Below are positions 1 to 64,000 of a stretch of DNA of 64,000 nucleotides, in pieces (positions within the stretch are counted from its first letter, which is position 1; every line of letters starts with the position of its first letter). Source of the stretch: Clostridium ljungdahlii DSM 13528 (lineage in GTDB: Bacteria > Bacillota > Clostridia > Clostridiales > Clostridiaceae). Location of the stretch: the NCBI RefSeq assembly GCF_000143685.1, contig NC_014328.1:4464001-4528000 (forward strand), written 5' to 3'. Position numbers and translations under genes: made by a program. The notes beneath the pieces were generated by a model. That model was not told the origin of the DNA and did not search any database. It saw only the letters and a list, made by a program, of their open reading frames with translations.

Positions 1-520
1 ACATAAGTACTTCCATTTCTAAATTTGACAACACTTCTCCTATTTCACTTTGTATATGATTTAGCTCTTCCCTTCCAATTACAAGTTCTTCGGGATCTGC
101 CACCTTAGTTTCAGACAAAACATCCAATAAAGTTCTATCTGATTCTTCATCATATATAGGCTTATTTAAAGATATATATGTATTTAATGGAATATGCTTC
201 TGTCTAGTAGCAGTTTTTATAGCAGTTATTATTTGACGGGTCACGCAAAGTTCTGCAAAAGCTTTAAAAGATGATAACTTATCTGGTTTAAAATCTCTTA
301 TAGCCTTATATAAACCTATCATACCTTCTTGGTAGATATCCTCCTTATCCGCACCGATTAAAAAATATGACTTTGATTTTGATTTAACAAAATTTCCATA
401 TTTATTTATCAGGTACTCTTGAGCACTTACATCCCCTTTTTTTGCTTCAATAACTATTTCTTCATCTAATTTTTCTTCAAAGGGGGAAACTTTCCTAGCA
501 TTATAACTCCTATTATCCAA
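1..520 (-). CDS. sigH: RNA polymerase sigma-H factor (Spo0H), 3' end beyond window
   Basis: This encodes the alternative sigma factor that starts the transition to stationary phase and sporulation. About 173 codons are visible and the C-terminal sigma region 4 runs off the window edge; the family is usually about 210-220 residues. Sigma region 2 is clear: the core-binding and -10 recognition segment contains DIYQEGMIGLYKAI followed by FKAFAELCVTRQI. I translated the gene from the sequence. The start is a TTG at 520, because a strong GGAGGGG ribosome binding site lies at 525-532 with good spacing; the upstream ATG at 535-537 is out of frame. A sigma-A-like promoter lies upstream (558-587). The order rlmB-rae1-sigH is the conserved Firmicute arrangement. 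High confidence. Confidence 0.95.
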   Translation of the reverse strand, partial: MDNRSYNARKVSPFEEKLDEEIVIEAKKGDVSAQEYLINKYGNFVKSKSKSYFLIGADKEDIYQEGMIGLYKAIRDFKPDKLSSFKAFAELCVTRQIITAIKTATRQKHIPLNTYISLNKPIYDEESDRTLLDVLSETKVADPEELVIGREELNHIQSEIGEVLSNLEMEVLM

Positions 521-557
521 GGTATCCCCTCCAACATAATTATAAACCACTGCTACA

Positions 558-587
558 ATTATACATTAAAAGTAAATTTATAGTCAA
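558..587 (-). promoter_or_regulatory. Predicted sigma-A promoter of sigH
   Basis: Read on the minus strand, a TTGACT -35 (582-587) is separated by 18 nt from a consensus TATAAT -10 (558-563). It lies between the rae1 stop and the sigH TTG start, so sigH can be transcribed apart from the upstream operon, as in Bacillus. No AbrB site was assessed. Confidence 0.7.
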
Positions 588-593
588 TACATT

Positions 594-1106
594 TTAGTCA
601 CTTTTACGAATCTTTTCAAGTATTTCCAATACATCCTCTTTTATGCTATCCTCCAAAGTATTTCTTTGCTCGTGATATTTCTTTTCAATTTTACTTTTTA
701 TATGGTTCTCAACATTATTAACTTCATGATAAAATTCAATAGAAGACATCCTAACAGCGCCCCTTTGAAATGTTACTTGCTGTTCCAGCGAATCAGAAGT
801 TACTACAAATACCTCATTTTTACGTCCTATATTGTTTACAGTTCTTTCTATAAAACTATCTGCCGTCTCATTCTCTTTAGTAAATACTACTACAACATTT
901 TTATTAATTTTTTCTTTTTTTTCTAAGCTTCCCGATACCATATGGGCATCAAATACTATAAAAACTTTATAGCCCTTATATACCGAATAATTGCTTAAAG
1001 TTTCTATAAGCGACTGTCTTGCGGTTTCAAGGCTATAATTTTTTATATTATTTAACTTAGGCCAACTATTTATAACATTATATCCATCTACAAAAATATT
1101 TCTCAA
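594..1106 (-). CDS. rae1: Rae1/YacP-type NYN-domain endoribonuclease
   Basis: A 170-residue NYN (PIN-like) nuclease. The B. subtilis homologue YacP, renamed Rae1, enters the ribosomal A site and cleaves translated mRNA. Visible acidic positions are DGYNVI at residues 7-12, the VFDA aspartate at 53, ENETADSFIE (Asp83) and VTSD (Asp105), which together form the metal site of the fold. The start is TTG at 1106, forming a 4-nt TTGA overlap with the rlmB stop, which implies translational coupling. It sits between rlmB and sigH, its standard location. The C-terminal 40 residues are charged and probably helical. The role is inferred from homology. Confidence 0.9.
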   Translation of the reverse strand: MRNIFVDGYNVINSWPKLNNIKNYSLETARQSLIETLSNYSVYKGYKVFIVFDAHMVSGSLEKKEKINKNVVVVFTKENETADSFIERTVNNIGRKNEVFVVTSDSLEQQVTFQRGAVRMSSIEFYHEVNNVENHIKSKIEKKYHEQRNTLEDSIKEDVLEILEKIRKSD

Positions 1107-1903
1107 CTTCTACCACATTTTATTCTTTGCTTTAATATTTCATACATCAATATGCCACCTGCCACAGAAGCATTTAAGGATGATACTCTTCCTACCATAG
1201 GTATCTTTACCAGCACATCACATTTTTCTTTAGTCAATTTAGCTATTCCTCTTCCTTCACTTCCTATTATTAAAGCCGCAGGTCCCTTAAAATCGACATC
1301 AAAGCAATAATTTTCTCCACTCATATCAGCCCCATATACCCATATACCATCTTTCTTTAATTTTTCTATTGTAGTATTTAAATTTGTAACTTTACATATT
1401 TTCATATACTCTGCTGCTCCTACAGAGGATTTATATACTACAGGCGTAATTCCCACATTTCTTCTTTTAGGTATTATAATTCCATGAGCACCGCATATTT
1501 CAGCAGTTCTTATTATTGCACCAAAGTTATGGGGATCTTCTATTTCATCTAATACAATTATAAAAGGAGCTTCCTTTTTTTCTCTGGCGTATTCTAGTAT
1601 ATCCTCTACTTCACAGTATTTATAGGGAGTTATCTGTGCAATTACTCCTTGATGTGCTCCTGTTTGGGAAATTTTGTCTAACTTTTTTCTATCCACCTGT
1701 TTTACAACTATATGCTTCTCTTTAGCTTTAGCAAGTATTATATTTATAGAACCTGACATATTTCCCTCTGCAAGAAAAATCTGTTCTATAGTTGTATTAC
1801 TTGATTTTAAAGCTTCAATAACTGCATTTCTGCCTTCAATTAAATCCTCTCTAAACTCAGTTTTATCTGTCAAGTTCGTTGATTTTTTATACTTATTTTT
1901 CAT
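1103..1903 (-). CDS. rlmB: 23S rRNA 2'-O-methyltransferase RlmB (SpoU/TrmH family)
   Basis: A 266-residue SPOUT-class methyltransferase, predicted to methylate the ribose of a conserved guanosine in 23S rRNA using S-adenosylmethionine. An N-terminal RNA-binding substrate domain (about residues 20-100) precedes the knotted catalytic domain. All three SpoU motifs are present: NFGAIIRTA (126-134), IIGSEGRGI (212-220) and SSLNASVAGG (241-250), containing the catalytic Arg, Glu and Asn positions. ATG start at 1903 with an AGGGTAGGA ribosome binding site. It overlaps rae1 by 4 nt. It lies 310 nt downstream of mrnC, and that gap holds a structured repeat element on the opposite strand. Confidence 0.95.
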   Translation of the reverse strand: MKNKYKKSTNLTDKTEFREDLIEGRNAVIEALKSSNTTIEQIFLAEGNMSGSINIILAKAKEKHIVVKQVDRKKLDKISQTGAHQGVIAQITPYKYCEVEDILEYAREKKEAPFIIVLDEIEDPHNFGAIIRTAEICGAHGIIIPKRRNVGITPVVYKSSVGAAEYMKICKVTNLNTTIEKLKKDGIWVYGADMSGENYCFDVDFKGPAALIIGSEGRGIAKLTKEKCDVLVKIPMVGRVSSLNASVAGGILMYEILKQRIKCGRS

Positions 1904-2054
1904 AATCCTACCCTTTATACCTCAATTTCTTATTTACTTTTTTCGTCTACCTTATATTTCTTTCGTATCTCTTATAATTTTCCACAAGTCATTTTCCCTT
2001 CCGAGCAATATCCATTTACACAGGAAGGTCCACAGTTCATAAACAGAGTTCTTG

Positions 2055-2172
2055 GCATCAGATGGAGTTTTGACTCCACCTGATGCTTAGGAATCGTTAT
2101 CCAGGGACGTAGCTACTCTTTAATCCCACTTGGAGAAGTGGGATTATTAGAGCAGGTAGTCATCGGATAAAC
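2055..2172 (+). ncRNA. Structured RNA-like element, copy 1 (intergenic, unknown family)
   Basis: This fills the 310-nt gap between mrnC and rlmB, on the strand opposite those genes. It contains: a 14-bp hairpin (2055-2068 with 2073-2086, one A-C mismatch, TTTG loop); a closing helix GTTATCC (2096-2102) with GGATAAAC (2165-2172); and, inside it, a perfect 10-bp hairpin (2122-2131 with 2136-2145, GGAG loop). The junction motifs CCAGG, CGTAGC, GGTAG and ATCGGATAA recur in a second copy at 50329-50460, while the stem sequences differ. This looks like a conserved RNA fold or the structured end of a mobile element. I do not recognise the family with certainty. Confidence 0.6.
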
Positions 2173-2213
2173 AAATTAGGCGTATATTCAATTAGCTTAA
2201 CCTTTAATGCCAA

Positions 2214-2639
2214 TTAAAATCCCCCTTTATTCTTCAAGTTTATTATAAACCTAAATAAATAATTTAATCTATCTCGGTTACCTATTAAATATAAAAAGCC
2301 AATTAATGTTTCAAATCCAGTTGCAAATCTATACTCCTGTACATCTGCATTTTTAGGAACTGTCCCTGACTTAGCGTTTCGTCCTTTTTTAAAAAAATAC
2401 ATTTCTCTATCAGATAACTCTTGTTCCAGTTTTTTTATAACTTCACTTTGAGAATGTGCCTTTACAAATTTTATAGCTTCCACATGCAAATTGTGTACAG
2501 ACATATTTCTGTGTTCACTGGCTAAGTAAGTTCTTACAAACACCTCATATACAGCATCTCCAATAAACGCAAGTGCAAGGGGACTCATCTGTCTTACCTC
2601 TGCTTCACTCATTCTTATCTCTAACAAATCATTTTCCAT
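2214..2639 (-). CDS. mrnC: Mini-ribonuclease III (23S rRNA maturation)
   Basis: A 141-residue RNase III catalytic domain without the double-stranded-RNA-binding domain, the defining architecture of Mini-III, which trims 23S rRNA precursor ends in Firmicutes. The catalytic signature LALAFIGDAVYEVFVR (residues 21-36) carries Asp28 and Glu32, and the second acidic motif ATGFETLIG (106-114) carries Glu110. ATG at 2639 follows a GGGGGAT ribosome binding site. It lies 26 nt downstream of cysS, as in B. subtilis, so it is probably in the same transcript. The rRNA operon in this window has the flanking complementary stems expected of its substrate. Confidence 0.95.
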   Translation of the reverse strand: MENDLLEIRMSEAEVRQMSPLALAFIGDAVYEVFVRTYLASEHRNMSVHNLHVEAIKFVKAHSQSEVIKKLEQELSDREMYFFKKGRNAKSGTVPKNADVQEYRFATGFETLIGFLYLIGNRDRLNYLFRFIINLKNKGGF

Positions 2640-2665
2640 CTTTATCCCCCGTTAAATTATAATCT

Positions 2666-4063
2666 CTATACTCTTTTCCATCTTACTCCTTCTGGTGTAT
2701 CTTCTAATACTATTCCCTGCGCCTTCAAATCATCCCTTATTTTATCGGAAAGTGCCCAGTTTTTTTCACTTCTAGCTATTTGTCTCTTCTCTATTAAAGC
2801 TTCAATTTCTTTTTCAATGCTTCCTCGTTTAGATTGCTGTAGTATTCCAAGTGGAGCTCCCAGTTCCCTTATTAAATTGAGCGAATCCCTAATTACTTCC
2901 ACAGAGGAATCCTTATTTATGCTTACATTTATATCCTTTACCAGGTCAAAAATTACAGATATAGCATCTGCTGTATTAAAGTCATCATCCATCTTTTCAA
3001 TGTATCTTTGCTTGTACTTACCTAATTTATTTCTATACTCTTTTTCATTTTCTGAAATTGGTATGTCTTCTTTATTATCTAAAAGATTTTCTAAATTTGT
3101 TATTGAATTGTACAATCTATCTAACGCTGATTTTGTAGAATCTAAAAGTTCCATACTAAAATTTATTTGAGTTCTATAATGACCTGATAGCATAAACATT
3201 CTTATTACGTCCGGTTCGTACTTTTCCAGAATTTCCCTTACAGTAAAAAAGTTGTTTAATGATTTTGACATCTTTTGGTTATTTACATTTACAAAAGCAG
3301 AATGCATCCAATACCTAGCAAATGTTTTACCGGTCCTACCTTCACTTTGAGCTATTTCATTCTCATGATGGGGAAACATTAAATCAGACCCTCCTGCATG
3401 TATGTCTATAGTTTCTCCTAATAAATCATGCGCCATACAAGAACATTCTATATGCCATCCCGGTCTTCCCATTCCCCAAGGGCTTTCCCATGCAGGTTCA
3501 CCAGGTTTTTGCCCCTTCCAAACTGCAAAATCCATAGGATCTTTTTTTCTCTCATCAACATCTATCCTAGCTCCTGCTCTAAGATCATCTATATTTTGTC
3601 CGGAAAGTTTTCCATAATTGCTAAATTTTTTTGTACTAAAATAGACATCCCCATCTATCTCATAGGCATAGTCTCTATCTATTAAATCTCCTATAAATTC
3701 AATTATTTTTGTTATGTATAAAGTAGCTCTAGGATTTACAGTAGCTCTTTTTATATGCAAGGCATCCGCATCCTTATAATACTCTTTTATAAACTTATCT
3801 CCCAGTTCTTTTACAGTTATATGCTCATCTTGTGCTTTTTTTATCATCTTATCATCAATATCCGTAAAATTTTGCACGAATCTTACTTTATATCCCTTGT
3901 ACTCTAAATACCGTCTAACCGTATCAAACACAACAAAAGTTCTTGCATTGCCTATATGAAAAAAATTATATACTGTAGGGCCACATACATACATTTTTAC
4001 TTCATCGGAATCCAATGGAACGAATTCTTCCTTTTCCCTGGTCATTGTATTAAAAATTTTCAT
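2666..4063 (-). CDS. cysS: Cysteinyl-tRNA synthetase
   Basis: A 465-residue class I aminoacyl-tRNA synthetase that charges tRNA-Cys. The N-terminal Rossmann domain has Cys27 in CGPTVY (first zinc ligand), the HIGH-type motif HIGN at 36-39, further zinc ligands in HIECSC (Cys207 or 209) and PHHENE (231-236), and the KMSKS loop at 264-268. The C-terminal helical anticodon region is complete. ATG at 4063 has a canonical AAGGAGG site 8-10 nt upstream. It is 281 nt downstream of ispD, separated by a strong terminator, so it likely has its own promoter. I saw no T-box motif in its leader. Confidence 0.97.
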
Positions 4064-4291
4064 GATATTTTGGCCTCCTTGTTTAGTTTCTCTATTTATA
4101 TAAGCTAAATTAAAAATATAAATAAAGTTTTTTACACCAAATAAAATCCTTAGAATTTCTCATCTGCAATAGATAGCTATTGGATAAAATTTTTACTCTA
4201 ATTTCGATTTAAATTCCCTAAATATTTTATCACATTATTATAACTTATTTAAGTGCTATTAATATTTTTATCCCCATTGCTTTAGATAAGG

Positions 4292-4335
4292 AAGACCTAT
4301 AAGTATCCATAACATCATGGAAACTTATAGGTCTT
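4292..4335 (-). terminator. Terminator hairpin after ispD
   Basis: Arms 4292-4309 and 4318-4335 form an approximately 18-bp stem (AAGACCTATAAGT paired with ACTTATAGGTCTT, plus TCCAT with ATGGA across one mismatch), just after the ispD stop. The U-run is short (TTCCTT), so efficiency is uncertain. Confidence 0.75.
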
Positions 4336-4344
4336 TAACTTACT

Positions 4345-5037
4345 TTAATATTTTTCAACTATACTTTCAGCTATATTTAAATCTTCTGGTGTGGTCACTT
4401 TTATGTTTTCATAGTTACCTTCATACAAATAAACCTTATTTCCATAACGCTCTACTACCATAGTATCATCAGTAACACACATTTTTTCATTCATTAATTT
4501 TTTATGACAGTCATAAATTAAATCATATTTAAAACACTGCGGAGTTTGAACTGCAAATAAACTTTTTCTCTCTAATGTAGAAGAAGAAAATCCACTTTCT
4601 TCCCTAACTTTTAGTGTATCCTTAGGCCTAACTCCACAAGCACAAGCCCCATACCTATTAGAATATTTTATTCCATCATCAATAATTTTACTAGTGACAA
4701 AAGGTCTAGCCCCATCGTGAATTAGAACAACACTACAGTTTTCTTTTTCTAAAACTCCTAGTCCATTAAATACCGAATCCTGACGTTCTTTACCCCCAGC
4801 AACTAATTTAATTACCTTCTGAAGCCCATATTTATCTACTACTTCTCTTTTACAATATTCTATCTCAGTTTCTGCACATACCAGTATAATTCCATCTATA
4901 AGAGGATTTATGGAAAATGCCCTTATGGAATAATATAATATAGGCTTACCCTTAATTTTAATAAATTGCTTATTAATAGTAGTTCCCATTCTTTTTCCCT
5001 TGCCGGCAGCTACAATAATAGCATAATTACCATTCAT
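4345..5037 (-). CDS. ispD: 2-C-methyl-D-erythritol 4-phosphate cytidylyltransferase
   Basis: A 230-residue nucleotidyltransferase that joins CTP and MEP in the non-mevalonate isoprenoid pathway. The glycine-rich CTP loop AAGKGKRMG is at residues 10-18, GGKERQDSV at 81-89 and the metal/substrate motif HDGARPFV at 107-114; the family signature is complete. The ATG start lies only 3 nt after the stop of the PIN-TRAM gene, and its AGGGGAT site lies inside that gene's last codons, implying coupled translation. The usual partner ispF does not follow. A terminator hairpin comes directly downstream. Confidence 0.95.
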
Positions 5038-5040
5038 AAG

Positions 5041-6168
5041 CTATAGATCCCCTTTTTGTCTTGCAAATATCATTCTCCCTGCTGCTGTTTGCAGAACAGA
5101 AGTTACTACCACACCTTTTGTATCTCCTATATACTTTTTTCCACCTTCTACAACTATCATTGTTCCATCATCTAAATATGCAATACCCTGTCCTGATTCT
5201 TTTCCGTCCTTAATTATTTGTACATTCATTTCTTCTCCTGGAAGTACAACAGGTTTCACCGCATTAGCAAGTTCATTTATATTAAGTACTGGTACTCCTT
5301 GGAACTCTGCAACTTTATTTAAATTGTAGTCATTAGTCACTACTTTTCCATCTAAAACTTGTGATAGTTTTAAAAGCTTGGCATCTACTTCCGGTATGTT
5401 TGGAAAATCTTTTTCATATATCTGGACGTCAATATTTAACTCTTTCTGTATCTTATTTAATATATCTAATCCTCTTCTTCCCCTAGTTCTCTTTAACCCA
5501 TCTGAAGAATCAGCTATATGTCTTAATTCTGCTAGTACAAAGTTTGGAATTACAAGTGGCCCCTCTATAAATCCTGTTTGGCATATATCAAATATTCTTC
5601 CATCTATTATTACAGAAGTATCTAAAACCTTAGGGTAACCTTTATGTGCATGTTGGTGCTCCCCTTTAGATTTTTTTTCTCTAGTTCCCTGAAGTCTTTT
5701 AGTTGCTACACTAGTTGCTATATTAGAAAACATGGACATTAATTCTTCCCTTTTTCGTATGGCAATATTTGCACCTAATGCAGCCATAAGTATAGCTACT
5801 ATTACTGCAAGTACAGTCCCCACAACTGGTATCTTTTCTAACAAGTTAAGAAATACTGCTGATATTAGAAGTCCTATTAATGCTCCCAAAACACCTAATA
5901 ATATTTCTACTGCAGGAAGTTTTTGAAGGCTCTTTTCGATATAATCCATAGTTTTCATAATAATTGAATTAATCCACGGTGATATTAAAAATAAAATGAT
6001 TCCAAAAAACAAAGTTAATATAGATAAAAATAAAAATTGTTTAACCGGACTATTGGCTAGATAAAACATTTTAGCAAAATAGTCAGAACTTAACGCACTC
6101 TTTCCTAACAAATATCCTAATATTAAGCCTATTATTGTAAAAAGTCCTCTCAGTATTTTTTTTAACAA
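5041..6168 (-). CDS. YacL-like membrane protein with PIN and TRAM domains
   Basis: An integral membrane nuclease-like protein. Four hydrophobic segments fill roughly residues 8-140, followed by a PIN domain ([17 protein letters not shown] with acidic residues near 186, 217, 265 and 283) and a C-terminal TRAM RNA-binding domain (about 312-378; numbered from the longer GTG form). The family is fused this way in Firmicutes and lies next to disA, radA and ispD, as here. The substrate is unknown. Start choice: a GTG at 6177 overlaps the AGGGGAGG ribosome binding site (6177-6184), so I prefer the in-frame TTG at 6168, 8 nt further on. Confidence 0.88.
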
Positions 6169-6304
6169 TAGACTCACCTCCCCTACATTGATGTTTTTTC
6201 ATTACACTTACTATATATTAATAAACTAGATTTTTCAATAAAACCAAATTTATTTAATAAATTATTTACTTTACGTCCTTAATTTAACAACCTCCTTTTA
6301 GATA

Positions 6305-6333
6305 ATTATACCAAAAAATAAAATTTATAAACA
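6305..6333 (-). promoter_or_regulatory. Possible promoter of the yacL-like/ispD unit
   Basis: In the 294-nt divergent spacer a consensus TATAAT (6305-6310, minus strand) has a weak -35 TGTTTA 17 nt upstream (6328-6333). The rest of the spacer is AT-rich with an orphan AAAGGAGG that leads only to a 3-codon reading frame. No other structure was recognised here. Confidence 0.4.
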
Positions 6334-6471
6334 TTTTTGTCCATTATTTCACATGACAATCCCCCTATTCATAAATTTATTCTTGGTTTATTATATATGC
6401 ATAGAGCAATTTTACTTAGTACTAACTAAAGTTTACAAATAATATCCTAAATATATAAGGAGTTGAACTTG

Positions 6472-6876
6472 ATGAAAGATATAATTTTTGATAATTTTCA
6501 AAACGCAGTAAGTGAATCTTTATTAAGGCATAAGAGTATTTTAGATATAATTACGAAACTTCAGGAGTCAAATGCTAGAATAAATAGAGCTGTTGCAAAA
6601 TCTATTACTAATTGCGGATGTATAGAAGTTTGTGGTAAGAAACAACATATTCCATCCGAAGATAATACTTTGGATATTGAATCCCTAAGATCTTGCTTAA
6701 GTACACATGTAAAAGGTAAGCTATGTGACAACTGTAGAGATGTAATACAAAACGAAATAGGAAATAATTTATTTTATCTTACTTGTTTATGTAATACGCT
6801 GGATATAAATCTATATGACATACTTTTAAAAGAGTATGACAAAATAAATACCCTAGGTAAGTATTCTTTCAGATAA
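6472..6876 (+). CDS. Conserved small Cys-rich protein, possible degenerate MazG-like/DUF1573 family
   Basis: 134 residues, one of the few plus-strand genes in the first 58 kb, divergent from the yacL-like gene and convergent with disA. I do not recognise it with certainty. It has paired cysteines, NCGC (48, 50), CDNC (85, 88) and TCLC (105, 107), which could bind metal. The C-terminal stretch EIGNNLFYLTCLCNTLDI resembles the last helix motif of MazG-like nucleotide pyrophosphohydrolases (EIGD-LFYL), but the upstream EExxE metal motif is not evident. Start: the TTG at 6463 abuts the AAGGAG site (6457-6462), so ATG 6472 is preferred. A shared bidirectional terminator follows. Confidence 0.75.
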   Translation: MKDIIFDNFQNAVSESLLRHKSILDIITKLQESNARINRAVAKSITNCGCIEVCGKKQHIPSEDNTLDIESLRSCLSTHVKGKLCDNCRDVIQNEIGNNLFYLTCLCNTLDINLYDILLKEYDKINTLGKYSFR

Positions 6877-6881
6877 TTTCT

Positions 6882-6916
6882 AGCACAAAATAATACCAGT
6901 CATATTATTTTGTGCT
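6882..6916. terminator. Bidirectional terminator between convergent genes
   Basis: A perfect 14-bp stem, AGCACAAAATAATA (6882-6895) with its complement (6903-6916), and a 7-nt loop. It serves the plus-strand Cys-rich gene and minus-strand disA; the disA stop codon at 6916-6918 touches the stem. Confidence 0.85.
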
Positions 6917-7980
6917 TAAAACTTATTGTCTATCATGATTTGTTCTCTAAGCCTTCTCAATCCATTCTTTATAGCTCTGGCCCTAGCTTCTCCTATTCCT
7001 TCAACTCTATCAAGCTGCTCATAAGATGCTTCCATAACACCTTTAAGCTCCTTAAAATTTTTCACTAAATTTTCTATTACATTAGTTGGTATTCTAGGAA
7101 TTTTATTTAACATTCTGTATCCTCTTGGTGATATCAATGTATCAACTAGAGGAACTCCTGCATATCCTAAAGATTTAGAAATACAATCAAGATTGAATAG
7201 TTCACTTGAACTTATTTCTTGAAGTTGCTTATATATTTCATCATAATCCATACCACTTTGACAATAGTCTCTTATCATAAATATTCCGTCTCTCTCAACG
7301 CTTTTAATTAATTCATTTAATTGCATTGAAATTAATCTTCCTTCATTGCCAAGTTCACATATGTATCTTTCAATCTCTGATACTATTCTCATTACCATTT
7401 CAGTTCTTTGGATAGCCGTCATTACGTCAAATAATGTTACTATGTCTTGAAACTCTAAAATATTAAGATTGTTAACAACCCCATCAAGTACAGAGACGTA
7501 CTTTTCTAAAGTTTGTAGTGCTTGATTAGCCCTTCCAAGCATAACACTACTATCCTGTAATACATATTTAATGTATCCTTTATATACGGTTATGACATTT
7601 CTCCTTTGAGAAATAGCAATAACTATAGCCCCTGTTTGTTTAGCCACTCTATCTGCAGTTCTATGCCTTGTTCCAGTTTCAAAAGTTGGAATAGATGAAT
7701 CTGGAATAAGTTGAGTATTTGCATATAATATTCTCTTTAAATCACTGCTCAATATTATAGCACCATCCATTTTTGCAAGCTCATATATATAAGAAGAACT
7801 GTACTCAGAATTAATGGTAAATCCACCGTCTACCACTTTCATTATCTGTTCACTATCTCCTAAAACTACAAGTCCACCGGTTTTAGCTCTCAAAATATTT
7901 CTAAGACCTTCCCTAAGTTGAGTACCTGGTGCTAAAAGTTTTAATATACTTTTAAGTTCTTTATCTTTTTCTAATCTCAA
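6916..7980 (-). CDS. disA: DNA-integrity scanning protein, diadenylate cyclase DisA
   Basis: This protein makes cyclic di-AMP from two ATP while scanning DNA and stalls at branched structures. The N-terminal DAC domain shows the catalytic DGA triad (about residues 72-74) and RHR (105-107); a helical linker follows, then a C-terminal helix-hairpin-helix DNA-binding domain ([19 protein letters not shown]). About 354 residues, typical of the family. Start choice: GTG 7989 and ATG 7986 lie too close to the AGGGTGAT ribosome binding site, while TTG 7980 gives good spacing and the usual N-terminus; ATG 7986 remains possible. It follows radA by about 14 nt and shares its transcript. Confidence 0.95.
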
Positions 7981-7994
7981 AATCATCACCCTAA

Positions 7995-9350
7995 TTAAAA
8001 AACTTTATTTAATGCCTCCTTTAGGGAGGATACACCTATAACATTTATATCTTTAGAATTTACCTTTTCCTTATTTCTATCTGGTATTATTATATTCCTA
8101 AATCCCATTTTTTTTGCTTCATTTACTATTCTATCACAAAATGATACTGGTCTAACTTCACTTGTAAGTCCAACTTCACCTACTGCTAAAAGATTATCTA
8201 GTCCAATTTCCCTAGATTTAGCACTAGATATAAGTGCAAGTGCAAGCCCTAAATCTCCGAAAGTTCCTTCTATCTTAAGTCCCCCCACTACATTTACATA
8301 AACATCACAATTATAAAATGTAATTCTAAGTTTTTTCTCAAGTACCGCTAAAATTAAATTTAATCTAGAAATATCTACTCCAACGGCTGTTCTTCTTGGC
8401 ATAACTGCTTTAGTTTCGCTAACCAACGCTTGTATTTCTACTAGTATAGGTCTTCTTCCTTCCATTATACCAATAATTACAGAACCTTCTTTTTGAAATT
8501 CTCTATCTTCTAAAAATGCTGCAGAAGGATTTAATATTTCTTTAAGTCCGCTTCCTGCCATTTCAAATACACCAATTTCACTGGTAGTACCAAAACGATT
8601 TTTTACAGTTCTTAAAATTCTTAGCTCTCCAGTTCTTTCTCCTTCAAAAGACAGTACAGTATCCACCATGTGCTCTAGTACCCTAGGTCCTGCTAGCTCA
8701 CCCTGCTTTGTAACATGTGCCACTATAAAAAAAGATATATTATTAGACTTCCCTATACGCATAATATCGTTAGAAGTTTCCCTTACTTGAGACACACTAC
8801 CCGGTGCTGAGCTAATAGATTCTTTAAATAAAGTCTGAATAGAATCCACTACTACAAATACGGGTTTAGTTTGTTCTATATGAGCTTTTATTTTATCAAT
8901 ATTAACTTCTGAAACTATATAAAGATCATTAGACAAAGAATCAAGTCTATCTCCCCTCATCTTTATCTGTTCTTCTGACTCTTCTCCTGAGACATACAGC
9001 ACTTTCCCATATTTTTCAGCAATATTGCTGGCTGTCTGTAAAAGCAGAGTTGATTTTCCAATACCAGGAGCCCCGGATATAAGTGTTATTGAACCTTTTA
9101 CAATACCTCCTCCAAGAACTCTATTCAATTCCATTATACCAGTATCTAGCCTTTCGTATTCACCAGATTTTATATTATTTATACTTTTTGGCGTGCTGCT
9201 AAATTTCATATTAGAAAATGTTACTTCCTGAGGTGACTTAATCTCTTCTATCATGCAGTTCCATTTATTACAGTTAGGACATTTACCAAGCCACTTTGGG
9301 GATTCATATCCACATTCCTGGCATACAAAAACCGTTTTTTTCTTTACCAT
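7995..9350 (-). CDS. radA: DNA repair protein RadA (Sms)
   Basis: A 451-residue RecA-like helicase that extends recombination intermediates during repair and transformation. The N-terminal C4 zinc finger has Cys10, Cys13, Cys24 and Cys27; Walker A GAPGIGKS spans 93-100; the RadA-specific KNRFG motif is at 250-254; the C-terminal Lon-protease-like domain lacks an obvious protease dyad, as usual. ATG at 9350 with an AGGAAGAG-type site. It lies between clpC, across a terminator, and disA. In B. subtilis RadA and DisA act together and are adjacent, so the pairing is conserved. Confidence 0.97.
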
Positions 9351-9399
9351 TGAATCATCTCTTCCTGTATAAATCGATAAAAATAGCTAAATTTATATA

Positions 9400-9441
9400 A
9401 AAATTAAACTTTATACTGTAAAAAGTATAAAGTTTAATTTT
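9400..9441 (-). terminator. Terminator of the ctsR-clpC operon
   Basis: A perfect 18-bp stem (9400-9417 with 9424-9441), loop GTAAAA, directly after the clpC stop. The stem is AT-rich and is followed by an A/T-rich run on the minus strand. It separates clpC from radA. Confidence 0.8.
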
Positions 9442-9455
9442 ATGTGAGTCAATCA

Positions 9456-11897
9456 TTAATTGACTTTATTAAATGATAATTCTCCTTTTTCTACAACTAC
9501 TTTAACTTTATCTCCTTTTTTAACATTACCTCTAAGCATTTCTTCAGAAAGTTTATCTTCTACAGTTTTTGTAATTGCTCTTCTAAGCGGTCTTGCACCA
9601 TAAGTTAAATCAAAGCCTTCTTTTGCCAAAAGCTCCTGCGCTTTATCTGTAAATCCAATTTCTATTTCCTGATCTTTAAGCCTTGAGGAAACATCTTTTA
9701 ACATGAGTTTTACTATTTGTTTTAAATCTTCCTCTTCTAACTGGTGGAAGACTATAATATCATCTATTCTGTTTAAAAACTCAGGTCTAAAAGAATTTTT
9801 AAGTTCCTCCATTATATTATCTTTCATCTTTTCATATTGACTTTCCTTGTCATCACCTTTAGCAGCAGTAAATCCCATAGATTTTTGTTTTCTAATGGTA
9901 GCTGCTCCTACATTAGAAGTCATTATTATTATGGTATTTTTAAAGTTTATTGTTTTTCCTTTTCCATCGGTTAATCTTCCATCTTCAAGTATTTGAAGTA
10001 ATATATTAAATACTTCTGGGTGTGCTTTTTCTATTTCATCAAACAATACTACTGAATAAGGATTTCTTCTTACTTTTTCAGTAAGCTGTCCTCCTTCATC
10101 ATAGCCTACATACCCTGGAGGCGATCCTATAAGTCTAGATACTGTATGCTTTTCCATATATTCCGACATATCAATTCTTATCATATTGTTTTCGTCGCCA
10201 AACATAGCCTCTGCCAAAGCTTTTGACAACTCAGTTTTTCCAACACCTGTAGGCCCCAAAAATATAAATGAACCTATAGGTCTCTTTGGATCTTTAAGCC
10301 CAACTCTAGCCCTTCTTACTGCCTTAGAAATGGATTTAACTGCTTCATCTTGACCTACTACTCTCTTATGAAGAATTTCCTCTAGTTTGAGCAATCTCTC
10401 TGATTCTTTTTCAGTTAACTTCTCTACAGGTATATTGGTCCACTGAGATACCACTGATGCAATTTGGTCTTCTCCTACCGTAAGTGTTGATACTTCTTTT
10501 TTAGTCTTCCAGTTAGTTTTTAATCCTTCTAACTTATTTTTTAATTCCTTTTCTTTATCCCTTAAACTAGCAGCTTTTTCAAAATCCTGTACTCTAATAG
10601 AATCCTCTTTTTCCTTAGTTGCCTTTTCTAATTCTTCTTCTAAATTTTTTAAATCTGGTGGGGCAATTAAATTTTGTATTCTAACTTTAGCAGCTGCTTC
10701 ATCTATAAGATCAATTGCCTTATCAGGTAAATATCTATCTGTAATATATCTATCTGATAAATTTACTGCTGCATCTATAGCTTCATCTATTATTTTTACT
10801 CTATGATGAGCCTCATATTTATCTCTAAGACCTTTTAATATTAAAACTGCCTCCTCCTTAGTAGGTTCTCCTACTATTATAGGCTGAAATCTTCTTTCAA
10901 GTGCAGCATCCTTTTCAATGTATTTTCTATATTCATCTATAGTAGTGGCTCCTATGCATTGTATTTCTCCTCTAGCTAAAGCTGGTTTTAATATATTAGA
11001 TGCATCTATAGCACCTTCTGCTGCTCCCGCTCCTATTATAGTATGAATTTCATCTATGAATAATATTACATTACCTGATTTTCTTATCTCTTCCATAACT
11101 TTTTTAAGTCTTTCTTCAAATTCTCCTCTATATTTTGATCCCGCTATCATTGAAGAAAGATCTAATGTTACTACTCTTTTTCCCCTTAAAAGTTCAGGTA
11201 TATTACACGATACTATCTTTTCTGCCAATCCTTCTGCAATTGCAGTTTTACCTACACCAGGGTCTCCTATTAGACAAGGATTATTCTTAGTTCTTCTACT
11301 TAGTATTTCCAAAACCCTCTGAGTTTCTTTATCTCTTCCTATAACAGGGTCCAACTTTCCCTCTTTTGCCATGTCTGTTAAGTCTCTTCCAAACTGATCT
11401 AAAGTTGGGGTTGGCTCTCCATTTTCTTTCTTAGTACTGTTTGAATTCATTGATGATTGCTCTCCCGAAAGTGAATCCACAAGTTCCTTCCTCAGCTTAT
11501 TAAAATCTACTCCCAAATTATTTAAAATAGTAAACGCAACTCCCTCTGCTTCTCTTATAAGTGCAAGTAGGATATGCTCTGGACTTATATAGTTATGGTT
11601 TAGATTTCTGGCTTCAAACAAACTTAGCTCTAAAAGCCTTTTTGTCCTTGGAGTAAGAGGGATTTCTTTATTGTACAAATTTATTTCTCCCCTACCCTCA
11701 TATTCTTCTATAAAATTTCTTACTGTTTCAATGTTTACATTCATATCACTTAAAAGATTCCTGGATATTCCTTCTTCTTTTAATATTCCCAAAAGTATAT
11801 GTTCTGTACCTACATATCCATGTTGAAGTGCTTGTGCTTCTTCTTGAGCATAAACTAATACTTTTTGTGCTCTTTCCGTAAATCTTCCAAACATCAT
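9456..11897 (-). CDS. clpC: ATP-dependent Clp protease ATP-binding subunit ClpC
   Basis: An Hsp100 unfoldase of about 813 residues that feeds arginine-phosphorylated proteins to ClpP. Order: two N-terminal Clp repeats (about 5-145), first AAA+ module with GDPGVGKT (211-218), a UVR-containing coiled middle segment (about 430-455) that contacts McsB/MecA-type adaptors, second AAA+ module with GPTGVGKT (548-555), and a C-terminal D2-small domain. Start: the ATG at 11912 is directly against the AAGAAGG site, while the ATG at 11897 gives spacing of about 9 nt and the canonical [12 protein letters not shown]-terminus. Last gene of the CtsR-controlled operon, ending in a strong hairpin. Confidence 0.97.
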
Positions 11898-11917
11898 AGT
11901 ATATTTCACCATCCTTC

Positions 11918-12958
11918 TTATTGAACTTTATCAATATTTAATTTTTCTTTTACAATTTTTGCCCTATTAAGATTCATTTCAATGGCTGATAAAATTTTCT
12001 CATTTCCATCTTGTATTGTAGCAGGCTGTGTACTTACTAAAAGATTATTCAAAGTTGCCTTGCTTATATTCTTAATTATTCCCATTTCAACGCCTAATCT
12101 TACATCAGACAAAAGTTTGAAACATTCATTTACATTTAAAATCACTGCTGATTTTAATATACCCAATGCTCTGTAAATTTTATCTTCTACCTCATATTTA
12201 AATTTTTTCATAAGATTTTCTCTAGAAGCCTTTTCTTCATTTGTTACCTGAACAACTACAGCTTTTAAATTGCTCAGTATTTCCTCTTCGCTTCTACCTA
12301 AAGTAACCTGATTGGAAATTTGATATATATTCCCTATGGCCTTTGAACCTTCACCATACAATCCTCTAACAGTCATTCCAACTTGAGATAATGCATTTAA
12401 AAATCCATTCATCTGATTGTTTAAAGAAAGTGCTGGCAAATGCAGCATAACAGAAGCTCTAAGTCCCGTTCCTATATTAGTAGGACATGCTGTAAGATAA
12501 CCTAACTTTTCATCAAATGCATACTTTAAATTTCCTTCCAATAAATCATCTATTTTATCACTTACATTATACACTTCTTCTAAATTTAACCCTGCTGTTA
12601 TACATTGAATTCTAATATGATCTTCTTCATTTATCATAATACTTATAGTCTGCTGATTATCTAGTATAAAAGCAGATTTGTGGCTGTTATCTATCAAATT
12701 TTTGCTTATAAGGTGCTTTTCCAGATAATTTCGCTTCTCATTATCAGTTTCTTCCCACAAATAATTGGTCTTAAATGTGTCCTTATTACTAGAAGGTGTA
12801 TAAAAAGCATTCTCTACTAGTTTGATTACCTCTTTGCTTTTTTCTTCATTTAATTTATGTGGAAATGGAACTTCAGCCAAATTTCTAGCTAATCTTATCC
12901 TGCTACTTATTACCAAACCGCCGTTGCTGTCATCACAAGTAGTCGTCCAATTATTCAA
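11918..12958 (-). CDS. mcsB: Protein-arginine kinase McsB
   Basis: A 346-residue phosphagen-kinase-fold enzyme that phosphorylates arginines on misfolded proteins and on CtsR, marking them for ClpCP. Phosphate-binding arginines are in SSRIRLARN (18-26), acidic NEEDHIRIQ is at 110-118, and the catalytic Cys158 is in [12 protein letters not shown] (156-167). The start is TTG at 12958 with an AGGAGGG site 7 nt away; no better ATG exists. Only 2 nt separate the mcsA stop from this start, so the kinase and its activator are translationally coupled. Confidence 0.96.
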
Positions 12959-12960
12959 AG

Positions 12961-13509
12961 TTAACCCTCCTTCCTATTTTCGTTGCTCACATGAACTTGT
13001 TTCTCAATTTCTTTTATAGCATCTCTTATAGTTGCTGCTTTTTCATACTCCTCTAAGGATACTGCCTTTTGAAGATCTGACTTTAACTTCAAAAGCTTAT
13101 TTCTTTCAATAATACTTTTTCCCTGATTTTTAGGTATTTTACCTGTATGACCTAAATTTGCTTGAACCCTCTTAATTACAGGTCCTAAAATATTACTAAA
13201 ATTTTTATAGCACTCACTGCATCCTAAAAGACCTGTTTTTTTAAATTCACTATAAGATGTACCACAAGTTTTACAAGATATATCAAAGGTTTTATGTTCT
13301 TCATTATTGCCACTTGTCATATAATCCATGATTCCACTTAAAATATTTTGGAATCCAAATGGAGAAACAAAGTCTATTTGAGGTACAAAATTAAGTTCTC
13401 CCTTTTCCATAGCACATTTTTCACATAAATTAATATCCTGCTTGGAACCATTTATTATTTTTGTTATATGAACTGTAGCTTCATTCTTCTTACATATATC
13501 ACAAATCAT
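12961..13509 (-). CDS. mcsA: McsA, zinc-binding activator of McsB
   Basis: About 182 residues with four CxxC pairs, CDIC (3-6), CEKC, CKTC and CSEC, forming two treble-clef-like zinc sites, and a C-terminal UVR motif (AVSLEEYEKAATIRDAI) that binds the ClpC or McsB partner. It stimulates McsB kinase activity and protects CtsR. Start: the in-frame ATG at 13527 precedes the AGGAG ribosome site, so ATG 13509 is the true start. Second gene of the ctsR operon. Confidence 0.95.
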   Translation of the reverse strand: MICDICKKNEATVHITKIINGSKQDINLCEKCAMEKGELNFVPQIDFVSPFGFQNILSGIMDYMTSGNNEEHKTFDISCKTCGTSYSEFKKTGLLGCSECYKNFSNILGPVIKRVQANLGHTGKIPKNQGKSIIERNKLLKLKSDLQKAVSLEEYEKAATIRDAIKEIEKQVHVSNENRKEG

Positions 13510-13582
13510 ATCATCACTCCTATGCATATATGATTAACATTTAATGTAATTTAATACAATAAATATTATATCATATATTTAT

Positions 13583-14065
13583 CTATCTATTCATACCAAA
13601 TTTAGGGCTTCTAAATATAACTACTATAATTGATTTTAATATATCTGCCCTCAATTTATTTTTATTATTCAATGCAATATTTAGTGTCCTATCATTTATT
13701 ATAGTCTTTAATATTATGTTTTCTCTTTCCGTTATAACTTGCTCTTCAAGTAGCGTTTCTATAAGCTGTGCAGCAGTATTGTATGTTATGGTATCCCCTA
13801 TTTTTTCTATTATACTTTTAAGTAAATTCTCATTACAGTCAAATTCTACTTTTCGTATAATTATACATCCGCCGCCGCCCCTCTTGCTTTCTATGTAGTA
13901 ACCTTTATCCATAGTAAATCTAGTAGTCAATACATAATTTATCTGGGAGGGCGCACAGCTAAAATAATTAGCTAGTTCGTTTCTGCCAATTTGAAGTTTA
14001 GTCTCCTCACTATTATTAAGCATTTCTTTTATAAAGTCTTCTATTATATCTGATAATCTTGCCAA
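13583..14065 (-). CDS. ctsR: Class III heat-shock repressor CtsR
   Basis: A 160-residue winged-helix repressor of clp genes. The N-terminal DNA-binding domain contains the glycine-rich wing RGGGGCIIIRKV (about residues 58-69) that enters the minor groove, and the C-terminal dimerisation/thermosensing region follows. The start is TTG at 14065 with an AAGGTGG site just upstream. It heads the operon and a perfect CtsR operator lies at 14083-14099, so it is autoregulated. Arginine phosphorylation by the downstream McsB and degradation by ClpCP relieve repression, as known for the family. Confidence 0.97.
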   Translation of the reverse strand: MARLSDIIEDFIKEMLNNSEETKLQIGRNELANYFSCAPSQINYVLTTRFTMDKGYYIESKRGGGGCIIIRKVEFDCNENLLKSIIEKIGDTITYNTAAQLIETLLEEQVITERENIILKTIINDRTLNIALNNKNKLRADILKSIIVVIFRSPKFGMNR

Positions 14066-14082
14066 TTTACCACCTTCTTGAC

Positions 14083-14099
14083 TTTGACTTTCTTTGACC
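14083..14099 (-). promoter_or_regulatory. CtsR operator
   Basis: The minus strand reads GGTCAAAGAAAGTCAAA, a full match to the heptad direct-repeat CtsR consensus (GGTCAAA NAN RGTCAAA). A third partial repeat, GTCAAG, follows. It lies between the predicted -10 and the ctsR ribosome binding site, so bound repressor would block initiation or early elongation. Confidence 0.93.
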
Positions 14100-14107
14100 T
14101 TAAATTA

Positions 14108-14136
14108 ATAATATTATTAATTTAGGTTTTATTCAA
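14108..14136 (-). promoter_or_regulatory. Promoter of the ctsR-mcsA-mcsB-clpC operon
   Basis: TTGAAT -35 (14131-14136), 17-nt spacer and TATTAT -10 (14108-14113) on the minus strand, immediately upstream of the CtsR operator. Confidence 0.75.
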
Positions 14137-14271
14137 CTTCTATATTTCACTAAATATATTTGTTTTATACATAAATACTAAGTTCAAATACTATTTTCTC
14201 CATTTTTCTAATACATACTATTGTATACTGTTTATATGTGTTAAATAAGAATAGTCACCCTGTAGAATAAT

Positions 14272-14511
14272 TTAATCCTCATTCTTAAATGCTTTTATAC
14301 AATACTTTCCTCCATCACAGGGCCTATTTGGATTAACAGTAAAATACTTATTTTTTAACATATTGCATACTATCTCTACATTTTCATTTTCATTGCTATC
14401 TACAACTATAGTTAATTTATCATTTTTATTTACTATTGCTATATAATCATATATACTACTATAATCCTCTAAAGTAATTTTACCTTTTATGCTCATTTTA
14501 TATTCAGACAT
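14272..14511 (-). CDS. Conserved hypothetical protein, 79 residues
   Basis: A small protein I do not recognise. It is supported as a gene by an AAGGAGAG ribosome site 6 nt before the ATG and by coding-like composition. It is soluble and mixed alpha/beta in character, with cysteines at 49, 65 and 71 and a PCDGGKYCI segment near the C-terminus. It lies alone between the EF-G paralogue and ctsR, with 160 nt to the ctsR promoter. No membrane segment or signal peptide is evident. The function cannot be inferred from context. Confidence 0.7.
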   Translation of the reverse strand: MSEYKMSIKGKITLEDYSSIYDYIAIVNKNDKLTIVVDSNENENVEIVCNMLKNKYFTVNPNRPCDGGKYCIKAFKNED

Positions 14512-14605
14512 ATAATCTCTCCTTAATTGAAAAGTTCATCTAATGATTAATAAAATTATTATTCATTGTAGTGAATTAAAATATACACAATATTTAGTTT
14601 TAAAA

Positions 14606-14636
14606 AGCCTCAATAGAATTATATTCTATTGAGGCT
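14606..14636 (-). terminator. Terminator of the EF-G paralogue
   Basis: A perfect 14-bp stem AGCCTCAATAGAAT (14606-14619) with 14623-14636, followed on the minus strand by TTTTT. Confidence 0.9.
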
Positions 14637-14641
14637 GAAAT

Positions 14642-16726
14642 TTATTCTTGCCTAACTTTTATTTTATTTTTGCTTTCTATTATCTTATTTGCTTGAACAT
14701 CTGGGACTTCTTCATATCTTTCAAATTTCATATTGAAACTTCCTCTAGCTTGAGTCATGGACCTTAAATCTGTAGCATATTTAAACATTTCTGCTTCAGG
14801 TACTTCAGCTATTATTATCTGATTCTTGCCGGAAGTTTCCATTCCCAGTACTCTACCTCTTCGTTTATTTATATTCCCAATTATATCTCCCATATACTCT
14901 TCAGGGACACATACTTCTACATGTAAAATTGGTTCTAATAATACAGGATCAGCTTCTAAAATTCCTTTCTTATAGGCTAAAGATGCTGCTACCTTAAAAG
15001 CCATTTCTGAAGAGTCTACTGGATGATATGATCCATCATGTAATGTAGCTTTTATCCTTATTATAGGGTATCCAGCTAAAACCCCATGACTAATACATTC
15101 TCTAAGCCCTTTTTCAACTGCCGGTATATACTGTCTTGGAACTACTCCCCCTACTACTTTATCCACAAATTCTAAATCATCTTCATTATCATTTCTTGGC
15201 TCAAACTTGATTTTTACATCTCCATACTGTCCATGTCCTCCTGATTGCTTTTTGTGTTTGCCCTGTACATCTGAGGTTTTCCTTATTGTTTCTCTATAAT
15301 GTACTTTTGGTTCTCTCAGAATAACATCCGTCCCAAATTTAGACTTTAATTTAGATGATATCACGTCAATATGAACTTCACCCTGTCCAGAAATTATAGT
15401 CTCTGCATTTTCTATATCTCTAGATATCTTAAAAGTAGGATCTTCCTCTAACAATTTACTTAATCCATTAAATATTTTATCCTCATCATTTTTAGATTTA
15501 GGTAGCATGGCCATCGAAATTACTGGTTCTGGAAATTCAATATCTTTAAATACGACCAAAGACGATGGATCACATAAGGTATCCCCTGTGCTGGCAAATT
15601 GTAGTTTAGCAACAGCACCCAAATCTCCAGCTCCTATTTCCGATACAGGTATCTGCTGTTTTCCCTTTAAAAAATATAAGGTTCCTATTTTTTCACTTTT
15701 ATCTTTTTTTACATTATATACTGTCATATCTGATTTAAGCTTACCAGTCATAACTCTAAATAGAGATAACTTACCTACAAAAGGGTCAGCTATAGTTTTA
15801 AAAATAAAAGCTGAAAATGGACTTTTTTCATCTACTTTAACTACAACCTGTGATTTTTGTTCTAAATTAACATCAATTACCTCTGAAGTTTCAGGAGATG
15901 GGAAACATTGGATTATATCTTCTAATAAAGTATCTATTCCTATCCCATTTACAGCAGATCCGCACATTACAGGTGCAATTTCACCTCTTGAACAGCCTCT
16001 TACTAATCCTTTGTAAATGTCCTCATCACTTAAAGTACCCTCACTAAAATATTTATCTAAAAGTTCCTCATCTGTTTCTGCCACAGCTTCCATAACCATA
16101 TCTCTACATTTTGTGATTTTATCCAAAATATCTTTTGGTATAGTAGTTTCCTCTGCTATGTTCTTATTATTCATTATTTTAGCTTTTCCTGAAATAACGT
16201 TTACAATTCCTTTAAAATTATTTTCCGTTCCTATAGGATATTGAATTGGTACTACAGACATACCAAACTTTTCTTTTAATTCTGCCAATGTTTTATCAAA
16301 ATTTGAATTTTCTCTATCCAACTTATTTATATAAAAAGCTCTAGGAAGTTTACTTTTATTGACACCACTCCAAGATTTCTCAGCTCCCACTTGAATTCCA
16401 GATACACTTGATAAAACAATTATAGCTACATCAATTGCCCTCAGTCCTTCCATAGTCTCTCCTATAAAGTCAAAATATCCTGGCATATCAACTAAATTTA
16501 TCTTTGTATTTTTCCATTCACAAGAAGCTAAAGATGAAGCTATGGATATTTTTCTCTTTTTTTCTTCAATATCGTAATCACTAACAGTACTTCCATCTTC
16601 AATTCTTCCAAACCTATCAATAACTTTTGTGTAATAAAGTATTGCTTCTGTTAATGTAGTTTTACCAGAACCGCTATGCCCAATAAATCCTACATTTCTT
16701 AAATTATTTACTGAATATTTTTTCAT
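14642..16726 (-). CDS. Elongation factor G-like GTPase (EF-G2 type paralogue)
   Basis: A translational GTPase of about 694 residues with the full EF-G domain order: G domain with GHSGSGKT (16-23), DMPGYFDF (80-87) and NKLD (134-137), then domains II-V including the EF-G domain IV/V segments near the C-terminus. The G3 motif has Tyr84 where canonical EF-G (DTPGHVDF) has the GTP-hydrolysis histidine; this fits the EF-G-like subfamily rather than housekeeping FusA, which normally lies in the str operon. The cellular role of this paralogue is not established. Start: TTG 16732 sits against GGGAGGG, so ATG 16726 (7-nt spacing) is preferred. Confidence 0.9.
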   Translation of the reverse strand: MKKYSVNNLRNVGFIGHSGSGKTTLTEAILYYTKVIDRFGRIEDGSTVSDYDIEEKKRKISIASSLASCEWKNTKINLVDMPGYFDFIGETMEGLRAIDVAIIVLSSVSGIQVGAEKSWSGVNKSKLPRAFYINKLDRENSNFDKTLAELKEKFGMSVVPIQYPIGTENNFKGIVNVISGKAKIMNNKNIAEETTIPKDILDKITKCRDMVMEAVAETDEELLDKYFSEGTLSDEDIYKGLVRGCSRGEIAPVMCGSAVNGIGIDTLLEDIIQCFPSPETSEVIDVNLEQKSQVVVKVDEKSPFSAFIFKTIADPFVGKLSLFRVMTGKLKSDMTVYNVKKDKSEKIGTLYFLKGKQQIPVSEIGAGDLGAVAKLQFASTGDTLCDPSSLVVFKDIEFPEPVISMAMLPKSKNDEDKIFNGLSKLLEEDPTFKISRDIENAETIISGQGEVHIDVISSKLKSKFGTDVILREPKVHYRETIRKTSDVQGKHKKQSGGHGQYGDVKIKFEPRNDNEDDLEFVDKVVGGVVPRQYIPAVEKGLRECISHGVLAGYPIIRIKATLHDGSYHPVDSSEMAFKVAASLAYKKGILEADPVLLEPILHVEVCVPEEYMGDIIGNINKRRGRVLGMETSGKNQIIIAEVPEAEMFKYATDLRSMTQARGSFNMKFERYEEVPDVQANKIIESKNKIKVRQE

Positions 16727-16870
16727 AAGCAATCCCTCCCCTTACTTTTCGATTAATTATATATTCTATTTGCTAATTAAAATTCCTCCTACAATTAATT
16801 AAATTTTCAAAATAATTTTACTTTTATATTATTATCTATGAAAACAAGTACCTAAAATATGCACTTCATA

Positions 16871-16909
16871 AAAAATAAACCAAAGGTGAGCTACCTTTGG
16901 TTTATTTTT
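16871..16909 (-). terminator. Terminator of the rRNA-tRNA operon
   Basis: A perfect 17-bp stem (16871-16887 with 16893-16909), loop GAGCT, with runs of T on both sides. It lies 40 nt beyond tRNA-Asn. Confidence 0.92.
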
Positions 16910-16948
16910 ACTAATCTATTTTAATTAAATAAATTCAAAAAATAAAAA

Positions 16949-17023
16949 TGGCTCCGTGGAGAGGGCTCGAACCTCCAACCCTTCGGTTAACAGCCGAATG
17001 CTCAACCATTGAGCTACCACGGA
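16949..17023 (-). tRNA. tRNA-Asn (GTT)
   Basis: 75 nt including encoded CCA. Acceptor TCCGTGG/CCACGGA, anticodon loop CTGTTAA with GTT, T-loop GGTTCGAGCC. The sequence is identical to the second copy at 26184-26258. A terminator-like hairpin separates it from tRNA-Ala, so it may depend on read-through or its own promoter. Confidence 0.97.
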
Positions 17024-17049
17024 ACAATCTATGCAGTGTATTTCTTTAA

Positions 17050-17078
17050 AAAACGAGTAACAAAATGTTACTCGTTTT
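17050..17078 (-). terminator. Hairpin between tRNA-Ala and tRNA-Asn
   Basis: A 12-bp stem AAAACGAGTAAC (17050-17061) with 17067-17078, followed by TTTTTT on the minus strand. It begins at the CCA end of tRNA-Ala and looks like a genuine intrinsic terminator inside the tRNA run. Confidence 0.8.
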
Positions 17079-17153
17079 GGTGGAGATAAAGAGATTCGAA
17101 CTCTTGACCCTCTGCGTGCAAGGCAGATGCTCTCCCAGCTGAGCTATACCCCC
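17078..17153 (-). tRNA. tRNA-Ala (TGC)
   Basis: 76 nt with CCA. Acceptor GGGGGTA/TATCTCC, anticodon TGC in loop CTTGCAC, T-arm GAGTTCGAATCTC. It is downstream of 5S rRNA rather than in the 16S-23S spacer. Confidence 0.97.
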
Positions 17154-17156
17154 GCA

Positions 17157-17233
17157 TGGTGGACCTTCAGGGACTCGAACCCCGGACCCACCGGTTATGA
17201 GCCGGTTGCTCTAACCAACTGAGCTAAAGATCC
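17157..17233 (-). tRNA. tRNA with CAT anticodon, most likely tRNA-Ile2
   Basis: 77 nt with CCA, acceptor GGATCTT/AAGGTCC, loop CTCATAA. Both methionine tRNAs are found elsewhere in this window (the initiator with its C1-A72 mismatch and GGG/CCC anticodon stem; the elongator with loop TTCATAC) and this one matches neither. By exclusion it is the isoacceptor whose C34 is converted to lysidine by TilS, also encoded here. tRNA-Met remains the alternative. Confidence 0.75.
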
Positions 17234-17238
17234 TTATT

Positions 17239-17355
17239 ACCTGGCAGCGACCTATTCTCCCACAGAGCCTCCCCTGCAGTACCATCGGCACCCTGAAGCT
17301 TAACCTTCCTGTTCGGTATGGAAAGGGGTGTTACCTTCACGTCATTACCACCAGA
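17239..17355 (-). rRNA. 5S ribosomal RNA
   Basis: About 117 nt. The terminal helix TCTGGTGG.../...CTGCCAGG and the loop motif CCGAACAGGAAGGTTAAG are present. It lies between 23S and the tRNA pair. Ends are approximate by a few bases. Confidence 0.95.
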
Positions 17356-17454
17356 TATTTTCTTATCACAGTTTTATATTATACAGTGCTTTTAAACAAC
17401 TGTCAATACTAAACATGAATTTAACTATAAAAATTTTATAGTTAAAGAAGAACT

Positions 17455-17480
17455 TTGTCCTCTCAAAATTGCACAGTAAA
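17455..17480 (-). other. 23S rRNA processing stem, 3' arm
   Basis: 26 nt complementary to 20509-20534 with two mismatches, so the two arms bring the ends of pre-23S together. This is the expected long-range helix for RNase III-class processing; mrnC is encoded in this window. Confidence 0.75.
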
Positions 17481-17502
17481 CTTTTTTTCTTTCGTTTTTA
17501 TT

Positions 17503-20392
<2,890 letters not shown>

Positions 20393-20508
20393 TTATTGTC
20401 GAAAATTGCTATTAGCAATTTTCTTTGTATCATCTTAAATCTTTAAAATGATATTAAAGTTTATTCTACAAAGGTTATATTATAACCTTAGCTTTACTTT
20501 ATTTCTTA

Positions 20509-20534
20509 TTTACTGTGCAATTTTCAAAGGACAA
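20509..20534 (-). other. 23S rRNA processing stem, 5' arm
   Basis: Pairs with 17455-17480. It lies in the 16S-23S spacer (20393-20673), which carries no tRNA gene. Confidence 0.75.
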
Positions 20535-20584
20535 TTTTTCAATTTACATTCCTAATTGCTTGTAAACTGAAAGAAGAATCTATC

Positions 20585-20607
20585 TGATCCTTCAAAATTA
20601 AACAGAG
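20585..20607 (-). other. 16S rRNA processing stem, 3' arm
   Basis: 23 nt complementary to 22289-22311 with one mismatch, flanking 16S rRNA as the expected processing helix. Confidence 0.75.
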
Positions 20608-20673
20608 TAGACTTTCTAACTTACTTAAACCATCAATTTATAAGATAGATTATACTCTATCTTTCGACTCCCT

Positions 20674-22181
<1,508 letters not shown>

Positions 22182-22288
22182 TTTAAAAGTTTGTATTGAC
22201 TCTTCTTATTACGAAATTACTTTTTTAGCTGCTCTCGCAGCTCAAAAGAATTGCTGGTTTATTCTAAATAAGTTGTACTTATATCTTC

Positions 22289-22311
22289 CTCTGTTTAATT
22301 TTCAAGGATCA
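22289..22311 (-). other. 16S rRNA processing stem, 5' arm
   Basis: Pairs with 20585-20607. It lies between the rRNA promoter and mature 16S. Confidence 0.75.
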
Positions 22312-22340
22312 TTTTGCTGCCTCACTTCGACAGCTTTTAT

Positions 22341-22369
22341 AGTTTATCATGTATTTTTTTCTTTGTCAA
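22341..22369 (-). promoter_or_regulatory. Strong promoter of the rRNA operon
   Basis: A consensus TTGACA -35 (22364-22369), 17-nt spacer and TAAACT -10 (22341-22346) on the minus strand, about 160 nt upstream of 16S. The 435-nt gap between 16S and murD otherwise holds the 5' processing arm and the murD terminator. Confidence 0.85.
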
Positions 22370-22573
22370 CACATTTTTTAATTTACTTTCAACAAACTGT
22401 GTGACTTATTTACGTGACAACAGTTGATATAATACCATACCTACAATTTTCTTTTATATACTTACATATTATATGCATCATTTATCTAAATAATACTATA
22501 AATTTCTATAAAAATCTTTAATATTCACATACCGATACACGAGGAAACGTTATTACAATAAATTTGGCAAAAA

Positions 22574-22606
22574 AAGAGAAATTGCTTCTTTATAACAACT
22601 TCTCTT
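22574..22606 (-). terminator. Terminator of murD
   Basis: On the minus strand an 11-bp stem (AAGAGAAGTTG with CAATTTCTCTT, one G-U pair) is followed by seven T. Confidence 0.88.
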
Positions 22607-22616
22607 CTCATGTATT

Positions 22617-23993
22617 CTAAAAATTATTTATTATATCCTTAAACGCATTGCCCCTAACTTCAAAATTAGGGAACATATCAAAACTAGCACATGCAGGTGA
22701 AAAAGTCACAATATCACCATTAGTTGATAACTCTTTAGCAACATTTACTGCGTCTGTTAGTGAATCTACAGATACTATAGGCACGTCAATTCCCTTTTCA
22801 CACTTAAGTTTCTCAAATGATTTTTTAATTTTATCTTTTGTAGCTCCCATAAGTATTAAAGTTTTTATTTTTGAATATCCTTCCTCCGCCAAAACATCAA
22901 AAGGTATCTTTTTATCATATCCACCTGCTATTAATATTACAGGTTTATCAAAAGCTCTTAATCCTGCCAATGTTCTTGTAGGGCTAGAGGCAATAGAATC
23001 ATTATAATATTTAACTCCATCTAATTCTCTTACAAATTCACACCTATGCTCTACTCCCTCAAATGTAGTAGCAACTTTTTTCATATTATCTACAGAAACA
23101 TCCTCTTTAATTGCAGAAAATGCAGTAAGCAAATTTGCAACATTATGCATTCCTCTAAGTTTAACCTCACTTATCTTGCATACTTTTTTCCCATCAATAC
23201 ATAAAATGTCTCCCTTTAAATATCCACCAGAAGTTAATTCTTCTTCAATACTAAACTGTCTTACTTTTCCTTTAGCTTCTTTTACCATAGCATTAGTACA
23301 CTCATTATCTCTATTAAGAATGACCACATCCTGGTTTCCTTGATACTTAAATATACTTTTTTTTGCATTCACATACTCTTCCATATCCTTATGAATATCA
23401 AGATGATTTGGACTTATATTAGTAATCACAGCTACCTCTGGTGATACATCCATACCCATAAGTTGAAAGCTTGAAAGTTCAAGAACTACCTTATCCTCAG
23501 GATCTATTTCTTCTATCCTGGAAAATAATGGGGCACCTATATTTCCGCCAACCCAACTTTTATATCCCTGTTCCTTTAACATATTGTATATAAGCGTAGT
23601 AGTTGTAGTTTTCCCATCACTGCCAGTTACTCCATATATCTTAGCAGGACAATATTTAATAAACTCTTCCATTTCTGAAGTTACATATGCCCCATTTTGT
23701 TTAGCTTTTACAAGTGCAGGACTATCTATTCTCATAGAGGGAGTCTTAAATATTACATCAAAATTATCTAAATATTCGAGATAATTTTTGCCTAATACTA
23801 AATTCACTCCTCGCTTTTTTAATTCCTTGGCAACTTCACCAAGTTCCCCTTCATCTTTTTTATCAAAAGCACTTACCTGTGCACCTAGTCCCAATAAAAA
23901 ATTAATTAAAGGTCTATTACTTATTCCTATTCCAACTACTGCCGTCTTTTTATTCTTTATAAACTTTTTAAAGTTATCAAAATCTTCCTTCAT
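22617..23993 (-). CDS. murD: UDP-N-acetylmuramoylalanine-D-glutamate ligase
   Basis: A cytoplasmic Mur ligase of about 458 residues that adds D-Glu to UDP-MurNAc-L-Ala in peptidoglycan synthesis. Order: N-terminal Rossmann-like UDP-binding domain (GIGISNRPL near 21-29), central ATPase with [13 protein letters not shown] (121-133), C-terminal ligand domain with HRCEF and the [11 protein letters not shown] segment. Start: TTG 24008 is part of the GGAGG site, so ATG 23993 is preferred. It is monocistronic here, away from a dcw cluster, and placed between the rRNA operon and glyS, a departure from the Bacillus order. Confidence 0.96.
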
Positions 23994-24201
23994 TAAAAAA
24001 ACCTCCAAAAATAAATCTGCTAATTATAATCACGCTTATATCATAACATAATTTTCTATAAATTTGTATGAAGTAGATATATCGTACTAGAATAACTCCG
24101 ACGGTATAGATCTTAAACAATATTTAGCTTATTCGCCCTAATATACTATTAAAGTCTAAATTGTGAGAAAATATTTAATTTAATGACTTTATATGACTCT
24201 A

Positions 24202-24231
24202 TTGAAAATTATTATTGTGTTATGTTATACT
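24202..24231 (+). promoter_or_regulatory. Promoter of a predicted sRNA
   Basis: TTGAAA -35 (24202-24207), 18-nt spacer and TATACT -10 (24226-24231) preceded by TGT, giving an extended -10. It points into an intergenic region, opposite to both neighbouring genes. Confidence 0.7.
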
Positions 24232-24237
24232 ATATTC

Positions 24238-24347
24238 GTGCCGTAAGGAAACATTAATATAATTCCCCAAGTTTTAATTAAACATATAACATATCCCCAT
24301 GATTAAACCCTAATTTACCGGATCTTTTGATTCGGTAAATTTTTTTA
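24238..24347 (+). ncRNA. Predicted trans-acting small RNA with C-rich motifs
   Basis: About 110 nt from the promoter at 24202-24231 to an intrinsic terminator (stem AATTTACCG at 24312-24320 with CGGTAAATT at 24333-24341, then a T run). There is no plausible reading frame or ribosome site. Unpaired-looking segments contain ATTCCCCAAG, TATCCCCATG and AAACCC, which are complementary to GGGGA/GGAGG-type ribosome sites. This matches the general design of Firmicute C-rich sRNAs such as RoxS/RsaE, but I cannot claim homology. It lies in the 462-nt murD-glyS gap. Confidence 0.6.
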
Positions 24348-24396
24348 ATAAAAAATATAGAGTACTGCTATTCCGAACAAATAACCGCAGAATAAC

Positions 24397-24440
24397 AAAA
24401 GGTGTCATATAAATTTTCTCAAATTTATATGACACCTTTT
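24397..24440 (-). terminator. Terminator of glyS
   Basis: A perfect 20-bp stem (24397-24416 with 24421-24440), loop TCTC, 15 nt after the glyS stop. Confidence 0.93.
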
Positions 24441-24455
24441 TACTAAAACTGCACT

Positions 24456-25847
24456 TTAAAACTGCACTTTTTCTTGTATAAATGCCGATAATTCTTCTAT
24501 TTTTATTCTAAACTGCTCCATGGTATCCCTATCTCTTACAGTAACAGTATTGTCATCCATTGTATCAAAATCTACTGTTATACAATAAGGCGTTCCAATT
24601 TCATCTTCTCTTCTATATCTCTTACCTATACTTCCTGCATCATCATACTCCACATTAAAATCTTTTCTTAAAATGTTGTATACTTCTAAAGCTTTTTCTG
24701 ATAACTTTTTACTAAGAGGTAAAATAGCTGCTTTAAATGGAGCTATAGCAGGGTGAAAATGTAGTACTGTCCTTACATCTCCTCCTTCTAATTCTTCTTC
24801 ATCATATGCATCAACTAAAAATGCAAGTACAGCTCTATCAGCTCCTACAGAAGGTTCTATACAGTATGGTATATATTTTTCCTTAGTTACCGTATCTAAA
24901 TAAGTCATATCCTTACCAGAATGCTCTTGATGCTGTTTTAAATCATAATCCGTTCTATCTGCTACACCCCAAAGCTCGCCCCATCCAAATGGAAATAAAT
25001 ATTCAATATCAGAAGTGGCATTACTATAATGGGAAAGTTCCTCCTTATCATGATCTCTAAATCTTATATTTTCTTCTTTTATTCCAAGACTCAATAAGAA
25101 ATTCCAGCAATACTTTTTCCAATAATCATGCCATTCTAAGTCAGTTCCCGGTTTACAGAAAAATTCAAGTTCCATCTGTTCAAATTCTCTAGTTCTAAAA
25201 GTAAAGTTTCCTGGAGTTATTTCATTTCTAAAAGATTTACCTATTTGTGCTATTCCAAAAGGTATCTTTTTTCTACTTGTTCTTTGAACATTTTTAAAAT
25301 TTACGAATATCCCCTGTGCAGTTTCAGGTCTCAGATATATTTCTGATTTTGAATCCTCTGTAACTCCTTGAAATGTTTTAAACATAAGATTAAATTGTCT
25401 GATATCAGTAAAATTCTTCTTTCCACAGCTAGGGCAAACAATATTGTTGTCGTCTATGTATTTCTCTAATTTTTCATTGCTCCATCCATCAGCACTAGCC
25501 TTTTCTACTCCTTGTGCTGTCATATGTTCTTCTACCAACTTATCAGCTCTAAACCTAGCCTTGCATTCTTTACAATCCATAAGTGGATCAGAAAAGTTCC
25601 CCACATGACCTGAAGCTACCCAAACTTCATTATTCATAAGTATGGCACAGTCTATTCCTACATTATGTTCACTTTCATGAACAAACTTTTGCCACCAAAC
25701 TTTCTTTACGTTATTTTTTAGTTCTACTCCAATAGGGCCATAATCCCATGTATTAGCAAGGCCCCCATATATATCTGACCCAGGATATACAAATCCTCTA
25801 CTTTTAGCTAAAGCTACTACTTTATCCATAGTTTTTTCAAAAGACAT
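24456..25847 (-). CDS. glyS: Glycyl-tRNA synthetase (alpha2 dimeric type)
   Basis: A 463-residue single-chain class II synthetase, the archaeal/eukaryote-like dimeric form rather than the two-subunit bacterial form. Class II motifs are visible: motif 1 region [15 protein letters not shown], motif 2 ([20 protein letters not shown]) and motif 3 ([12 protein letters not shown]). A zinc-ribbon-like insertion has CKEC and CPSC pairs. The C-terminal anticodon-binding domain is complete. ATG at 25847 with AGGGGA. Expression is almost certainly controlled by the T-box leader upstream (25915-26100). Confidence 0.97.
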
Positions 25848-25914
25848 TATTTTTTCCCCTTTCTATTTTAATTCATTACTTATTATTAAACATTAAATTG
25901 GGATTTTAAAATAT

Positions 25915-26100
25915 AAAAAAAGAACCTGCCACATAAGGGACGAATTTTATTTCCGCGGTTCCACCCTCTTTAGCACAAGCTCATCTTTAAATACATAGTT
26001 AGCTCAAAAGTTCCTTCATAAATAAAATCCCAGTTGTTTACACCATCCACAACTTCTCTGTAGAGATTTACATTAATACTATTCTTTATCACAGCATATA
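25915..26100 (-). promoter_or_regulatory. T-box riboswitch leader of glyS
   Basis: The minus strand contains the invariant T-box sequence GGGTGGAACCGCGG (25953-25966). A terminator helix ends in GGTTC and seven T (25915-25921). Upstream is a Stem I-like region; a GGA glycine triplet at 26012-26014 in GAAGGAAC is the likely specifier. Uncharged tRNA-Gly would favour the antiterminator and glyS expression. Confidence 0.9.
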
Positions 26101-26183
26101 TTAATTTTTTCTATATAGTTTTCATCTTATCCTATTATCTTTAAATGTAAATAATAAGTCTTTAAATATTACAAAAAATGAAA

Positions 26184-26258
26184 TGGCTCCGTGGAGAGGG
26201 CTCGAACCTCCAACCCTTCGGTTAACAGCCGAATGCTCAACCATTGAGCTACCACGGA
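26184..26258 (-). tRNA. tRNA-Asn (GTT), second copy
   Basis: 75 nt with CCA and identical in mature sequence to 16949-17023. It stands alone between lysS and the glyS leader. Confidence 0.97.
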
Positions 26259-26331
26259 ATAACTTACATATAATATTATATCATGGGATTTTAAAAATGC
26301 AACATTTTTTTATTTTTTATGTAAAAACATT

Positions 26332-26375
26332 TTGAAGACCTATGGATTTTAACTGAAATTTCCTTAGGTCTTCAA
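26332..26375 (-). terminator. Terminator of greA-lysS
   Basis: A stem of 11 bp (TTGAAGACCTA) plus 3 bp across a mismatch (26332-26346 with 26361-26375), 14 nt after the lysS stop. Confidence 0.8.
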
Positions 26376-26388
26376 ACAAGTTATATAC

Positions 26389-27900
26389 TTACTGCTGTTG
26401 ATTTGGCTTCATTGTAGGAAATAATATAACATCCCTTATTGAAGTGGCATTCGTAAGGAACATTACAAGTCTATCTACTCCTATTCCCAAACCTCCAGTT
26501 GGAGGCATGCCTATCTCAAGTGCATTTAAGAAATCTTCATCCATCATATATGCCTCATCATCACCTAGTTCTCTTTCTTTTAGCTGCTGCATAAATCTTT
26601 CTCTCTGCACTATAGGATCATTTAGTTCTGAATATGCATTACATATTTCTCTTCCAAATATAAATCCTTCGAATCTTTCCGTAAACTTAGGATTTCCTCT
26701 TTTCTTTTTAGTAAGAGGTGATATTTCTACAGGATAATCCATTACAAAAGTAGGTTGAATAAACTTTTCTTCGCAAAATTCTTCAAACATAGCATCCAAT
26801 ATATCACCCTTTGAACAATCCTTCAGTTCCTTCTTTAATTCAATATGTTTTCCTTTAGCAATTTCTCTAGCTTCTTCATCGTCTTTCACTTCATCAAAAT
26901 CTACATTTGCAAATTTTTTAACTGCTTCTACCATAGTAATTCTATTCCATGGTGGCTTAAAGTCTATTTCCGTATCTTCATAAACTACCTTTGTAGTACC
27001 AAGGACTTTCTCACATACATAGGCTATCATATTTTCAGTAATTTCCATCATATCGTTATAATCTGCAAAAGCTTCATATAATTCAATAGATGTGTATTCT
27101 GGATTGTGCCTTATATCCATACCTTCATTTCTAAAGCATTTACCTATTTCATATACTTTTTCAAAACCACCAACTATAAGTCTTTTAAGATATAGTTCTG
27201 TAGCAATTCTCAAATACATATCTATATCAAGTGCATTATGATGGGTTGTAAAAGGTTTTGCTGCAGCTCCTCCAGCTATTGACGAAAGTATTGGAGTCTC
27301 CACTTCTATGTAGTCCTTATTATCTAGGAATTCTCTTATTGACTTTATTATGGCAGTTCTCTTCAAGAAAGTATCTCTAACGTCACTGTTTATTATTAAA
27401 TCCACATATCTCTGCCTATATCTCAAATCTGGATCTTTTAAGCCATGCCATTTTTCTGGAAGCGGTTTGAGAGACTTAGCTACCAGTTCAAAATCTGTAA
27501 TATGAATTGATATTTCTTCTGTTTTAGTTTTAAATACCCTACCAGTTACAGATAAAATATCACCAATATCATAGGATTTGTACTCTTTTAATTTCTCTTC
27601 ACCTACATCGTTTATCCTTATATATAACTGTATCTTTCCATATCTATCATACAAATCGGAAAATCCAGCTTTTCCATGAACTCTTTTCGAAATAAGCCTT
27701 CCTGCTACAGTTACATCTTTACCTTCTAAAGTATCATAGTTGTCCTTTACTTCTTTTGAAGTATGTGTCCTTTCTACTTTATATACGTCAAAAGGATCTT
27801 TTCCTGCTTCTTTAAGGTCTTCAAATTTTTGCAGTCTCTCCCTAATGAGCTCATTAGACTTTTCTTCTAGTGCATGTAATTTCTTTTCGTCTTTTGACAT
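26389..27900 (-). CDS. lysS: Lysyl-tRNA synthetase (class II)
   Basis: A class IIb synthetase of about 503 residues. The N-terminal OB-fold anticodon domain (about 60-170; [18 protein letters not shown]) precedes the catalytic core with motif 2 ([19 protein letters not shown]) and motif 3 ([12 protein letters not shown]). It charges tRNA-Lys. Start: ATG 27900 has 8-nt spacing from GGAGGG; TTG 27903 is an alternative. It is only 16 nt downstream of greA, so the two are probably co-transcribed, as in many Firmicutes. Confidence 0.97.
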
Positions 27901-27916
27901 CAATGTTACCCTCCAA

Positions 27917-28396
27917 TTATCTTCTTATACTAAGTATCTCGTACTTACTAACTCCATCTGGAACCTGTACTTCAACTATATCTCCAGCTTTTTTACCTAC
28001 AAGTCCTTTACCTACTGGAGATTCATTGGATATTTTATTGTTAATTGGATCCGCTTCTGCAGAACCTACAATCAAATATTCTACTTCCTCATTAAAATCA
28101 TAGTCCCTAACTTTTACAATAGATCCTATGCCTACTACTCCTGGCGGAATTTCTTCTTCATCTACTATAGTAGCATTTTTTAGCATATTTTCAAGTTGTA
28201 CTATTCTTCCTTCTACAAATGCTTGTTCATTTTTAGCACTATCATACTCTGAATTTTCACTTAAATCTCCAAAAGAAAGTGCTACTTTAATCTTTTCCAT
28301 AATTTCTCTTCTTTTAGCTGTTTTTAAATATTCTAATTCATCCTCAAGCTTTGTTATTCCTTCATAGGTCATTACATATTTTTTTGATCCACTCAT
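27917..28396 (-). CDS. greA: Transcription elongation factor GreA
   Basis: 159 residues. The N-terminal coiled-coil finger (about 10-75) carries the acidic tip [16 protein letters not shown] that enters the RNA polymerase secondary channel to stimulate transcript cleavage. The C-terminal FKBP-like domain (about 80-159) ends in the usual [10 protein letters not shown] segment. ATG at 28396 with AAAAGGGG. Rescues backtracked polymerase. Precedes lysS in the same transcript. Confidence 0.97.
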
Positions 28397-28565
28397 TTAA
28401 CTATCCCCTTTTAACAATTTATCTAAAATTCTTATAGATAACCCTATTAGCCATCAACGTGCTCTCTTTTACTCATACTAATTATTATTTAAGTAATTAT
28501 AAAACAGCACTATTATAATGTCAACATTTTGAAAATTGAATTTTCATATTACAATTTCTTCTAGA

Positions 28566-29387
28566 TTATAAAACTAGCATATCCTCATTAAATTTTATTT
28601 TATCAAGAAATATTCCATTATAGGATAAAGATTTTTCCACATTTTTTTCATTCATTTGACAAAGTATGGACCCTAAAAGTTCAAAAGATACTCCATTGTA
28701 CTTACAATCCCATGGAACTTTATAACCAACATCGTTCACTATTACGCCTCCATTACTGGGTATATAACTATTATCTATATACCATACATATGCATCACTC
28801 TTTACAGTGATATTCTTAGAACTTATTACAAAATCTGCACTTTCAAAAGAAAACTTCATATCAGATGTAATTATGGGAGTTACTCCATAGTTAGCAATAA
28901 TATATTGTCCAATATCATTAGTTTTCATAATATCTCTAGAAAGTAATATTATATTTTTAGCTTCTTTAGCCAAATAGCATATAGTATCAAATAAAATTCT
29001 CTCTGAAGCATCATAAACAACTATGCAACTATGTCTTATACTCTTTTTCTTAATTCTAAGTATAATTTTTAAACTCTTTATAATACTAAAAGCCATTAGT
29101 TCCCTTTGAAATTTATTGTATAAATTATAATCTAAATATCTATATACTTTAGGAGCTAGTTCCATATCTCTTATCCTTGATATCTTTTTCGCCCTTAGAA
29201 TGTTACTATTATAAGACTCTATATTAATATTTGGCGGAAATTTAACATTTTTTATTTCTAATTTTAGTTCTTTTATAAAGATTTTTTCCTTCAATTTTAA
29301 CCTAAATCTATCCTTAATTTTTCCCCAAAAGCTACTGTCATTATAGAATCTAATTTTTTGCGGTGTAGTATATAAAATCGATTTCAC
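28566..29387 (-). CDS. Hypothetical protein of 273 residues, unknown function
   Basis: Not recognised. The N-terminal 75 residues are strongly basic (repeated KIKDRFRLKLKEK-like helices). From about residue 120 there is a Rossmann-like pattern, SCIVVYDASERILFDTICYL followed by KNIILLSRD and GVTPIITSDM, suggesting a nucleotide- or sugar-binding alpha/beta core. No signal peptide or membrane segment. Start GTG 29387 has an AGGAAGA site. It lies 58 nt after dusB and before greA. The complete frame and good ribosome site make it a real gene; function is not inferable. Confidence 0.75.
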   Translation of the reverse strand: MKSILYTTPQKIRFYNDSSFWGKIKDRFRLKLKEKIFIKELKLEIKNVKFPPNINIESYNSNILRAKKISRIRDMELAPKVYRYLDYNLYNKFQRELMAFSIIKSLKIILRIKKKSIRHSCIVVYDASERILFDTICYLAKEAKNIILLSRDIMKTNDIGQYIIANYGVTPIITSDMKFSFESADFVISSKNITVKSDAYVWYIDNSYIPSNGGVIVNDVGYKVPWDCKYNGVSFELLGSILCQMNEKNVEKSLSYNGIFLDKIKFNEDMLVL

Positions 29388-29445
29388 ACTTTTCTTCCTG
29401 TTACATTGCTTACAGTAATATCCTATTCCCCTATTCTATTAAAAA

Positions 29446-30408
29446 TTACAGCAAAGATTTATATTCATTTAAAATTTTAAATACATTTTCACTCTTTTTT
29501 TCACAATTTATTTTATCTTTTATCTCTTTACTATTTTTTAGTCCTTTTATATACCATGCTATATGCTTTCTCATTTCTCTTACAGCCCTATCTTCACCAT
29601 TATAATATATTGCCCTTCTATAGTGTTCCATACACAAATTTATTTTTTCTAAAGGACTTGGAAATATAACTGGTTGATGATTTCTGATTTCACATATCTG
29701 TTTAAATATCCACGGATTTCCCATAGAACCTCTTCCAACCATTACCCCATCGCATCCTGTATTATTAAACAGTCTAATTGCATCTTCTGCTGTAAATACA
29801 TCTCCATTTCCGATTACAGGAATGTTGACCTTTTTCTTTACTTGACTTATTATATCCCAATTTGCACTGCCATTATACATCTGTGTGCTAGTTCTACCAT
29901 GAACAGTCACAGCATCAGCTCCTGATTGTTCCATAATTTGAGCAAAGTCCACTACATTTATATTATCAAAGTCAAATCCTATTCTCATTTTTACAGTAAC
30001 CGGTTTTGCAGAAGCTTTTTTCACTTCTTTTACTATTTGAGAAGCAAGAGAAGAATTTTTCATAAGTGCAGATCCTTCTCCATTTTTTACTATTTTAGGA
30101 GCAGGACACCCCATGTTTATATCTATAATGGCGATATCTTCATTGCAATTAAAAAAATCACAAACTTTAGCCATTATAAGTGGATCACTTCCAAATATTT
30201 GAACACCTAAAGGCTTTTCTATAGAAGACACTTTGAGCATCTGTTTAGTTCTATCACTATCATAGAAAAGAGCTTTGGCACTTATCATTTCTGTATAGGT
30301 AAATCCGCACTTCATCTCTATGCACAATTCTCTAAAAGCCCTATCTGTAACTCCAGCCATAGGAGCTAAAACCACATTATCTTTCAATTCAAAATTTCCT
30401 ATTTTCAT
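29446..30408 (-). CDS. dusB: tRNA-dihydrouridine synthase DusB
   Basis: A flavin-dependent TIM-barrel enzyme of about 320 residues that reduces uridines in tRNA. LAPMAGVTDRAFRELC (14-29) begins the FMN-binding barrel, NMGCPAPKI carries the catalytic Cys101, TVHGRT is the conserved FMN/substrate histidine region and NGDVFTAEDA plus GVMVGRGSMGNPW bind phosphate. The helical RNA-binding C-terminus is present. Start ATG 30408 (TTG 30411 also in frame). Eight nucleotides separate the coaX stop from this start, so the two are co-transcribed. Confidence 0.95.
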   Translation of the reverse strand: MKIGNFELKDNVVLAPMAGVTDRAFRELCIEMKCGFTYTEMISAKALFYDSDRTKQMLKVSSIEKPLGVQIFGSDPLIMAKVCDFFNCNEDIAIIDINMGCPAPKIVKNGEGSALMKNSSLASQIVKEVKKASAKPVTVKMRIGFDFDNINVVDFAQIMEQSGADAVTVHGRTSTQMYNGSANWDIISQVKKKVNIPVIGNGDVFTAEDAIRLFNNTGCDGVMVGRGSMGNPWIFKQICEIRNHQPVIFPSPLEKINLCMEHYRRAIYYNGEDRAVREMRKHIAWYIKGLKNSKEIKDKINCEKKSENVFKILNEYKSLL

Positions 30409-30416
30409 CAAAGCAC

Positions 30417-31196
30417 CTACTCTTTATTTTTGTCATAGATTATCTTAAGTCCCGTTAATGTCAATATAGAATCTATTTTATCTATAGACTTTGACTCCTC
30501 ATTTATCAGTTTAGCAAGGCCACCTGTAGCTATTACAAAAGGTTCATCTTCTCCTAAATCTATCATTTCTTTTTTCATTTTCCCAACTATATAATCCACC
30601 TGACCTATATAACCATACACTATGCCAGATTGCATACTAGCAACTGTGTTTTTGCATATTACTTTTTGAGGCTTGGTTATTTCCACTCTTGGAAGTTTAG
30701 CTGCCTTTTCAACTAAAGCATCTGCAGATATTTTTATTCCAGGGCATATTACTCCCCCTAAATAATCTCCCTTTGCAGTAACTGCACAAAATGTAGTAGC
30801 TGTACCAAAATCTATTATAATTATAGATCTATTATACATTTCATGAGCTGCTACAGCATTCACTATTCTATCTGCCCCTACTTCTCTTGGGTTATCATAC
30901 TTCACATTTATTCCAGTTTTTACTCCAGGTCCAACTATAATTGGAACTATTCCAAAATATATCATTATCATATGCTCTAATGAGTACATTATATTTGGAA
31001 CTACAGAGGATATGATAACTCCTTTTATATCTGAAGGATCCAGTTTTTCATGTAAGAAAAGTTCCATTACTTGAATTCCATATTCATCTGCTGTCCTTTT
31101 AGAATCTGTAGACAATCTACATACTGAAATAAGTTTATTTTCATCATATACTCCTAAAACAATGTTAGTATTTCCTGCATCTAGAACTAGAATCAT
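30417..31196 (-). CDS. coaX: Type III pantothenate kinase CoaX
   Basis: A 259-residue ASKHA-fold kinase for the first step of coenzyme A synthesis. Signatures: [13 protein letters not shown] (6-18, phosphate-1 motif), the substrate-binding [13 protein letters not shown], and [10 protein letters not shown] (adenosine/phosphate-2). No class I CoaA-type motif. ATG at 31196 with AGGGTGG. A strong promoter lies at 31316-31343 and a stable hairpin lies in the 5' leader. It heads an operon with dusB. Confidence 0.95.
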
Positions 31197-31258
31197 TAAA
31201 CAACACCACCCTTCTAAATCGAAATAATAATGATTAATCCCATGATATACACAATTAA

Positions 31259-31280
31259 GGAGCAGCTTTGTAGCTGCCCC
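31259..31280 (-). other. Hairpin in the coaX 5' leader
   Basis: GGGGCAGCT/AGCTGCTCC stem with a short loop, about 30 nt downstream of the predicted transcription start. There is no U-run after it, so it is not an obvious terminator. The rest of the 314-nt ftsH-coaX gap has a promoter, the ftsH terminator and a possible outer stem ATACTCC/GGAGTAT (about 31380-31437). Confidence 0.5.
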
Positions 31281-31315
31281 TATAAAACATCAATTTAAGT
31301 CAAAATAATAATTTA

Positions 31316-31343
31316 ATTGTATCAATAAAATTTTATTTGTCAA
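31316..31343 (-). promoter_or_regulatory. Promoter of coaX-dusB
   Basis: Perfect TTGACA -35 (31338-31343), 16-nt spacer and TACAAT -10 (31316-31321) on the minus strand. Confidence 0.8.
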
Positions 31344-31460
31344 GATTAAATTGCTATCATCCACTTTAAAGAAAATCATATACTCCAAAGGTTCTACAAC
31401 TTTGGGATAGTCACTTTTATAGTATACATAGGAGTATTAGCACAAGTAGTGGTAATATAG

Positions 31461-31490
31461 AAAAAGTCCCTGCATACTATCACAGGAACT
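31461..31490 (-). terminator. Terminator of ftsH
   Basis: An 8-bp stem AGTTCCTG with CAGGGACT (one G-U pair, 31465-31472 with 31483-31490) followed by TTTTT, 20 nt after the ftsH stop. Confidence 0.8.
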
Positions 31491-31510
31491 CTCTACTTAA
31501 ATATATTCAA

Positions 31511-33319
31511 TTAGGCTTGAGCAAATATTTCTTCAAATTCATTTGCTTCAAGTTTTTCTTTTTCTAAAAGCTGTTTTGCTACTGCATGAAGCTTATTTAA
31601 GTTATCTGAAAGAAGCTTTTCTGCTTTATCATAACTTTCATCTATTAATTTCCTTATTTCCTTATCTATCTCAAAAGCTACTTCTTCACTAAAGTTTCTA
31701 CCCTTGCCTAAATCTCTACCTAAGAATACCTCATCATGTCCTGATCCAAATGCAATAGGACCTAAATCACTCATACCATAATCCATTACCATTTTTTTAG
31801 CTATAGTTGTAGCTCTTTCAATATCATTTTTGGCTCCAGTACTTATATCGCCTATAATCAATTTTTCTGCTACTCTTCCTCCTAGAAGACCCACAATTTC
31901 ATCTTCCAGTTTTGACTTTGACATATAAGAACTGTCCTTCTCAGGAAGGTGCATGGTATATCCTCCTGCCATTCCTCTAGGTATTATACTTATCTGATGA
32001 ACGGGATCTGAATTAGGTAAAAGTTTCATAACAACAGCATGACCTGCCTCGTGATATGCTGTAAGCTTTCTATCTTCCTCATCAATTACCCTACTCTTTT
32101 TTTCAGGTCCTGCTATTACTCTAGTTACTGCTTCTTCTAGCTCATCCATACCAATTAGTGTTTTACTCTTTCTAACTGCTAAAAGTGCAGATTCATTCAT
32201 AAGATTTTCCAGATCTGCACCTGTAAATCCAGGTGTTCTTTTAGCTAATACATCTAACTTAACTTCATCTGATAAATGCTTATTTTTAGAGTGAACTTTA
32301 AGTATTTCTTCTCTTCCCTTAACATCAGGTGCACCTACAAGTATTTGCCTATCAAATCTTCCAGGTCTTAAAAGTGCAGGGTCTAATATATCAGGTCTAT
32401 TTGTAGCAGCTATCATGATTATTCCTTCATTGACTCCAAATCCATCCATTTCAACTAAGAGTTGATTCAAGGTCTGTTCTCTTTCATCATGTCCTCCGCC
32501 AAGTCCAGCGCCTCTTTGTCTTCCAACTGCATCTATTTCATCTATAAAAACTATACAAGGTGAATTTTTTTTGGCTTGATCAAATAAGTCTCTAACTCTA
32601 GAAGCTCCTACACCAACAAACATTTCCACAAAATCTGAACCAGATATACTAAAAAACGGTACTCCAGCTTCACCAGATATAGCTTTAGCAAGAAGAGTTT
32701 TTCCTGTTCCTGGAGGTCCTACAAGTAAAACTCCTTTAGGTATCCTAGCTCCCATTTCTATATATCTTTTAGGTTGTTTTAAAAAGTCTACTATTTCTGC
32801 TAATTCTGCTTTTTCCTCTTCTGCTCCTGCAACGTCTGCAAAAGTAACTTTCTTCTTATTATTGTCTGGCGTGGCCATTTTAGCTCTGCTCTTTCCAAAA
32901 TTCATCACATTACGATTTCCACCGCCACCTTGTGATTGCTGCATAAACATAAACCAAAATGCTACAAGCATAAGTATTAAAAGAACCGTTGGTAAATATT
33001 GTACCCACATAGGTATTGTTGCAGGTTTAGCATACATTTCTTGAACTTCACCATCTTTAGGATGCTGACCTATAAATTGAAATAATCTTTCAGATGGGAC
33101 TACAGTCTCATATGCTGTTCCATTTTTTAAACTACCTTGAACTGTCATTTTATCTTCTCTAAGCTGAAAACTTTTTACATCATTACTTAACCAATACTTC
33201 TGAAAATCATTAAAACTAATAGATGTTGAACTTTCACCAGTTCTTACCAGCAACAATGCTGCAACTATCACTAATATAAAAACTACTGCCCAGGCCGTTG
33301 CACTTGAAAATTTTTTCAT
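31511..33319 (-). CDS. ftsH: ATP-dependent zinc metalloprotease FtsH
   Basis: A 602-residue membrane-anchored AAA+ protease for membrane and regulatory protein turnover. Membrane helices at about 8-25 and 105-126 flank an extracytoplasmic domain. The AAA module has Walker A GPPGTGKT (201-208), Walker [12 protein letters not shown], the pore motif MFVGVGAS and the SRH with RPGRFDR. The zinc site HEAGH is at 423-427. A good promoter lies upstream (33357-33385). The order tilS-hpt-ftsH is the classic Firmicute arrangement. Confidence 0.98.
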
Positions 33320-33356
33320 TAAAGGCCCCCCTCTCTTTCTAGTTTTATACTGTAAA

Positions 33357-33385
33357 ATTGTATCATAATTAAAATTCCTTTACAA
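33357..33385 (-). promoter_or_regulatory. Promoter of ftsH
   Basis: TTGTAA -35 (33380-33385), 17-nt spacer and TACAAT -10 (33357-33362) with an upstream TGA giving an extended -10. Confidence 0.7.
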
Positions 33386-33401
33386 TAAAATTTATTACTA
33401 A

Positions 33402-33947
33402 TTATTTGTAAATTTCTTCTTTTAATATCCCAACATATGGGAAATTTCTATACTTTTCTGCATAGTCTAGGCCATATCCTACTAAAAAATAATCAGGCAC
33501 TTCAAATCCTATGTATTTTGCATTGACGCTAACCTTTCTTCTATCGGCTTTATTTAAAAGACATGCTATTTCTACACTCTTAGCTTTTCTTCCCTTCAAG
33601 TAATCCACAAGATAGGCTAAGGTTATGCCTGAATCTATGATATCTTCTACTATTAATATGTGCTTATTCTCTATTTCAAAATCTAAATCTTTTAAAATTC
33701 TAACAACACCTGAGCTTTTCGTAGAATTTCCATAGCTTGAAACTGCCATAAAATCCATGCTACATGGAATAGTTATTTCTTTAAGCAAATCTGCCATAAA
33801 TGGGACAGATCCTTTCAGAATACCTACAAGGAGCAAATCTTTTCCATCATAATCCTGACTTATTCTTTTCCCTATTTCCTTAACTTTCTTTTTAATCTTA
33901 CCTTCATCAAGTAGTACTTCCTTGATATCTTCACTAATGTTGGTCAT
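33402..33947 (-). CDS. hpt: Hypoxanthine phosphoribosyltransferase
   Basis: A 181-residue purine-salvage type I phosphoribosyltransferase that converts hypoxanthine or guanine plus PRPP to the nucleotide. The PRPP loop VEDIIDSGITL is at 100-110, and the N-terminal GILKGSVPFM (42-51) supplies the pyrophosphate-binding loop. The ATG at 33947 lies inside tilS, a 14-nt overlap, with an AGGAAAG site also inside tilS, so translation is coupled. The tilS-hpt pairing is conserved in Firmicutes. Confidence 0.96.
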   Translation of the reverse strand: MTNISEDIKEVLLDEGKIKKKVKEIGKRISQDYDGKDLLLVGILKGSVPFMADLLKEITIPCSMDFMAVSSYGNSTKSSGVVRILKDLDFEIENKHILIVEDIIDSGITLAYLVDYLKGRKAKSVEIACLLNKADRRKVSVNAKYIGFEVPDYFLVGYGLDYAEKYRNFPYVGILKEEIYK

Positions 33948-35340
33948 GCTTTCCTAGTTCCTCACTTTCAAATTTTATAGCTAAAATATTTCTAGTATTC
34001 TTATCAACTTTAAAAAGTTCGCTTATTCTATATCCAACAATCCATCCAATTTTGTCTCCAAAACATATGATAGGAATATCATTTCTTTTATCTTTTGATA
34101 CTTTTAAATCTATAAACAGGTCTTTTAATTTCTTACTTCCAGTCATTCCAAGTGGTATAAACTTATCCCCTTCTCTCCTATTTCGTAATGTAACATCTCC
34201 TTCTATCTTATCATAATCAAAATACTGTACGAACTTATTTTTCTTACAATGTATATATTCTTTAGCTTCAACTAGCTCTATGTACACGGTAGATTTAATT
34301 GGGGAGATATTATTGCATCCAACTTGCAGTATATACTGCTTTTTATAATCTGATACAGCTTTTTTTGTATTTTTACTTATTATAATATTTCCATAGTCGT
34401 TTAAAACCAATACATTATTGGGAAGCATCTGTTCCTTACCTGTAGAATGTTTTTGAACTTCTATTATATTTAGAATATGAATTCTTTCAAAATCTTTTAA
34501 GTTTCCAGTTACAATTTTTAAGGACATTCTTATTATCCTACTTAATATTGCTTCCTTTTCTAAGAATGCCTCTTTAGATATTATAACCTTTTCTCCCTTT
34601 ATGTCACAATGTTTTTTAAATTTTTCTTGTGAAATATAGCTTAAATATTCATTATCTATTTTTATTGTATCAGAAAATCTATTTAATACTTTAATTATAT
34701 CTTTATTAAAGTTCTCCTGTATATATGGTATAAGTTGTAACCTTATTTTATTCCTAGAATATAAAGTTTCTAAATTAGTTTTATCAATTCTAGGATTAAG
34801 ATTATTTAAGCTGCAGTATTTTTCAATTTCATCTCTAGTACTGCATATCAGAGGTCTAACATATATATTATCTCTTACAGGTCTTATTCCCACTAAACCG
34901 TCCAGCCCTGCACCCCGCATAATTCTCATTAAAATTGTTTCAGCCTGATCATTAGCATTATGGGCTATAGCTATTTTTTGAGCTTTTAACTCATCTTTAA
35001 GTTTTTCAAAAAAGCTATATCTTACTTTTCTTCCAGCACTCTCACAAGATATTCCTTCTTCCTGAGAAACATGATTTACATCTATTTTTAAGCTTTTAAA
35101 TTGTATCTTCAAATTTTCACAAAACTTTTTTACATATTCTTCGTCTCCATCTGCATCTTTTCCTCTCAGACAGTGATTTACATGAGCTACACATAAAGTT
35201 ATGTCTAATTTTTCTCTCAAAACATACAATATGTGTAATAGACATATCGAATCTGGTCCTCCCGATACAGCTACTATTACTTTATCTCCTCTATCAAACA
35301 TTTTATTTTTTGTGATGGTATCTAATACAGATTCTATCAA
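33934..35340 (-). CDS. tilS: tRNA(Ile)-lysidine synthase TilS
   Basis: An N-type ATP pyrophosphatase of about 468 residues that attaches lysine to C34 of tRNA-Ile2 (CAU), switching its decoding from AUG to AUA. The PP-loop SGGPDS lies at about 26-31; the TilS-typical RGKDADGDEE, ANDQAETILMRIMRGAG and RPL segments follow, then the two C-terminal TilS domains (RNRREGDKFIPLGM). Start: GTG 35349 overlaps the AGGAAG ribosome site, so TTG 35340 is preferred. A candidate substrate tRNA lies at 17157-17233. Overlaps hpt by 14 nt. Confidence 0.95.
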   Translation of the reverse strand: MIESVLDTITKNKMFDRGDKVIVAVSGGPDSICLLHILYVLREKLDITLCVAHVNHCLRGKDADGDEEYVKKFCENLKIQFKSLKIDVNHVSQEEGISCESAGRKVRYSFFEKLKDELKAQKIAIAHNANDQAETILMRIMRGAGLDGLVGIRPVRDNIYVRPLICSTRDEIEKYCSLNNLNPRIDKTNLETLYSRNKIRLQLIPYIQENFNKDIIKVLNRFSDTIKIDNEYLSYISQEKFKKHCDIKGEKVIISKEAFLEKEAILSRIIRMSLKIVTGNLKDFERIHILNIIEVQKHSTGKEQMLPNNVLVLNDYGNIIISKNTKKAVSDYKKQYILQVGCNNISPIKSTVYIELVEAKEYIHCKKNKFVQYFDYDKIEGDVTLRNRREGDKFIPLGMTGSKKLKDLFIDLKVSKDKRNDIPIICFGDKIGWIVGYRISELFKVDKNTRNILAIKFESEELGKHDQH

Positions 35341-35573
35341 AACAAACACTTCCTAAAAATTATTATTTTAGAAACAATACGCTAATTTATTATAACATAA
35401 ATGAATTATTTTTTGTGCAAGAATGACATAAAAGCTATATTTAGACTGCCTACAGCACCAATTCACAATTCACAATTTCAGAAGATTTTTATCCGCCAGT
35501 ATTATGAAAAATCTAAAAACTAAGTGGCGTAAACTAACAAAATTACGACATAATATTTTTAAAAAACAAAGTA

Positions 35574-35692
35574 CAAAGTTCAAATATCAAATAAAGATAA
35601 TTTTCTTCTTAACGTCAGAAAATATTAAAATTATAGATTTCCTGAGGTACGAGGGAAAACATCTTTATCTGTTCTTTGTTATTTGAACTTTG
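35574..35692. repeat. Palindromic (MITE-like) element upstream of tilS
   Basis: An 18-bp inverted repeat (35574-35591 with 35675-35692, CAAAGTTCAAATA...), with inner arms TAAAGAT/ATCTTTA, makes a long foldback of about 120 bp. It occupies the 427-nt tilS-spoIIE gap together with CAATTCACAATT direct repeats (35459-35478) and a copy of the GCTTTGCTTC repeat (35697-35725) that also flanks tRNA-Pro. No gene was found there. Confidence 0.6.
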
Positions 35693-35767
35693 CTATTTTC
35701 AAAAGCTTTGCTTCACAATGTTTTTAAACTGTAAACGTTGAATACTCAAAGATAATACCTATCTCCT

Positions 35768-38155
35768 TTAATAAAGGCTGTATACCTTTTCTACTATTGC
35801 TGTCATATCATCTTTTGCCTTCCCTCCAGAAAGTTCTTTTGCTTTATCAGTAATTTTCTTGCACATTTCCTTAGGATCAGTGCAATCTAATTCTTTTAGG
35901 AATTCTATCATCCAATATAAATTTCCTGCTGCCTCACTTTCATAATCAATCACTCCATCGCTTACCATTATTAGGAAGTCCCCATTCATTATTTTGTTAT
36001 TACTAATGTCCACGTCCACTTTATCTAATATTCCTATAGGAAGTGTTTTTGATTTTATTACTATAACATCCTCCCCTCTTTTTATAAAACTAGCCGCTGC
36101 TCCTACTTTCATAAAATCTACTTCGCCTTTATATAAATCCACACTGCTTAAATCTAATGTGGAAAACTTCTCATCTTCAGTAAATTTTATACCCATTATA
36201 GAATTTACCGTATTGATAGCTGTCATTTTATTGAAACCCGCACTTGTAAATTCCTTTATAAGTTCAACAGATGCACTACTTTCCTGTCCTGCCTGAGGGC
36301 CTGAACCCATTCCATCACTTATAATCGTCATATATGTTCCATCTGGCAATTTTCCAAAGCTATAACTGTCACCATTACATTTTTCACCATCCTTACAAAC
36401 TCTACTCACATAAGCTGCTATATGATATTTAGGCGTTTCTTCAAAAGTTATACTACAGCTATCCATAGAAGAATTTATATTACATCCGTCTTCACTTACA
36501 CACATTAATTTTTTAGTTACATTGTTTATAAGTGGAAGTATATTTTTAACACACTCCTGTTTGCCGCCGCAAGCTTCCATAGATAAGTTTACAACTAAGT
36601 GTCCCTTTTTATTATTAAAACAAAACACATCTTTATAATGTATGTTGCTTTTGTTTAGAATTCTTCGTATATCATTTTCCACCTCAGGATTGAACTTCAT
36701 ATTTAAGTTAAAATCTTCTACTATATCACCTATAGTTTTTCCCATATTCTTTATTTGGGATGCTAGTAATTCTCTACATTCACTGAGTCTGTTCTTTCTC
36801 ATTTCACTTACAATATAATTATTTACAATCTCTTCCGTATTTTTTATAAGTACCGTTCTTTTAGTACATTTTCTTTGAAGTTCCCCTGGCATATGTTTTT
36901 TGTTATCCTCGTAATTTTGTATTAATTCTGCAAAAGCATTATAAGTATAAAAAGCTTCTCTGTTCCAACACATGTGCTTCATATCGCAATCAGAACACAC
37001 TCTATCTGCCAAATTTTCTATAAGTGCACTACTTTTATTTTTCAAAGCAAGCTTATCATTATCTGCCAATTTAGCCAAAACAACTGACATGTTATTAAGT
37101 ACTTTAGAAAAGCTATCAAATTTATGTGAAAAAATAGATTTGATTTTACCTGCATAATTTTCTTTTAAATGCTCCTGCTTCTTTTCCCAGTCTAACTCCA
37201 TTTCTATTTTTTTGTATATTTTCTGAGGTATTACAAAAAATATACAACAACTTATAATTATTTCTATTATTTTAAATTCTGTTCCTATATTAGAATACAT
37301 CTTTAGTACCATAAATCCTATAATATAAGCGCTTCCGCTCATCCACTTACCTGTTTCCCTAAACACACCTGATATAAGTCCACATAATCCATAAACTGAA
37401 ATATATATCATCATATCGCTAGAGGTAACTCCTATTATAGTTCCCATGGCTACACCAGCGGCTGCCCCCGATGGACTTCCCTTTACATAACCTAATATAA
37501 GTATAAAACCTAGTGCTATTATATTTCTAAAAGATACTTCATGTATACTCATTCCCCAAGTTCCTGCTATAATCAAAGATGCAGTTATAGACATACTAAT
37601 TATTTCCTCACTGCTGTATAAATGTCTAGTTTTTAATTTTTTTAAGCATAATATAGAATAATTAATAATAAAATATATTGGAAAGATACACATAACTTCA
37701 AAAACAGAATTAAAAGCAGCTACCCCAACAGTTAATTTCAATATTAAAAACTTATAAGCAAAAAACTCTATTAATGCAGCAGAAAATAATAATACTAACT
37801 TCTTTTTTGCACTAATGTTATTTAATATATGATTTAAAGTTGCTAATGTTACAATTACTATACAATATACAGGAAGATATTTAATATTTCCATACATTGA
37901 AATATACCCTAATAGTGTTCCCAACGCAGCAATCAGGGAAGGTTTTCGTTTTTCACATTCTGCTATTGATATAAAAAAGGCTATTCCAAAGGGTGCCATA
38001 AGATTTACCATCATAACCCTTCCAACTAAAAAACCTGCTAGGAAATAAAATATTATTTGAATTGTTTTTGTTATATCCCTGGCTTCATGGTTTTTTTCTT
38101 CATTCTTTAGCTTTTCTGTCCTTTGATAAGGAAATACCTCTGCTCCATATTGCAT
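35768..38155 (-). CDS. spoIIE: Stage II sporulation protein E, PP2C serine phosphatase
   Basis: A 795-residue bitopic phosphatase that dephosphorylates SpoIIAA and so activates sigma-F in the forespore. About ten membrane segments fill residues 32-312, a central FtsZ-interacting/oligomerisation region has cysteines (CSDCDMKHMC), and the C-terminal PP2C domain (about 570-790) shows ISDGMGSGPQAGQES and IMVSDGVID metal motifs. ATG 38155 with AAGGTGGGTGG. An unusual promoter with 21-nt spacing lies upstream. Confidence 0.97.
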   Translation of the reverse strand: MQYGAEVFPYQRTEKLKNEEKNHEARDITKTIQIIFYFLAGFLVGRVMMVNLMAPFGIAFFISIAECEKRKPSLIAALGTLLGYISMYGNIKYLPVYCIVIVTLATLNHILNNISAKKKLVLLFSAALIEFFAYKFLILKLTVGVAAFNSVFEVMCIFPIYFIINYSILCLKKLKTRHLYSSEEIISMSITASLIIAGTWGMSIHEVSFRNIIALGFILILGYVKGSPSGAAAGVAMGTIIGVTSSDMMIYISVYGLCGLISGVFRETGKWMSGSAYIIGFMVLKMYSNIGTEFKIIEIIISCCIFFVIPQKIYKKIEMELDWEKKQEHLKENYAGKIKSIFSHKFDSFSKVLNNMSVVLAKLADNDKLALKNKSSALIENLADRVCSDCDMKHMCWNREAFYTYNAFAELIQNYEDNKKHMPGELQRKCTKRTVLIKNTEEIVNNYIVSEMRKNRLSECRELLASQIKNMGKTIGDIVEDFNLNMKFNPEVENDIRRILNKSNIHYKDVFCFNNKKGHLVVNLSMEACGGKQECVKNILPLINNVTKKLMCVSEDGCNINSSMDSCSITFEETPKYHIAAYVSRVCKDGEKCNGDSYSFGKLPDGTYMTIISDGMGSGPQAGQESSASVELIKEFTSAGFNKMTAINTVNSIMGIKFTEDEKFSTLDLSSVDLYKGEVDFMKVGAAASFIKRGEDVIVIKSKTLPIGILDKVDVDISNNKIMNGDFLIMVSDGVIDYESEAAGNLYWMIEFLKELDCTDPKEMCKKITDKAKELSGGKAKDDMTAIVEKVYSLY

Positions 38156-38189
38156 ATAATACCACCCACCTTATAAAATTACTGCTTAC

Positions 38190-38222
38190 ATTATAGCAGT
38201 AATTTCTGGAAATAAATGTCAT
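38190..38222 (-). promoter_or_regulatory. Candidate Spo0A-type promoter of spoIIE
   Basis: TATAAT -10 (38190-38195) and ATGACA -35 (38217-38222) on the minus strand are 21 nt apart, the abnormal spacing known for B. subtilis spoIIE. The -10 lies in a hairpin (AAATTACTGC/GCAGTAATTT). I did not find a perfect TGTCGAA 0A box. The remainder of the 306-nt gap is AT-rich, ending in the tRNA terminator. Confidence 0.5.
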
Positions 38223-38435
38223 AACGTGAGATACCCCTATATTTTTTTTAGGACATTAATTTTATTTTTTTTTCATAATTTTTATTTTATACATACACTA
38301 AAAACTAGTTATCCTATTTTATCCACAATGTTAATAAGTTTGTGATTTTGATAATTTTAGAAAGGTATACTGTAACCCGATTAGACTTTAGCCATTATTA
38401 AGAACTTCAATGGCAAGTAAATTAGAAACTAAAAA

Positions 38436-38458
38436 AAACTTGCAATATATGCAAGTTT
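38436..38458 (-). terminator. Terminator of the five-tRNA operon
   Basis: A 9-bp stem AAACTTGCA (38436-38444) with 38450-38458, then a T run on the minus strand. Confidence 0.9.
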
Positions 38459-38461
38459 CTG

Positions 38462-38537
<76 letters not shown>

Positions 38538-38545
38538 GCATTAAT

Positions 38546-38634
38546 TGGTGCTGAAGACCGGAATCGAACCGGTACGGGTTTTAAAGCCCGCAGGATTTTA
38601 AGTCCTGTGCGTCTGCCTGTTCCGCCACTCCAGC
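38546..38634 (-). tRNA. tRNA-Leu (TAA), second in transcript
   Basis: 89 nt class II tRNA with long variable arm, acceptor GCTGGAG/CTTCAGC, anticodon TAA in loop CTTAAAA, CCA encoded. The mature sequence matches 38823-38911. Confidence 0.95.
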
Positions 38635-38645
38635 ACATCATCAAT

Positions 38646-38722
38646 TGGTAGCGGAAATAGGACTTGAACCTACGACACTTCGGGTATGAACCGAATGCTC
38701 TAGCCAGCTGAGCTATTCCGCC
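38646..38722 (-). tRNA. Elongator tRNA-Met (CAT)
   Basis: 77 nt, acceptor GGCGGAA/TTCCGCT, loop TTCATAC, CCA encoded. The normal paired acceptor end distinguishes it from the initiators beside it. It separates the two fMet-Leu units. Confidence 0.93.
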
Positions 38723-38738
38723 ATGTTATATATTTCTG

Positions 38739-38814
<76 letters not shown>

Positions 38815-38822
38815 ACATTAAT

Positions 38823-38911
38823 TGGTGCTGAAGACCGGAATCGAACCGGTACGGGTTTTAAAGCCCGCAGGATTTTAAGTCCTGTGCGTCTGCCTGTTCC
38901 GCCACTCCAGC
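38823..38911 (-). tRNA. tRNA-Leu (TAA), first in transcript
   Basis: 89 nt, identical in mature sequence to 38546-38634. First gene after the operon promoter. Confidence 0.95.
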
Positions 38912-38945
38912 AAAATATATACACAACAAATTGACGACATATATT

Positions 38946-38974
38946 ATTATATATGGTACTAACTATATTGTCAA
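38946..38974 (-). promoter_or_regulatory. Consensus promoter of the five-tRNA operon
   Basis: Perfect TTGACA (38969-38974), 17-nt spacer and perfect TATAAT (38946-38951) on the minus strand, about 35 nt before the first tRNA-Leu. Confidence 0.92.
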
Positions 38975-39008
38975 CTAATTTTTAAAAATTTCTATAAATA
39001 AAATTTAA

Positions 39009-39030
39009 AAAGAGGCTAAACAGCCTCTTT
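39009..39030 (-). terminator. Terminator of the S1-domain gene
   Basis: A 9-bp stem AAAGAGGCT/AGCCTCTTT, loop AAAC, followed by TTTAAATTT. Confidence 0.85.
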
Positions 39031-39041
39031 AGGTAATCCTA

Positions 39042-39452
39042 CTAGTAATTAGAAGATTTTTTGTATCCTTTGCCTTTTGCATCTTGATGTTTCTTTATAT
39101 CTTGGAATCTTTCTTCACTATCTTTTAAAAACTTAGATAATCTATCTTCAAAATTACCTTGATTTTGCTTAGTTTTTTCTTTTTGCCAATCTATTTCCAT
39201 AGGTCTAACACTCTTTTTATCAAGTCCAGCCTGTTTTATAGATAAACTAATTTTTCCATTGTCATCAATAGAAATTACCTTAACTTTTACTTTGTCCTTT
39301 TCCTTTAAATAATCTCGTATATTCTTAACATAAGTGTCTGACACCTCAGATATATGCACTAACCCAGTTTTACCTTCAACATCTACAAAAGCTCCAAAAC
39401 TAGTAATGTTAACTACTGTACCCTCTAGTATGCTTCCTGCCTTTAAGGTCAT
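39042..39452 (-). CDS. S1-domain RNA-binding protein (YabR-like)
   Basis: 136 residues: one S1 OB-fold (about 4-75; GSILEGTVVNITSFGAFVDV then GLVHISEVSD), followed by a lysine- and glutamine-rich, probably disordered tail. B. subtilis YabR holds the same position between divIC and the tRNAs before spoIIE. It likely contacts RNA or ribosomes; the exact role is not established. ATG 39452 with AAGGAGG. The gap to divIC (187 nt) suggests a separate or leader-containing transcript. Confidence 0.88.
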   Translation of the reverse strand: MTLKAGSILEGTVVNITSFGAFVDVEGKTGLVHISEVSDTYVKNIRDYLKEKDKVKVKVISIDDNGKISLSIKQAGLDKKSVRPMEIDWQKEKTKQNQGNFEDRLSKFLKDSEERFQDIKKHQDAKGKGYKKSSNY

Positions 39453-39638
39453 ATTAAAAAAACTCCTCCTTAAAAAATAATACTATATAATATAAACTTC
39501 TTCTCTTTTAACAGAGTAGGACTTCTTGGATCTTGCCCAAAAATCTTTGCTACATCCACAACCACTTATCCTCCATAATCTCAACAGGCATAATTTCAAA
39601 AAACCTGTTATAGTTTTCTATTACAGCATAACTGGTAA

Positions 39639-39911
39639 TTAGTTTTTATTGTCTATTACAGGAGTTTCGCCTTGCTTAATAAGACCTAATTTTTCTCTAG
39701 CTAATTTTTCTATATACACATTAGAATTAGACATTTTAACCTCTTCCTGTAATTTTTGATTTTTATATTTACCCCTCTGCTCTTCCATCTTTTTTTCACT
39801 TATCTGTTTATTTATGTTTTGCATAGTTAATTGCTGACTTATAAAAATATAGCCTATATATAGAACTATTAATAAAAAGATTATATTTTTCCACTTGATT
39901 TTTATTTTCAT
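39639..39911 (-). CDS. divIC: Septum formation initiator (FtsB/DivIC family)
   Basis: 90 residues: a short basic N-terminus, one transmembrane helix (about 10-26) and an extracellular coiled coil (about 28-62) ending in NVYIEKLAREKLGLIKQGE, the hallmark C-terminal motif of DivIC/FtsB. It acts in the divisome with FtsL and DivIB. ATG 39911. It keeps the B. subtilis order yabQ-divIC-yabR, 127 nt after yabQ. Confidence 0.9.
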   Translation of the reverse strand: MKIKIKWKNIIFLLIVLYIGYIFISQQLTMQNINKQISEKKMEEQRGKYKNQKLQEEVKMSNSNVYIEKLAREKLGLIKQGETPVIDNKN

Positions 39912-40038
39912 TAATAATCACCGATTCTCCCACTAACGATTTACGTTTCTATATACTCATTCTATTAACTATTGCCTTCCTCGATTTATCATAGCACATC
40001 TCACTTATATTGTAATTTGATTTTTGATTTTCTTCAAG

Positions 40039-40449
40039 CTAATTTTTATACTTTTTTTTATTTTTTCTTTTAACACTATAAATAAGGTATTGAAAAGGAT
40101 ATATTATTATATATATAAATACCCTAAATAATCTTCCCAATACTTTGAAGAATTTATTATGTAATTCTATAAGAAAATTGCTGAAAAACTTCAAATATAA
40201 ACATATACCTATACCTAATAAGATATACACATACATTCCCATATAGGCATAGTTTGTATACATTAAAAATATAAATACAATTATGGCTGTAAATACCCAA
40301 AATAGAGTATCCTCGATAAACGTTATTATCTTATTTAAATCTTTAAACCCTCTTATTAGTCTGTAAAAATCAAATAATATTCCCGTTATTATTCCTGCTG
40401 TAAGGCTAAATATTATAAGTCGAATTTGAGTACTTATTGATATAATCAT
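40039..40449 (-). CDS. yabQ: Spore cortex biosynthesis protein YabQ
   Basis: A 136-residue membrane protein with about four hydrophobic helices. The N-terminal pattern LTAGIITGILFDFYRLIRGF is characteristic of YabQ, a sigma-E-dependent outer forespore membrane protein needed for cortex formation. The C-terminus is strongly basic and lysine-rich. ATG 40449 with AAAGGATT. It follows yabP by 26 nt, and the yabP-yabQ pair is diagnostic of endospore formers. Confidence 0.9.
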   Translation of the reverse strand: MIISISTQIRLIIFSLTAGIITGILFDFYRLIRGFKDLNKIITFIEDTLFWVFTAIIVFIFLMYTNYAYMGMYVYILLGIGICLYLKFFSNFLIELHNKFFKVLGRLFRVFIYIIIYPFQYLIYSVKRKNKKKYKN

Positions 40450-40475
40450 ACTAATCCTTTCATGGTAACGTGATT

Positions 40476-40766
40476 TTATTTAAACATCTTTGATATTAAA
40501 CTTTGGTTCCTTTTTTTCGACTTATTATTAGTATATACACAAGAATTTACCATACCAACTATAACTACATCTCCATTTTGTACATCTAACTTATTCATCT
40601 TTAAACTTTTGCCTTTAATATTGAGGGTTCCAAGATTAGTATTTAAAACTATTTGATCTTCATTAAAACTTACTACTTCAATAACACCAGTTAACATTAA
40701 CTTTCTTCTATTTTCAAGACTTAATAAGCTTTTCTTATCTTCTACACTTATTTCTTTTTTCTCCAT
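40476..40766 (-). CDS. yabP: Sporulation protein YabP
   Basis: About 96 residues in the YabP/YqfC family, small beta-rich spore-coat/cortex-associated proteins; core pattern ENRRKLMLTGVIEVVSFNE then LNIKGKSLKMNKLD. An in-frame ATG at 40805 exists, but GGTGGAGGGGATG lies between it and ATG 40766, so the latter is the start. Lies between rqcP and yabQ. A sigma-E promoter is expected but I did not identify one convincingly. Confidence 0.9.
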   Translation of the reverse strand: MEKKEISVEDKKSLLSLENRRKLMLTGVIEVVSFNEDQIVLNTNLGTLNIKGKSLKMNKLDVQNGDVVIVGMVNSCVYTNNKSKKRNQSLISKMFK

Positions 40767-40835
40767 AAAACATCCCCTCCACCTATAATAAATATATGTA
40801 GCCATTGGGGATTATATTACTTTCTATTTTAAATC

Positions 40836-41084
40836 TTATTCAGTTGAAATTATCCTATACATACTTTGAACGTTTTCTTTTGTAACATGAGCTGCAATAT
40901 TTAAGATTTCTGCCTTTAAACACTTATTGGCATATTTGATTTCTATTATATCCCCTTCTTTGACTTCAACACTAGGTTTGGCCACTTTTCCATTTATAGC
41001 AACCCTTCCACCTTCACATGCTTCTTTTGCTACAGTTCTTCTTTTTATTATTCTAGATACTTTAAGGTATTTATCTAATCTCAT
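40836..41084 (-). CDS. rqcP: S4-domain ribosome quality-control factor RqcP (YabO/HslR-like)
   Basis: An 82-residue S4 RNA-binding domain (MRLDKYLKVSRIIKRR near the N-terminus, GGRVAINGKVAKPSVEVKEGD as the second half). In B. subtilis the homologue YabO/RqcP stabilises the P-site tRNA while RqcH adds alanine tails to stalled peptides on 50S subunits. ATG 41084 with GGGGAG. Located between hup and yabP as in other Firmicutes. Confidence 0.88.
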   Translation of the reverse strand: MRLDKYLKVSRIIKRRTVAKEACEGGRVAINGKVAKPSVEVKEGDIIEIKYANKCLKAEILNIAAHVTKENVQSMYRIISTE

Positions 41085-41102
41085 ACAAACTCCCCTTTAA
41101 AA

Positions 41103-41134
41103 CAGAAAACCTAGATTTTCACCCAGGCTTTCTG
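41103..41134 (-). terminator. Terminator of hup
   Basis: A 10-bp stem CAGAAAGCCT with AGGTTTTCTG (G-U pair) on the minus strand, then TTTT. Just upstream of rqcP. Confidence 0.8.
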
Positions 41135-41143
41135 AAAAATACA

Positions 41144-41419
41144 TTATTTATTTACTCTATCTTTAAACTCTTTACCAGCTTTAAATACAGGAACTGTTGA
41201 TTCAGGTATTTTTATTTCTTCCTTAGTTCTAGGATTTCTTCCAATTCTTTCAGCTCTTTTTCTTGTTTCAAAGGTTCCAAACCCTACTAATTGAACTTTA
41301 TCTCCCTTTTCCAATGTTTCTTCTACACTTTCTATAAACCCTTTAAGAGCTGCCTCTACATCTTTTTTTGTTAATTTTGACTTTTCTGCTATACCTGCTA
41401 TTAATTCTGATTTATTCAC
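41144..41419 (-). CDS. hup: DNA-binding protein HU
   Basis: A 91-residue nucleoid protein of the HU/IHF family. The DNA-binding beta arm GRNPRTKEEIKIPESTVP (61-78) with the intercalating Pro, and the core GFGTFETRKRAER, are canonical. The start is GTG at 41419 with AGGAGG at ideal spacing. A good promoter lies at 41541-41569 and a terminator after, so it is likely monocistronic. Confidence 0.97.
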   Translation of the reverse strand: MNKSELIAGIAEKSKLTKKDVEAALKGFIESVEETLEKGDKVQLVGFGTFETRKRAERIGRNPRTKEEIKIPESTVPVFKAGKEFKDRVNK

Positions 41420-41540
41420 TTTTTTTACCTCCTCTAATTTTCATAGATAAATGTGTACAAATATTCACAAATATCTTTACGGCTAATTTTCGGTCATCAT
41501 TAACCAAGTTTTTCTAATTAAGCTTTTGAAAGCAATAAAT

Positions 41541-41569
41541 ATTGTATACTATTCAAAAATTTTTAGCAA
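41541..41569 (-). promoter_or_regulatory. Promoter of hup
   Basis: TTGCTA -35 (41564-41569), 17-nt spacer and TACAAT -10 (41541-41546) on the minus strand. Confidence 0.6.
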
Positions 41570-41699
41570 CTTACTATGTAATTATATATACTTAAAAATA
41601 TTCATCACTTTCTAATCCATTGAATATACTTATATGGATATAGTAGCATATTCTGCATTAATTAAAAAATTCCTTCTTTTTGCATATAAAAAATTAAAT

Positions 41700-43145
41700 T
41701 TATATATTTTTAGCCTTTTCCCAGAGTTCATCCATTTCATTTAATGTCATGTCTTCCATATCCAGTCCTTTCTCTCTGGCACACTTCTCTATATATGCAA
41801 AACGATTTATAAATTTCTCTATAGTATAATTTAATGCAAATTCAGGGTCAATGTCAAGGAATCTGGCTACATTTACACAAGCAAATATTAAATCTCCTAT
41901 TTCTTCTACTATTTTTGCCCTTTCCTTACTTTTATATACATCCTTTACTTCATAATATTCCTCTAATACTTTATCTAATGCACATTCAACTTTGTCCCAG
42001 TCAAATCCAACCTTAGCAGCTTTTTTTTGAACTTTAGAAGCTCTCATCAAGGCAGGTAAAGCTTGTGCAACATGTCTAAGTTCATCTGTATGAGTTTTAA
42101 GCCCTTGCTCCTTTTTCTTTAAAGCATCCCAGTTTGTTAGCACCTCCTCTGAATTATTTACCTCTATATCTCCAAATACATGTGGATGTCTCTTTATCAT
42201 TTTATCACATACACCATTGATTACATCATTAATATTAAAAAATCCTTCTTCTTTTCCTATTTGAGAATGGAAAACTATTTGAAATAATACATCTCCTAGT
42301 TCCTCCGTCAGTTCCACATCATCCTTTTTATTTATAGCTTCTAGTACCTCATAGCTCTCTTCTATAAGATATTTTTTTAGACTCTCATGGCTTTGTTCTT
42401 TATCCCAAGGACAACCTTCTTGACTTCTTAATTTCTCCATTACATCTAATAAATCTTTTAAATCATATTTGCACTCTAAATCTTTAGGTATATAAATTGA
42501 TGTCAAATAGTCTATATCCTCTTGTCTGTCCAGCTCATACAATTTTATTTTTCTTATACTTTCACTATCCTTAACTCCTGCAGCTCTTATAAAATATATG
42601 TCTGCATCGTCTCTATAATAATCCATAAGACTTAATTTCACTTCAGATGCAATTAACCTATCGTATACTTGAGTTATTATAGTACCTACCCTTTTATCTA
42701 ATGTTTCGTGTTTTATATCAAAAGCATCTATTATTTTTATTCCTTCAATAACATCTATGTTTAACTTCTCTGCAATAACATCTATAAAGCTAACTGATGG
42801 TATCATATCCACATCTACGGAATTTTGTTTACACAATTTTAACAATAATTTTACAGATTTTTCTGCTACCAGGGGATGTCCTGGTACTGCATAAATTATT
42901 TGATGAAAACTTTTTTCTTTTAATATTAAATCTTCTGCTATGGATCTATATACATCTTCAAATTTTTGTTTTTTTTCATATAGATGATCATACGTTTCAA
43001 AATTTATACCCAATTGTCTTAAGTAACCCACAGTAGGATGTTTCTCCGTCCTCAAATATACTTTATTCACATCCTTCAGTGCATTAACAGCACCTATTGT
43101 AAGGGATTCTATGGATCCTGGCCCCAGACCTACTACCTTAATCAT
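41700..43145 (-). CDS. mazG: YabN: tetrapyrrole-methylase/MazG fusion NTP pyrophosphohydrolase
   Basis: A two-domain protein of about 481 residues. The N-terminal SAM-dependent tetrapyrrole methylase-like domain (1-about 210) has VVGLGPGS and YAVPGHPLVAE. The C-terminal MazG part (about 225-481) has two all-alpha repeats with metal motifs EESYEVLEA...EELGDVLFQ and EEYYEVKD...EEIGDLIFA. It is predicted to hydrolyse non-canonical NTPs; the role of the methylase domain is unknown. Start: ATG 43145 follows AAGGAGG; the 40-codon upstream extension has no site. 14 nt after spoVB. Confidence 0.95.
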   Translation of the reverse strand: MIKVVGLGPGSIESLTIGAVNALKDVNKVYLRTEKHPTVGYLRQLGINFETYDHLYEKKQKFEDVYRSIAEDLILKEKSFHQIIYAVPGHPLVAEKSVKLLLKLCKQNSVDVDMIPSVSFIDVIAEKLNIDVIEGIKIIDAFDIKHETLDKRVGTIITQVYDRLIASEVKLSLMDYYRDDADIYFIRAAGVKDSESIRKIKLYELDRQEDIDYLTSIYIPKDLECKYDLKDLLDVMEKLRSQEGCPWDKEQSHESLKKYLIEESYEVLEAINKKDDVELTEELGDVLFQIVFHSQIGKEEGFFNINDVINGVCDKMIKRHPHVFGDIEVNNSEEVLTNWDALKKKEQGLKTHTDELRHVAQALPALMRASKVQKKAAKVGFDWDKVECALDKVLEEYYEVKDVYKSKERAKIVEEIGDLIFACVNVARFLDIDPEFALNYTIEKFINRFAYIEKCAREKGLDMEDMTLNEMDELWEKAKNI

Positions 43146-43159
43146 TTGTAAATCCTCCT

Positions 43160-44695
43160 TTATTTTTTTAAGAATCTCCTTTTTATATAACTGTATTTGA
43201 ATATTCCAAATATAACTATGATTGGTACATATATAATCACACCAGCAATTACAGCTAAAAAACAAGCTATTCTACTATTCATGCTATAATTATAGACATA
43301 CAAATATATAATTACAACAGCTGCCATCATAAAAATGGATGCAAATGCGGGTTTAACCATAGTTTCAAAATAATTTACACGAATTTTTAATTTCCTGCTT
43401 AAAAATATTATGTTTAAAATACAGGTCGCAATATATCCTCCTATACTTCCTAAAACTGCCCCATAAATATTTATATGAGGTATTGGCACAAGAAATAGGG
43501 TTATAACTACCTTTATAATGCATCCTAACGCCAAATTAGCTACAGGTCTAACATAATGTCCAATGCCCTGAAGCACAGCTGTAGATGTCTGAACAAGTAC
43601 AATAAAAGGAATAGACAATGCTGAATATTGAAGTATATCAAATCCTGCAGATTGACCTGGGAAAATCAAATCCAGAATAGGGTGTGCTAGGACATATAAT
43701 CCAATGGTAGATGGAATTGCAATAACCATAGAAATTTTAAAAGATAAATCCACTTTATTTATGACATCAACTTTTCTATTTAATATATACGATTCTGCAA
43801 TTATTGGCATCAAAGAAGCACATAGCGCTGAAGATATTGTTAGTGGTATATTTATAAGCACAAATGCCTTTCCAGTAAGCTGTCCATATAATATAGCAGC
43901 TTCCCTATATGTAAATCCAGCCTCCAATAATTTCTGAGGTACCAAAGCTGAATCTATAAGACTCATTATACTGCTAACTGCTGCTCCTAGAGATACTGGA
44001 ATAGCTATGTACAGTAATTTACTCAGTACATCCTTATTATCTGCAACTTTAAATACGTTTATTTCTTTTCTTACATAAACATACTTTACTATTAAATATA
44101 TACCGCCAAATAGTCCTCCTGCTGCTGCCCCCAATGCTGCTCCTCCTGCGGAATACTCTATACCTTTAGGCAATAGCAAATATGCCAATCCCACTCCTAC
44201 TATTACTCTGCCTATTTGTTCTATAATTTGAGATGCAGCTGTATAATTCATATTTTGAAGTCCTTGGAAAAATCCTCTGAAAGCACTCATTATGGATATA
44301 AATATAGGTGCAAATGCAATGGCAATTAAAGAATAGTAAGATTTTCTATCCCACTTCAAAAAATGTATAATTGGATTTGAAAATATAAGTAGTATAGCTG
44401 TAAACCCTGTTCCTAAAATAACCATTAAGAGTATAGATTTTCTAAGTACTTGAATTACCCCTTCATGATCTCCAATGGCATTTCTCTCCGATACCATCTT
44501 TGACACCGCTACAGGTATACCTGAAGCTGCAGCAATAAAAAACATATAAAGCGGAAATGACATTTGATAGTAACCCACTCCCTCATCTCCAATAAGCATT
44601 TGAAGTGGCCATCTAAAAAATAGTCCTAAGAATTTTGACAATATACCCGCTGCCCCTAATACAAAAGTGCCTTTTATAAGGGATTGTTTTTTCAT
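43160..44695 (-). CDS. spoVB: Stage V sporulation protein B-like MOP-superfamily flippase
   Basis: A polytopic membrane protein of about 511 residues and about 14 helices in the polysaccharide-transport (MATE/MurJ-like) superfamily. The N-terminus KGTFVLGAAGILSKFLGLFF is typical. SpoVB is required for spore cortex and probably flips lipid-linked peptidoglycan precursors. Start: the in-frame codon at 44728 has no site; ATG 44695 follows GGAGGT. It lies between spoVT and mazG, as in B. subtilis. Confidence 0.92.
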   Translation of the reverse strand: MKKQSLIKGTFVLGAAGILSKFLGLFFRWPLQMLIGDEGVGYYQMSFPLYMFFIAAASGIPVAVSKMVSERNAIGDHEGVIQVLRKSILLMVILGTGFTAILLIFSNPIIHFLKWDRKSYYSLIAIAFAPIFISIMSAFRGFFQGLQNMNYTAASQIIEQIGRVIVGVGLAYLLLPKGIEYSAGGAALGAAAGGLFGGIYLIVKYVYVRKEINVFKVADNKDVLSKLLYIAIPVSLGAAVSSIMSLIDSALVPQKLLEAGFTYREAAILYGQLTGKAFVLINIPLTISSALCASLMPIIAESYILNRKVDVINKVDLSFKISMVIAIPSTIGLYVLAHPILDLIFPGQSAGFDILQYSALSIPFIVLVQTSTAVLQGIGHYVRPVANLALGCIIKVVITLFLVPIPHINIYGAVLGSIGGYIATCILNIIFLSRKLKIRVNYFETMVKPAFASIFMMAAVVIIYLYVYNYSMNSRIACFLAVIAGVIIYVPIIVIFGIFKYSYIKRRFLKK

Positions 44696-44822
44696 AAAAA
44701 TACCTCCGAACGCTATAATTGCAAACAATTTGTTCCATGTTTATAATTATTTAAAACTCGAAGGTATTATTACTTTAAATGAATATTTTTTAAATTATAG
44801 TCAATAATGTCAACAGAATATA

Positions 44823-44844
44823 AATGGCAGCTAATGCTGCCATT
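44823..44844 (-). terminator. Hairpin after spoVT
   Basis: A 9-bp stem AATGGCAGC/GCTGCCATT with a 4-nt loop adjacent to the spoVT stop. The U-run is weak. Confidence 0.6.
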
Positions 44845-44846
44845 AT

Positions 44847-45404
44847 CTATTGTTCCATTTGTTTGCCTAAAAAGGATGATGCAGTTTCAGCTAGCTTTAT
44901 CTCCATATCTCCAAAGTTAGCTTTTTCTTTAGATACTATTATTACAGCTCCAATTGCATCACCTCCTGCTATTATAGGGCATATAATTTGAGCTGAGTAC
45001 TTACCCTGTACATCCTCATCATCATACAAAGGAATAATTCCATCTTCATCCTTATCCCCAGCTATGGAAACCGTTTTTCTATTATCTATTAACTTTTCTA
45101 GTTCATTACTTATCTTTTTTCCCATATATTCTTTTTTAGGTATACCGCTAATTGACACCATGCTGTCTTTATCACATATCATAATTATATTTCCTATAGT
45201 TTGTTGAAGTGATTCTGTATATCCTTTTGAAACATCACTAAGTTCTCCAATAGGGGAATATTTTTTTAATATAACCCCACCTTCTCTATCGGTAAATATC
45301 TCAAGAGGATCTCCTTCTCTTATTCTAAGAGTTCTTCTTATTTCTTTTGGTATGACAACTCTACCTAAGTCATCTATACGTCTAACAATTCCTGTTGCTT
45401 TCAT
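44847..45404 (-). CDS. spoVT: Stage V sporulation regulator SpoVT
   Basis: A 185-residue AbrB-family regulator of late forespore (sigma-G) genes. The N-terminal swapped-hairpin DNA-binding domain reads ATGIVRRIDDLGRVVIPKEI and the C-terminal GAF-like domain spans about 60-180. ATG 45404 with AGGAGG. Lies between prsA and spoVB, the B. subtilis order mfd-spoVT-spoVB with prsA inserted. Confidence 0.97.
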   Translation of the reverse strand: MKATGIVRRIDDLGRVVIPKEIRRTLRIREGDPLEIFTDREGGVILKKYSPIGELSDVSKGYTESLQQTIGNIIMICDKDSMVSISGIPKKEYMGKKISNELEKLIDNRKTVSIAGDKDEDGIIPLYDDEDVQGKYSAQIICPIIAGGDAIGAVIIVSKEKANFGDMEIKLAETASSFLGKQMEQ

Positions 45405-45504
45405 ACTATAATTCCTCCTATAAAATATAATATATAACTTGTATTATTATTATCTTTCTAAATATGCAATTTTATACACAATTGTTATTTAAATTAGAAA
45501 AATA

Positions 45505-45538
45505 AAAAGAACTGCAGCACAATTGCTACAGTTCTTTT
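45505..45538 (-). terminator. Terminator of prsA
   Basis: A 15-bp stem with one mismatch (AAAAGAACTG-C-AGCA with TGCT-A-CAGTTCTTTT), loop CAAT, followed by T-rich sequence. Confidence 0.9.
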
Positions 45539-45562
45539 CTACCTATTTAAATAAAAATTAAT

Positions 45563-46588
45563 TTACATAATATTTTTTTCTTTTTTAGTTATACTTGCGG
45601 CTTTTTTCCACTCTTGAACTTTTTGAGAAACTAATTTACTCTTTTGATCACTTTCCAGCTGCTTCTTTATATCATCTTTAACTTTGTTAAAATCCTTAAC
45701 TGGGTATTCCTGCTTTTTTATACACTTGATTATATGATATCCGAAACTACTTTGAACTGGATCTGATATGGCACCTTCTTTTAATGCTTTTGCTCCTGCC
45801 ATAAATTGAGCATCATACCCTGAATCATTATAATTTACAAATCCTAAGTCTCCACCTTTATCTTTAGTAGCGGTATCCTGAGAAACTTCTTTTGCAACCT
45901 TTGCAAAATCCTCTCCCTTATCTAACCTTGCTTTCACTTTTTGTGCTTCATCTTTTGTCTTTACAAGTATATGAGCTAAATGCATTTTATCAGGCTGCTC
46001 TGTATACTTATCCTTATTTGCATTGTAATAGTCTTTAATTTGTTTATCTGTTACCTTTACACTTTTTGCAAGGTAATTACTTATGTTTGTTTCTATTGCT
46101 TGAGTTTTCAATTGTGCTAGAAACATAGTCTTAAATGATTCCTCAGTAAATCCCTGTGCTTTTAATGCTGCATCAAATTGACTGGTATCACCTTTAAAAT
46201 TCTGCTTTTTAATATCATCAATCTTTTTATCCATGTCTGATTTTAATTTACTTTCATCTGGTAGAAGCTTTAACTCTTTAGCTTTTTGTTCGATTACTTT
46301 AGTAGTAATCATATTGTCAAGTATCTGTTCTTTTTGGGTTTTAATAGCACTAGTAGCTTCATCATTTTTTGCATAGTCTGAACCATATTGTTGTTTAGCT
46401 TGACTTAGCAATTGGATTGTATTTGGATCTTTATCTAAATCACCCCTTGTGATTTTTTCTCCATTAACTGTTGCCACAGTACTATTAGCTATAGCTTCTG
46501 GTGTTTTTTCTATCATATTACATCCTGCAGTTGAAAATGCGAACACTGTTATAAATGCAGCAGCCACCAACCTTTTTATATTCTTCAC
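45563..46588 (-). CDS. prsA: Foldase lipoprotein PrsA (parvulin-type PPIase)
   Basis: 341 residues. A lipoprotein signal peptide ends in STAGC with lipid-modified Cys23. A helical chaperone region (about 60-190) precedes a PpiC parvulin domain (201-290; KMHLAHILVK, GGDLGFV, SFGYHIIKC). It folds exported proteins at the outer face of the membrane. Start GTG 46588 with GGGGGAA. Placed after mfd and near htrA and a two-component system, suggesting an envelope-maintenance neighbourhood. Confidence 0.94.
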   Translation of the reverse strand: MKNIKRLVAAAFITVFAFSTAGCNMIEKTPEAIANSTVATVNGEKITRGDLDKDPNTIQLLSQAKQQYGSDYAKNDEATSAIKTQKEQILDNMITTKVIEQKAKELKLLPDESKLKSDMDKKIDDIKKQNFKGDTSQFDAALKAQGFTEESFKTMFLAQLKTQAIETNISNYLAKSVKVTDKQIKDYYNANKDKYTEQPDKMHLAHILVKTKDEAQKVKARLDKGEDFAKVAKEVSQDTATKDKGGDLGFVNYNDSGYDAQFMAGAKALKEGAISDPVQSSFGYHIIKCIKKQEYPVKDFNKVKDDIKKQLESDQKSKLVSQKVQEWKKAASITKKEKNIM

Positions 46589-46663
46589 GGTTTATTCCCC
46601 CACTCTTTTTGTGTTTTGCAAAATATAAATTAATTTTAACACAAAACTATTTTTACTACAAAG

Positions 46664-49600
46664 CTATTTTTGTTCATATATTTTTAGCATATATTTCACA
46701 ATTTCCTTAATCTGATGTAAAATATCTTCTCTTTTTACATTTTTTAATTTATATCCAAACCCGGGCTTTTTATTCATCTTCAACACAAACTCATGTGGAT
46801 AAGTTTTAAACAGTTCCCTAAGCACATTTTTGTCAACCCTATCCTGATCTTGAAATGAAAAAACAACTTCGTCCTTTATTTCTTTTATCTCCTCTATTCC
46901 AATTTTCTTACTCATACTTCTTATATAGGCTATATCCATCAAGTTGTATACTGAAGTTGGTATATCAGAGAATCTATCTTCCAATTCCTCTTTTATATCA
47001 AGCATATCATCATAGGAACTTATAGCTGCTATTTTCTTATATATTTCTATTTTCTGAACTTCACTCTTTATATAATTATCAGGTATATATGCATCTATTT
47101 TCAATTCTACAGTAGTTTCTACAGGTTCTTTGTCTATATCTCCTTTTATAAGCTTTATAGTATCCTCCAGCATCCTACAATAGAGATCATATCCTACAGC
47201 AGCCATATGACCATGCTGTGATGCTCCCATCATATTACCTGCACCTCTTATTTCCAAATCTTTTAGTGCTATTTTAAACCCAGATCCAAGTTCAGTAAAT
47301 TCTTTAATAGCTTTAAGCCTTTTTTCTGCTACTTCCGTAAGAACCTTATCTCTCCTATAGCTCAAGTAACAGTAAGCCATTCTATTAGTTCTTCCAACCC
47401 TTCCTCTTAATTGATATAGTTGTGATAAGCCCATTTTATCGGCATCATATATTATCATTGTATTTACATTCTGTATATCCATACCAGTTTCTATAATAGT
47501 AGTTGCTACTAAAACATTATACTCATTTTTCATAAAATCAACTATTATATTTTCAAGTTCTCTTTCTTGCATTTGTCCGTGAGCTACGGCTACTTTTGCT
47601 TCTGGAATTAGTTTGGCTATGTAAGAAGCCATTTCTTTTATGCTCTCAACTCTATTATAGACAAAATAAACCTGTCCTCCTCTATTTATTTCTCTTAGTA
47701 TTGCATCTCTTATTAATTGATCATTATATTCCACTACATAAGTTTGAATTGGATATCTTTCCTCTGGAGGTGTCTCTATAACACTTATATCTCTAGCCCC
47801 TACGAGAGACATATGTAATGTCCTAGGTATAGGTGTAGCACTTAACGTAAGTACGTCTACATTTTTTCTAATCTTTTTGATCTTTTCCTTATGACTTACT
47901 CCAAACCTCTGCTCCTCATCTATTATAAGAAGTCCTAAATCTTTAAATTGTACATCCTTTTGTAATATTCTGTGAGTACCAATTAATATATCAACATCTC
48001 CTACTTTAACTGCCTTTATGGATGCTTTTTGCTGTGCTGTTGTTCTAAACCTGCTTATCATATCTATTTTTACAGGAAAATCAGAAAACCTTTGAACAAA
48101 ATTATTATAATGTTGTTGAGCAAGTATGGTAGTTGGAACTAAAAATGCAACTTGCTTTCCATCCATAACAGCCTTAAAAGCGGCCCTTACTGCCACTTCT
48201 GTTTTTCCATATCCTACATCCCCACAAAGTAATCTGTCCATTACCTTATCTGATTCCATATCTTGCTTTATATCCTGTATAGTTGTAAGTTGATCTGGAG
48301 TCTCTTCATAAGGGAATTCATCCTCAAACTGTTTTTGCCATACTGTATCCTTTGAATACTTGTAACCTTTTAGAGTAGACCTAATTGCATATAATTTTAC
48401 TAAATCTTCAGCTATTTCCTCTATTGATTTCTTTACCTTTTTCTTAGCTTTGGCCCAATCTGATCCTCCCAATTTACTTACTTTGGGGCTCTTTCCTTCA
48501 GAACCTATATATTTTTGCACCATATCCAGTTGTTCTACAGGTACATACAATTTATCTTCTGAGTCATATATAAGTTCCAAATAATCTTTCTTGTGACCTT
48601 GAACTTCCAACTGCTTTATGCCTTTGTATATTCCTATACCATGATTTACATGTACTACAAAATCCCCAGGTTTAAGTTCTGTAAAGCTTTTTATTTTGCT
48701 TACTCCTTTTTTGAGAACCTTCCTTGTATTCTTCTTTTTTGCTTCCCCAAAAACTTCTTTATCTGATATGACCCCTAGTTTAAAATCCGGATATTCAAAA
48801 CCCTTGAGTTGGCTTCCAAAAGTTATAACAACTTCCCCTGATTTAATCTCATGAATAACATCTCTATAACTACTTTCTATGCCTTTTTCTCGTAAAGTGT
48901 CTACCAATCTTTCTCCTCTAGGTCTTGTTCCAGATAAGATCAAAATTTTATAACCTCTAGACTTTTTATCCTTTATATCCTCAATAAGTAAATCTATCTG
49001 TCCTTGGTAACTATTTAGAGTTATCTGAGAAAAATTAGTTATAGTTTTAGGTTGAATAACCTTAGAAGACTTAGCAATAGCATCTAAGGTCATAATTTCC
49101 TTATTTTTAAGTTCTTCAAATAAATCAGATTTTGCACATAACATTTTACTCTGTTTGGGGAGTATATTTCCCCTTTCTAAAAGATTTTTATAATTTTCTT
49201 CAAATTCAAAATATACACTATCTAATTTCCCGGAGCATCTCTGCACATCATCCATAACTACAAAATAGTCCTTAGCATAATCAAGGAAAGAAGCAGGCTT
49301 ATCATAAAAATATGGAAGAAAACTATCAATATTTTCAAAGCTCCAGTTCTCCTCTAGACTCTCTAAGTTTTTCTTTGTTAACTCATCTATTCTATCCAAT
49401 GCTTCTTTATTCTTGCTTTTTTCTAATTTTTTTTCTACTAAAGCTGCGTCATCTTCTATACTTTTTCTTCCCTTTTGAATCTTATCCTTATCAAGAATAA
49501 TCTCTTTAGCAGGAAATATTTCTATACTGTCTAATTTATCAATACTTCTCTGCGATTCTAAATTTAAAGTTCTAATAGATTCTACTTCATCCCCAAATAG

Positions 49601-50185
49601 CTCTATTCTATATGCTTCTGCAGCTATTGGTGAGTATACATCCATTATGTCACCTCTTATGGAAAATTGGCCTTTTGAATCCACAATCTCATTTTTTTCA
49701 TATCCACTTTGAACCAATTTCTCACTTATATCTTTTAAATTTAAAGCCTCCCCTACAGATATGTTAATTATATAATTTTCATATAACCCTACAGGTATAT
49801 ATGCAGAGGCCAAAGATTCCACACAAGTTATTATAATTTTTCTACCTGTATCTATCATTTTCCTTATTACCTTTAATCTTTCCCACCTCAGGTCTCCCGA
49901 TATGGCATCTATATTATAAAATACCATCTCTTTAGTAGGAAAATAATATACTTCTGCTAAATAAAGGGATAGATCTTCATATAGTTTTCTGGCTTCTACA
50001 TCACTATGAGTAACAATTAGGAAAGGCTTGTCTATTTCGTTATACACTCCATATATTAAGTAACTTTTAGCTGACTCTGAAAGTCCAAATACCCCTATAG
50101 GGAATTTTTTTTTGCTTATTCCATCAATAATATTTCTAAATTCTCTACTCTCCCTCATAGGTTTTATAAGTCCATCTAATCTCAT
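46664..50185 (-). CDS. mfd: Transcription-repair coupling factor Mfd
   Basis: A translocase of about 1173 residues that removes stalled RNA polymerase and recruits UvrA. N-terminal UvrB-homology modules (about 1-350), an RNA-polymerase-interacting CarD-like domain near 495-560 ([19 protein letters not shown]), RecG-like motor with Walker [10 protein letters not shown] (about 653-661) and DEEQ box [11 protein letters not shown] (about 751-761), TRG motif and C-terminal TRCF domain. Start: ATG 50185 has GGGTGGT at good spacing; the upstream 10-codon extension does not. Its leader holds structured element copy 2. Confidence 0.97.
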
Positions 50186-50328
50186 TTTAACAACCACCCT
50201 ACAAATTTTATTCATCCAACTCTAGATAAATATTGCACTTAAGTTTTTTAATTTAACGCACAACAACCGTTAATCTCTTTGTTTAAAGAGATTATACGGT
50301 ATCAACTGACTTATTTTGTAATAAGCTT

Positions 50329-50460
50329 TATCCGATCGCTACCATTGCTAACCCCCCCCTCTTCTATCAAAGTAGGGGATAAGCACTGCTACGCGCCTGG
50401 ATAAGTTCTTCTAAAGTTCAGCTGGAAAAAGTTGTCCTTATAAGCAAACTCCATCTGAAC
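50329..50460 (-). ncRNA. Structured RNA-like element, copy 2 (pth-mfd gap)
   Basis: The element begins at the base after the pth stop codon. On the minus strand: a hairpin GTTCAG...CTGAAC (outer arms 50455-50460 and 50416-50421, with CAGATGGAGTTT as in copy 1), a closing helix CTTATCC/GGATAAAG, motifs CCAGG, CGTAGC, GGTAG and ATCGGATAA, and an inner C-rich/G-rich hairpin. A further 10-bp hairpin lies downstream (about 50268-50300). The stems differ in sequence from copy 1 while junction motifs are kept, the pattern of a conserved RNA fold. Confidence 0.6.
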
Positions 50461-51036
50461 CTAAGAATCACTTGATATTTTTAATCCATTGAACTTATTC
50501 ATAGCTTCTTCTACTCCACAATTTATGAGACATTCCAATACATCTGCGCTAGTTTCTAAAACCTTTTCTATATCATTTCTTTCATTTATGTCAAATTTTC
50601 CCAAAACATGAGATACAAGATCCCCTTTAGGCTGTCCAATCCCTACTTTTATTCTTGGGAATACATCTGTACCTAAATTTGCTATTACGCTCTTTATGCC
50701 ATTATGTCCTCCAGCACTTCCATGTTTTCTTATTCTAATTCTTCCAATTTCAAGGTCTATATCATCGTATATAATTATTATATTGCTGCTTTTTATCTTA
50801 AAAAAATTTGCAGCCTCTATTACACTCTCTCCACTCAAATTCATATAAGTACTCGGTTTTAATAACATTACTTTATTATCTGCTATTATGCCTTCTCCAT
50901 AGGTTCCTTTAAATTTTTCCCTATTTATAGGAATATTATACTTACTACTTATTAAATCTACAGCATCAAACCCTATATTGTGTCTTGTATGCTGATACTT
51001 AGTTCCTATATTTCCTAATCCAACTATTAAAAACAT
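50461..51036 (-). CDS. pth: Peptidyl-tRNA hydrolase
   Basis: A 191-residue enzyme that recycles peptidyl-tRNA dropped from ribosomes. N-terminal [19 protein letters not shown] holds catalytic His19; [15 protein letters not shown] and [11 protein letters not shown] carry the remaining substrate-binding residues. Complete and of normal length. ATG 51036 with GGAGTG. Its neighbours prs (upstream) and mfd (downstream) follow the B. subtilis order, but htrA and a two-component pair lie between prs and pth. Confidence 0.96.
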
Positions 51037-51105
51037 TATTTCACTCCAATCTCAATACTATATTAAATCCATTACATAATATATATTATACTAAAAGACA
51101 TAAAT

Positions 51106-51132
51106 AATAAAGAGACCAAAAGTCTCTTTATT
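51106..51132 (-). terminator. Terminator of htrA, overlapping its stop
   Basis: An 11-bp stem AATAAAGAGAC/GTCTCTTTATT with loop CAAAA; the htrA stop codon (51128-51130) is within the 5' arm. Confidence 0.85.
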
Positions 51133-52306
51133 TATTTCCCTTCAATTCAGAGAGAACTACTTCCACTTTTATAGTCTTACCATCTCTCCAAATTTCGGCA
51201 TCAACCTTTTCTCCAATTTTATGACTTTCTATTATTTCTTCTATATCTGATACATCTCTTACCTTTTTATCATCTACCTGCATTATTATATCCGTAGGCT
51301 TTATACCAGCAACGGCAGCCCCACTATCTTTTTCTACCTGTTCAACATAAACTCCCTGAATTTTATCATCCTCTGACACTACACTTTCTCCAGATATACC
51401 CAGATAAGGTCTCGATACTTTTCCACTGTTCATAAGTGATTTTATTATATTCTTTGCTTCATTTATGTCTATAGCAAAGCCCATTCCCTCTGCATTTAAA
51501 TTAGCACCTATTTTTAAACTATTTATGCCTATAACATTGCCTTGTAAATCACAAAGAGGTCCACCGCTGTTTCCTGGATTTATAGCTGCATCTGTCTGAA
51601 TAACTTTATATATTGATCCATTATACTCTATCTTCCTGTTTAATGCACTTATTATTCCTGCCGTAACAGATCCCGCAAACTGCTCGCCTAATGAATTTCC
51701 TATGGCAATTGCAGTATCGCCAACCTTTACTTTTGAAGAATCTCCAAATCTAACTACGGGAAGGTTTTTTGCATCCACTTTTATTACGGCTAAATCAGAT
51801 CTTTGATCTGCTCCTAATACAGAAGCATTTAATATCTTATTACTTGAAAGCTTAACAGTAATCTTATCCGCTCCTTGCACTACATGATAATTAGTAACTA
51901 TATATCCATTAGAATCAATTATTACTCCAGATCCACTTCCTGCATCCTGCAATCCAAAATATCCTTCTGATTTATTACTTATTCCTACTACTGCAGGACC
52001 AACAGTTTCAGCTACTTCTGTTATAGAATTTTCCTTCGTATTTTCAGATTTATCTTTTACTTCACTATTATCTTGCTTTGGTTCAACTAACATTCGATTA
52101 TCAGGTGTATACATTTTAGAGGCCTGTTTTTTATTAATTACATATGCTCCAGATATACCTCCAGAAACTGCAGCTACTAGTACAACACAAAATAAACTAG
52201 CTATTTTCTTTATATTTGACCTTTTCTTACTATTTACAAACTTTATTTTTGCCTCATCATCTTTTACATTTTCCCAATTAGCATCTTTTATGTTATCATC
52301 ATTCAT
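51128..52306 (-). CDS. htrA: HtrA/DegP-like membrane-anchored serine protease
   Basis: 392 residues. Cytoplasmic N-terminus, one membrane helix (about 36-57), a linker of about 40 residues, then a trypsin-like domain with His141 (TNYHVV), Asp171 (SDLAVI) and Ser247 (NPGNSGGP), and one PDZ domain (about 300-388). It degrades misfolded exported proteins. ATG 52306; 82 nt after a histidine kinase on the same strand, consistent with stress-responsive control of the CssRS-HtrA kind known in B. subtilis. Confidence 0.94.
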   Translation of the reverse strand: MNDDNIKDANWENVKDDEAKIKFVNSKKRSNIKKIASLFCVVLVAAVSGGISGAYVINKKQASKMYTPDNRMLVEPKQDNSEVKDKSENTKENSITEVAETVGPAVVGISNKSEGYFGLQDAGSGSGVIIDSNGYIVTNYHVVQGADKITVKLSSNKILNASVLGADQRSDLAVIKVDAKNLPVVRFGDSSKVKVGDTAIAIGNSLGEQFAGSVTAGIISALNRKIEYNGSIYKVIQTDAAINPGNSGGPLCDLQGNVIGINSLKIGANLNAEGMGFAIDINEAKNIIKSLMNSGKVSRPYLGISGESVVSEDDKIQGVYVEQVEKDSGAAVAGIKPTDIIMQVDDKKVRDVSDIEEIIESHKIGEKVDAEIWRDGKTIKVEVVLSELKGNK

Positions 52307-52388
52307 TAATTACACCTCATAATCTCTAAACTTAGAGTAATTATAATAAAAAAATTTTACACAAATATGAACAGAATGTAATTATTCC

Positions 52389-53804
52389 TTAAACCCTCTT
52401 TAAAGTGAAAGTAAACATAATTCCCTTAGGTTCCTTATTTTCAGCCCATATATCTTCACCTAATTGGGTAAGTATACTTCTTACAATAGAAAGTCCAAGC
52501 CCTGTACTCACTTTTGAAGTTCTGGATTTGTCCACCTTATAAAACCTATCCCATATATGTTTTAAATCTGACTCCGGTATACCTGATCCATCATTATAAA
52601 CAGATACAACTGCCTTTTCACCTTTAACCTTAGTTGAAACTTTTATATTTCCACCAATATCTGAATATTTTATAGCATTATCAACTAAATTTGTAACAAC
52701 CTGAGTTATCCTGTCTTTATCTGCAGCTACATACAACTTATTATCTTCCAGCAATACATCTACTTTTAGTTTCTTATTGTTTATTTTAGTTTCAAATTTT
52801 ATAACACATAGTCTTATAATCTCATTTATATCTACTTCTTCTATTCTAAGTTTAAATTCACCAGCTTCAATTGCAGATAAATCCAAAAGATCATTTACAA
52901 GCCTTGTAAGTCTTTGTATCTCTGAATAAGTAACTGACAGATAATAGTTCTGTTTTTCTGCTGGAATAACTCCATCAATCATTCCCCCAATAAATCCTTT
53001 TATAGAAGTTATTGGAGATCTTATTTCATGAGATACATTGGATATAAACTCTCTTCTATGCTTTTCTACTTTTTCTAATGAATCTGCCATAATGTTAAAG
53101 GATTTCGCAAGTTCTCCAATTTCATCTTTGGATTCTATATGAACTCTCTTTTCAACTTCTCCTTTAGATATCTTATCTGCTACATGATTTATTTTTTTAA
53201 GGGGATTTATTATTATTTTTTGTGATAAATAGTAAATTACAATGCAGCATATTATAATGGCCAAAACAGCTGATATCCATATAATTTCATACACTCTCTT
53301 TAGAGGGCTCTTTAATTCACTTATAGAAGTATGCATCATTATAGCACCTCTGAAAACTCCATTCGAAAAAATAGGTATTTCAAATGTATGAACTGGAGTT
53401 GTAAATATACCTGGGTAATTTTGTATCTTATTAACTGTTTTATTCTCTCTAAGGTCTTGTAAATCTTTGGTAACTATTTGTCTAGAAGTAGCTATCAGTT
53501 TTTTATGCTCGCTTTTTGATACGGAATAAATATATCCGTAATTATCAACTAGCCATATATCTGCTGATAAATACTTTCCTATGTAACTTAAAGTTTCATT
53601 TATATTATCTGAAGTCAAATTTCCATTTAAATACTGTATAGCTTTATATTCTATAAGCTGAGATTCTCTAAGCATCTCTACTTTCCTCTGTTGAAAATAA
53701 TAACTTTCAAACCAATAGGATAAAAAACCTGACGTCATTACAAAACTAACTATAATGATTCCAGTAAACGCAACCATAAGTTTTGAAAATAACCCCTTTT
53801 TCAT
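52389..53804 (-). CDS. Sensor histidine kinase (HAMP, HisKA, HATPase)
   Basis: 471 residues: membrane helices at about 8-28 and 173-195 enclosing an extracytoplasmic sensor domain of about 140 residues, HAMP (about 196-249), HisKA with phospho-acceptor His259 in ISNVSHEIRSP, and HATPase_c with N box VTNLVDNAIKYSD and GLGLSI. Starts directly after the response-regulator stop with no gap. Followed by htrA, so secretion or envelope stress is a plausible signal, an inference from context only. Confidence 0.93.
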   Translation of the reverse strand: MKKGLFSKLMVAFTGIIIVSFVMTSGFLSYWFESYYFQQRKVEMLRESQLIEYKAIQYLNGNLTSDNINETLSYIGKYLSADIWLVDNYGYIYSVSKSEHKKLIATSRQIVTKDLQDLRENKTVNKIQNYPGIFTTPVHTFEIPIFSNGVFRGAIMMHTSISELKSPLKRVYEIIWISAVLAIIICCIVIYYLSQKIIINPLKKINHVADKISKGEVEKRVHIESKDEIGELAKSFNIMADSLEKVEKHRREFISNVSHEIRSPITSIKGFIGGMIDGVIPAEKQNYYLSVTYSEIQRLTRLVNDLLDLSAIEAGEFKLRIEEVDINEIIRLCVIKFETKINNKKLKVDVLLEDNKLYVAADKDRITQVVTNLVDNAIKYSDIGGNIKVSTKVKGEKAVVSVYNDGSGIPESDLKHIWDRFYKVDKSRTSKVSTGLGLSIVRSILTQLGEDIWAENKEPKGIMFTFTLKRV

Positions 53805-54491
53805 TTACTTCACCTCAAATTTATATCCCACACCCCACACAGTTTCTATTTGCCAATTTGGTCCTCCTTGAAGCTTTTCCCTTAATCTCTTAACATGTAC
53901 ATCTACAGTTCTAGAATCTCCTGGATAATCGTAACCCCAAACTTCACATAAAAGTTGTTCTCTAGTAAATACTCTGTTTTTATTACTTGCAAGATAATGT
54001 AGTAGTTCAAACTCTTTCGGTGGCATTTTTATTTCATCATCTTTATAAACTACTGTATATGAATTTATATCAATAGTTAGTTGATTAAACTTTAGCACTT
54101 CTTTGTTTTCGTTATCCACACTATACCTTCTAAGTACCGCCTTAATTCTAGCTAGCATTTCCTTGGCCTCAAAAGGTTTAACTATATAGTCATCTGCTCC
54201 CAATTCAAGACCTAAAACCTTATCAAAAGTTTCTCCTTTTGCAGTAAGCATAATTACAGGTGTCTCATATTCTTTTCTTATCCATTTAAGTACATCTATT
54301 CCATCTATATTTGGAAGCATTATATCTAAAAGCACTAAATCCGGTTTATATTCTAAAAACATAGTTTCCGCTGTCTTACCATCATTAACAACCTTTGTCT
54401 CATATCCTGCACTTTCTACGTACATTTTTATTACTTCACATATATTTTCATCATCATCTACTATTAAAATTTTACCTATAGACCCTTCCAT
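53805..54491 (-). CDS. OmpR/PhoB-family response regulator
   Basis: 228 residues. Receiver domain with acidic pocket VDDDEN (11-16), phospho-acceptor Asp56 (LVLLDIMLP) and the KPF switch lysine; C-terminal winged helix with SRTVDVHVKRLREKL recognition helix. ATG 54491 with GGAGGGTG. Encodes the partner of the adjacent kinase and probably heads the transcript that reaches htrA. Confidence 0.95.
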   Translation of the reverse strand: MEGSIGKILIVDDDENICEVIKMYVESAGYETKVVNDGKTAETMFLEYKPDLVLLDIMLPNIDGIDVLKWIRKEYETPVIMLTAKGETFDKVLGLELGADDYIVKPFEAKEMLARIKAVLRRYSVDNENKEVLKFNQLTIDINSYTVVYKDDEIKMPPKEFELLHYLASNKNRVFTREQLLCEVWGYDYPGDSRTVDVHVKRLREKLQGGPNWQIETVWGVGYKFEVK

Positions 54492-54663
54492 AATTTCACC
54501 CTCCTAAATAAATATTGATATATGAATACCTCATCAATCATGTTATTTATAATAAAGAAAATTTCCCTATATTAAATTTATCACATATTCTTGTATAAAT
54601 AATAATATATTATCAAAAGTTACAAATAAGTCATAAATACTACGTACGCTTTAATATTTTTAA

Positions 54664-54703
54664 TTAAAAGGCATGTAGAATATATTTTCTACATGCCTTT
54701 TAA
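54664..54703 (-). terminator. Terminator of glmU-prs
   Basis: A 17-bp perfect stem TTAAAAGGCATGTAGAA/TTCTACATGCCTTTTAA, loop TATATT, directly after the prs stop. Confidence 0.92.
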
Positions 54704-54705
54704 TT

Positions 54706-55665
54706 CTAATCTTCAAATAATTTACTTACAGAAACATCTTCATATATTCTTTTTATAGCTTCTGCAAATACTGGAGCTATAGATAGTATCTTAAATTTAT
54801 CCAACATTTTGCTGTCAGGTAAGTTTATAGTATTCAACATTATTAGTTCTTTTATAACAGAATCCTTTATTCTCTCTATTGCTGGTCCTGATAATACTGC
54901 ATGTGTGCAGCAAGCATAAACTTCTTTTGCTCCGCGTTTCATAAGAGCATTAGCACCATTTGTTATTGTTCCAGCTGTATCTATCATATCATCCACTAAT
55001 ATAACTGTTTTTCCTTCTATATCCCCAATTATATTCATTACTTCTGATACATTAGCTTTTGGTCTTCTCTTGTCAATAATAGCTATACTTGCATTTAACT
55101 TGTCGGCAAATTTTCTTGCCCTTGTTACACTTCCAAGGTCTGGTGAAACTACAACTATGTCATCTCTCTTGTCAAATTCCTTTTGTATAAAATACTTTGC
55201 AAGAATAGGTGCTCCCAAAAGATGATCTAAAGGTATATTGAAATATCCTTGAATTTGTGCTGCATGCAAATCCATTGTAAGTACTCTGTCTGCCCCAGCA
55301 GCAGTTAATATATCTGCTACAAGTTTTGCTGTAATTGGATCTCTTGCCTTAGCTTTTCTGTCCTGTCTAGCATATCCGTAATAAGGCATTACTGCTGTTA
55401 TTCTCCCTGCTGACGCTCTTTTAAATGCATCAATCATAATTAAAAGCTCCATCAAATTATCATTTACAGGGTCATTTGTTGATTGAACTATAAATACGTC
55501 CATTCCTCTAACTGTCTCATTAATATCTACAGATATTTCTCCGTCACTAAATGTAGAAACTTTAGAATTTCCAACTTTAGTTCCTAAAATATCCGCTATT
55601 TGCTTAGCTAATTCAGGATGAGAATTGCCTGCAAAAATTTTAATGTTTTTACCATGGGTTATCAT
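54706..55665 (-). CDS. prs: Ribose-phosphate pyrophosphokinase (PRPP synthetase)
   Basis: A 319-residue class I PRPP synthetase that makes PRPP for nucleotide, His and Trp synthesis. The catalytic flexible loop [14 protein letters not shown], the conserved [13 protein letters not shown] and the PRPP-binding [13 protein letters not shown] are all present. ATG 55665 with GGAGGG. 22 nt after glmU, forming the conserved glmU-prs unit. Its product is also the effector of PurR, encoded upstream. Confidence 0.97.
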
Positions 55666-55687
55666 TATGTAAAGCCCTCCTAAAATT

Positions 55688-57058
55688 TTATTTCTTTAAT
55701 CCTTTTTTATATACCCAATTTTCCTTATTTATTTGTCGTGCCCTAGCTACTGCTAACGCTCCTTCTGGAACTTCATCTGTTATTGTAGAACCTGCTGCTA
55801 TATAAGTATCGTCATTAACTTTAACTGGAGAGATCAAATTTGTATTACATCCTATAAATGAATTGTTTCCAATTAACGTCTTATTCTTTTTCTTTCCATC
55901 ATAATTTACTACTACAGTCCCACAGCCAAAATTGCATCCACTTCCAACTTCCGCATCTCCTATATATGTCAAATGAGACACTTTTGTCTTATCACCTATA
56001 GTTGACTTCTTTACTTCCACAAAATCGCCTATTCTTACAGACTTACCTATTGTACTTTCAGGCCTTATGTATGCAAAAGGTCCTACAGTAGTATTTTCTC
56101 CTATAGTACTATCTAGTATTACTGAACTTTGAATTGTTACATTATCTTGTATTGTACTATTTTGTATTCTAGAATTAGGATACAATGTACAATTTTCGCC
56201 CACTACAGTATTACCCTGAAGTACATTTCCAGGATATAATATAGTATCTTTACCTATTTTAACGTCTAACTCTATGTAAGTATTATCAGCATCAATAAGA
56301 GTAACACCGTTTTCCATATGTTTTCTATTTATTCTTTTTCTCATAATTCTTTCAGCTTCTGAAAGCTGAACCCTTGAGTTAAGTCCCATAGTCTCCTCAA
56401 ATGGAATTGGTAATGCTCCAACTTTTTTTTCTTGACCTTTCAATATTTCTATGACATCAGTCAAATAATATTCGCCTTGAGCGTTATCGTTATGTATTTT
56501 ATCTAGGCTTTCCATTAAGCTCTCTATGTCAAAGCAGTACATTCCTGAATTTATCTCATTTACTCTAAGCTCTTCCTCTGAGCAATCTTTATGTTCAACT
56601 ATTTTAGATACTTCTCCATTTTTTTCTCTAATAATTCTTCCATATCCAGAAGGATCTTTCACTAAAGAAGTGAGTATAGTAGCTTTATATTCACCTTCAT
56701 TATGAAAGCTTAGCATCTTTTTTATGGTATCCTCTTTTATTAAAGGTGCATCTCCTGTAAATATAGCTACAGTTCCCTTTTTATCTTTTAAAAAGCTTGC
56801 CGAACATAAAACTGCATTTCCTGTACCCAATTGTTTTTCCTGAAAAGAATAACTTACATTCCTGCTTTCAGTATGTTTTTTTACCTCATCTGAACCTTTG
56901 CCAATTACCACATCTATATTTTTTATTTGTGCTTTCTTTACAGTATCAATAACTATATTCACCATTTCTCTTCCGCAAACCTTATGAAGTACTTTAGGAT
57001 TAGATGATTTCATCCTTTTTCCTTCTCCAGCCGCCAATATTATAGCACAATTATACAT
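55688..57058 (-). CDS. glmU: Bifunctional GlmU (UDP-GlcNAc pyrophosphorylase/GlcN-1-P acetyltransferase)
   Basis: 456 residues. The N-terminal pyrophosphorylase (about 1-228) has LAAGEGKRM (8-16) and the K of NPKVLHKV; the C-terminal half (about 250-450) is a left-handed beta-helix of hexapeptide repeats ([13 protein letters not shown] and similar) for the acetyltransferase. Makes UDP-GlcNAc for peptidoglycan. ATG 57058 with AAAGAGGTG. Downstream of spoVG across a very strong terminator. Confidence 0.97.
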
Positions 57059-57202
57059 TTTAACACCTCTTTATGGTTATAAGCTTCAATTTTATACATT
57101 ATATTATTAAAACATCCTATAATATTATATTTTATATGAAAATTATTTGCAACCTTATAAATAACTTTCGGATAATAATTTTTAAATGTATTTTCAAAAT
57201 TA

Positions 57203-57252
57203 TTAAGGAATAATAAAAGGGAGTATAAATACTCCCTTTTATTATTCCTTAA
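57203..57252 (-). terminator. Terminator overlapping the spoVG stop codon
   Basis: A perfect 23-bp stem (57203-57225 with 57230-57252), loop of 4 nt. The 5' arm on the minus strand contains the last codons Val-Lys-Glu and the TAA of spoVG. Confidence 0.92.
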
Positions 57253-57532
57253 CCTTTTCTTCGGTAACAGTTTCTTCACTTTTTACTTTTTCATACTCAT
57301 CAAGAATTGCCTTTTGTATTTTCTCCCTTGTTTGAGTATTTATAGGGTGAGCAATGTCTTTAAACTCTCCATCAGGAGTCTTTCTACTTGGCATTGCTAT
57401 AAAAAGACCATTTTGACCTTCTATAACTTTTATATCGTGAACTACGAATTCGTTATCAAAGGTTACTGAAACAATAGCTTTCATCTTACCCTCTGCTGCA
57501 ATTTTTCTTACCCTAACGTCTGTAATTTGCAT
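57242..57532 (-). CDS. spoVG: SpoVG, RNA-binding regulator of septation and sporulation
   Basis: 96 residues, typical length. The N-terminus [10 protein letters not shown] and the core [23 protein letters not shown] are diagnostic. SpoVG family members bind RNA/DNA and affect asymmetric septation and virulence traits in various Firmicutes. ATG 57532 with GGAGGTGG. Its last codons form part of a terminator stem. Sits between purR and glmU, as in B. subtilis. Confidence 0.97.
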
Positions 57533-57633
57533 ATAAATCCACCTCCAAGATGCTTATGTATATACTATTCTCTATATTTTGTATTTTTCCTTCCTATTTT
57601 ATTAAAAATAAATAAAATTTTTTGAAAATTTTA

Positions 57634-58449
57634 TTAGTTAAACATTTTAGAAGGAAATAGAATTGCATTTCCACTTTCATCAATGCCTTTAAAATCAACT
57701 AGTGACACATAGTTTTCAACTAATTTGTTAGATATTCCTATATTGTCTATTAAAATTCCTATTCCTAAAAGTTCACTTTCAAATTCCTTCAAAAGATCTA
57801 CTATACCTTTAGCAGTTCCTCCTGCTTTCATAAAGTCATCAATAAAAATACACTTACTTCCTTTCTTCAATGCCTTCTTAGACAAAGACATATTTTGAAT
57901 TCTTCCTGTAGAACCTGATACATAATTTATAGTTAAAGTAGAGCCTTCAGTAAATTTCGTTTCCCTTCTTACAACTACAAGTTGAACTCCAAGCATCCTG
58001 GCTACTTCATAAGCTAGTGGAATTCCCTTTGTCTCAACAGTAACTACATAATCAATATCCTTTTCTATAAAAATAGATGCCAATATCAATCCGGCCGTGT
58101 ATATTATCTTAGGGTTAAACATTATATCTGTCATATATAAAAAATTCCCTGGTATTATTCTTTCTCTATCTTTCAAAATAATACATAATTTTTCAGCAAA
58201 TTCCCTTTTCTTTTCATTAGACATACCACATACATATTTAATTCCCCCTGCTGCTCCTGATACAGTATTTATTTTTCCCATGTCCAATTTATTTAAAGTA
58301 TCCTTCACTACTACAATATCCTCACTCACAGTAGACTTTGCAGTATTAAACATTTCTGTGAAGTTATTCAAACCCATTATTTTATTAGGATTTTCAAGTA
58401 AGATTTTTGTTACTGCAGCTATTCTCTGATTTCTACTAAACTTTTGCAT
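57634..58449 (-). CDS. purR: Purine operon repressor PurR
   Basis: About 271 residues. N-terminal winged helix (about 1-72; RNQRIAAVTKILLENP, TAKSTVSEDI) and a C-terminal phosphoribosyltransferase-like domain with the PRPP loop IDDFMKAGGTA (203-213), which senses PRPP rather than catalysing. Start: ATG 58461 precedes the GGGTGATAG site, so ATG 58449 is preferred. Divergent from murC with 263 nt between starts. PRPP synthetase (prs) lies in the same region. Confidence 0.95.
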   Translation of the reverse strand: MQKFSRNQRIAAVTKILLENPNKIMGLNNFTEMFNTAKSTVSEDIVVVKDTLNKLDMGKINTVSGAAGGIKYVCGMSNEKKREFAEKLCIILKDRERIIPGNFLYMTDIMFNPKIIYTAGLILASIFIEKDIDYVVTVETKGIPLAYEVARMLGVQLVVVRRETKFTEGSTLTINYVSGSTGRIQNMSLSKKALKKGSKCIFIDDFMKAGGTAKGIVDLLKEFESELLGIGILIDNIGISNKLVENYVSLVDFKGIDESGNAILFPSKMFN

Positions 58450-58712
58450 TCTATCACCCATCTATATAATTTTACGAATAATATGTTATTATTTTATTCT
58501 ATTATTCATATTGTATTCTAAAAAATGTTATTTATCAACACCTATTTACTACAAGCTCAACTAGTAACTTAAGAATTTATCTCTTCAAAGTTTTTAAAAA
58601 GTTTAGGGTTCAAATATTGTAAATTATAAATTATATCCATAAAGTTATGTTTTTTAATTAATTTTTGTATATAATTATTAGATGAGTTAGTTAAATTAAA
58701 GGAGTGATTTAG

Positions 58713-60086
58713 TTGTCATTTGATTTTATAAAAAATAAGAAAGTACATTTTATAGGTATAGGCGGAGTAAGCATGAGCGCTTTAGCTGAAATTTTATTAG
58801 AAAAGGGTTCTAAAGTATCTGGTTCAGATATAAAAACTTCTCCTGCAACAGAAAAATTAAAATCAAAAGGAGCTACAATTTATATAGGACAAATCAGTGA
58901 AAATATAAAGCCAGATATAGATTTAGTTATATATACTGCCGCAATCCAAAAAAATAATGAGGAATTTTTAAAAGCTAAAACCTTGAACATTCCTCTAATG
59001 TCCAGAGCTGAGCTTTTAGGTCATATAATGAAAGGGCATAAGTATAATGTAGCTGTAGCAGGTACCCATGGTAAAACCACAACTACATCCATGCTGTCAT
59101 GTATTACGCTTAAAGCAGATTTAGATCCTACCATATTAGTAGGAGGAAACTTGGACAATATAAATGGTAATGTAAGAATAGGAAACAGCCCTTATTTCAT
59201 TACTGAAGCTTGTGAATACAAAGGATCTTTTCTGAAATTTTTTCCATCCATAGGAGTAATTTTAAATATAGATGCAGATCATCTTGATTATTATAAAGAC
59301 ATAGATGATATACAAAATGCCTTTATAAAATTTGCAAATTTAATTCCAGAAAAAGGATACTTAGTTGGTTGTGTGGATGATGCAAGGATGAAAAATGTTA
59401 TATCAAATGTTAACTGCAACGTATTAACTTATGGAATTAATGCTGGTGACATTACAGCTAAAAATATATGTTTTGATGAAAAAAGTTGTGCATCCTTTGA
59501 TATATACAAAAATGATGTTAAAATATCATCTTTACATTTGAATGTTCCAGGTAAACACAATATATTAAATGCACTGGCAAGTACAGCCGTATCTTTAATC
59601 TTAGATATATCCACTGATAACATAAAAATGGGATTGGAAAACTTTAAAGGTACTCACAGAAGATTTGAGTTGAAAGGTAAAAAACAAGGCATAACAGTAA
59701 TAGACGATTATGCTCATCATCCTACTGAAATAAAAGCAACTTTAAATGCTGCTATAAATTACCCTCACAAGAGAATAATTTGTGTATTTCAGCCCCATAC
59801 TTTTTCAAGAACTATAAGCTTATTTAAAGAATTTACTGAGGCTTTCGACAACGTAGATGAATTAATTTTGGCAAATATATATCCTGCAAGAGAAAAAGAC
59901 ACTGGCAAGGTAAGTTCTGCTATGCTGTCTAAAGAAATTGCAAAACGTGGTATAAAGTCCACTAATATCTCAGACTTTAAATCCATAGTTGATTATTTAA
60001 AATCTAATTTAAAAGATGGAGATCTTCTTTTAACTGTAGGTGCAGGAGATGTATTTAACGTAGGAGAAATGTATTTAAGCGAATAA
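58713..60086 (+). CDS. murC: UDP-N-acetylmuramate-L-alanine ligase
   Basis: A 457-residue Mur ligase adding L-Ala to UDP-MurNAc, the first peptide step of peptidoglycan. N-terminal [17 protein letters not shown] (12-28), central ATP loop GTHGKTTTT (117-125), EACEY and DADHLD segments, and C-terminal [10 protein letters not shown]. Start is TTG 58713 with GGAGTGAT. First gene after transcription switches to the plus strand; a TATAAT at 58670-58675 is its probable -10. Ends in a hairpin that also holds the next gene's ribosome site. Confidence 0.97.
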
Positions 60087-60095
60087 TTTGGGTGT

Positions 60096-60150
60096 AAAAT
60101 ACCTCCAATAAGGTAATACTATAGATTAATAAACCTATTGGAGGTGTTTT
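60096..60150 (+). terminator. murC terminator-like hairpin that sequesters the next ribosome site
   Basis: Arms 60096-60114 and 60133-60150 pair over about 18 bp (AAAATACCTCCAATA with TATTGGAGGTGTTTT, one bulge), followed by T-rich sequence. The 3' arm includes GGAGGTG (60140-60146), the only ribosome binding site for the gene starting at 60153. Confidence 0.8.
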
Positions 60151-60152
60151 AT

Positions 60153-60476
60153 TTGAAAAATTTTTTAATATCTGCTTCAGTAGATGTAATTTTAATTCTA
60201 TTATCCTATTTTTTGTTTCAAAAAATAATAAGCGGCCCTACAAGGCACAAACTATATAAAAAGTTTTTTAGTTCTTTTGCTAAATTTGTAATTTATATTT
60301 TTATAATTAGCATACTTTTAACAGGCATAACTGCACTAATATTATATAGAACCTCTTACATAGCTTATATAAATATAATATCGCCGGCCCTAGTATCAGT
60401 ACTAGTTGGATTTCTCATGTCTACAGTTCCTACAAGAGGCGAAGGCGATAATGAGGATAAAATGAAGAGTATATGA
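60153..60476 (+). CDS. Small two-helix membrane protein, unknown function
   Basis: About 107 residues with hydrophobic segments at roughly 4-22 and 43-64 and a third at 68-92, a basic loop GPTRHKLYKK and an acidic C-terminus. Not recognised. Start: the TTG at 60138 is inside the hairpin, while TTG 60153 lies 6 nt after GGAGGTG. The ribosome site is buried in the murC terminator stem, so expression may depend on an unfolding event or a start inside the loop. Downstream DNA is repetitive. Confidence 0.65.
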   Translation: MKNFLISASVDVILILLSYFLFQKIISGPTRHKLYKKFFSSFAKFVIYIFIISILLTGITALILYRTSYIAYINIISPALVSVLVGFLMSTVPTRGEGDNEDKMKSI

Positions 60477-60489
60477 TACTGTATTTTTA

Positions 60490-60668
60490 ATTAATAGTTA
60501 AGAATGAAGAATTAATAATTAATGTAGAATTTTTTCGTTATACTACAAAAAATCTTTGATTAAGCTTTTCACCACTCGTTTTGCTAAAGCAAAACATTAC
60601 TAAACACTGACTTATATATTTAAAGATTTTTGCAATAGCTAAAAATCACCCTTATTAATTCTTAACTT
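60490..60668. repeat. Palindromic MITE-like element
   Basis: Terminal inverted repeats AGTTAAGAA...TTAATAA (60496-60511) and TTATTAATTCTTAACT (60652-60667) enclose inner arms AAAATCTTTGA/TAAAGATTTT and a small GTTTTGCT/AGCAAAAC hairpin. The whole 180 bp can fold as one branched stem. No gene; it fills most of the 328-nt gap before tRNA-Pro. Confidence 0.6.
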
Positions 60669-60750
60669 GCGAAGCTTTGCTTCGCAATATTTTTATTTTT
60701 GTGATAACAGGAAATTATCCTCAATTACAAATCGTGCATTGTGCACTACA
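60668..60750. repeat. Dispersed repeat, copy A
   Basis: Begins with the hairpin TTGCGAAGC/GCTTCGCAA, then AATATTTTTATTTT, ACAGGAAATTATCCT and the GTGCATTGTGCAC palindrome. It is similar along its length to copy B (60951-61028) on the other side of tRNA-Pro. Confidence 0.65.
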
Positions 60751-60804
60751 GTTTACAAGTATCTTGTGTTTTCTTTATATATGGTATAAAATAGCATACA
60801 TAAG

Positions 60805-60880
60805 CGGGGTGTAGCGCAGTTGGGAGCGCGCTTGCTTCGGGAGCAAGAGGTCGCAGGTTCAAATCCTGTCACTCCGACCA
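60805..60880 (+). tRNA. tRNA-Pro (CGG)
   Basis: 76 nt with encoded CCA. Acceptor CGGGGTG/CACTCCG, anticodon loop TTCGGGA with CGG, T-arm CAGGTTCAAATCCTG. A TATAAA at 60785-60790 is a likely -10. Flanked on both sides by copies of a dispersed repeat. Confidence 0.95.
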
Positions 60881-60950
60881 TTGATATAAATGGACTAAAT
60901 ATGATTTAAGCTTATTAATATTTTAGTAATACCCACCTTTCGTCCACTAT

Positions 60951-61028
60951 TTTTCAAAAGCTTTGCTTCGCAATATTTTTATTTTGTAACAACAGAAAAT
61001 TATCCTTAATTGTGCATTGTGGATTGCA
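60951..61028. repeat. Dispersed repeat, copy B
   Basis: Shares GCTTTGCTTCGCAATATTTT, the ACAG-AAATTATCCT block and GTGCATTGTG with copy A; its first bases TTTTCAAAAGCTTTGCTTC also recur at 35695-35713. It ends a few bases from the 3' end of the CPBP pseudogene. Confidence 0.65.
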
Positions 61029-61038
61029 AAGCACCAAT

Positions 61039-61904
61039 TTAAACTTTAAGTTTATTTTTATATATCCTAGTAAAACAAATTATAGCTAATACTACAAAAC
61101 CAATGTCGCCAATAACGCCTGTTATATTAGGACCAATAAACGGATTTTCTTCCTTACTCATAAATAAACTTGATGGAGGAAATAAATCTATTGAATTCAT
61201 TGACGCATGAAATACAGCAGCATATTTGTTTTAAAAAACAAATATGCTGCTATTATACCTATAACAGTCGTAAAAATAATCATTGCTATAACTCCAAATA
61301 CCGGATGTTCTATTCCGTAATTATATCCTGTTACAATAATAGGACTATGCCACATTCCCCAAATAACTCCTGTTAATAAGGTCGCTTTCCAGGGTGAAAA
61401 AACTTTACATAACTTAGGAAGTAAGTAACCTCGCCAGGCAAATTCTTCACCAAAGCATTGAGCAAGACACATTATAGGGTTTATTGCCACTGCTACTGGA
61501 ATCATTTTAAAAAGAAGTTTGTAATATCCAGCCAGTGATGATGCTTTATATTCTAATGCACATAAAGAGCCTAATGGATTAAAATCATAACTAAAAATTA
61601 TAAAATATAATAAAGCTCCTATATACGCTATAACAGGTGTTAAAAAATAGGCTGCAATATACCATTTAACATTACCTTTAAAATTGGGGTTTAAATATAG
61701 TTCAGCTTTTCCTTCTTTTGTAACAATCCTTGTTAATACTACACTAACTATAGGTGATATCATTAATAAAGTTAGAAGATTTTTATTTCTAATATTCCAA
61801 TATAATATACTTATGAAGCAAAGTGAAGCTATTGTAATACCTCCAAAAATCATCAATCTTCTACTTGTGATTTTTCCCATTTCAAATGTTTCTCTTTTAA
61901 TCAT
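61039..61904 (-). pseudogene. CPBP-family intramembrane protease, frameshifted near 3' end
   Basis: The intact frame from ATG 61904 runs 235 codons to 61197 and contains CPBP motif 1 (GEEFAWRGYLLP) and motif 2 (VIWGMWHSP) within about six membrane helices, but ends in an atypical tail. Motif 3 appears in a different frame immediately after: AAVFHASMNS, then a coherent C-terminus ending at TAA 61039-61041 with SKEENPFIGPNITG and a further hydrophobic helix. Restoring one base (or removing two) rejoins a product of about 288 residues. A perfect 17-bp palindrome lies at the break. Overlaps the upstream regulator gene by 4 nt (ATGA). The truncated protein could still be made. Confidence 0.75.
61216..61251. 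repeat. Perfect inverted repeat at the CPBP frameshift
   Basis: Arms AGCAGCATATTTGTTTT (61216-61232) and its exact complement (61235-61251) with a 2-nt centre. It lies inside coding sequence at the point where the frame is lost. Confidence 0.9.
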
Positions 61905-62935
61905 AGTTCCTTTTCCTTTCTTTTTATTAATAGTGCAATTCCTGCAATTGATAATACAACTGCCATAATTAAAAGTATCATTGTGGTGATAAGAATAATA
62001 TTTCCGTTTACATATTTACCTGTCCATACATTAAAATTGTATTTCTGCAGTGCAAATGGCTTATGAGCAATAATAGTAGCTAGTACACTATTGATTAGAA
62101 ATATATACACTCCGCTAATTGCAAAACAAATAGCTGCTCTAAAAAGTACATCTATTTTTATGTATCGAATAGTAACTAAGAACATCCAAGGTAACAATAA
62201 TGCAACCAGCGTAACTGGACATACAACTGTAAAAAACTGATTCATATAATTTTGATATAAAGAACACATCCAAAGCATCACAAATAATAGAAGTGTGTCT
62301 GCAAAAAAACATATCAGCGCCTTATGTGAACATAACGCCTGCGGTAATTCAATACTTCTTAAAACATATGGCAAAAACACAACTGCAAAAGAAAACAATA
62401 ACGATGTAAAAGACGCCAAAAACCAATTTCCTCTCGTATAAATGCAGCATACCAAAAGCAGGGCATTTAGAGATATAAAGAAGCCAATAAGTGTTATAAG
62501 TCTTCTGTTTTTTTCAAACATCAAAGGCAAGGATGTAAGTGAAAAAGCCACTGCTATAGCCGTGAGTACAATGAAAAACCAGGATAAAGTATGGCTAGTT
62601 GCCAAATTACAGATAGAACATACTAGCAAGGTAACCCCATATATAATATAAAATACCACTTTATAAGTTTTTATTGCTCTTTTTAACTTCATAGCCTGTC
62701 TTTCAATTTCATGCTGATGTAAATCCTCGCTAGCTGTAATAAGCTCATGTTCACTGATCTTCAAGGCATCACATATACTTAATATAAGAGATATATCAGG
62801 ATATGAAATACCTCTTTCCCATTTTGATACCGCTGATTCTGAGACATAAAGCTTTTCTGCTAGTTCTTTTTGTGTGAGATTATTTTCTTTACGTTTTTTT
62901 ATTATAAACTTTCCAAACGCTGCTTTATCTTTCAT
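61901..62935 (-). CDS. HTH (XRE-type) regulator with polytopic membrane domain
   Basis: About 344 residues. An N-terminal XRE/Cro helix-turn-helix (about 8-62; NLTQKELAEKLYVSESAVSKWERG, residues 19-42) is joined to about eight hydrophobic helices (95-340), an architecture for membrane-tethered regulators often next to transporter or CPBP genes. The start codon is ATG 62935 with GGAAGGGGAG; the upstream extension lacks a site. The 4-nt overlap with the CPBP gene shows they form one unit. Signal and targets unknown; bacteriocin or envelope-stress immunity is possible. Confidence 0.85.
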   Translation of the reverse strand: MKDKAAFGKFIIKKRKENNLTQKELAEKLYVSESAVSKWERGISYPDISLILSICDALKISEHELITASEDLHQHEIERQAMKLKRAIKTYKVVFYIIYGVTLLVCSICNLATSHTLSWFFIVLTAIAVAFSLTSLPLMFEKNRRLITLIGFFISLNALLLVCCIYTRGNWFLASFTSLLFSFAVVFLPYVLRSIELPQALCSHKALICFFADTLLLFVMLWMCSLYQNYMNQFFTVVCPVTLVALLLPWMFLVTIRYIKIDVLFRAAICFAISGVYIFLINSVLATIIAHKPFALQKYNFNVWTGKYVNGNIILITTMILLIMAVVLSIAGIALLIKRKEKEL

Positions 62936-63131
62936 ATAATTAACTCCCCTTCCAATAAACACTACATACTTTATAAATGTTATACTTAAATATGTCAATA
63001 AAATTACTCAAAATACCTACTCGACTGTTAAGCCACCTGCCTATTTTAGGCGTTTAACCCAGAAACCCCCTATGATCTTATTTTTATATTGCCATATTTT
63101 GATGTTATACTTAAAATGAGGTGATGTATAA

Positions 63132-63785
63132 ATGCTTAAAAATATTAAAGGTGCTATTTTTGATATGGACGGCACTCTTATTGACTCTATGTGGATGTGG
63201 GAAAACATTGATGAAAACTATTTAGCAAGGAAAAAACTAAGGGTTCCTCCAAACTTAAAAAGTGATATAGAACATATGAACTTTTATGAAACTGCTGAGT
63301 ATTTTAAAAACAAATTTAATATTTCTGATAGTATAGAAGAAATTCAAAAAGAATGGTATGATATGGCCATTTATGAATATTCTCATAATATCTCACTTAA
63401 ACCAGGAGCTAAAGAGTTTTTGCTTTTATTAAAGAAAAAAGGTATTAAAATAGCTTTAGCTACAAGCAATTATAGAAAAATAACAAACGTATGTCTCAAA
63501 AAGAATAAAATATATGACTTATTTGACTCAATAATTACAGGCGATGAAGTTTCAAAAAGTAAGGCTTTCCCTGATATATATATTTGTGCTGCCCAAAAGT
63601 TAAATTTAAATTCAAAGGATTGTGTAGTTTTTGAAGATGTGCTGTGTGCCGTTAAAGGTGCAAAATCAGCAGGTATGACTGTAATAGGTGTACATGACCT
63701 ATATTCTGAGTACCAGTGGAATGAAATAATAAACTATTCGGACATGCATATATCTAATTATAATGAATTAATGGAAGCAATATAA
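63132..63785 (+). CDS. HAD-superfamily hydrolase, beta-phosphoglucomutase-like
   Basis: 217 residues, subfamily IA with helical cap. Motif I FDMDGTLIDS has nucleophile Asp11 and acid/base Asp13, motif II is LATSNYRK (Thr/Ser), motif III Lys lies in SKSKAFPDIY, and motif IV FEDVLCAVKGAKSAG supplies the metal-binding acidic pair. Sugar phosphatase or phosphomutase activity is plausible; substrate unknown. ATG 63132 with GAGGTGATG. Transcribed away from the HTH-membrane gene. Confidence 0.9.
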   Translation: MLKNIKGAIFDMDGTLIDSMWMWENIDENYLARKKLRVPPNLKSDIEHMNFYETAEYFKNKFNISDSIEEIQKEWYDMAIYEYSHNISLKPGAKEFLLLLKKKGIKIALATSNYRKITNVCLKKNKIYDLFDSIITGDEVSKSKAFPDIYICAAQKLNLNSKDCVVFEDVLCAVKGAKSAGMTVIGVHDLYSEYQWNEIINYSDMHISNYNELMEAI

Positions 63786-63849
63786 TTTTCATTTTTAAGC
63801 ACCTTATTGAATATACTAATATAAAAGTACTTAAATGAGGAGATTTAAA

Positions 63850-64000
63850 ATGCTAGCTTTTTTATTCCTTCTAATTATAGCAGGAAATGCTGTTATTCTA
63901 TACAAATTTAACGATAAGGTCTCAGTCCAGAGAAGACAAATACTTTCTTTAAAGTATGAAAATGATGATTTGAAATCAAAATTATCAAAACAAACTCCCA
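63850..64000 (+). CDS. Start of a membrane-anchored coiled-coil protein (partial)
   Basis: Fifty codons to the window edge, read directly from the sequence. An N-terminal hydrophobic helix (about 2-17) is followed by a polar segment with coiled-coil character (LKYENDDLKSKLSK). Start ATG 63850 with GAGGAG. Identity cannot be assigned from this fragment. Confidence 0.65.
   Translation, partial: MLAFLFLLIIAGNAVILYKFNDKVSVQRRQILSLKYENDDLKSKLSKQTP

Follow-up and report, generated by a model that had tools for sequence, protein, structure and literature searches.

A dispersed, gene-less structured repeat with an internal guide-like sequence in Clostridium ljungdahlii and other clostridia: a candidate for movement as a folded single strand

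The stretch of DNA analyzed here, hereafter the window, comprises 64,000 nucleotides of the Clostridium ljungdahlii DSM 13528 genome (NC_014328.1, positions 4,464,001 to 4,528,000; a single contig of 4,630,065 bp) and contains two copies of a small structured element. The first (2039..2166, plus strand; 128 bp, subfamily I) lies antisense to ORFs whose domains are those of RNase III, a SpoU methylase and cysteinyl-tRNA synthetase. The second (50332..50476, minus strand; 145 bp, subfamily II) sits at the 3' end of the ORF 50461-51036, on the same strand as this ORF and the ORF 46664-50215, which, from their sequences rather than from a family search, we take to be pth and mfd respectively. A preliminary description had placed the element at 2055..2172, with a second copy about 48 kb away, the two being opposite to each other in orientation relative to their neighboring genes; the folded element, the second copy and the contrast in orientation are all real, whereas the true unit spans 2039-2166, its 5' end lying further out. 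A covariance model recovered only these two copies in the window (matches at 2039-2171, 153.9 bits, and 50327-50476, 119.2 bits), the three other matches with E<=1 being readings of the opposite strand at the two copies (E = 0.00096 and 0.22) and a stretch at 6865-6931 (E = 0.18). Elsewhere the window contains an rRNA operon with tRNAs (16952-22185) and a T-box leader (25933-26101, minus strand; 98.8 bits) with a tRNA gene nearby (26187-26258).

Copy 1 consists, from its 5' end and on the plus strand, of a terminal ATAAAC (2039..2044), hairpin 1 (2049..2092), an internal guide GTTATCC (2096..2102) and hairpin 2 with its inner stem (2106..2161), followed by the target word ATAAA (2167..2171), before which the element is inserted. 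The 5' terminus has the form AT(N)AAX and is complementary to the guide if N is bulged; the guide is also complementary to the 3' end GGATAA. In copy 2 sequence and alignment place the guide, CTTATCC, at 50399..50405, and the target word ATAAA lies at 50327..50331 (both on the minus strand).

The window segment 2040-2190 has a folding energy of -59.4 kcal/mol, as against -33.96 +/- 3.93 in dinucleotide shuffles (z = -6.47; none of 200 as good). To examine conservation of this fold we used two alignments, namely A1, containing 38 of the 49 length-selected copies of the home genome (11 being dropped by no fixed rule), which were aligned without structure, and A3, containing 65 sequences, of which other genomes contributed 62. 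In A1, 96.0% of the cells pair, while slid controls give 33-50%, and double changes are seen in 16 of the 40 pairs (138 cells versus 51.0 in shuffles). In A3, pairing is kept by double changes in 32 of the 40 pairs (307 cells versus 72.7 in shuffles; covariation score 0.378 versus 0.133), counts that lean towards the model structure because the alignment was fitted to it; the shuffle controls ignore the relatedness of the sequences. Such changes affect 13 of the 17 pairs of hairpin 1 (n = 65 sequences) and all 17 pairs of helices 3-6 in hairpin 2, and the closing-stem pair CC/GG is also seen as CT/AG (four U-A cells at the outermost C-G position). Leaving aside the G-T-richest pair, G-T and A-C mismatches stand at 35 to 30 in A1 and at 63 to 39 in A3, whose members were picked by a model that favors G-U. 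The covariation shows that one strand has to fold, either as RNA or as single-stranded DNA; the free-standing RNA suggested earlier may be one form of it. The selected, RNA-like fold with covariation that had been proposed from the two window copies is thus borne out in both alignments, its shared junction motifs and kept pairing hold across the 38 home copies, and homologs with compensatory changes are found both in the home genome and in other genomes. The element matches no family in Rfam 15: the whole window at gathering cut-offs left it unmatched, the 500 bases round copy 1 gave only a chance hit (E = 8) with E-values to 10, and ten further element loci gave none at the element with E-values to 0.1.

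BLASTN searches of the home genome recovered 51 pieces with copy 1 and 64 with copy 2 (40 candidates scored per query). A covariance model built from the 38 home copies (R1) returned 149 matches with E <= 0.001 among 150 candidates scored; the number of distinct places is somewhat lower, because some matches are parts of composites or the two strands of a palindrome, and there may be further copies beyond the candidates scored. The home genome contains more than 100 copies of this small, gene-less, dispersed structured element. They fall into three types, namely I (ATAAAC...GTTATCC...GGATAAA), II (ATCAAG...CTTATCC...GGATAAA) and III (ATCAAT...ATTATCT...AGATAAA), along with hybrids of these. 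Individual copies carry 0, 1 or 2 of a 51-bp module seated at the tip of hairpin 2 (2106..2161 in copy 1) or, in type III, of hairpin 1, and in some hairpin 1 is followed by a module of ~52 bp that looks like a repetition of it. The pneumococcal BOX element is likewise a modular repeat with a variable number of inner modules, a likeness that holds by description only. Sixteen home-genome matches that were short or odd proved to be composites with extra modules, decayed copies and palindromic repeats containing hairpin 1 alone; reading ~30 bases before and 250 after each match in 15 stretches of ~6 kb round them revealed no autonomous long copy.

Beyond the home genome, R1 matched at least 83 of 194 genomes of the home family (23 of 46 genera, counting the home genome itself), at least 31 of 391 genomes of the class, of which 17 belong to nine families besides the home family, and at least 36 of 398 genomes of the phylum, of which 34, from 17 families, are not members of the class. 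All three are minimum counts, since surveys of more than 40 genomes used stricter filters and 8 or 17 scored candidates per genome; the majority of the sampled class and phylum genomes gave no match. When named genomes were scanned by pattern, at least 111 stretches were recovered, with Clostridium ragsdalei, C. carboxidivorans, C. drakei, C. ljungdahlii ERI-2, Haloimpatiens, Desulfosporosinus, Thermincola, Desulfoscipio, Tindallia and a Massilibacillus MAG among the matches listed. Searches with blastn found no match in a plasmid collection (four elements as queries) or in phages (two elements). The element would be a widespread structured repeat that is lacking from Rfam. It is not mentioned in the available portions of two papers on C. 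ljungdahlii and C. autoethanogenum (PMC6203783, PMC4022347), and is nowhere described in clostridia in the literature covered, which takes in few of the subscription papers.

Comparison of orthologous sites in two close relatives (genomes G142 and G139) revealed insertion differences at both window copies. The site of copy 1 is empty in G142, reading GTCCACAGTTC|ATAAACAAATTAG (junction GTTC|ATAAACAAATTAG) where the home genome has 128 bp in between, and in G139, where it reads GTCCACAGTTC|ACAAACAAATTAG. The site of copy 2 is empty in G139 (GGATTAAGAAT|ATAAAGCTTAT; junction GGATTAAGAAT|ATAAAGC), with ATAAA present once; as the left word ATCAA belongs to the element, nothing is duplicated, and this subfamily-II empty site excludes a target duplication. 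In G142 copy 2 is present at the orthologous site (locus L212) with an extra module of ~52 bp that is absent from the home genome; given that a single insertion differs in this module, modules are gained or lost in place. The flanks of copy 1 are 96-98% identical and those of copy 2 are 95.5-97.0% identical to both G142 and G139, so the insertion differences are of recent origin; copy 2 may represent a gain, or its absence from G139 a precise loss. Across 69 oriented home copies, which were picked by their end motifs and are hence biased to intact ends, the right flank has ATAAA exactly in 58 and no other signal, and the left flank has no signal at all (<=0.11 bits per position). There are also cases of tandem copies sharing a target word. 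Thus, both at the window copies and in the flanks of the 69, a fixed word is kept once beside the insertion without target duplication. With its empty sites in close relatives and its many dispersed, sharp-ended copies, the element is mobile, as had been suspected, and it explains insertion differences among close strains. A classical MITE of a DDE transposon is rejected by ends of the form ATAAAC... / ...CGG|ATAAA, which have neither terminal inverted repeats nor a duplication.

The ends of the element are also related to the guide. Complementarity links the 5' terminal AT(N)AAX to the X'TTAT part of the guide, and X and X' form a Watson-Crick pair in 57 of the 65 sequences (C-G 40, G-C 14, T-A 3), as against 32.3 +/- 3.0 in shuffles, of which none of 10,000 was as high, though these ignore relatedness and so yield no probability. 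Among the eight exceptions, three (L137, L165 and L169) are one base longer and could pair with a two-base bulge, two (L118 and L147) have G-T, and three are unpaired. In its full form, X'TTATCC, the guide is complementary to both ends of the element, to these ends when joined as GGAT(N)AAX, and to the target word. In 28 subfamily-I copies the ends and the guide are also the least diverged parts (1.8-2.9% versus 3.9-8.2% per 10-base segment). This complementarity suggests that one internal splint could hold both ends together, and we infer that the two may pair with the guide simultaneously.

We considered how far these features resemble known mobile systems. The available part of a published account of IS608 describes insertion 3' of TTAC, with retention of that word in the left flank, and cleavage sites that are chosen through pairing with tetranucleotide guides, one of which precedes each hairpin on its 5' side (PMC5934647). 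When read on the strand that carries the target as TTTAT, our element has the order TTTAT|left end, hairpin 2, guide, hairpin 1, and TTTAT or TTGAT. To the extent of that account, it resembles IS608 and the IS200/IS605 family in the word found once 5' of the left end, the lack of duplication, the hairpins and the pairing of guide with cleavage site. The order at the right end (guide, hairpin, cleavage site) is alike, whereas that at the left end differs, and IS608 has one guide per hairpin, 5' of it, in contrast to the single guide between the two hairpins of our element. It also differs from IS200/IS605 in that a Y1 gene was found neither within the element nor elsewhere in the home genome. 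A preference for the lagging strand is typical of IS608-type elements; our element shows a weak replication-strand bias (77 of 130 matches, p = 0.04, for one assumed terminus, and p up to 0.14 for others; 19 short or partial matches of the 149 were excluded), which speaks against movement of the IS608 kind.

Among high-copy repeats, the nearest known analog, likened by description and not by sequence, is bcr1, which is portrayed in the parts of the sources at hand as a structured, mostly chromosomal, MITE-like repeat with TTTAT motifs, often located in UTRs (PMC6542083, PMC3446304), and for which copy numbers are reported in part of a further paper (PMC8725734); another names bcr1 only among its references (PMC4877379). 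On these partial descriptions both are short, structured, high-copy chromosomal repeats with TTTAT, but bcr1 is reported to be restricted to the B. cereus group (PMC6542083, PMC3446304), whereas our element occurs in clostridia and in other families of the phylum. REP sequences are described, again in portions of the sources, as high-copy extragenic palindromes linked to TnpA-REP (RAYT), with a proposed single-strand movement (PMC8266576, PMC3733652). In comparison our element is four times longer and has two hairpins and a precise ATAAA target; in a test for the REP-like arrangement of repeats flanking a RAYT gene, no element was found in 30 Y1-transposase loci (~1.5 kb on each side, E<=1). 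The Clop-1, Clot-1 and Clot-3 families, known by partial description (PMC2267715), could be relatives.

Taken together, our best reading, with a probability of about 0.5, is that of a non-autonomous mobile element whose movement would depend on its fold: a folded single strand would be mobilized through guide pairing in an IS200/IS605-like manner. The folded single strand would be the moving form, with the guide X'TTATCC serving as a splint on which the 3' end GGAT would pair with ATCC and the 5' end AAX with X'TT, so that the ends are brought next to one another, ready to be cut and joined. The freed form would then recognize a new site by pairing of the same guide with ATAA, and the enzyme would be supplied in trans. 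Such a shared guide would offer a testable prediction as to how a gene-less element finds both its ends and its target. We do not claim membership of the IS200/IS605 family for it, because ends in common with a Y1 element were sought and not found. A bolder extension, which we advance only tentatively, is that these are minimal gene-less elements found phylum-wide and moved by an enzyme other than the known single-strand transposases, with one splint setting both excision and target, as DNA or RNA.

This reading has to be weighed against others that differ in the nature of the mobilizing enzyme. An ordinary derivative of an IS200/IS605-type element, whose known Y1 transposase has since been lost in some genomes, would account for the hairpins and the target geometry, and a Y1 match is indeed present in 69 of the 83 element-bearing genomes of the home family (14 having the element only). 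We consider it unlikely, since Y1 is also present in 82 of the 111 element-free genomes (29 have neither; Fisher p = 0.16), the home genome as well as G133 and G136 have no Y1_Tnp match, and the 30 Y1 loci include no Y1 element bearing these ends. Moreover, Y1 is absent from 6 of the 34 element-rich genomes, i.e. those in which all 17 scored candidates matched. The same Y1 results also count against our own reading. An improbable reading of similar standing is a SINE-like retroelement, the RNA of which would be copied by a reverse transcriptase acting in trans, with priming from a nicked TTTAT to which its 3' AUAAA is annealed; the RNA-like covariation and a target word able to pair with the 3' end are in its favor. 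Target-primed copying, however, usually results in 5' truncations, and the 5' ends of the oriented copies inspected are precise.

Less likely again is a partner or derivative of IS110 with a bridge-RNA-like guide specifying donor ends and target for a DEDD recombinase. In its favor, the guide is complementary to the joined ends, and the home genome has five IS110 (PF01548) matches; across the 194 genomes (both 49, element only 34, IS110 only 50, neither 61) IS110 shows the highest association of the three enzyme families, though it is not significant (p = 0.06). Bridge RNAs specify both sides of the target, whereas here one side only is specified, and 13 of the 34 element-rich genomes are without IS110 matches. 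An all-against-all comparison of 2584 neighboring ORFs from 182 loci, performed to find a helper, had no TnpB or other transposase family among its top 25 clusters, which on our own reading, made without a family search, are presumably household families such as ABC ATPases, regulators and transporters, together with translations of the element itself. It is possible that the helper has been lost, lies outside Y1, TnpB and IS110, or consists of host enzymes; the element points to a mobilizing enzyme yet to be named in well-studied acetogens such as Clostridium ljungdahlii.

The strong fold and covariation might alternatively reflect a host-serving non-coding RNA or UTR element, with each copy being useful, and just 2 of the 69 copies are spanned by an ORF of >=90 codons. 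Yet we hold this to be very unlikely, as close relatives differ in insertions and the orientation to flanking genes is not fixed (25 ++, 17 +-, 14 --, 11 -+); the latter also rules out a cis-regulatory element, in agreement with the earlier argument against a cis-riboswitch. In 28 type-I copies, chosen by length and end motifs, the changed pairs comprise 25 G-T, 21 A-C, 28 compensated and 26 other cells, and the similar numbers of G-T and A-C are consistent with copies that drift once inserted and source copies that keep the fold. Thus, contrary to a host role for each copy, the copies largely decay as if neutral; the lower rate of off-consensus states at paired positions (4.6% versus 6.9% at unpaired ones) and the 28 compensated cells, possibly shared by descent in sub-lineages, run counter to full neutrality. 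This is a caution for RNA screens, as strong covariation here most likely marks mobility rather than a host role per copy. Finally, a degenerate TnpB element or a TnpB guide RNA (omega RNA), as proposed in the preliminary description, would agree with the IS200/IS605-kind target geometry but is a very remote prospect, since TnpB has no significant association with the element over the 194 genomes (52 have both, 31 the element alone, 63 TnpB alone and 48 neither; p = 0.46; one TnpB-domain match in the home genome), the 30 Y1 loci contain no element, and no TnpB or transposase cluster emerged from the 182 loci. The other options raised there, a non-autonomous derivative or an undescribed element, are supported.

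Several copies have left traces in the coding sequences around them. The ORF that we read as pth owes its final four codons and its stop to copy 2 (window 50461-50485, minus strand); in G139, where copy 2 is absent, this ORF ends at a TAA within the target word ATAAA. Copy 1 breaks a Cys-rich ORF of 47 codons located between the RNase III-domain ORF and the SpoU ORF (window ~1972-2170, minus strand; locus L269, 1404-1547, minus strand), which is intact in G142; a Pfam search of it gave no match, and both its ends resemble, on our own reading, a presumably shrunken thyX. Locus L172 contains an ORF at 1324-2001, which we take to be acetyltransferase-like, that ends inside an element copy (1949-2082) and obtains its last codons and stop from it. 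In locus L106 an open frame from ~1157, presumably nucleotidyltransferase-like, crosses an element copy into a second reading frame, fusing two genes on paper. Loci L254, L265, L257, L261 and L267 contain the short repeats with hairpin 1 alone, some of which form a perfect palindrome, ATAAACAGA...TCTGTTTAT, and in L257 and L261 the left flank recurs in inverted form at the right, as if by template switching.
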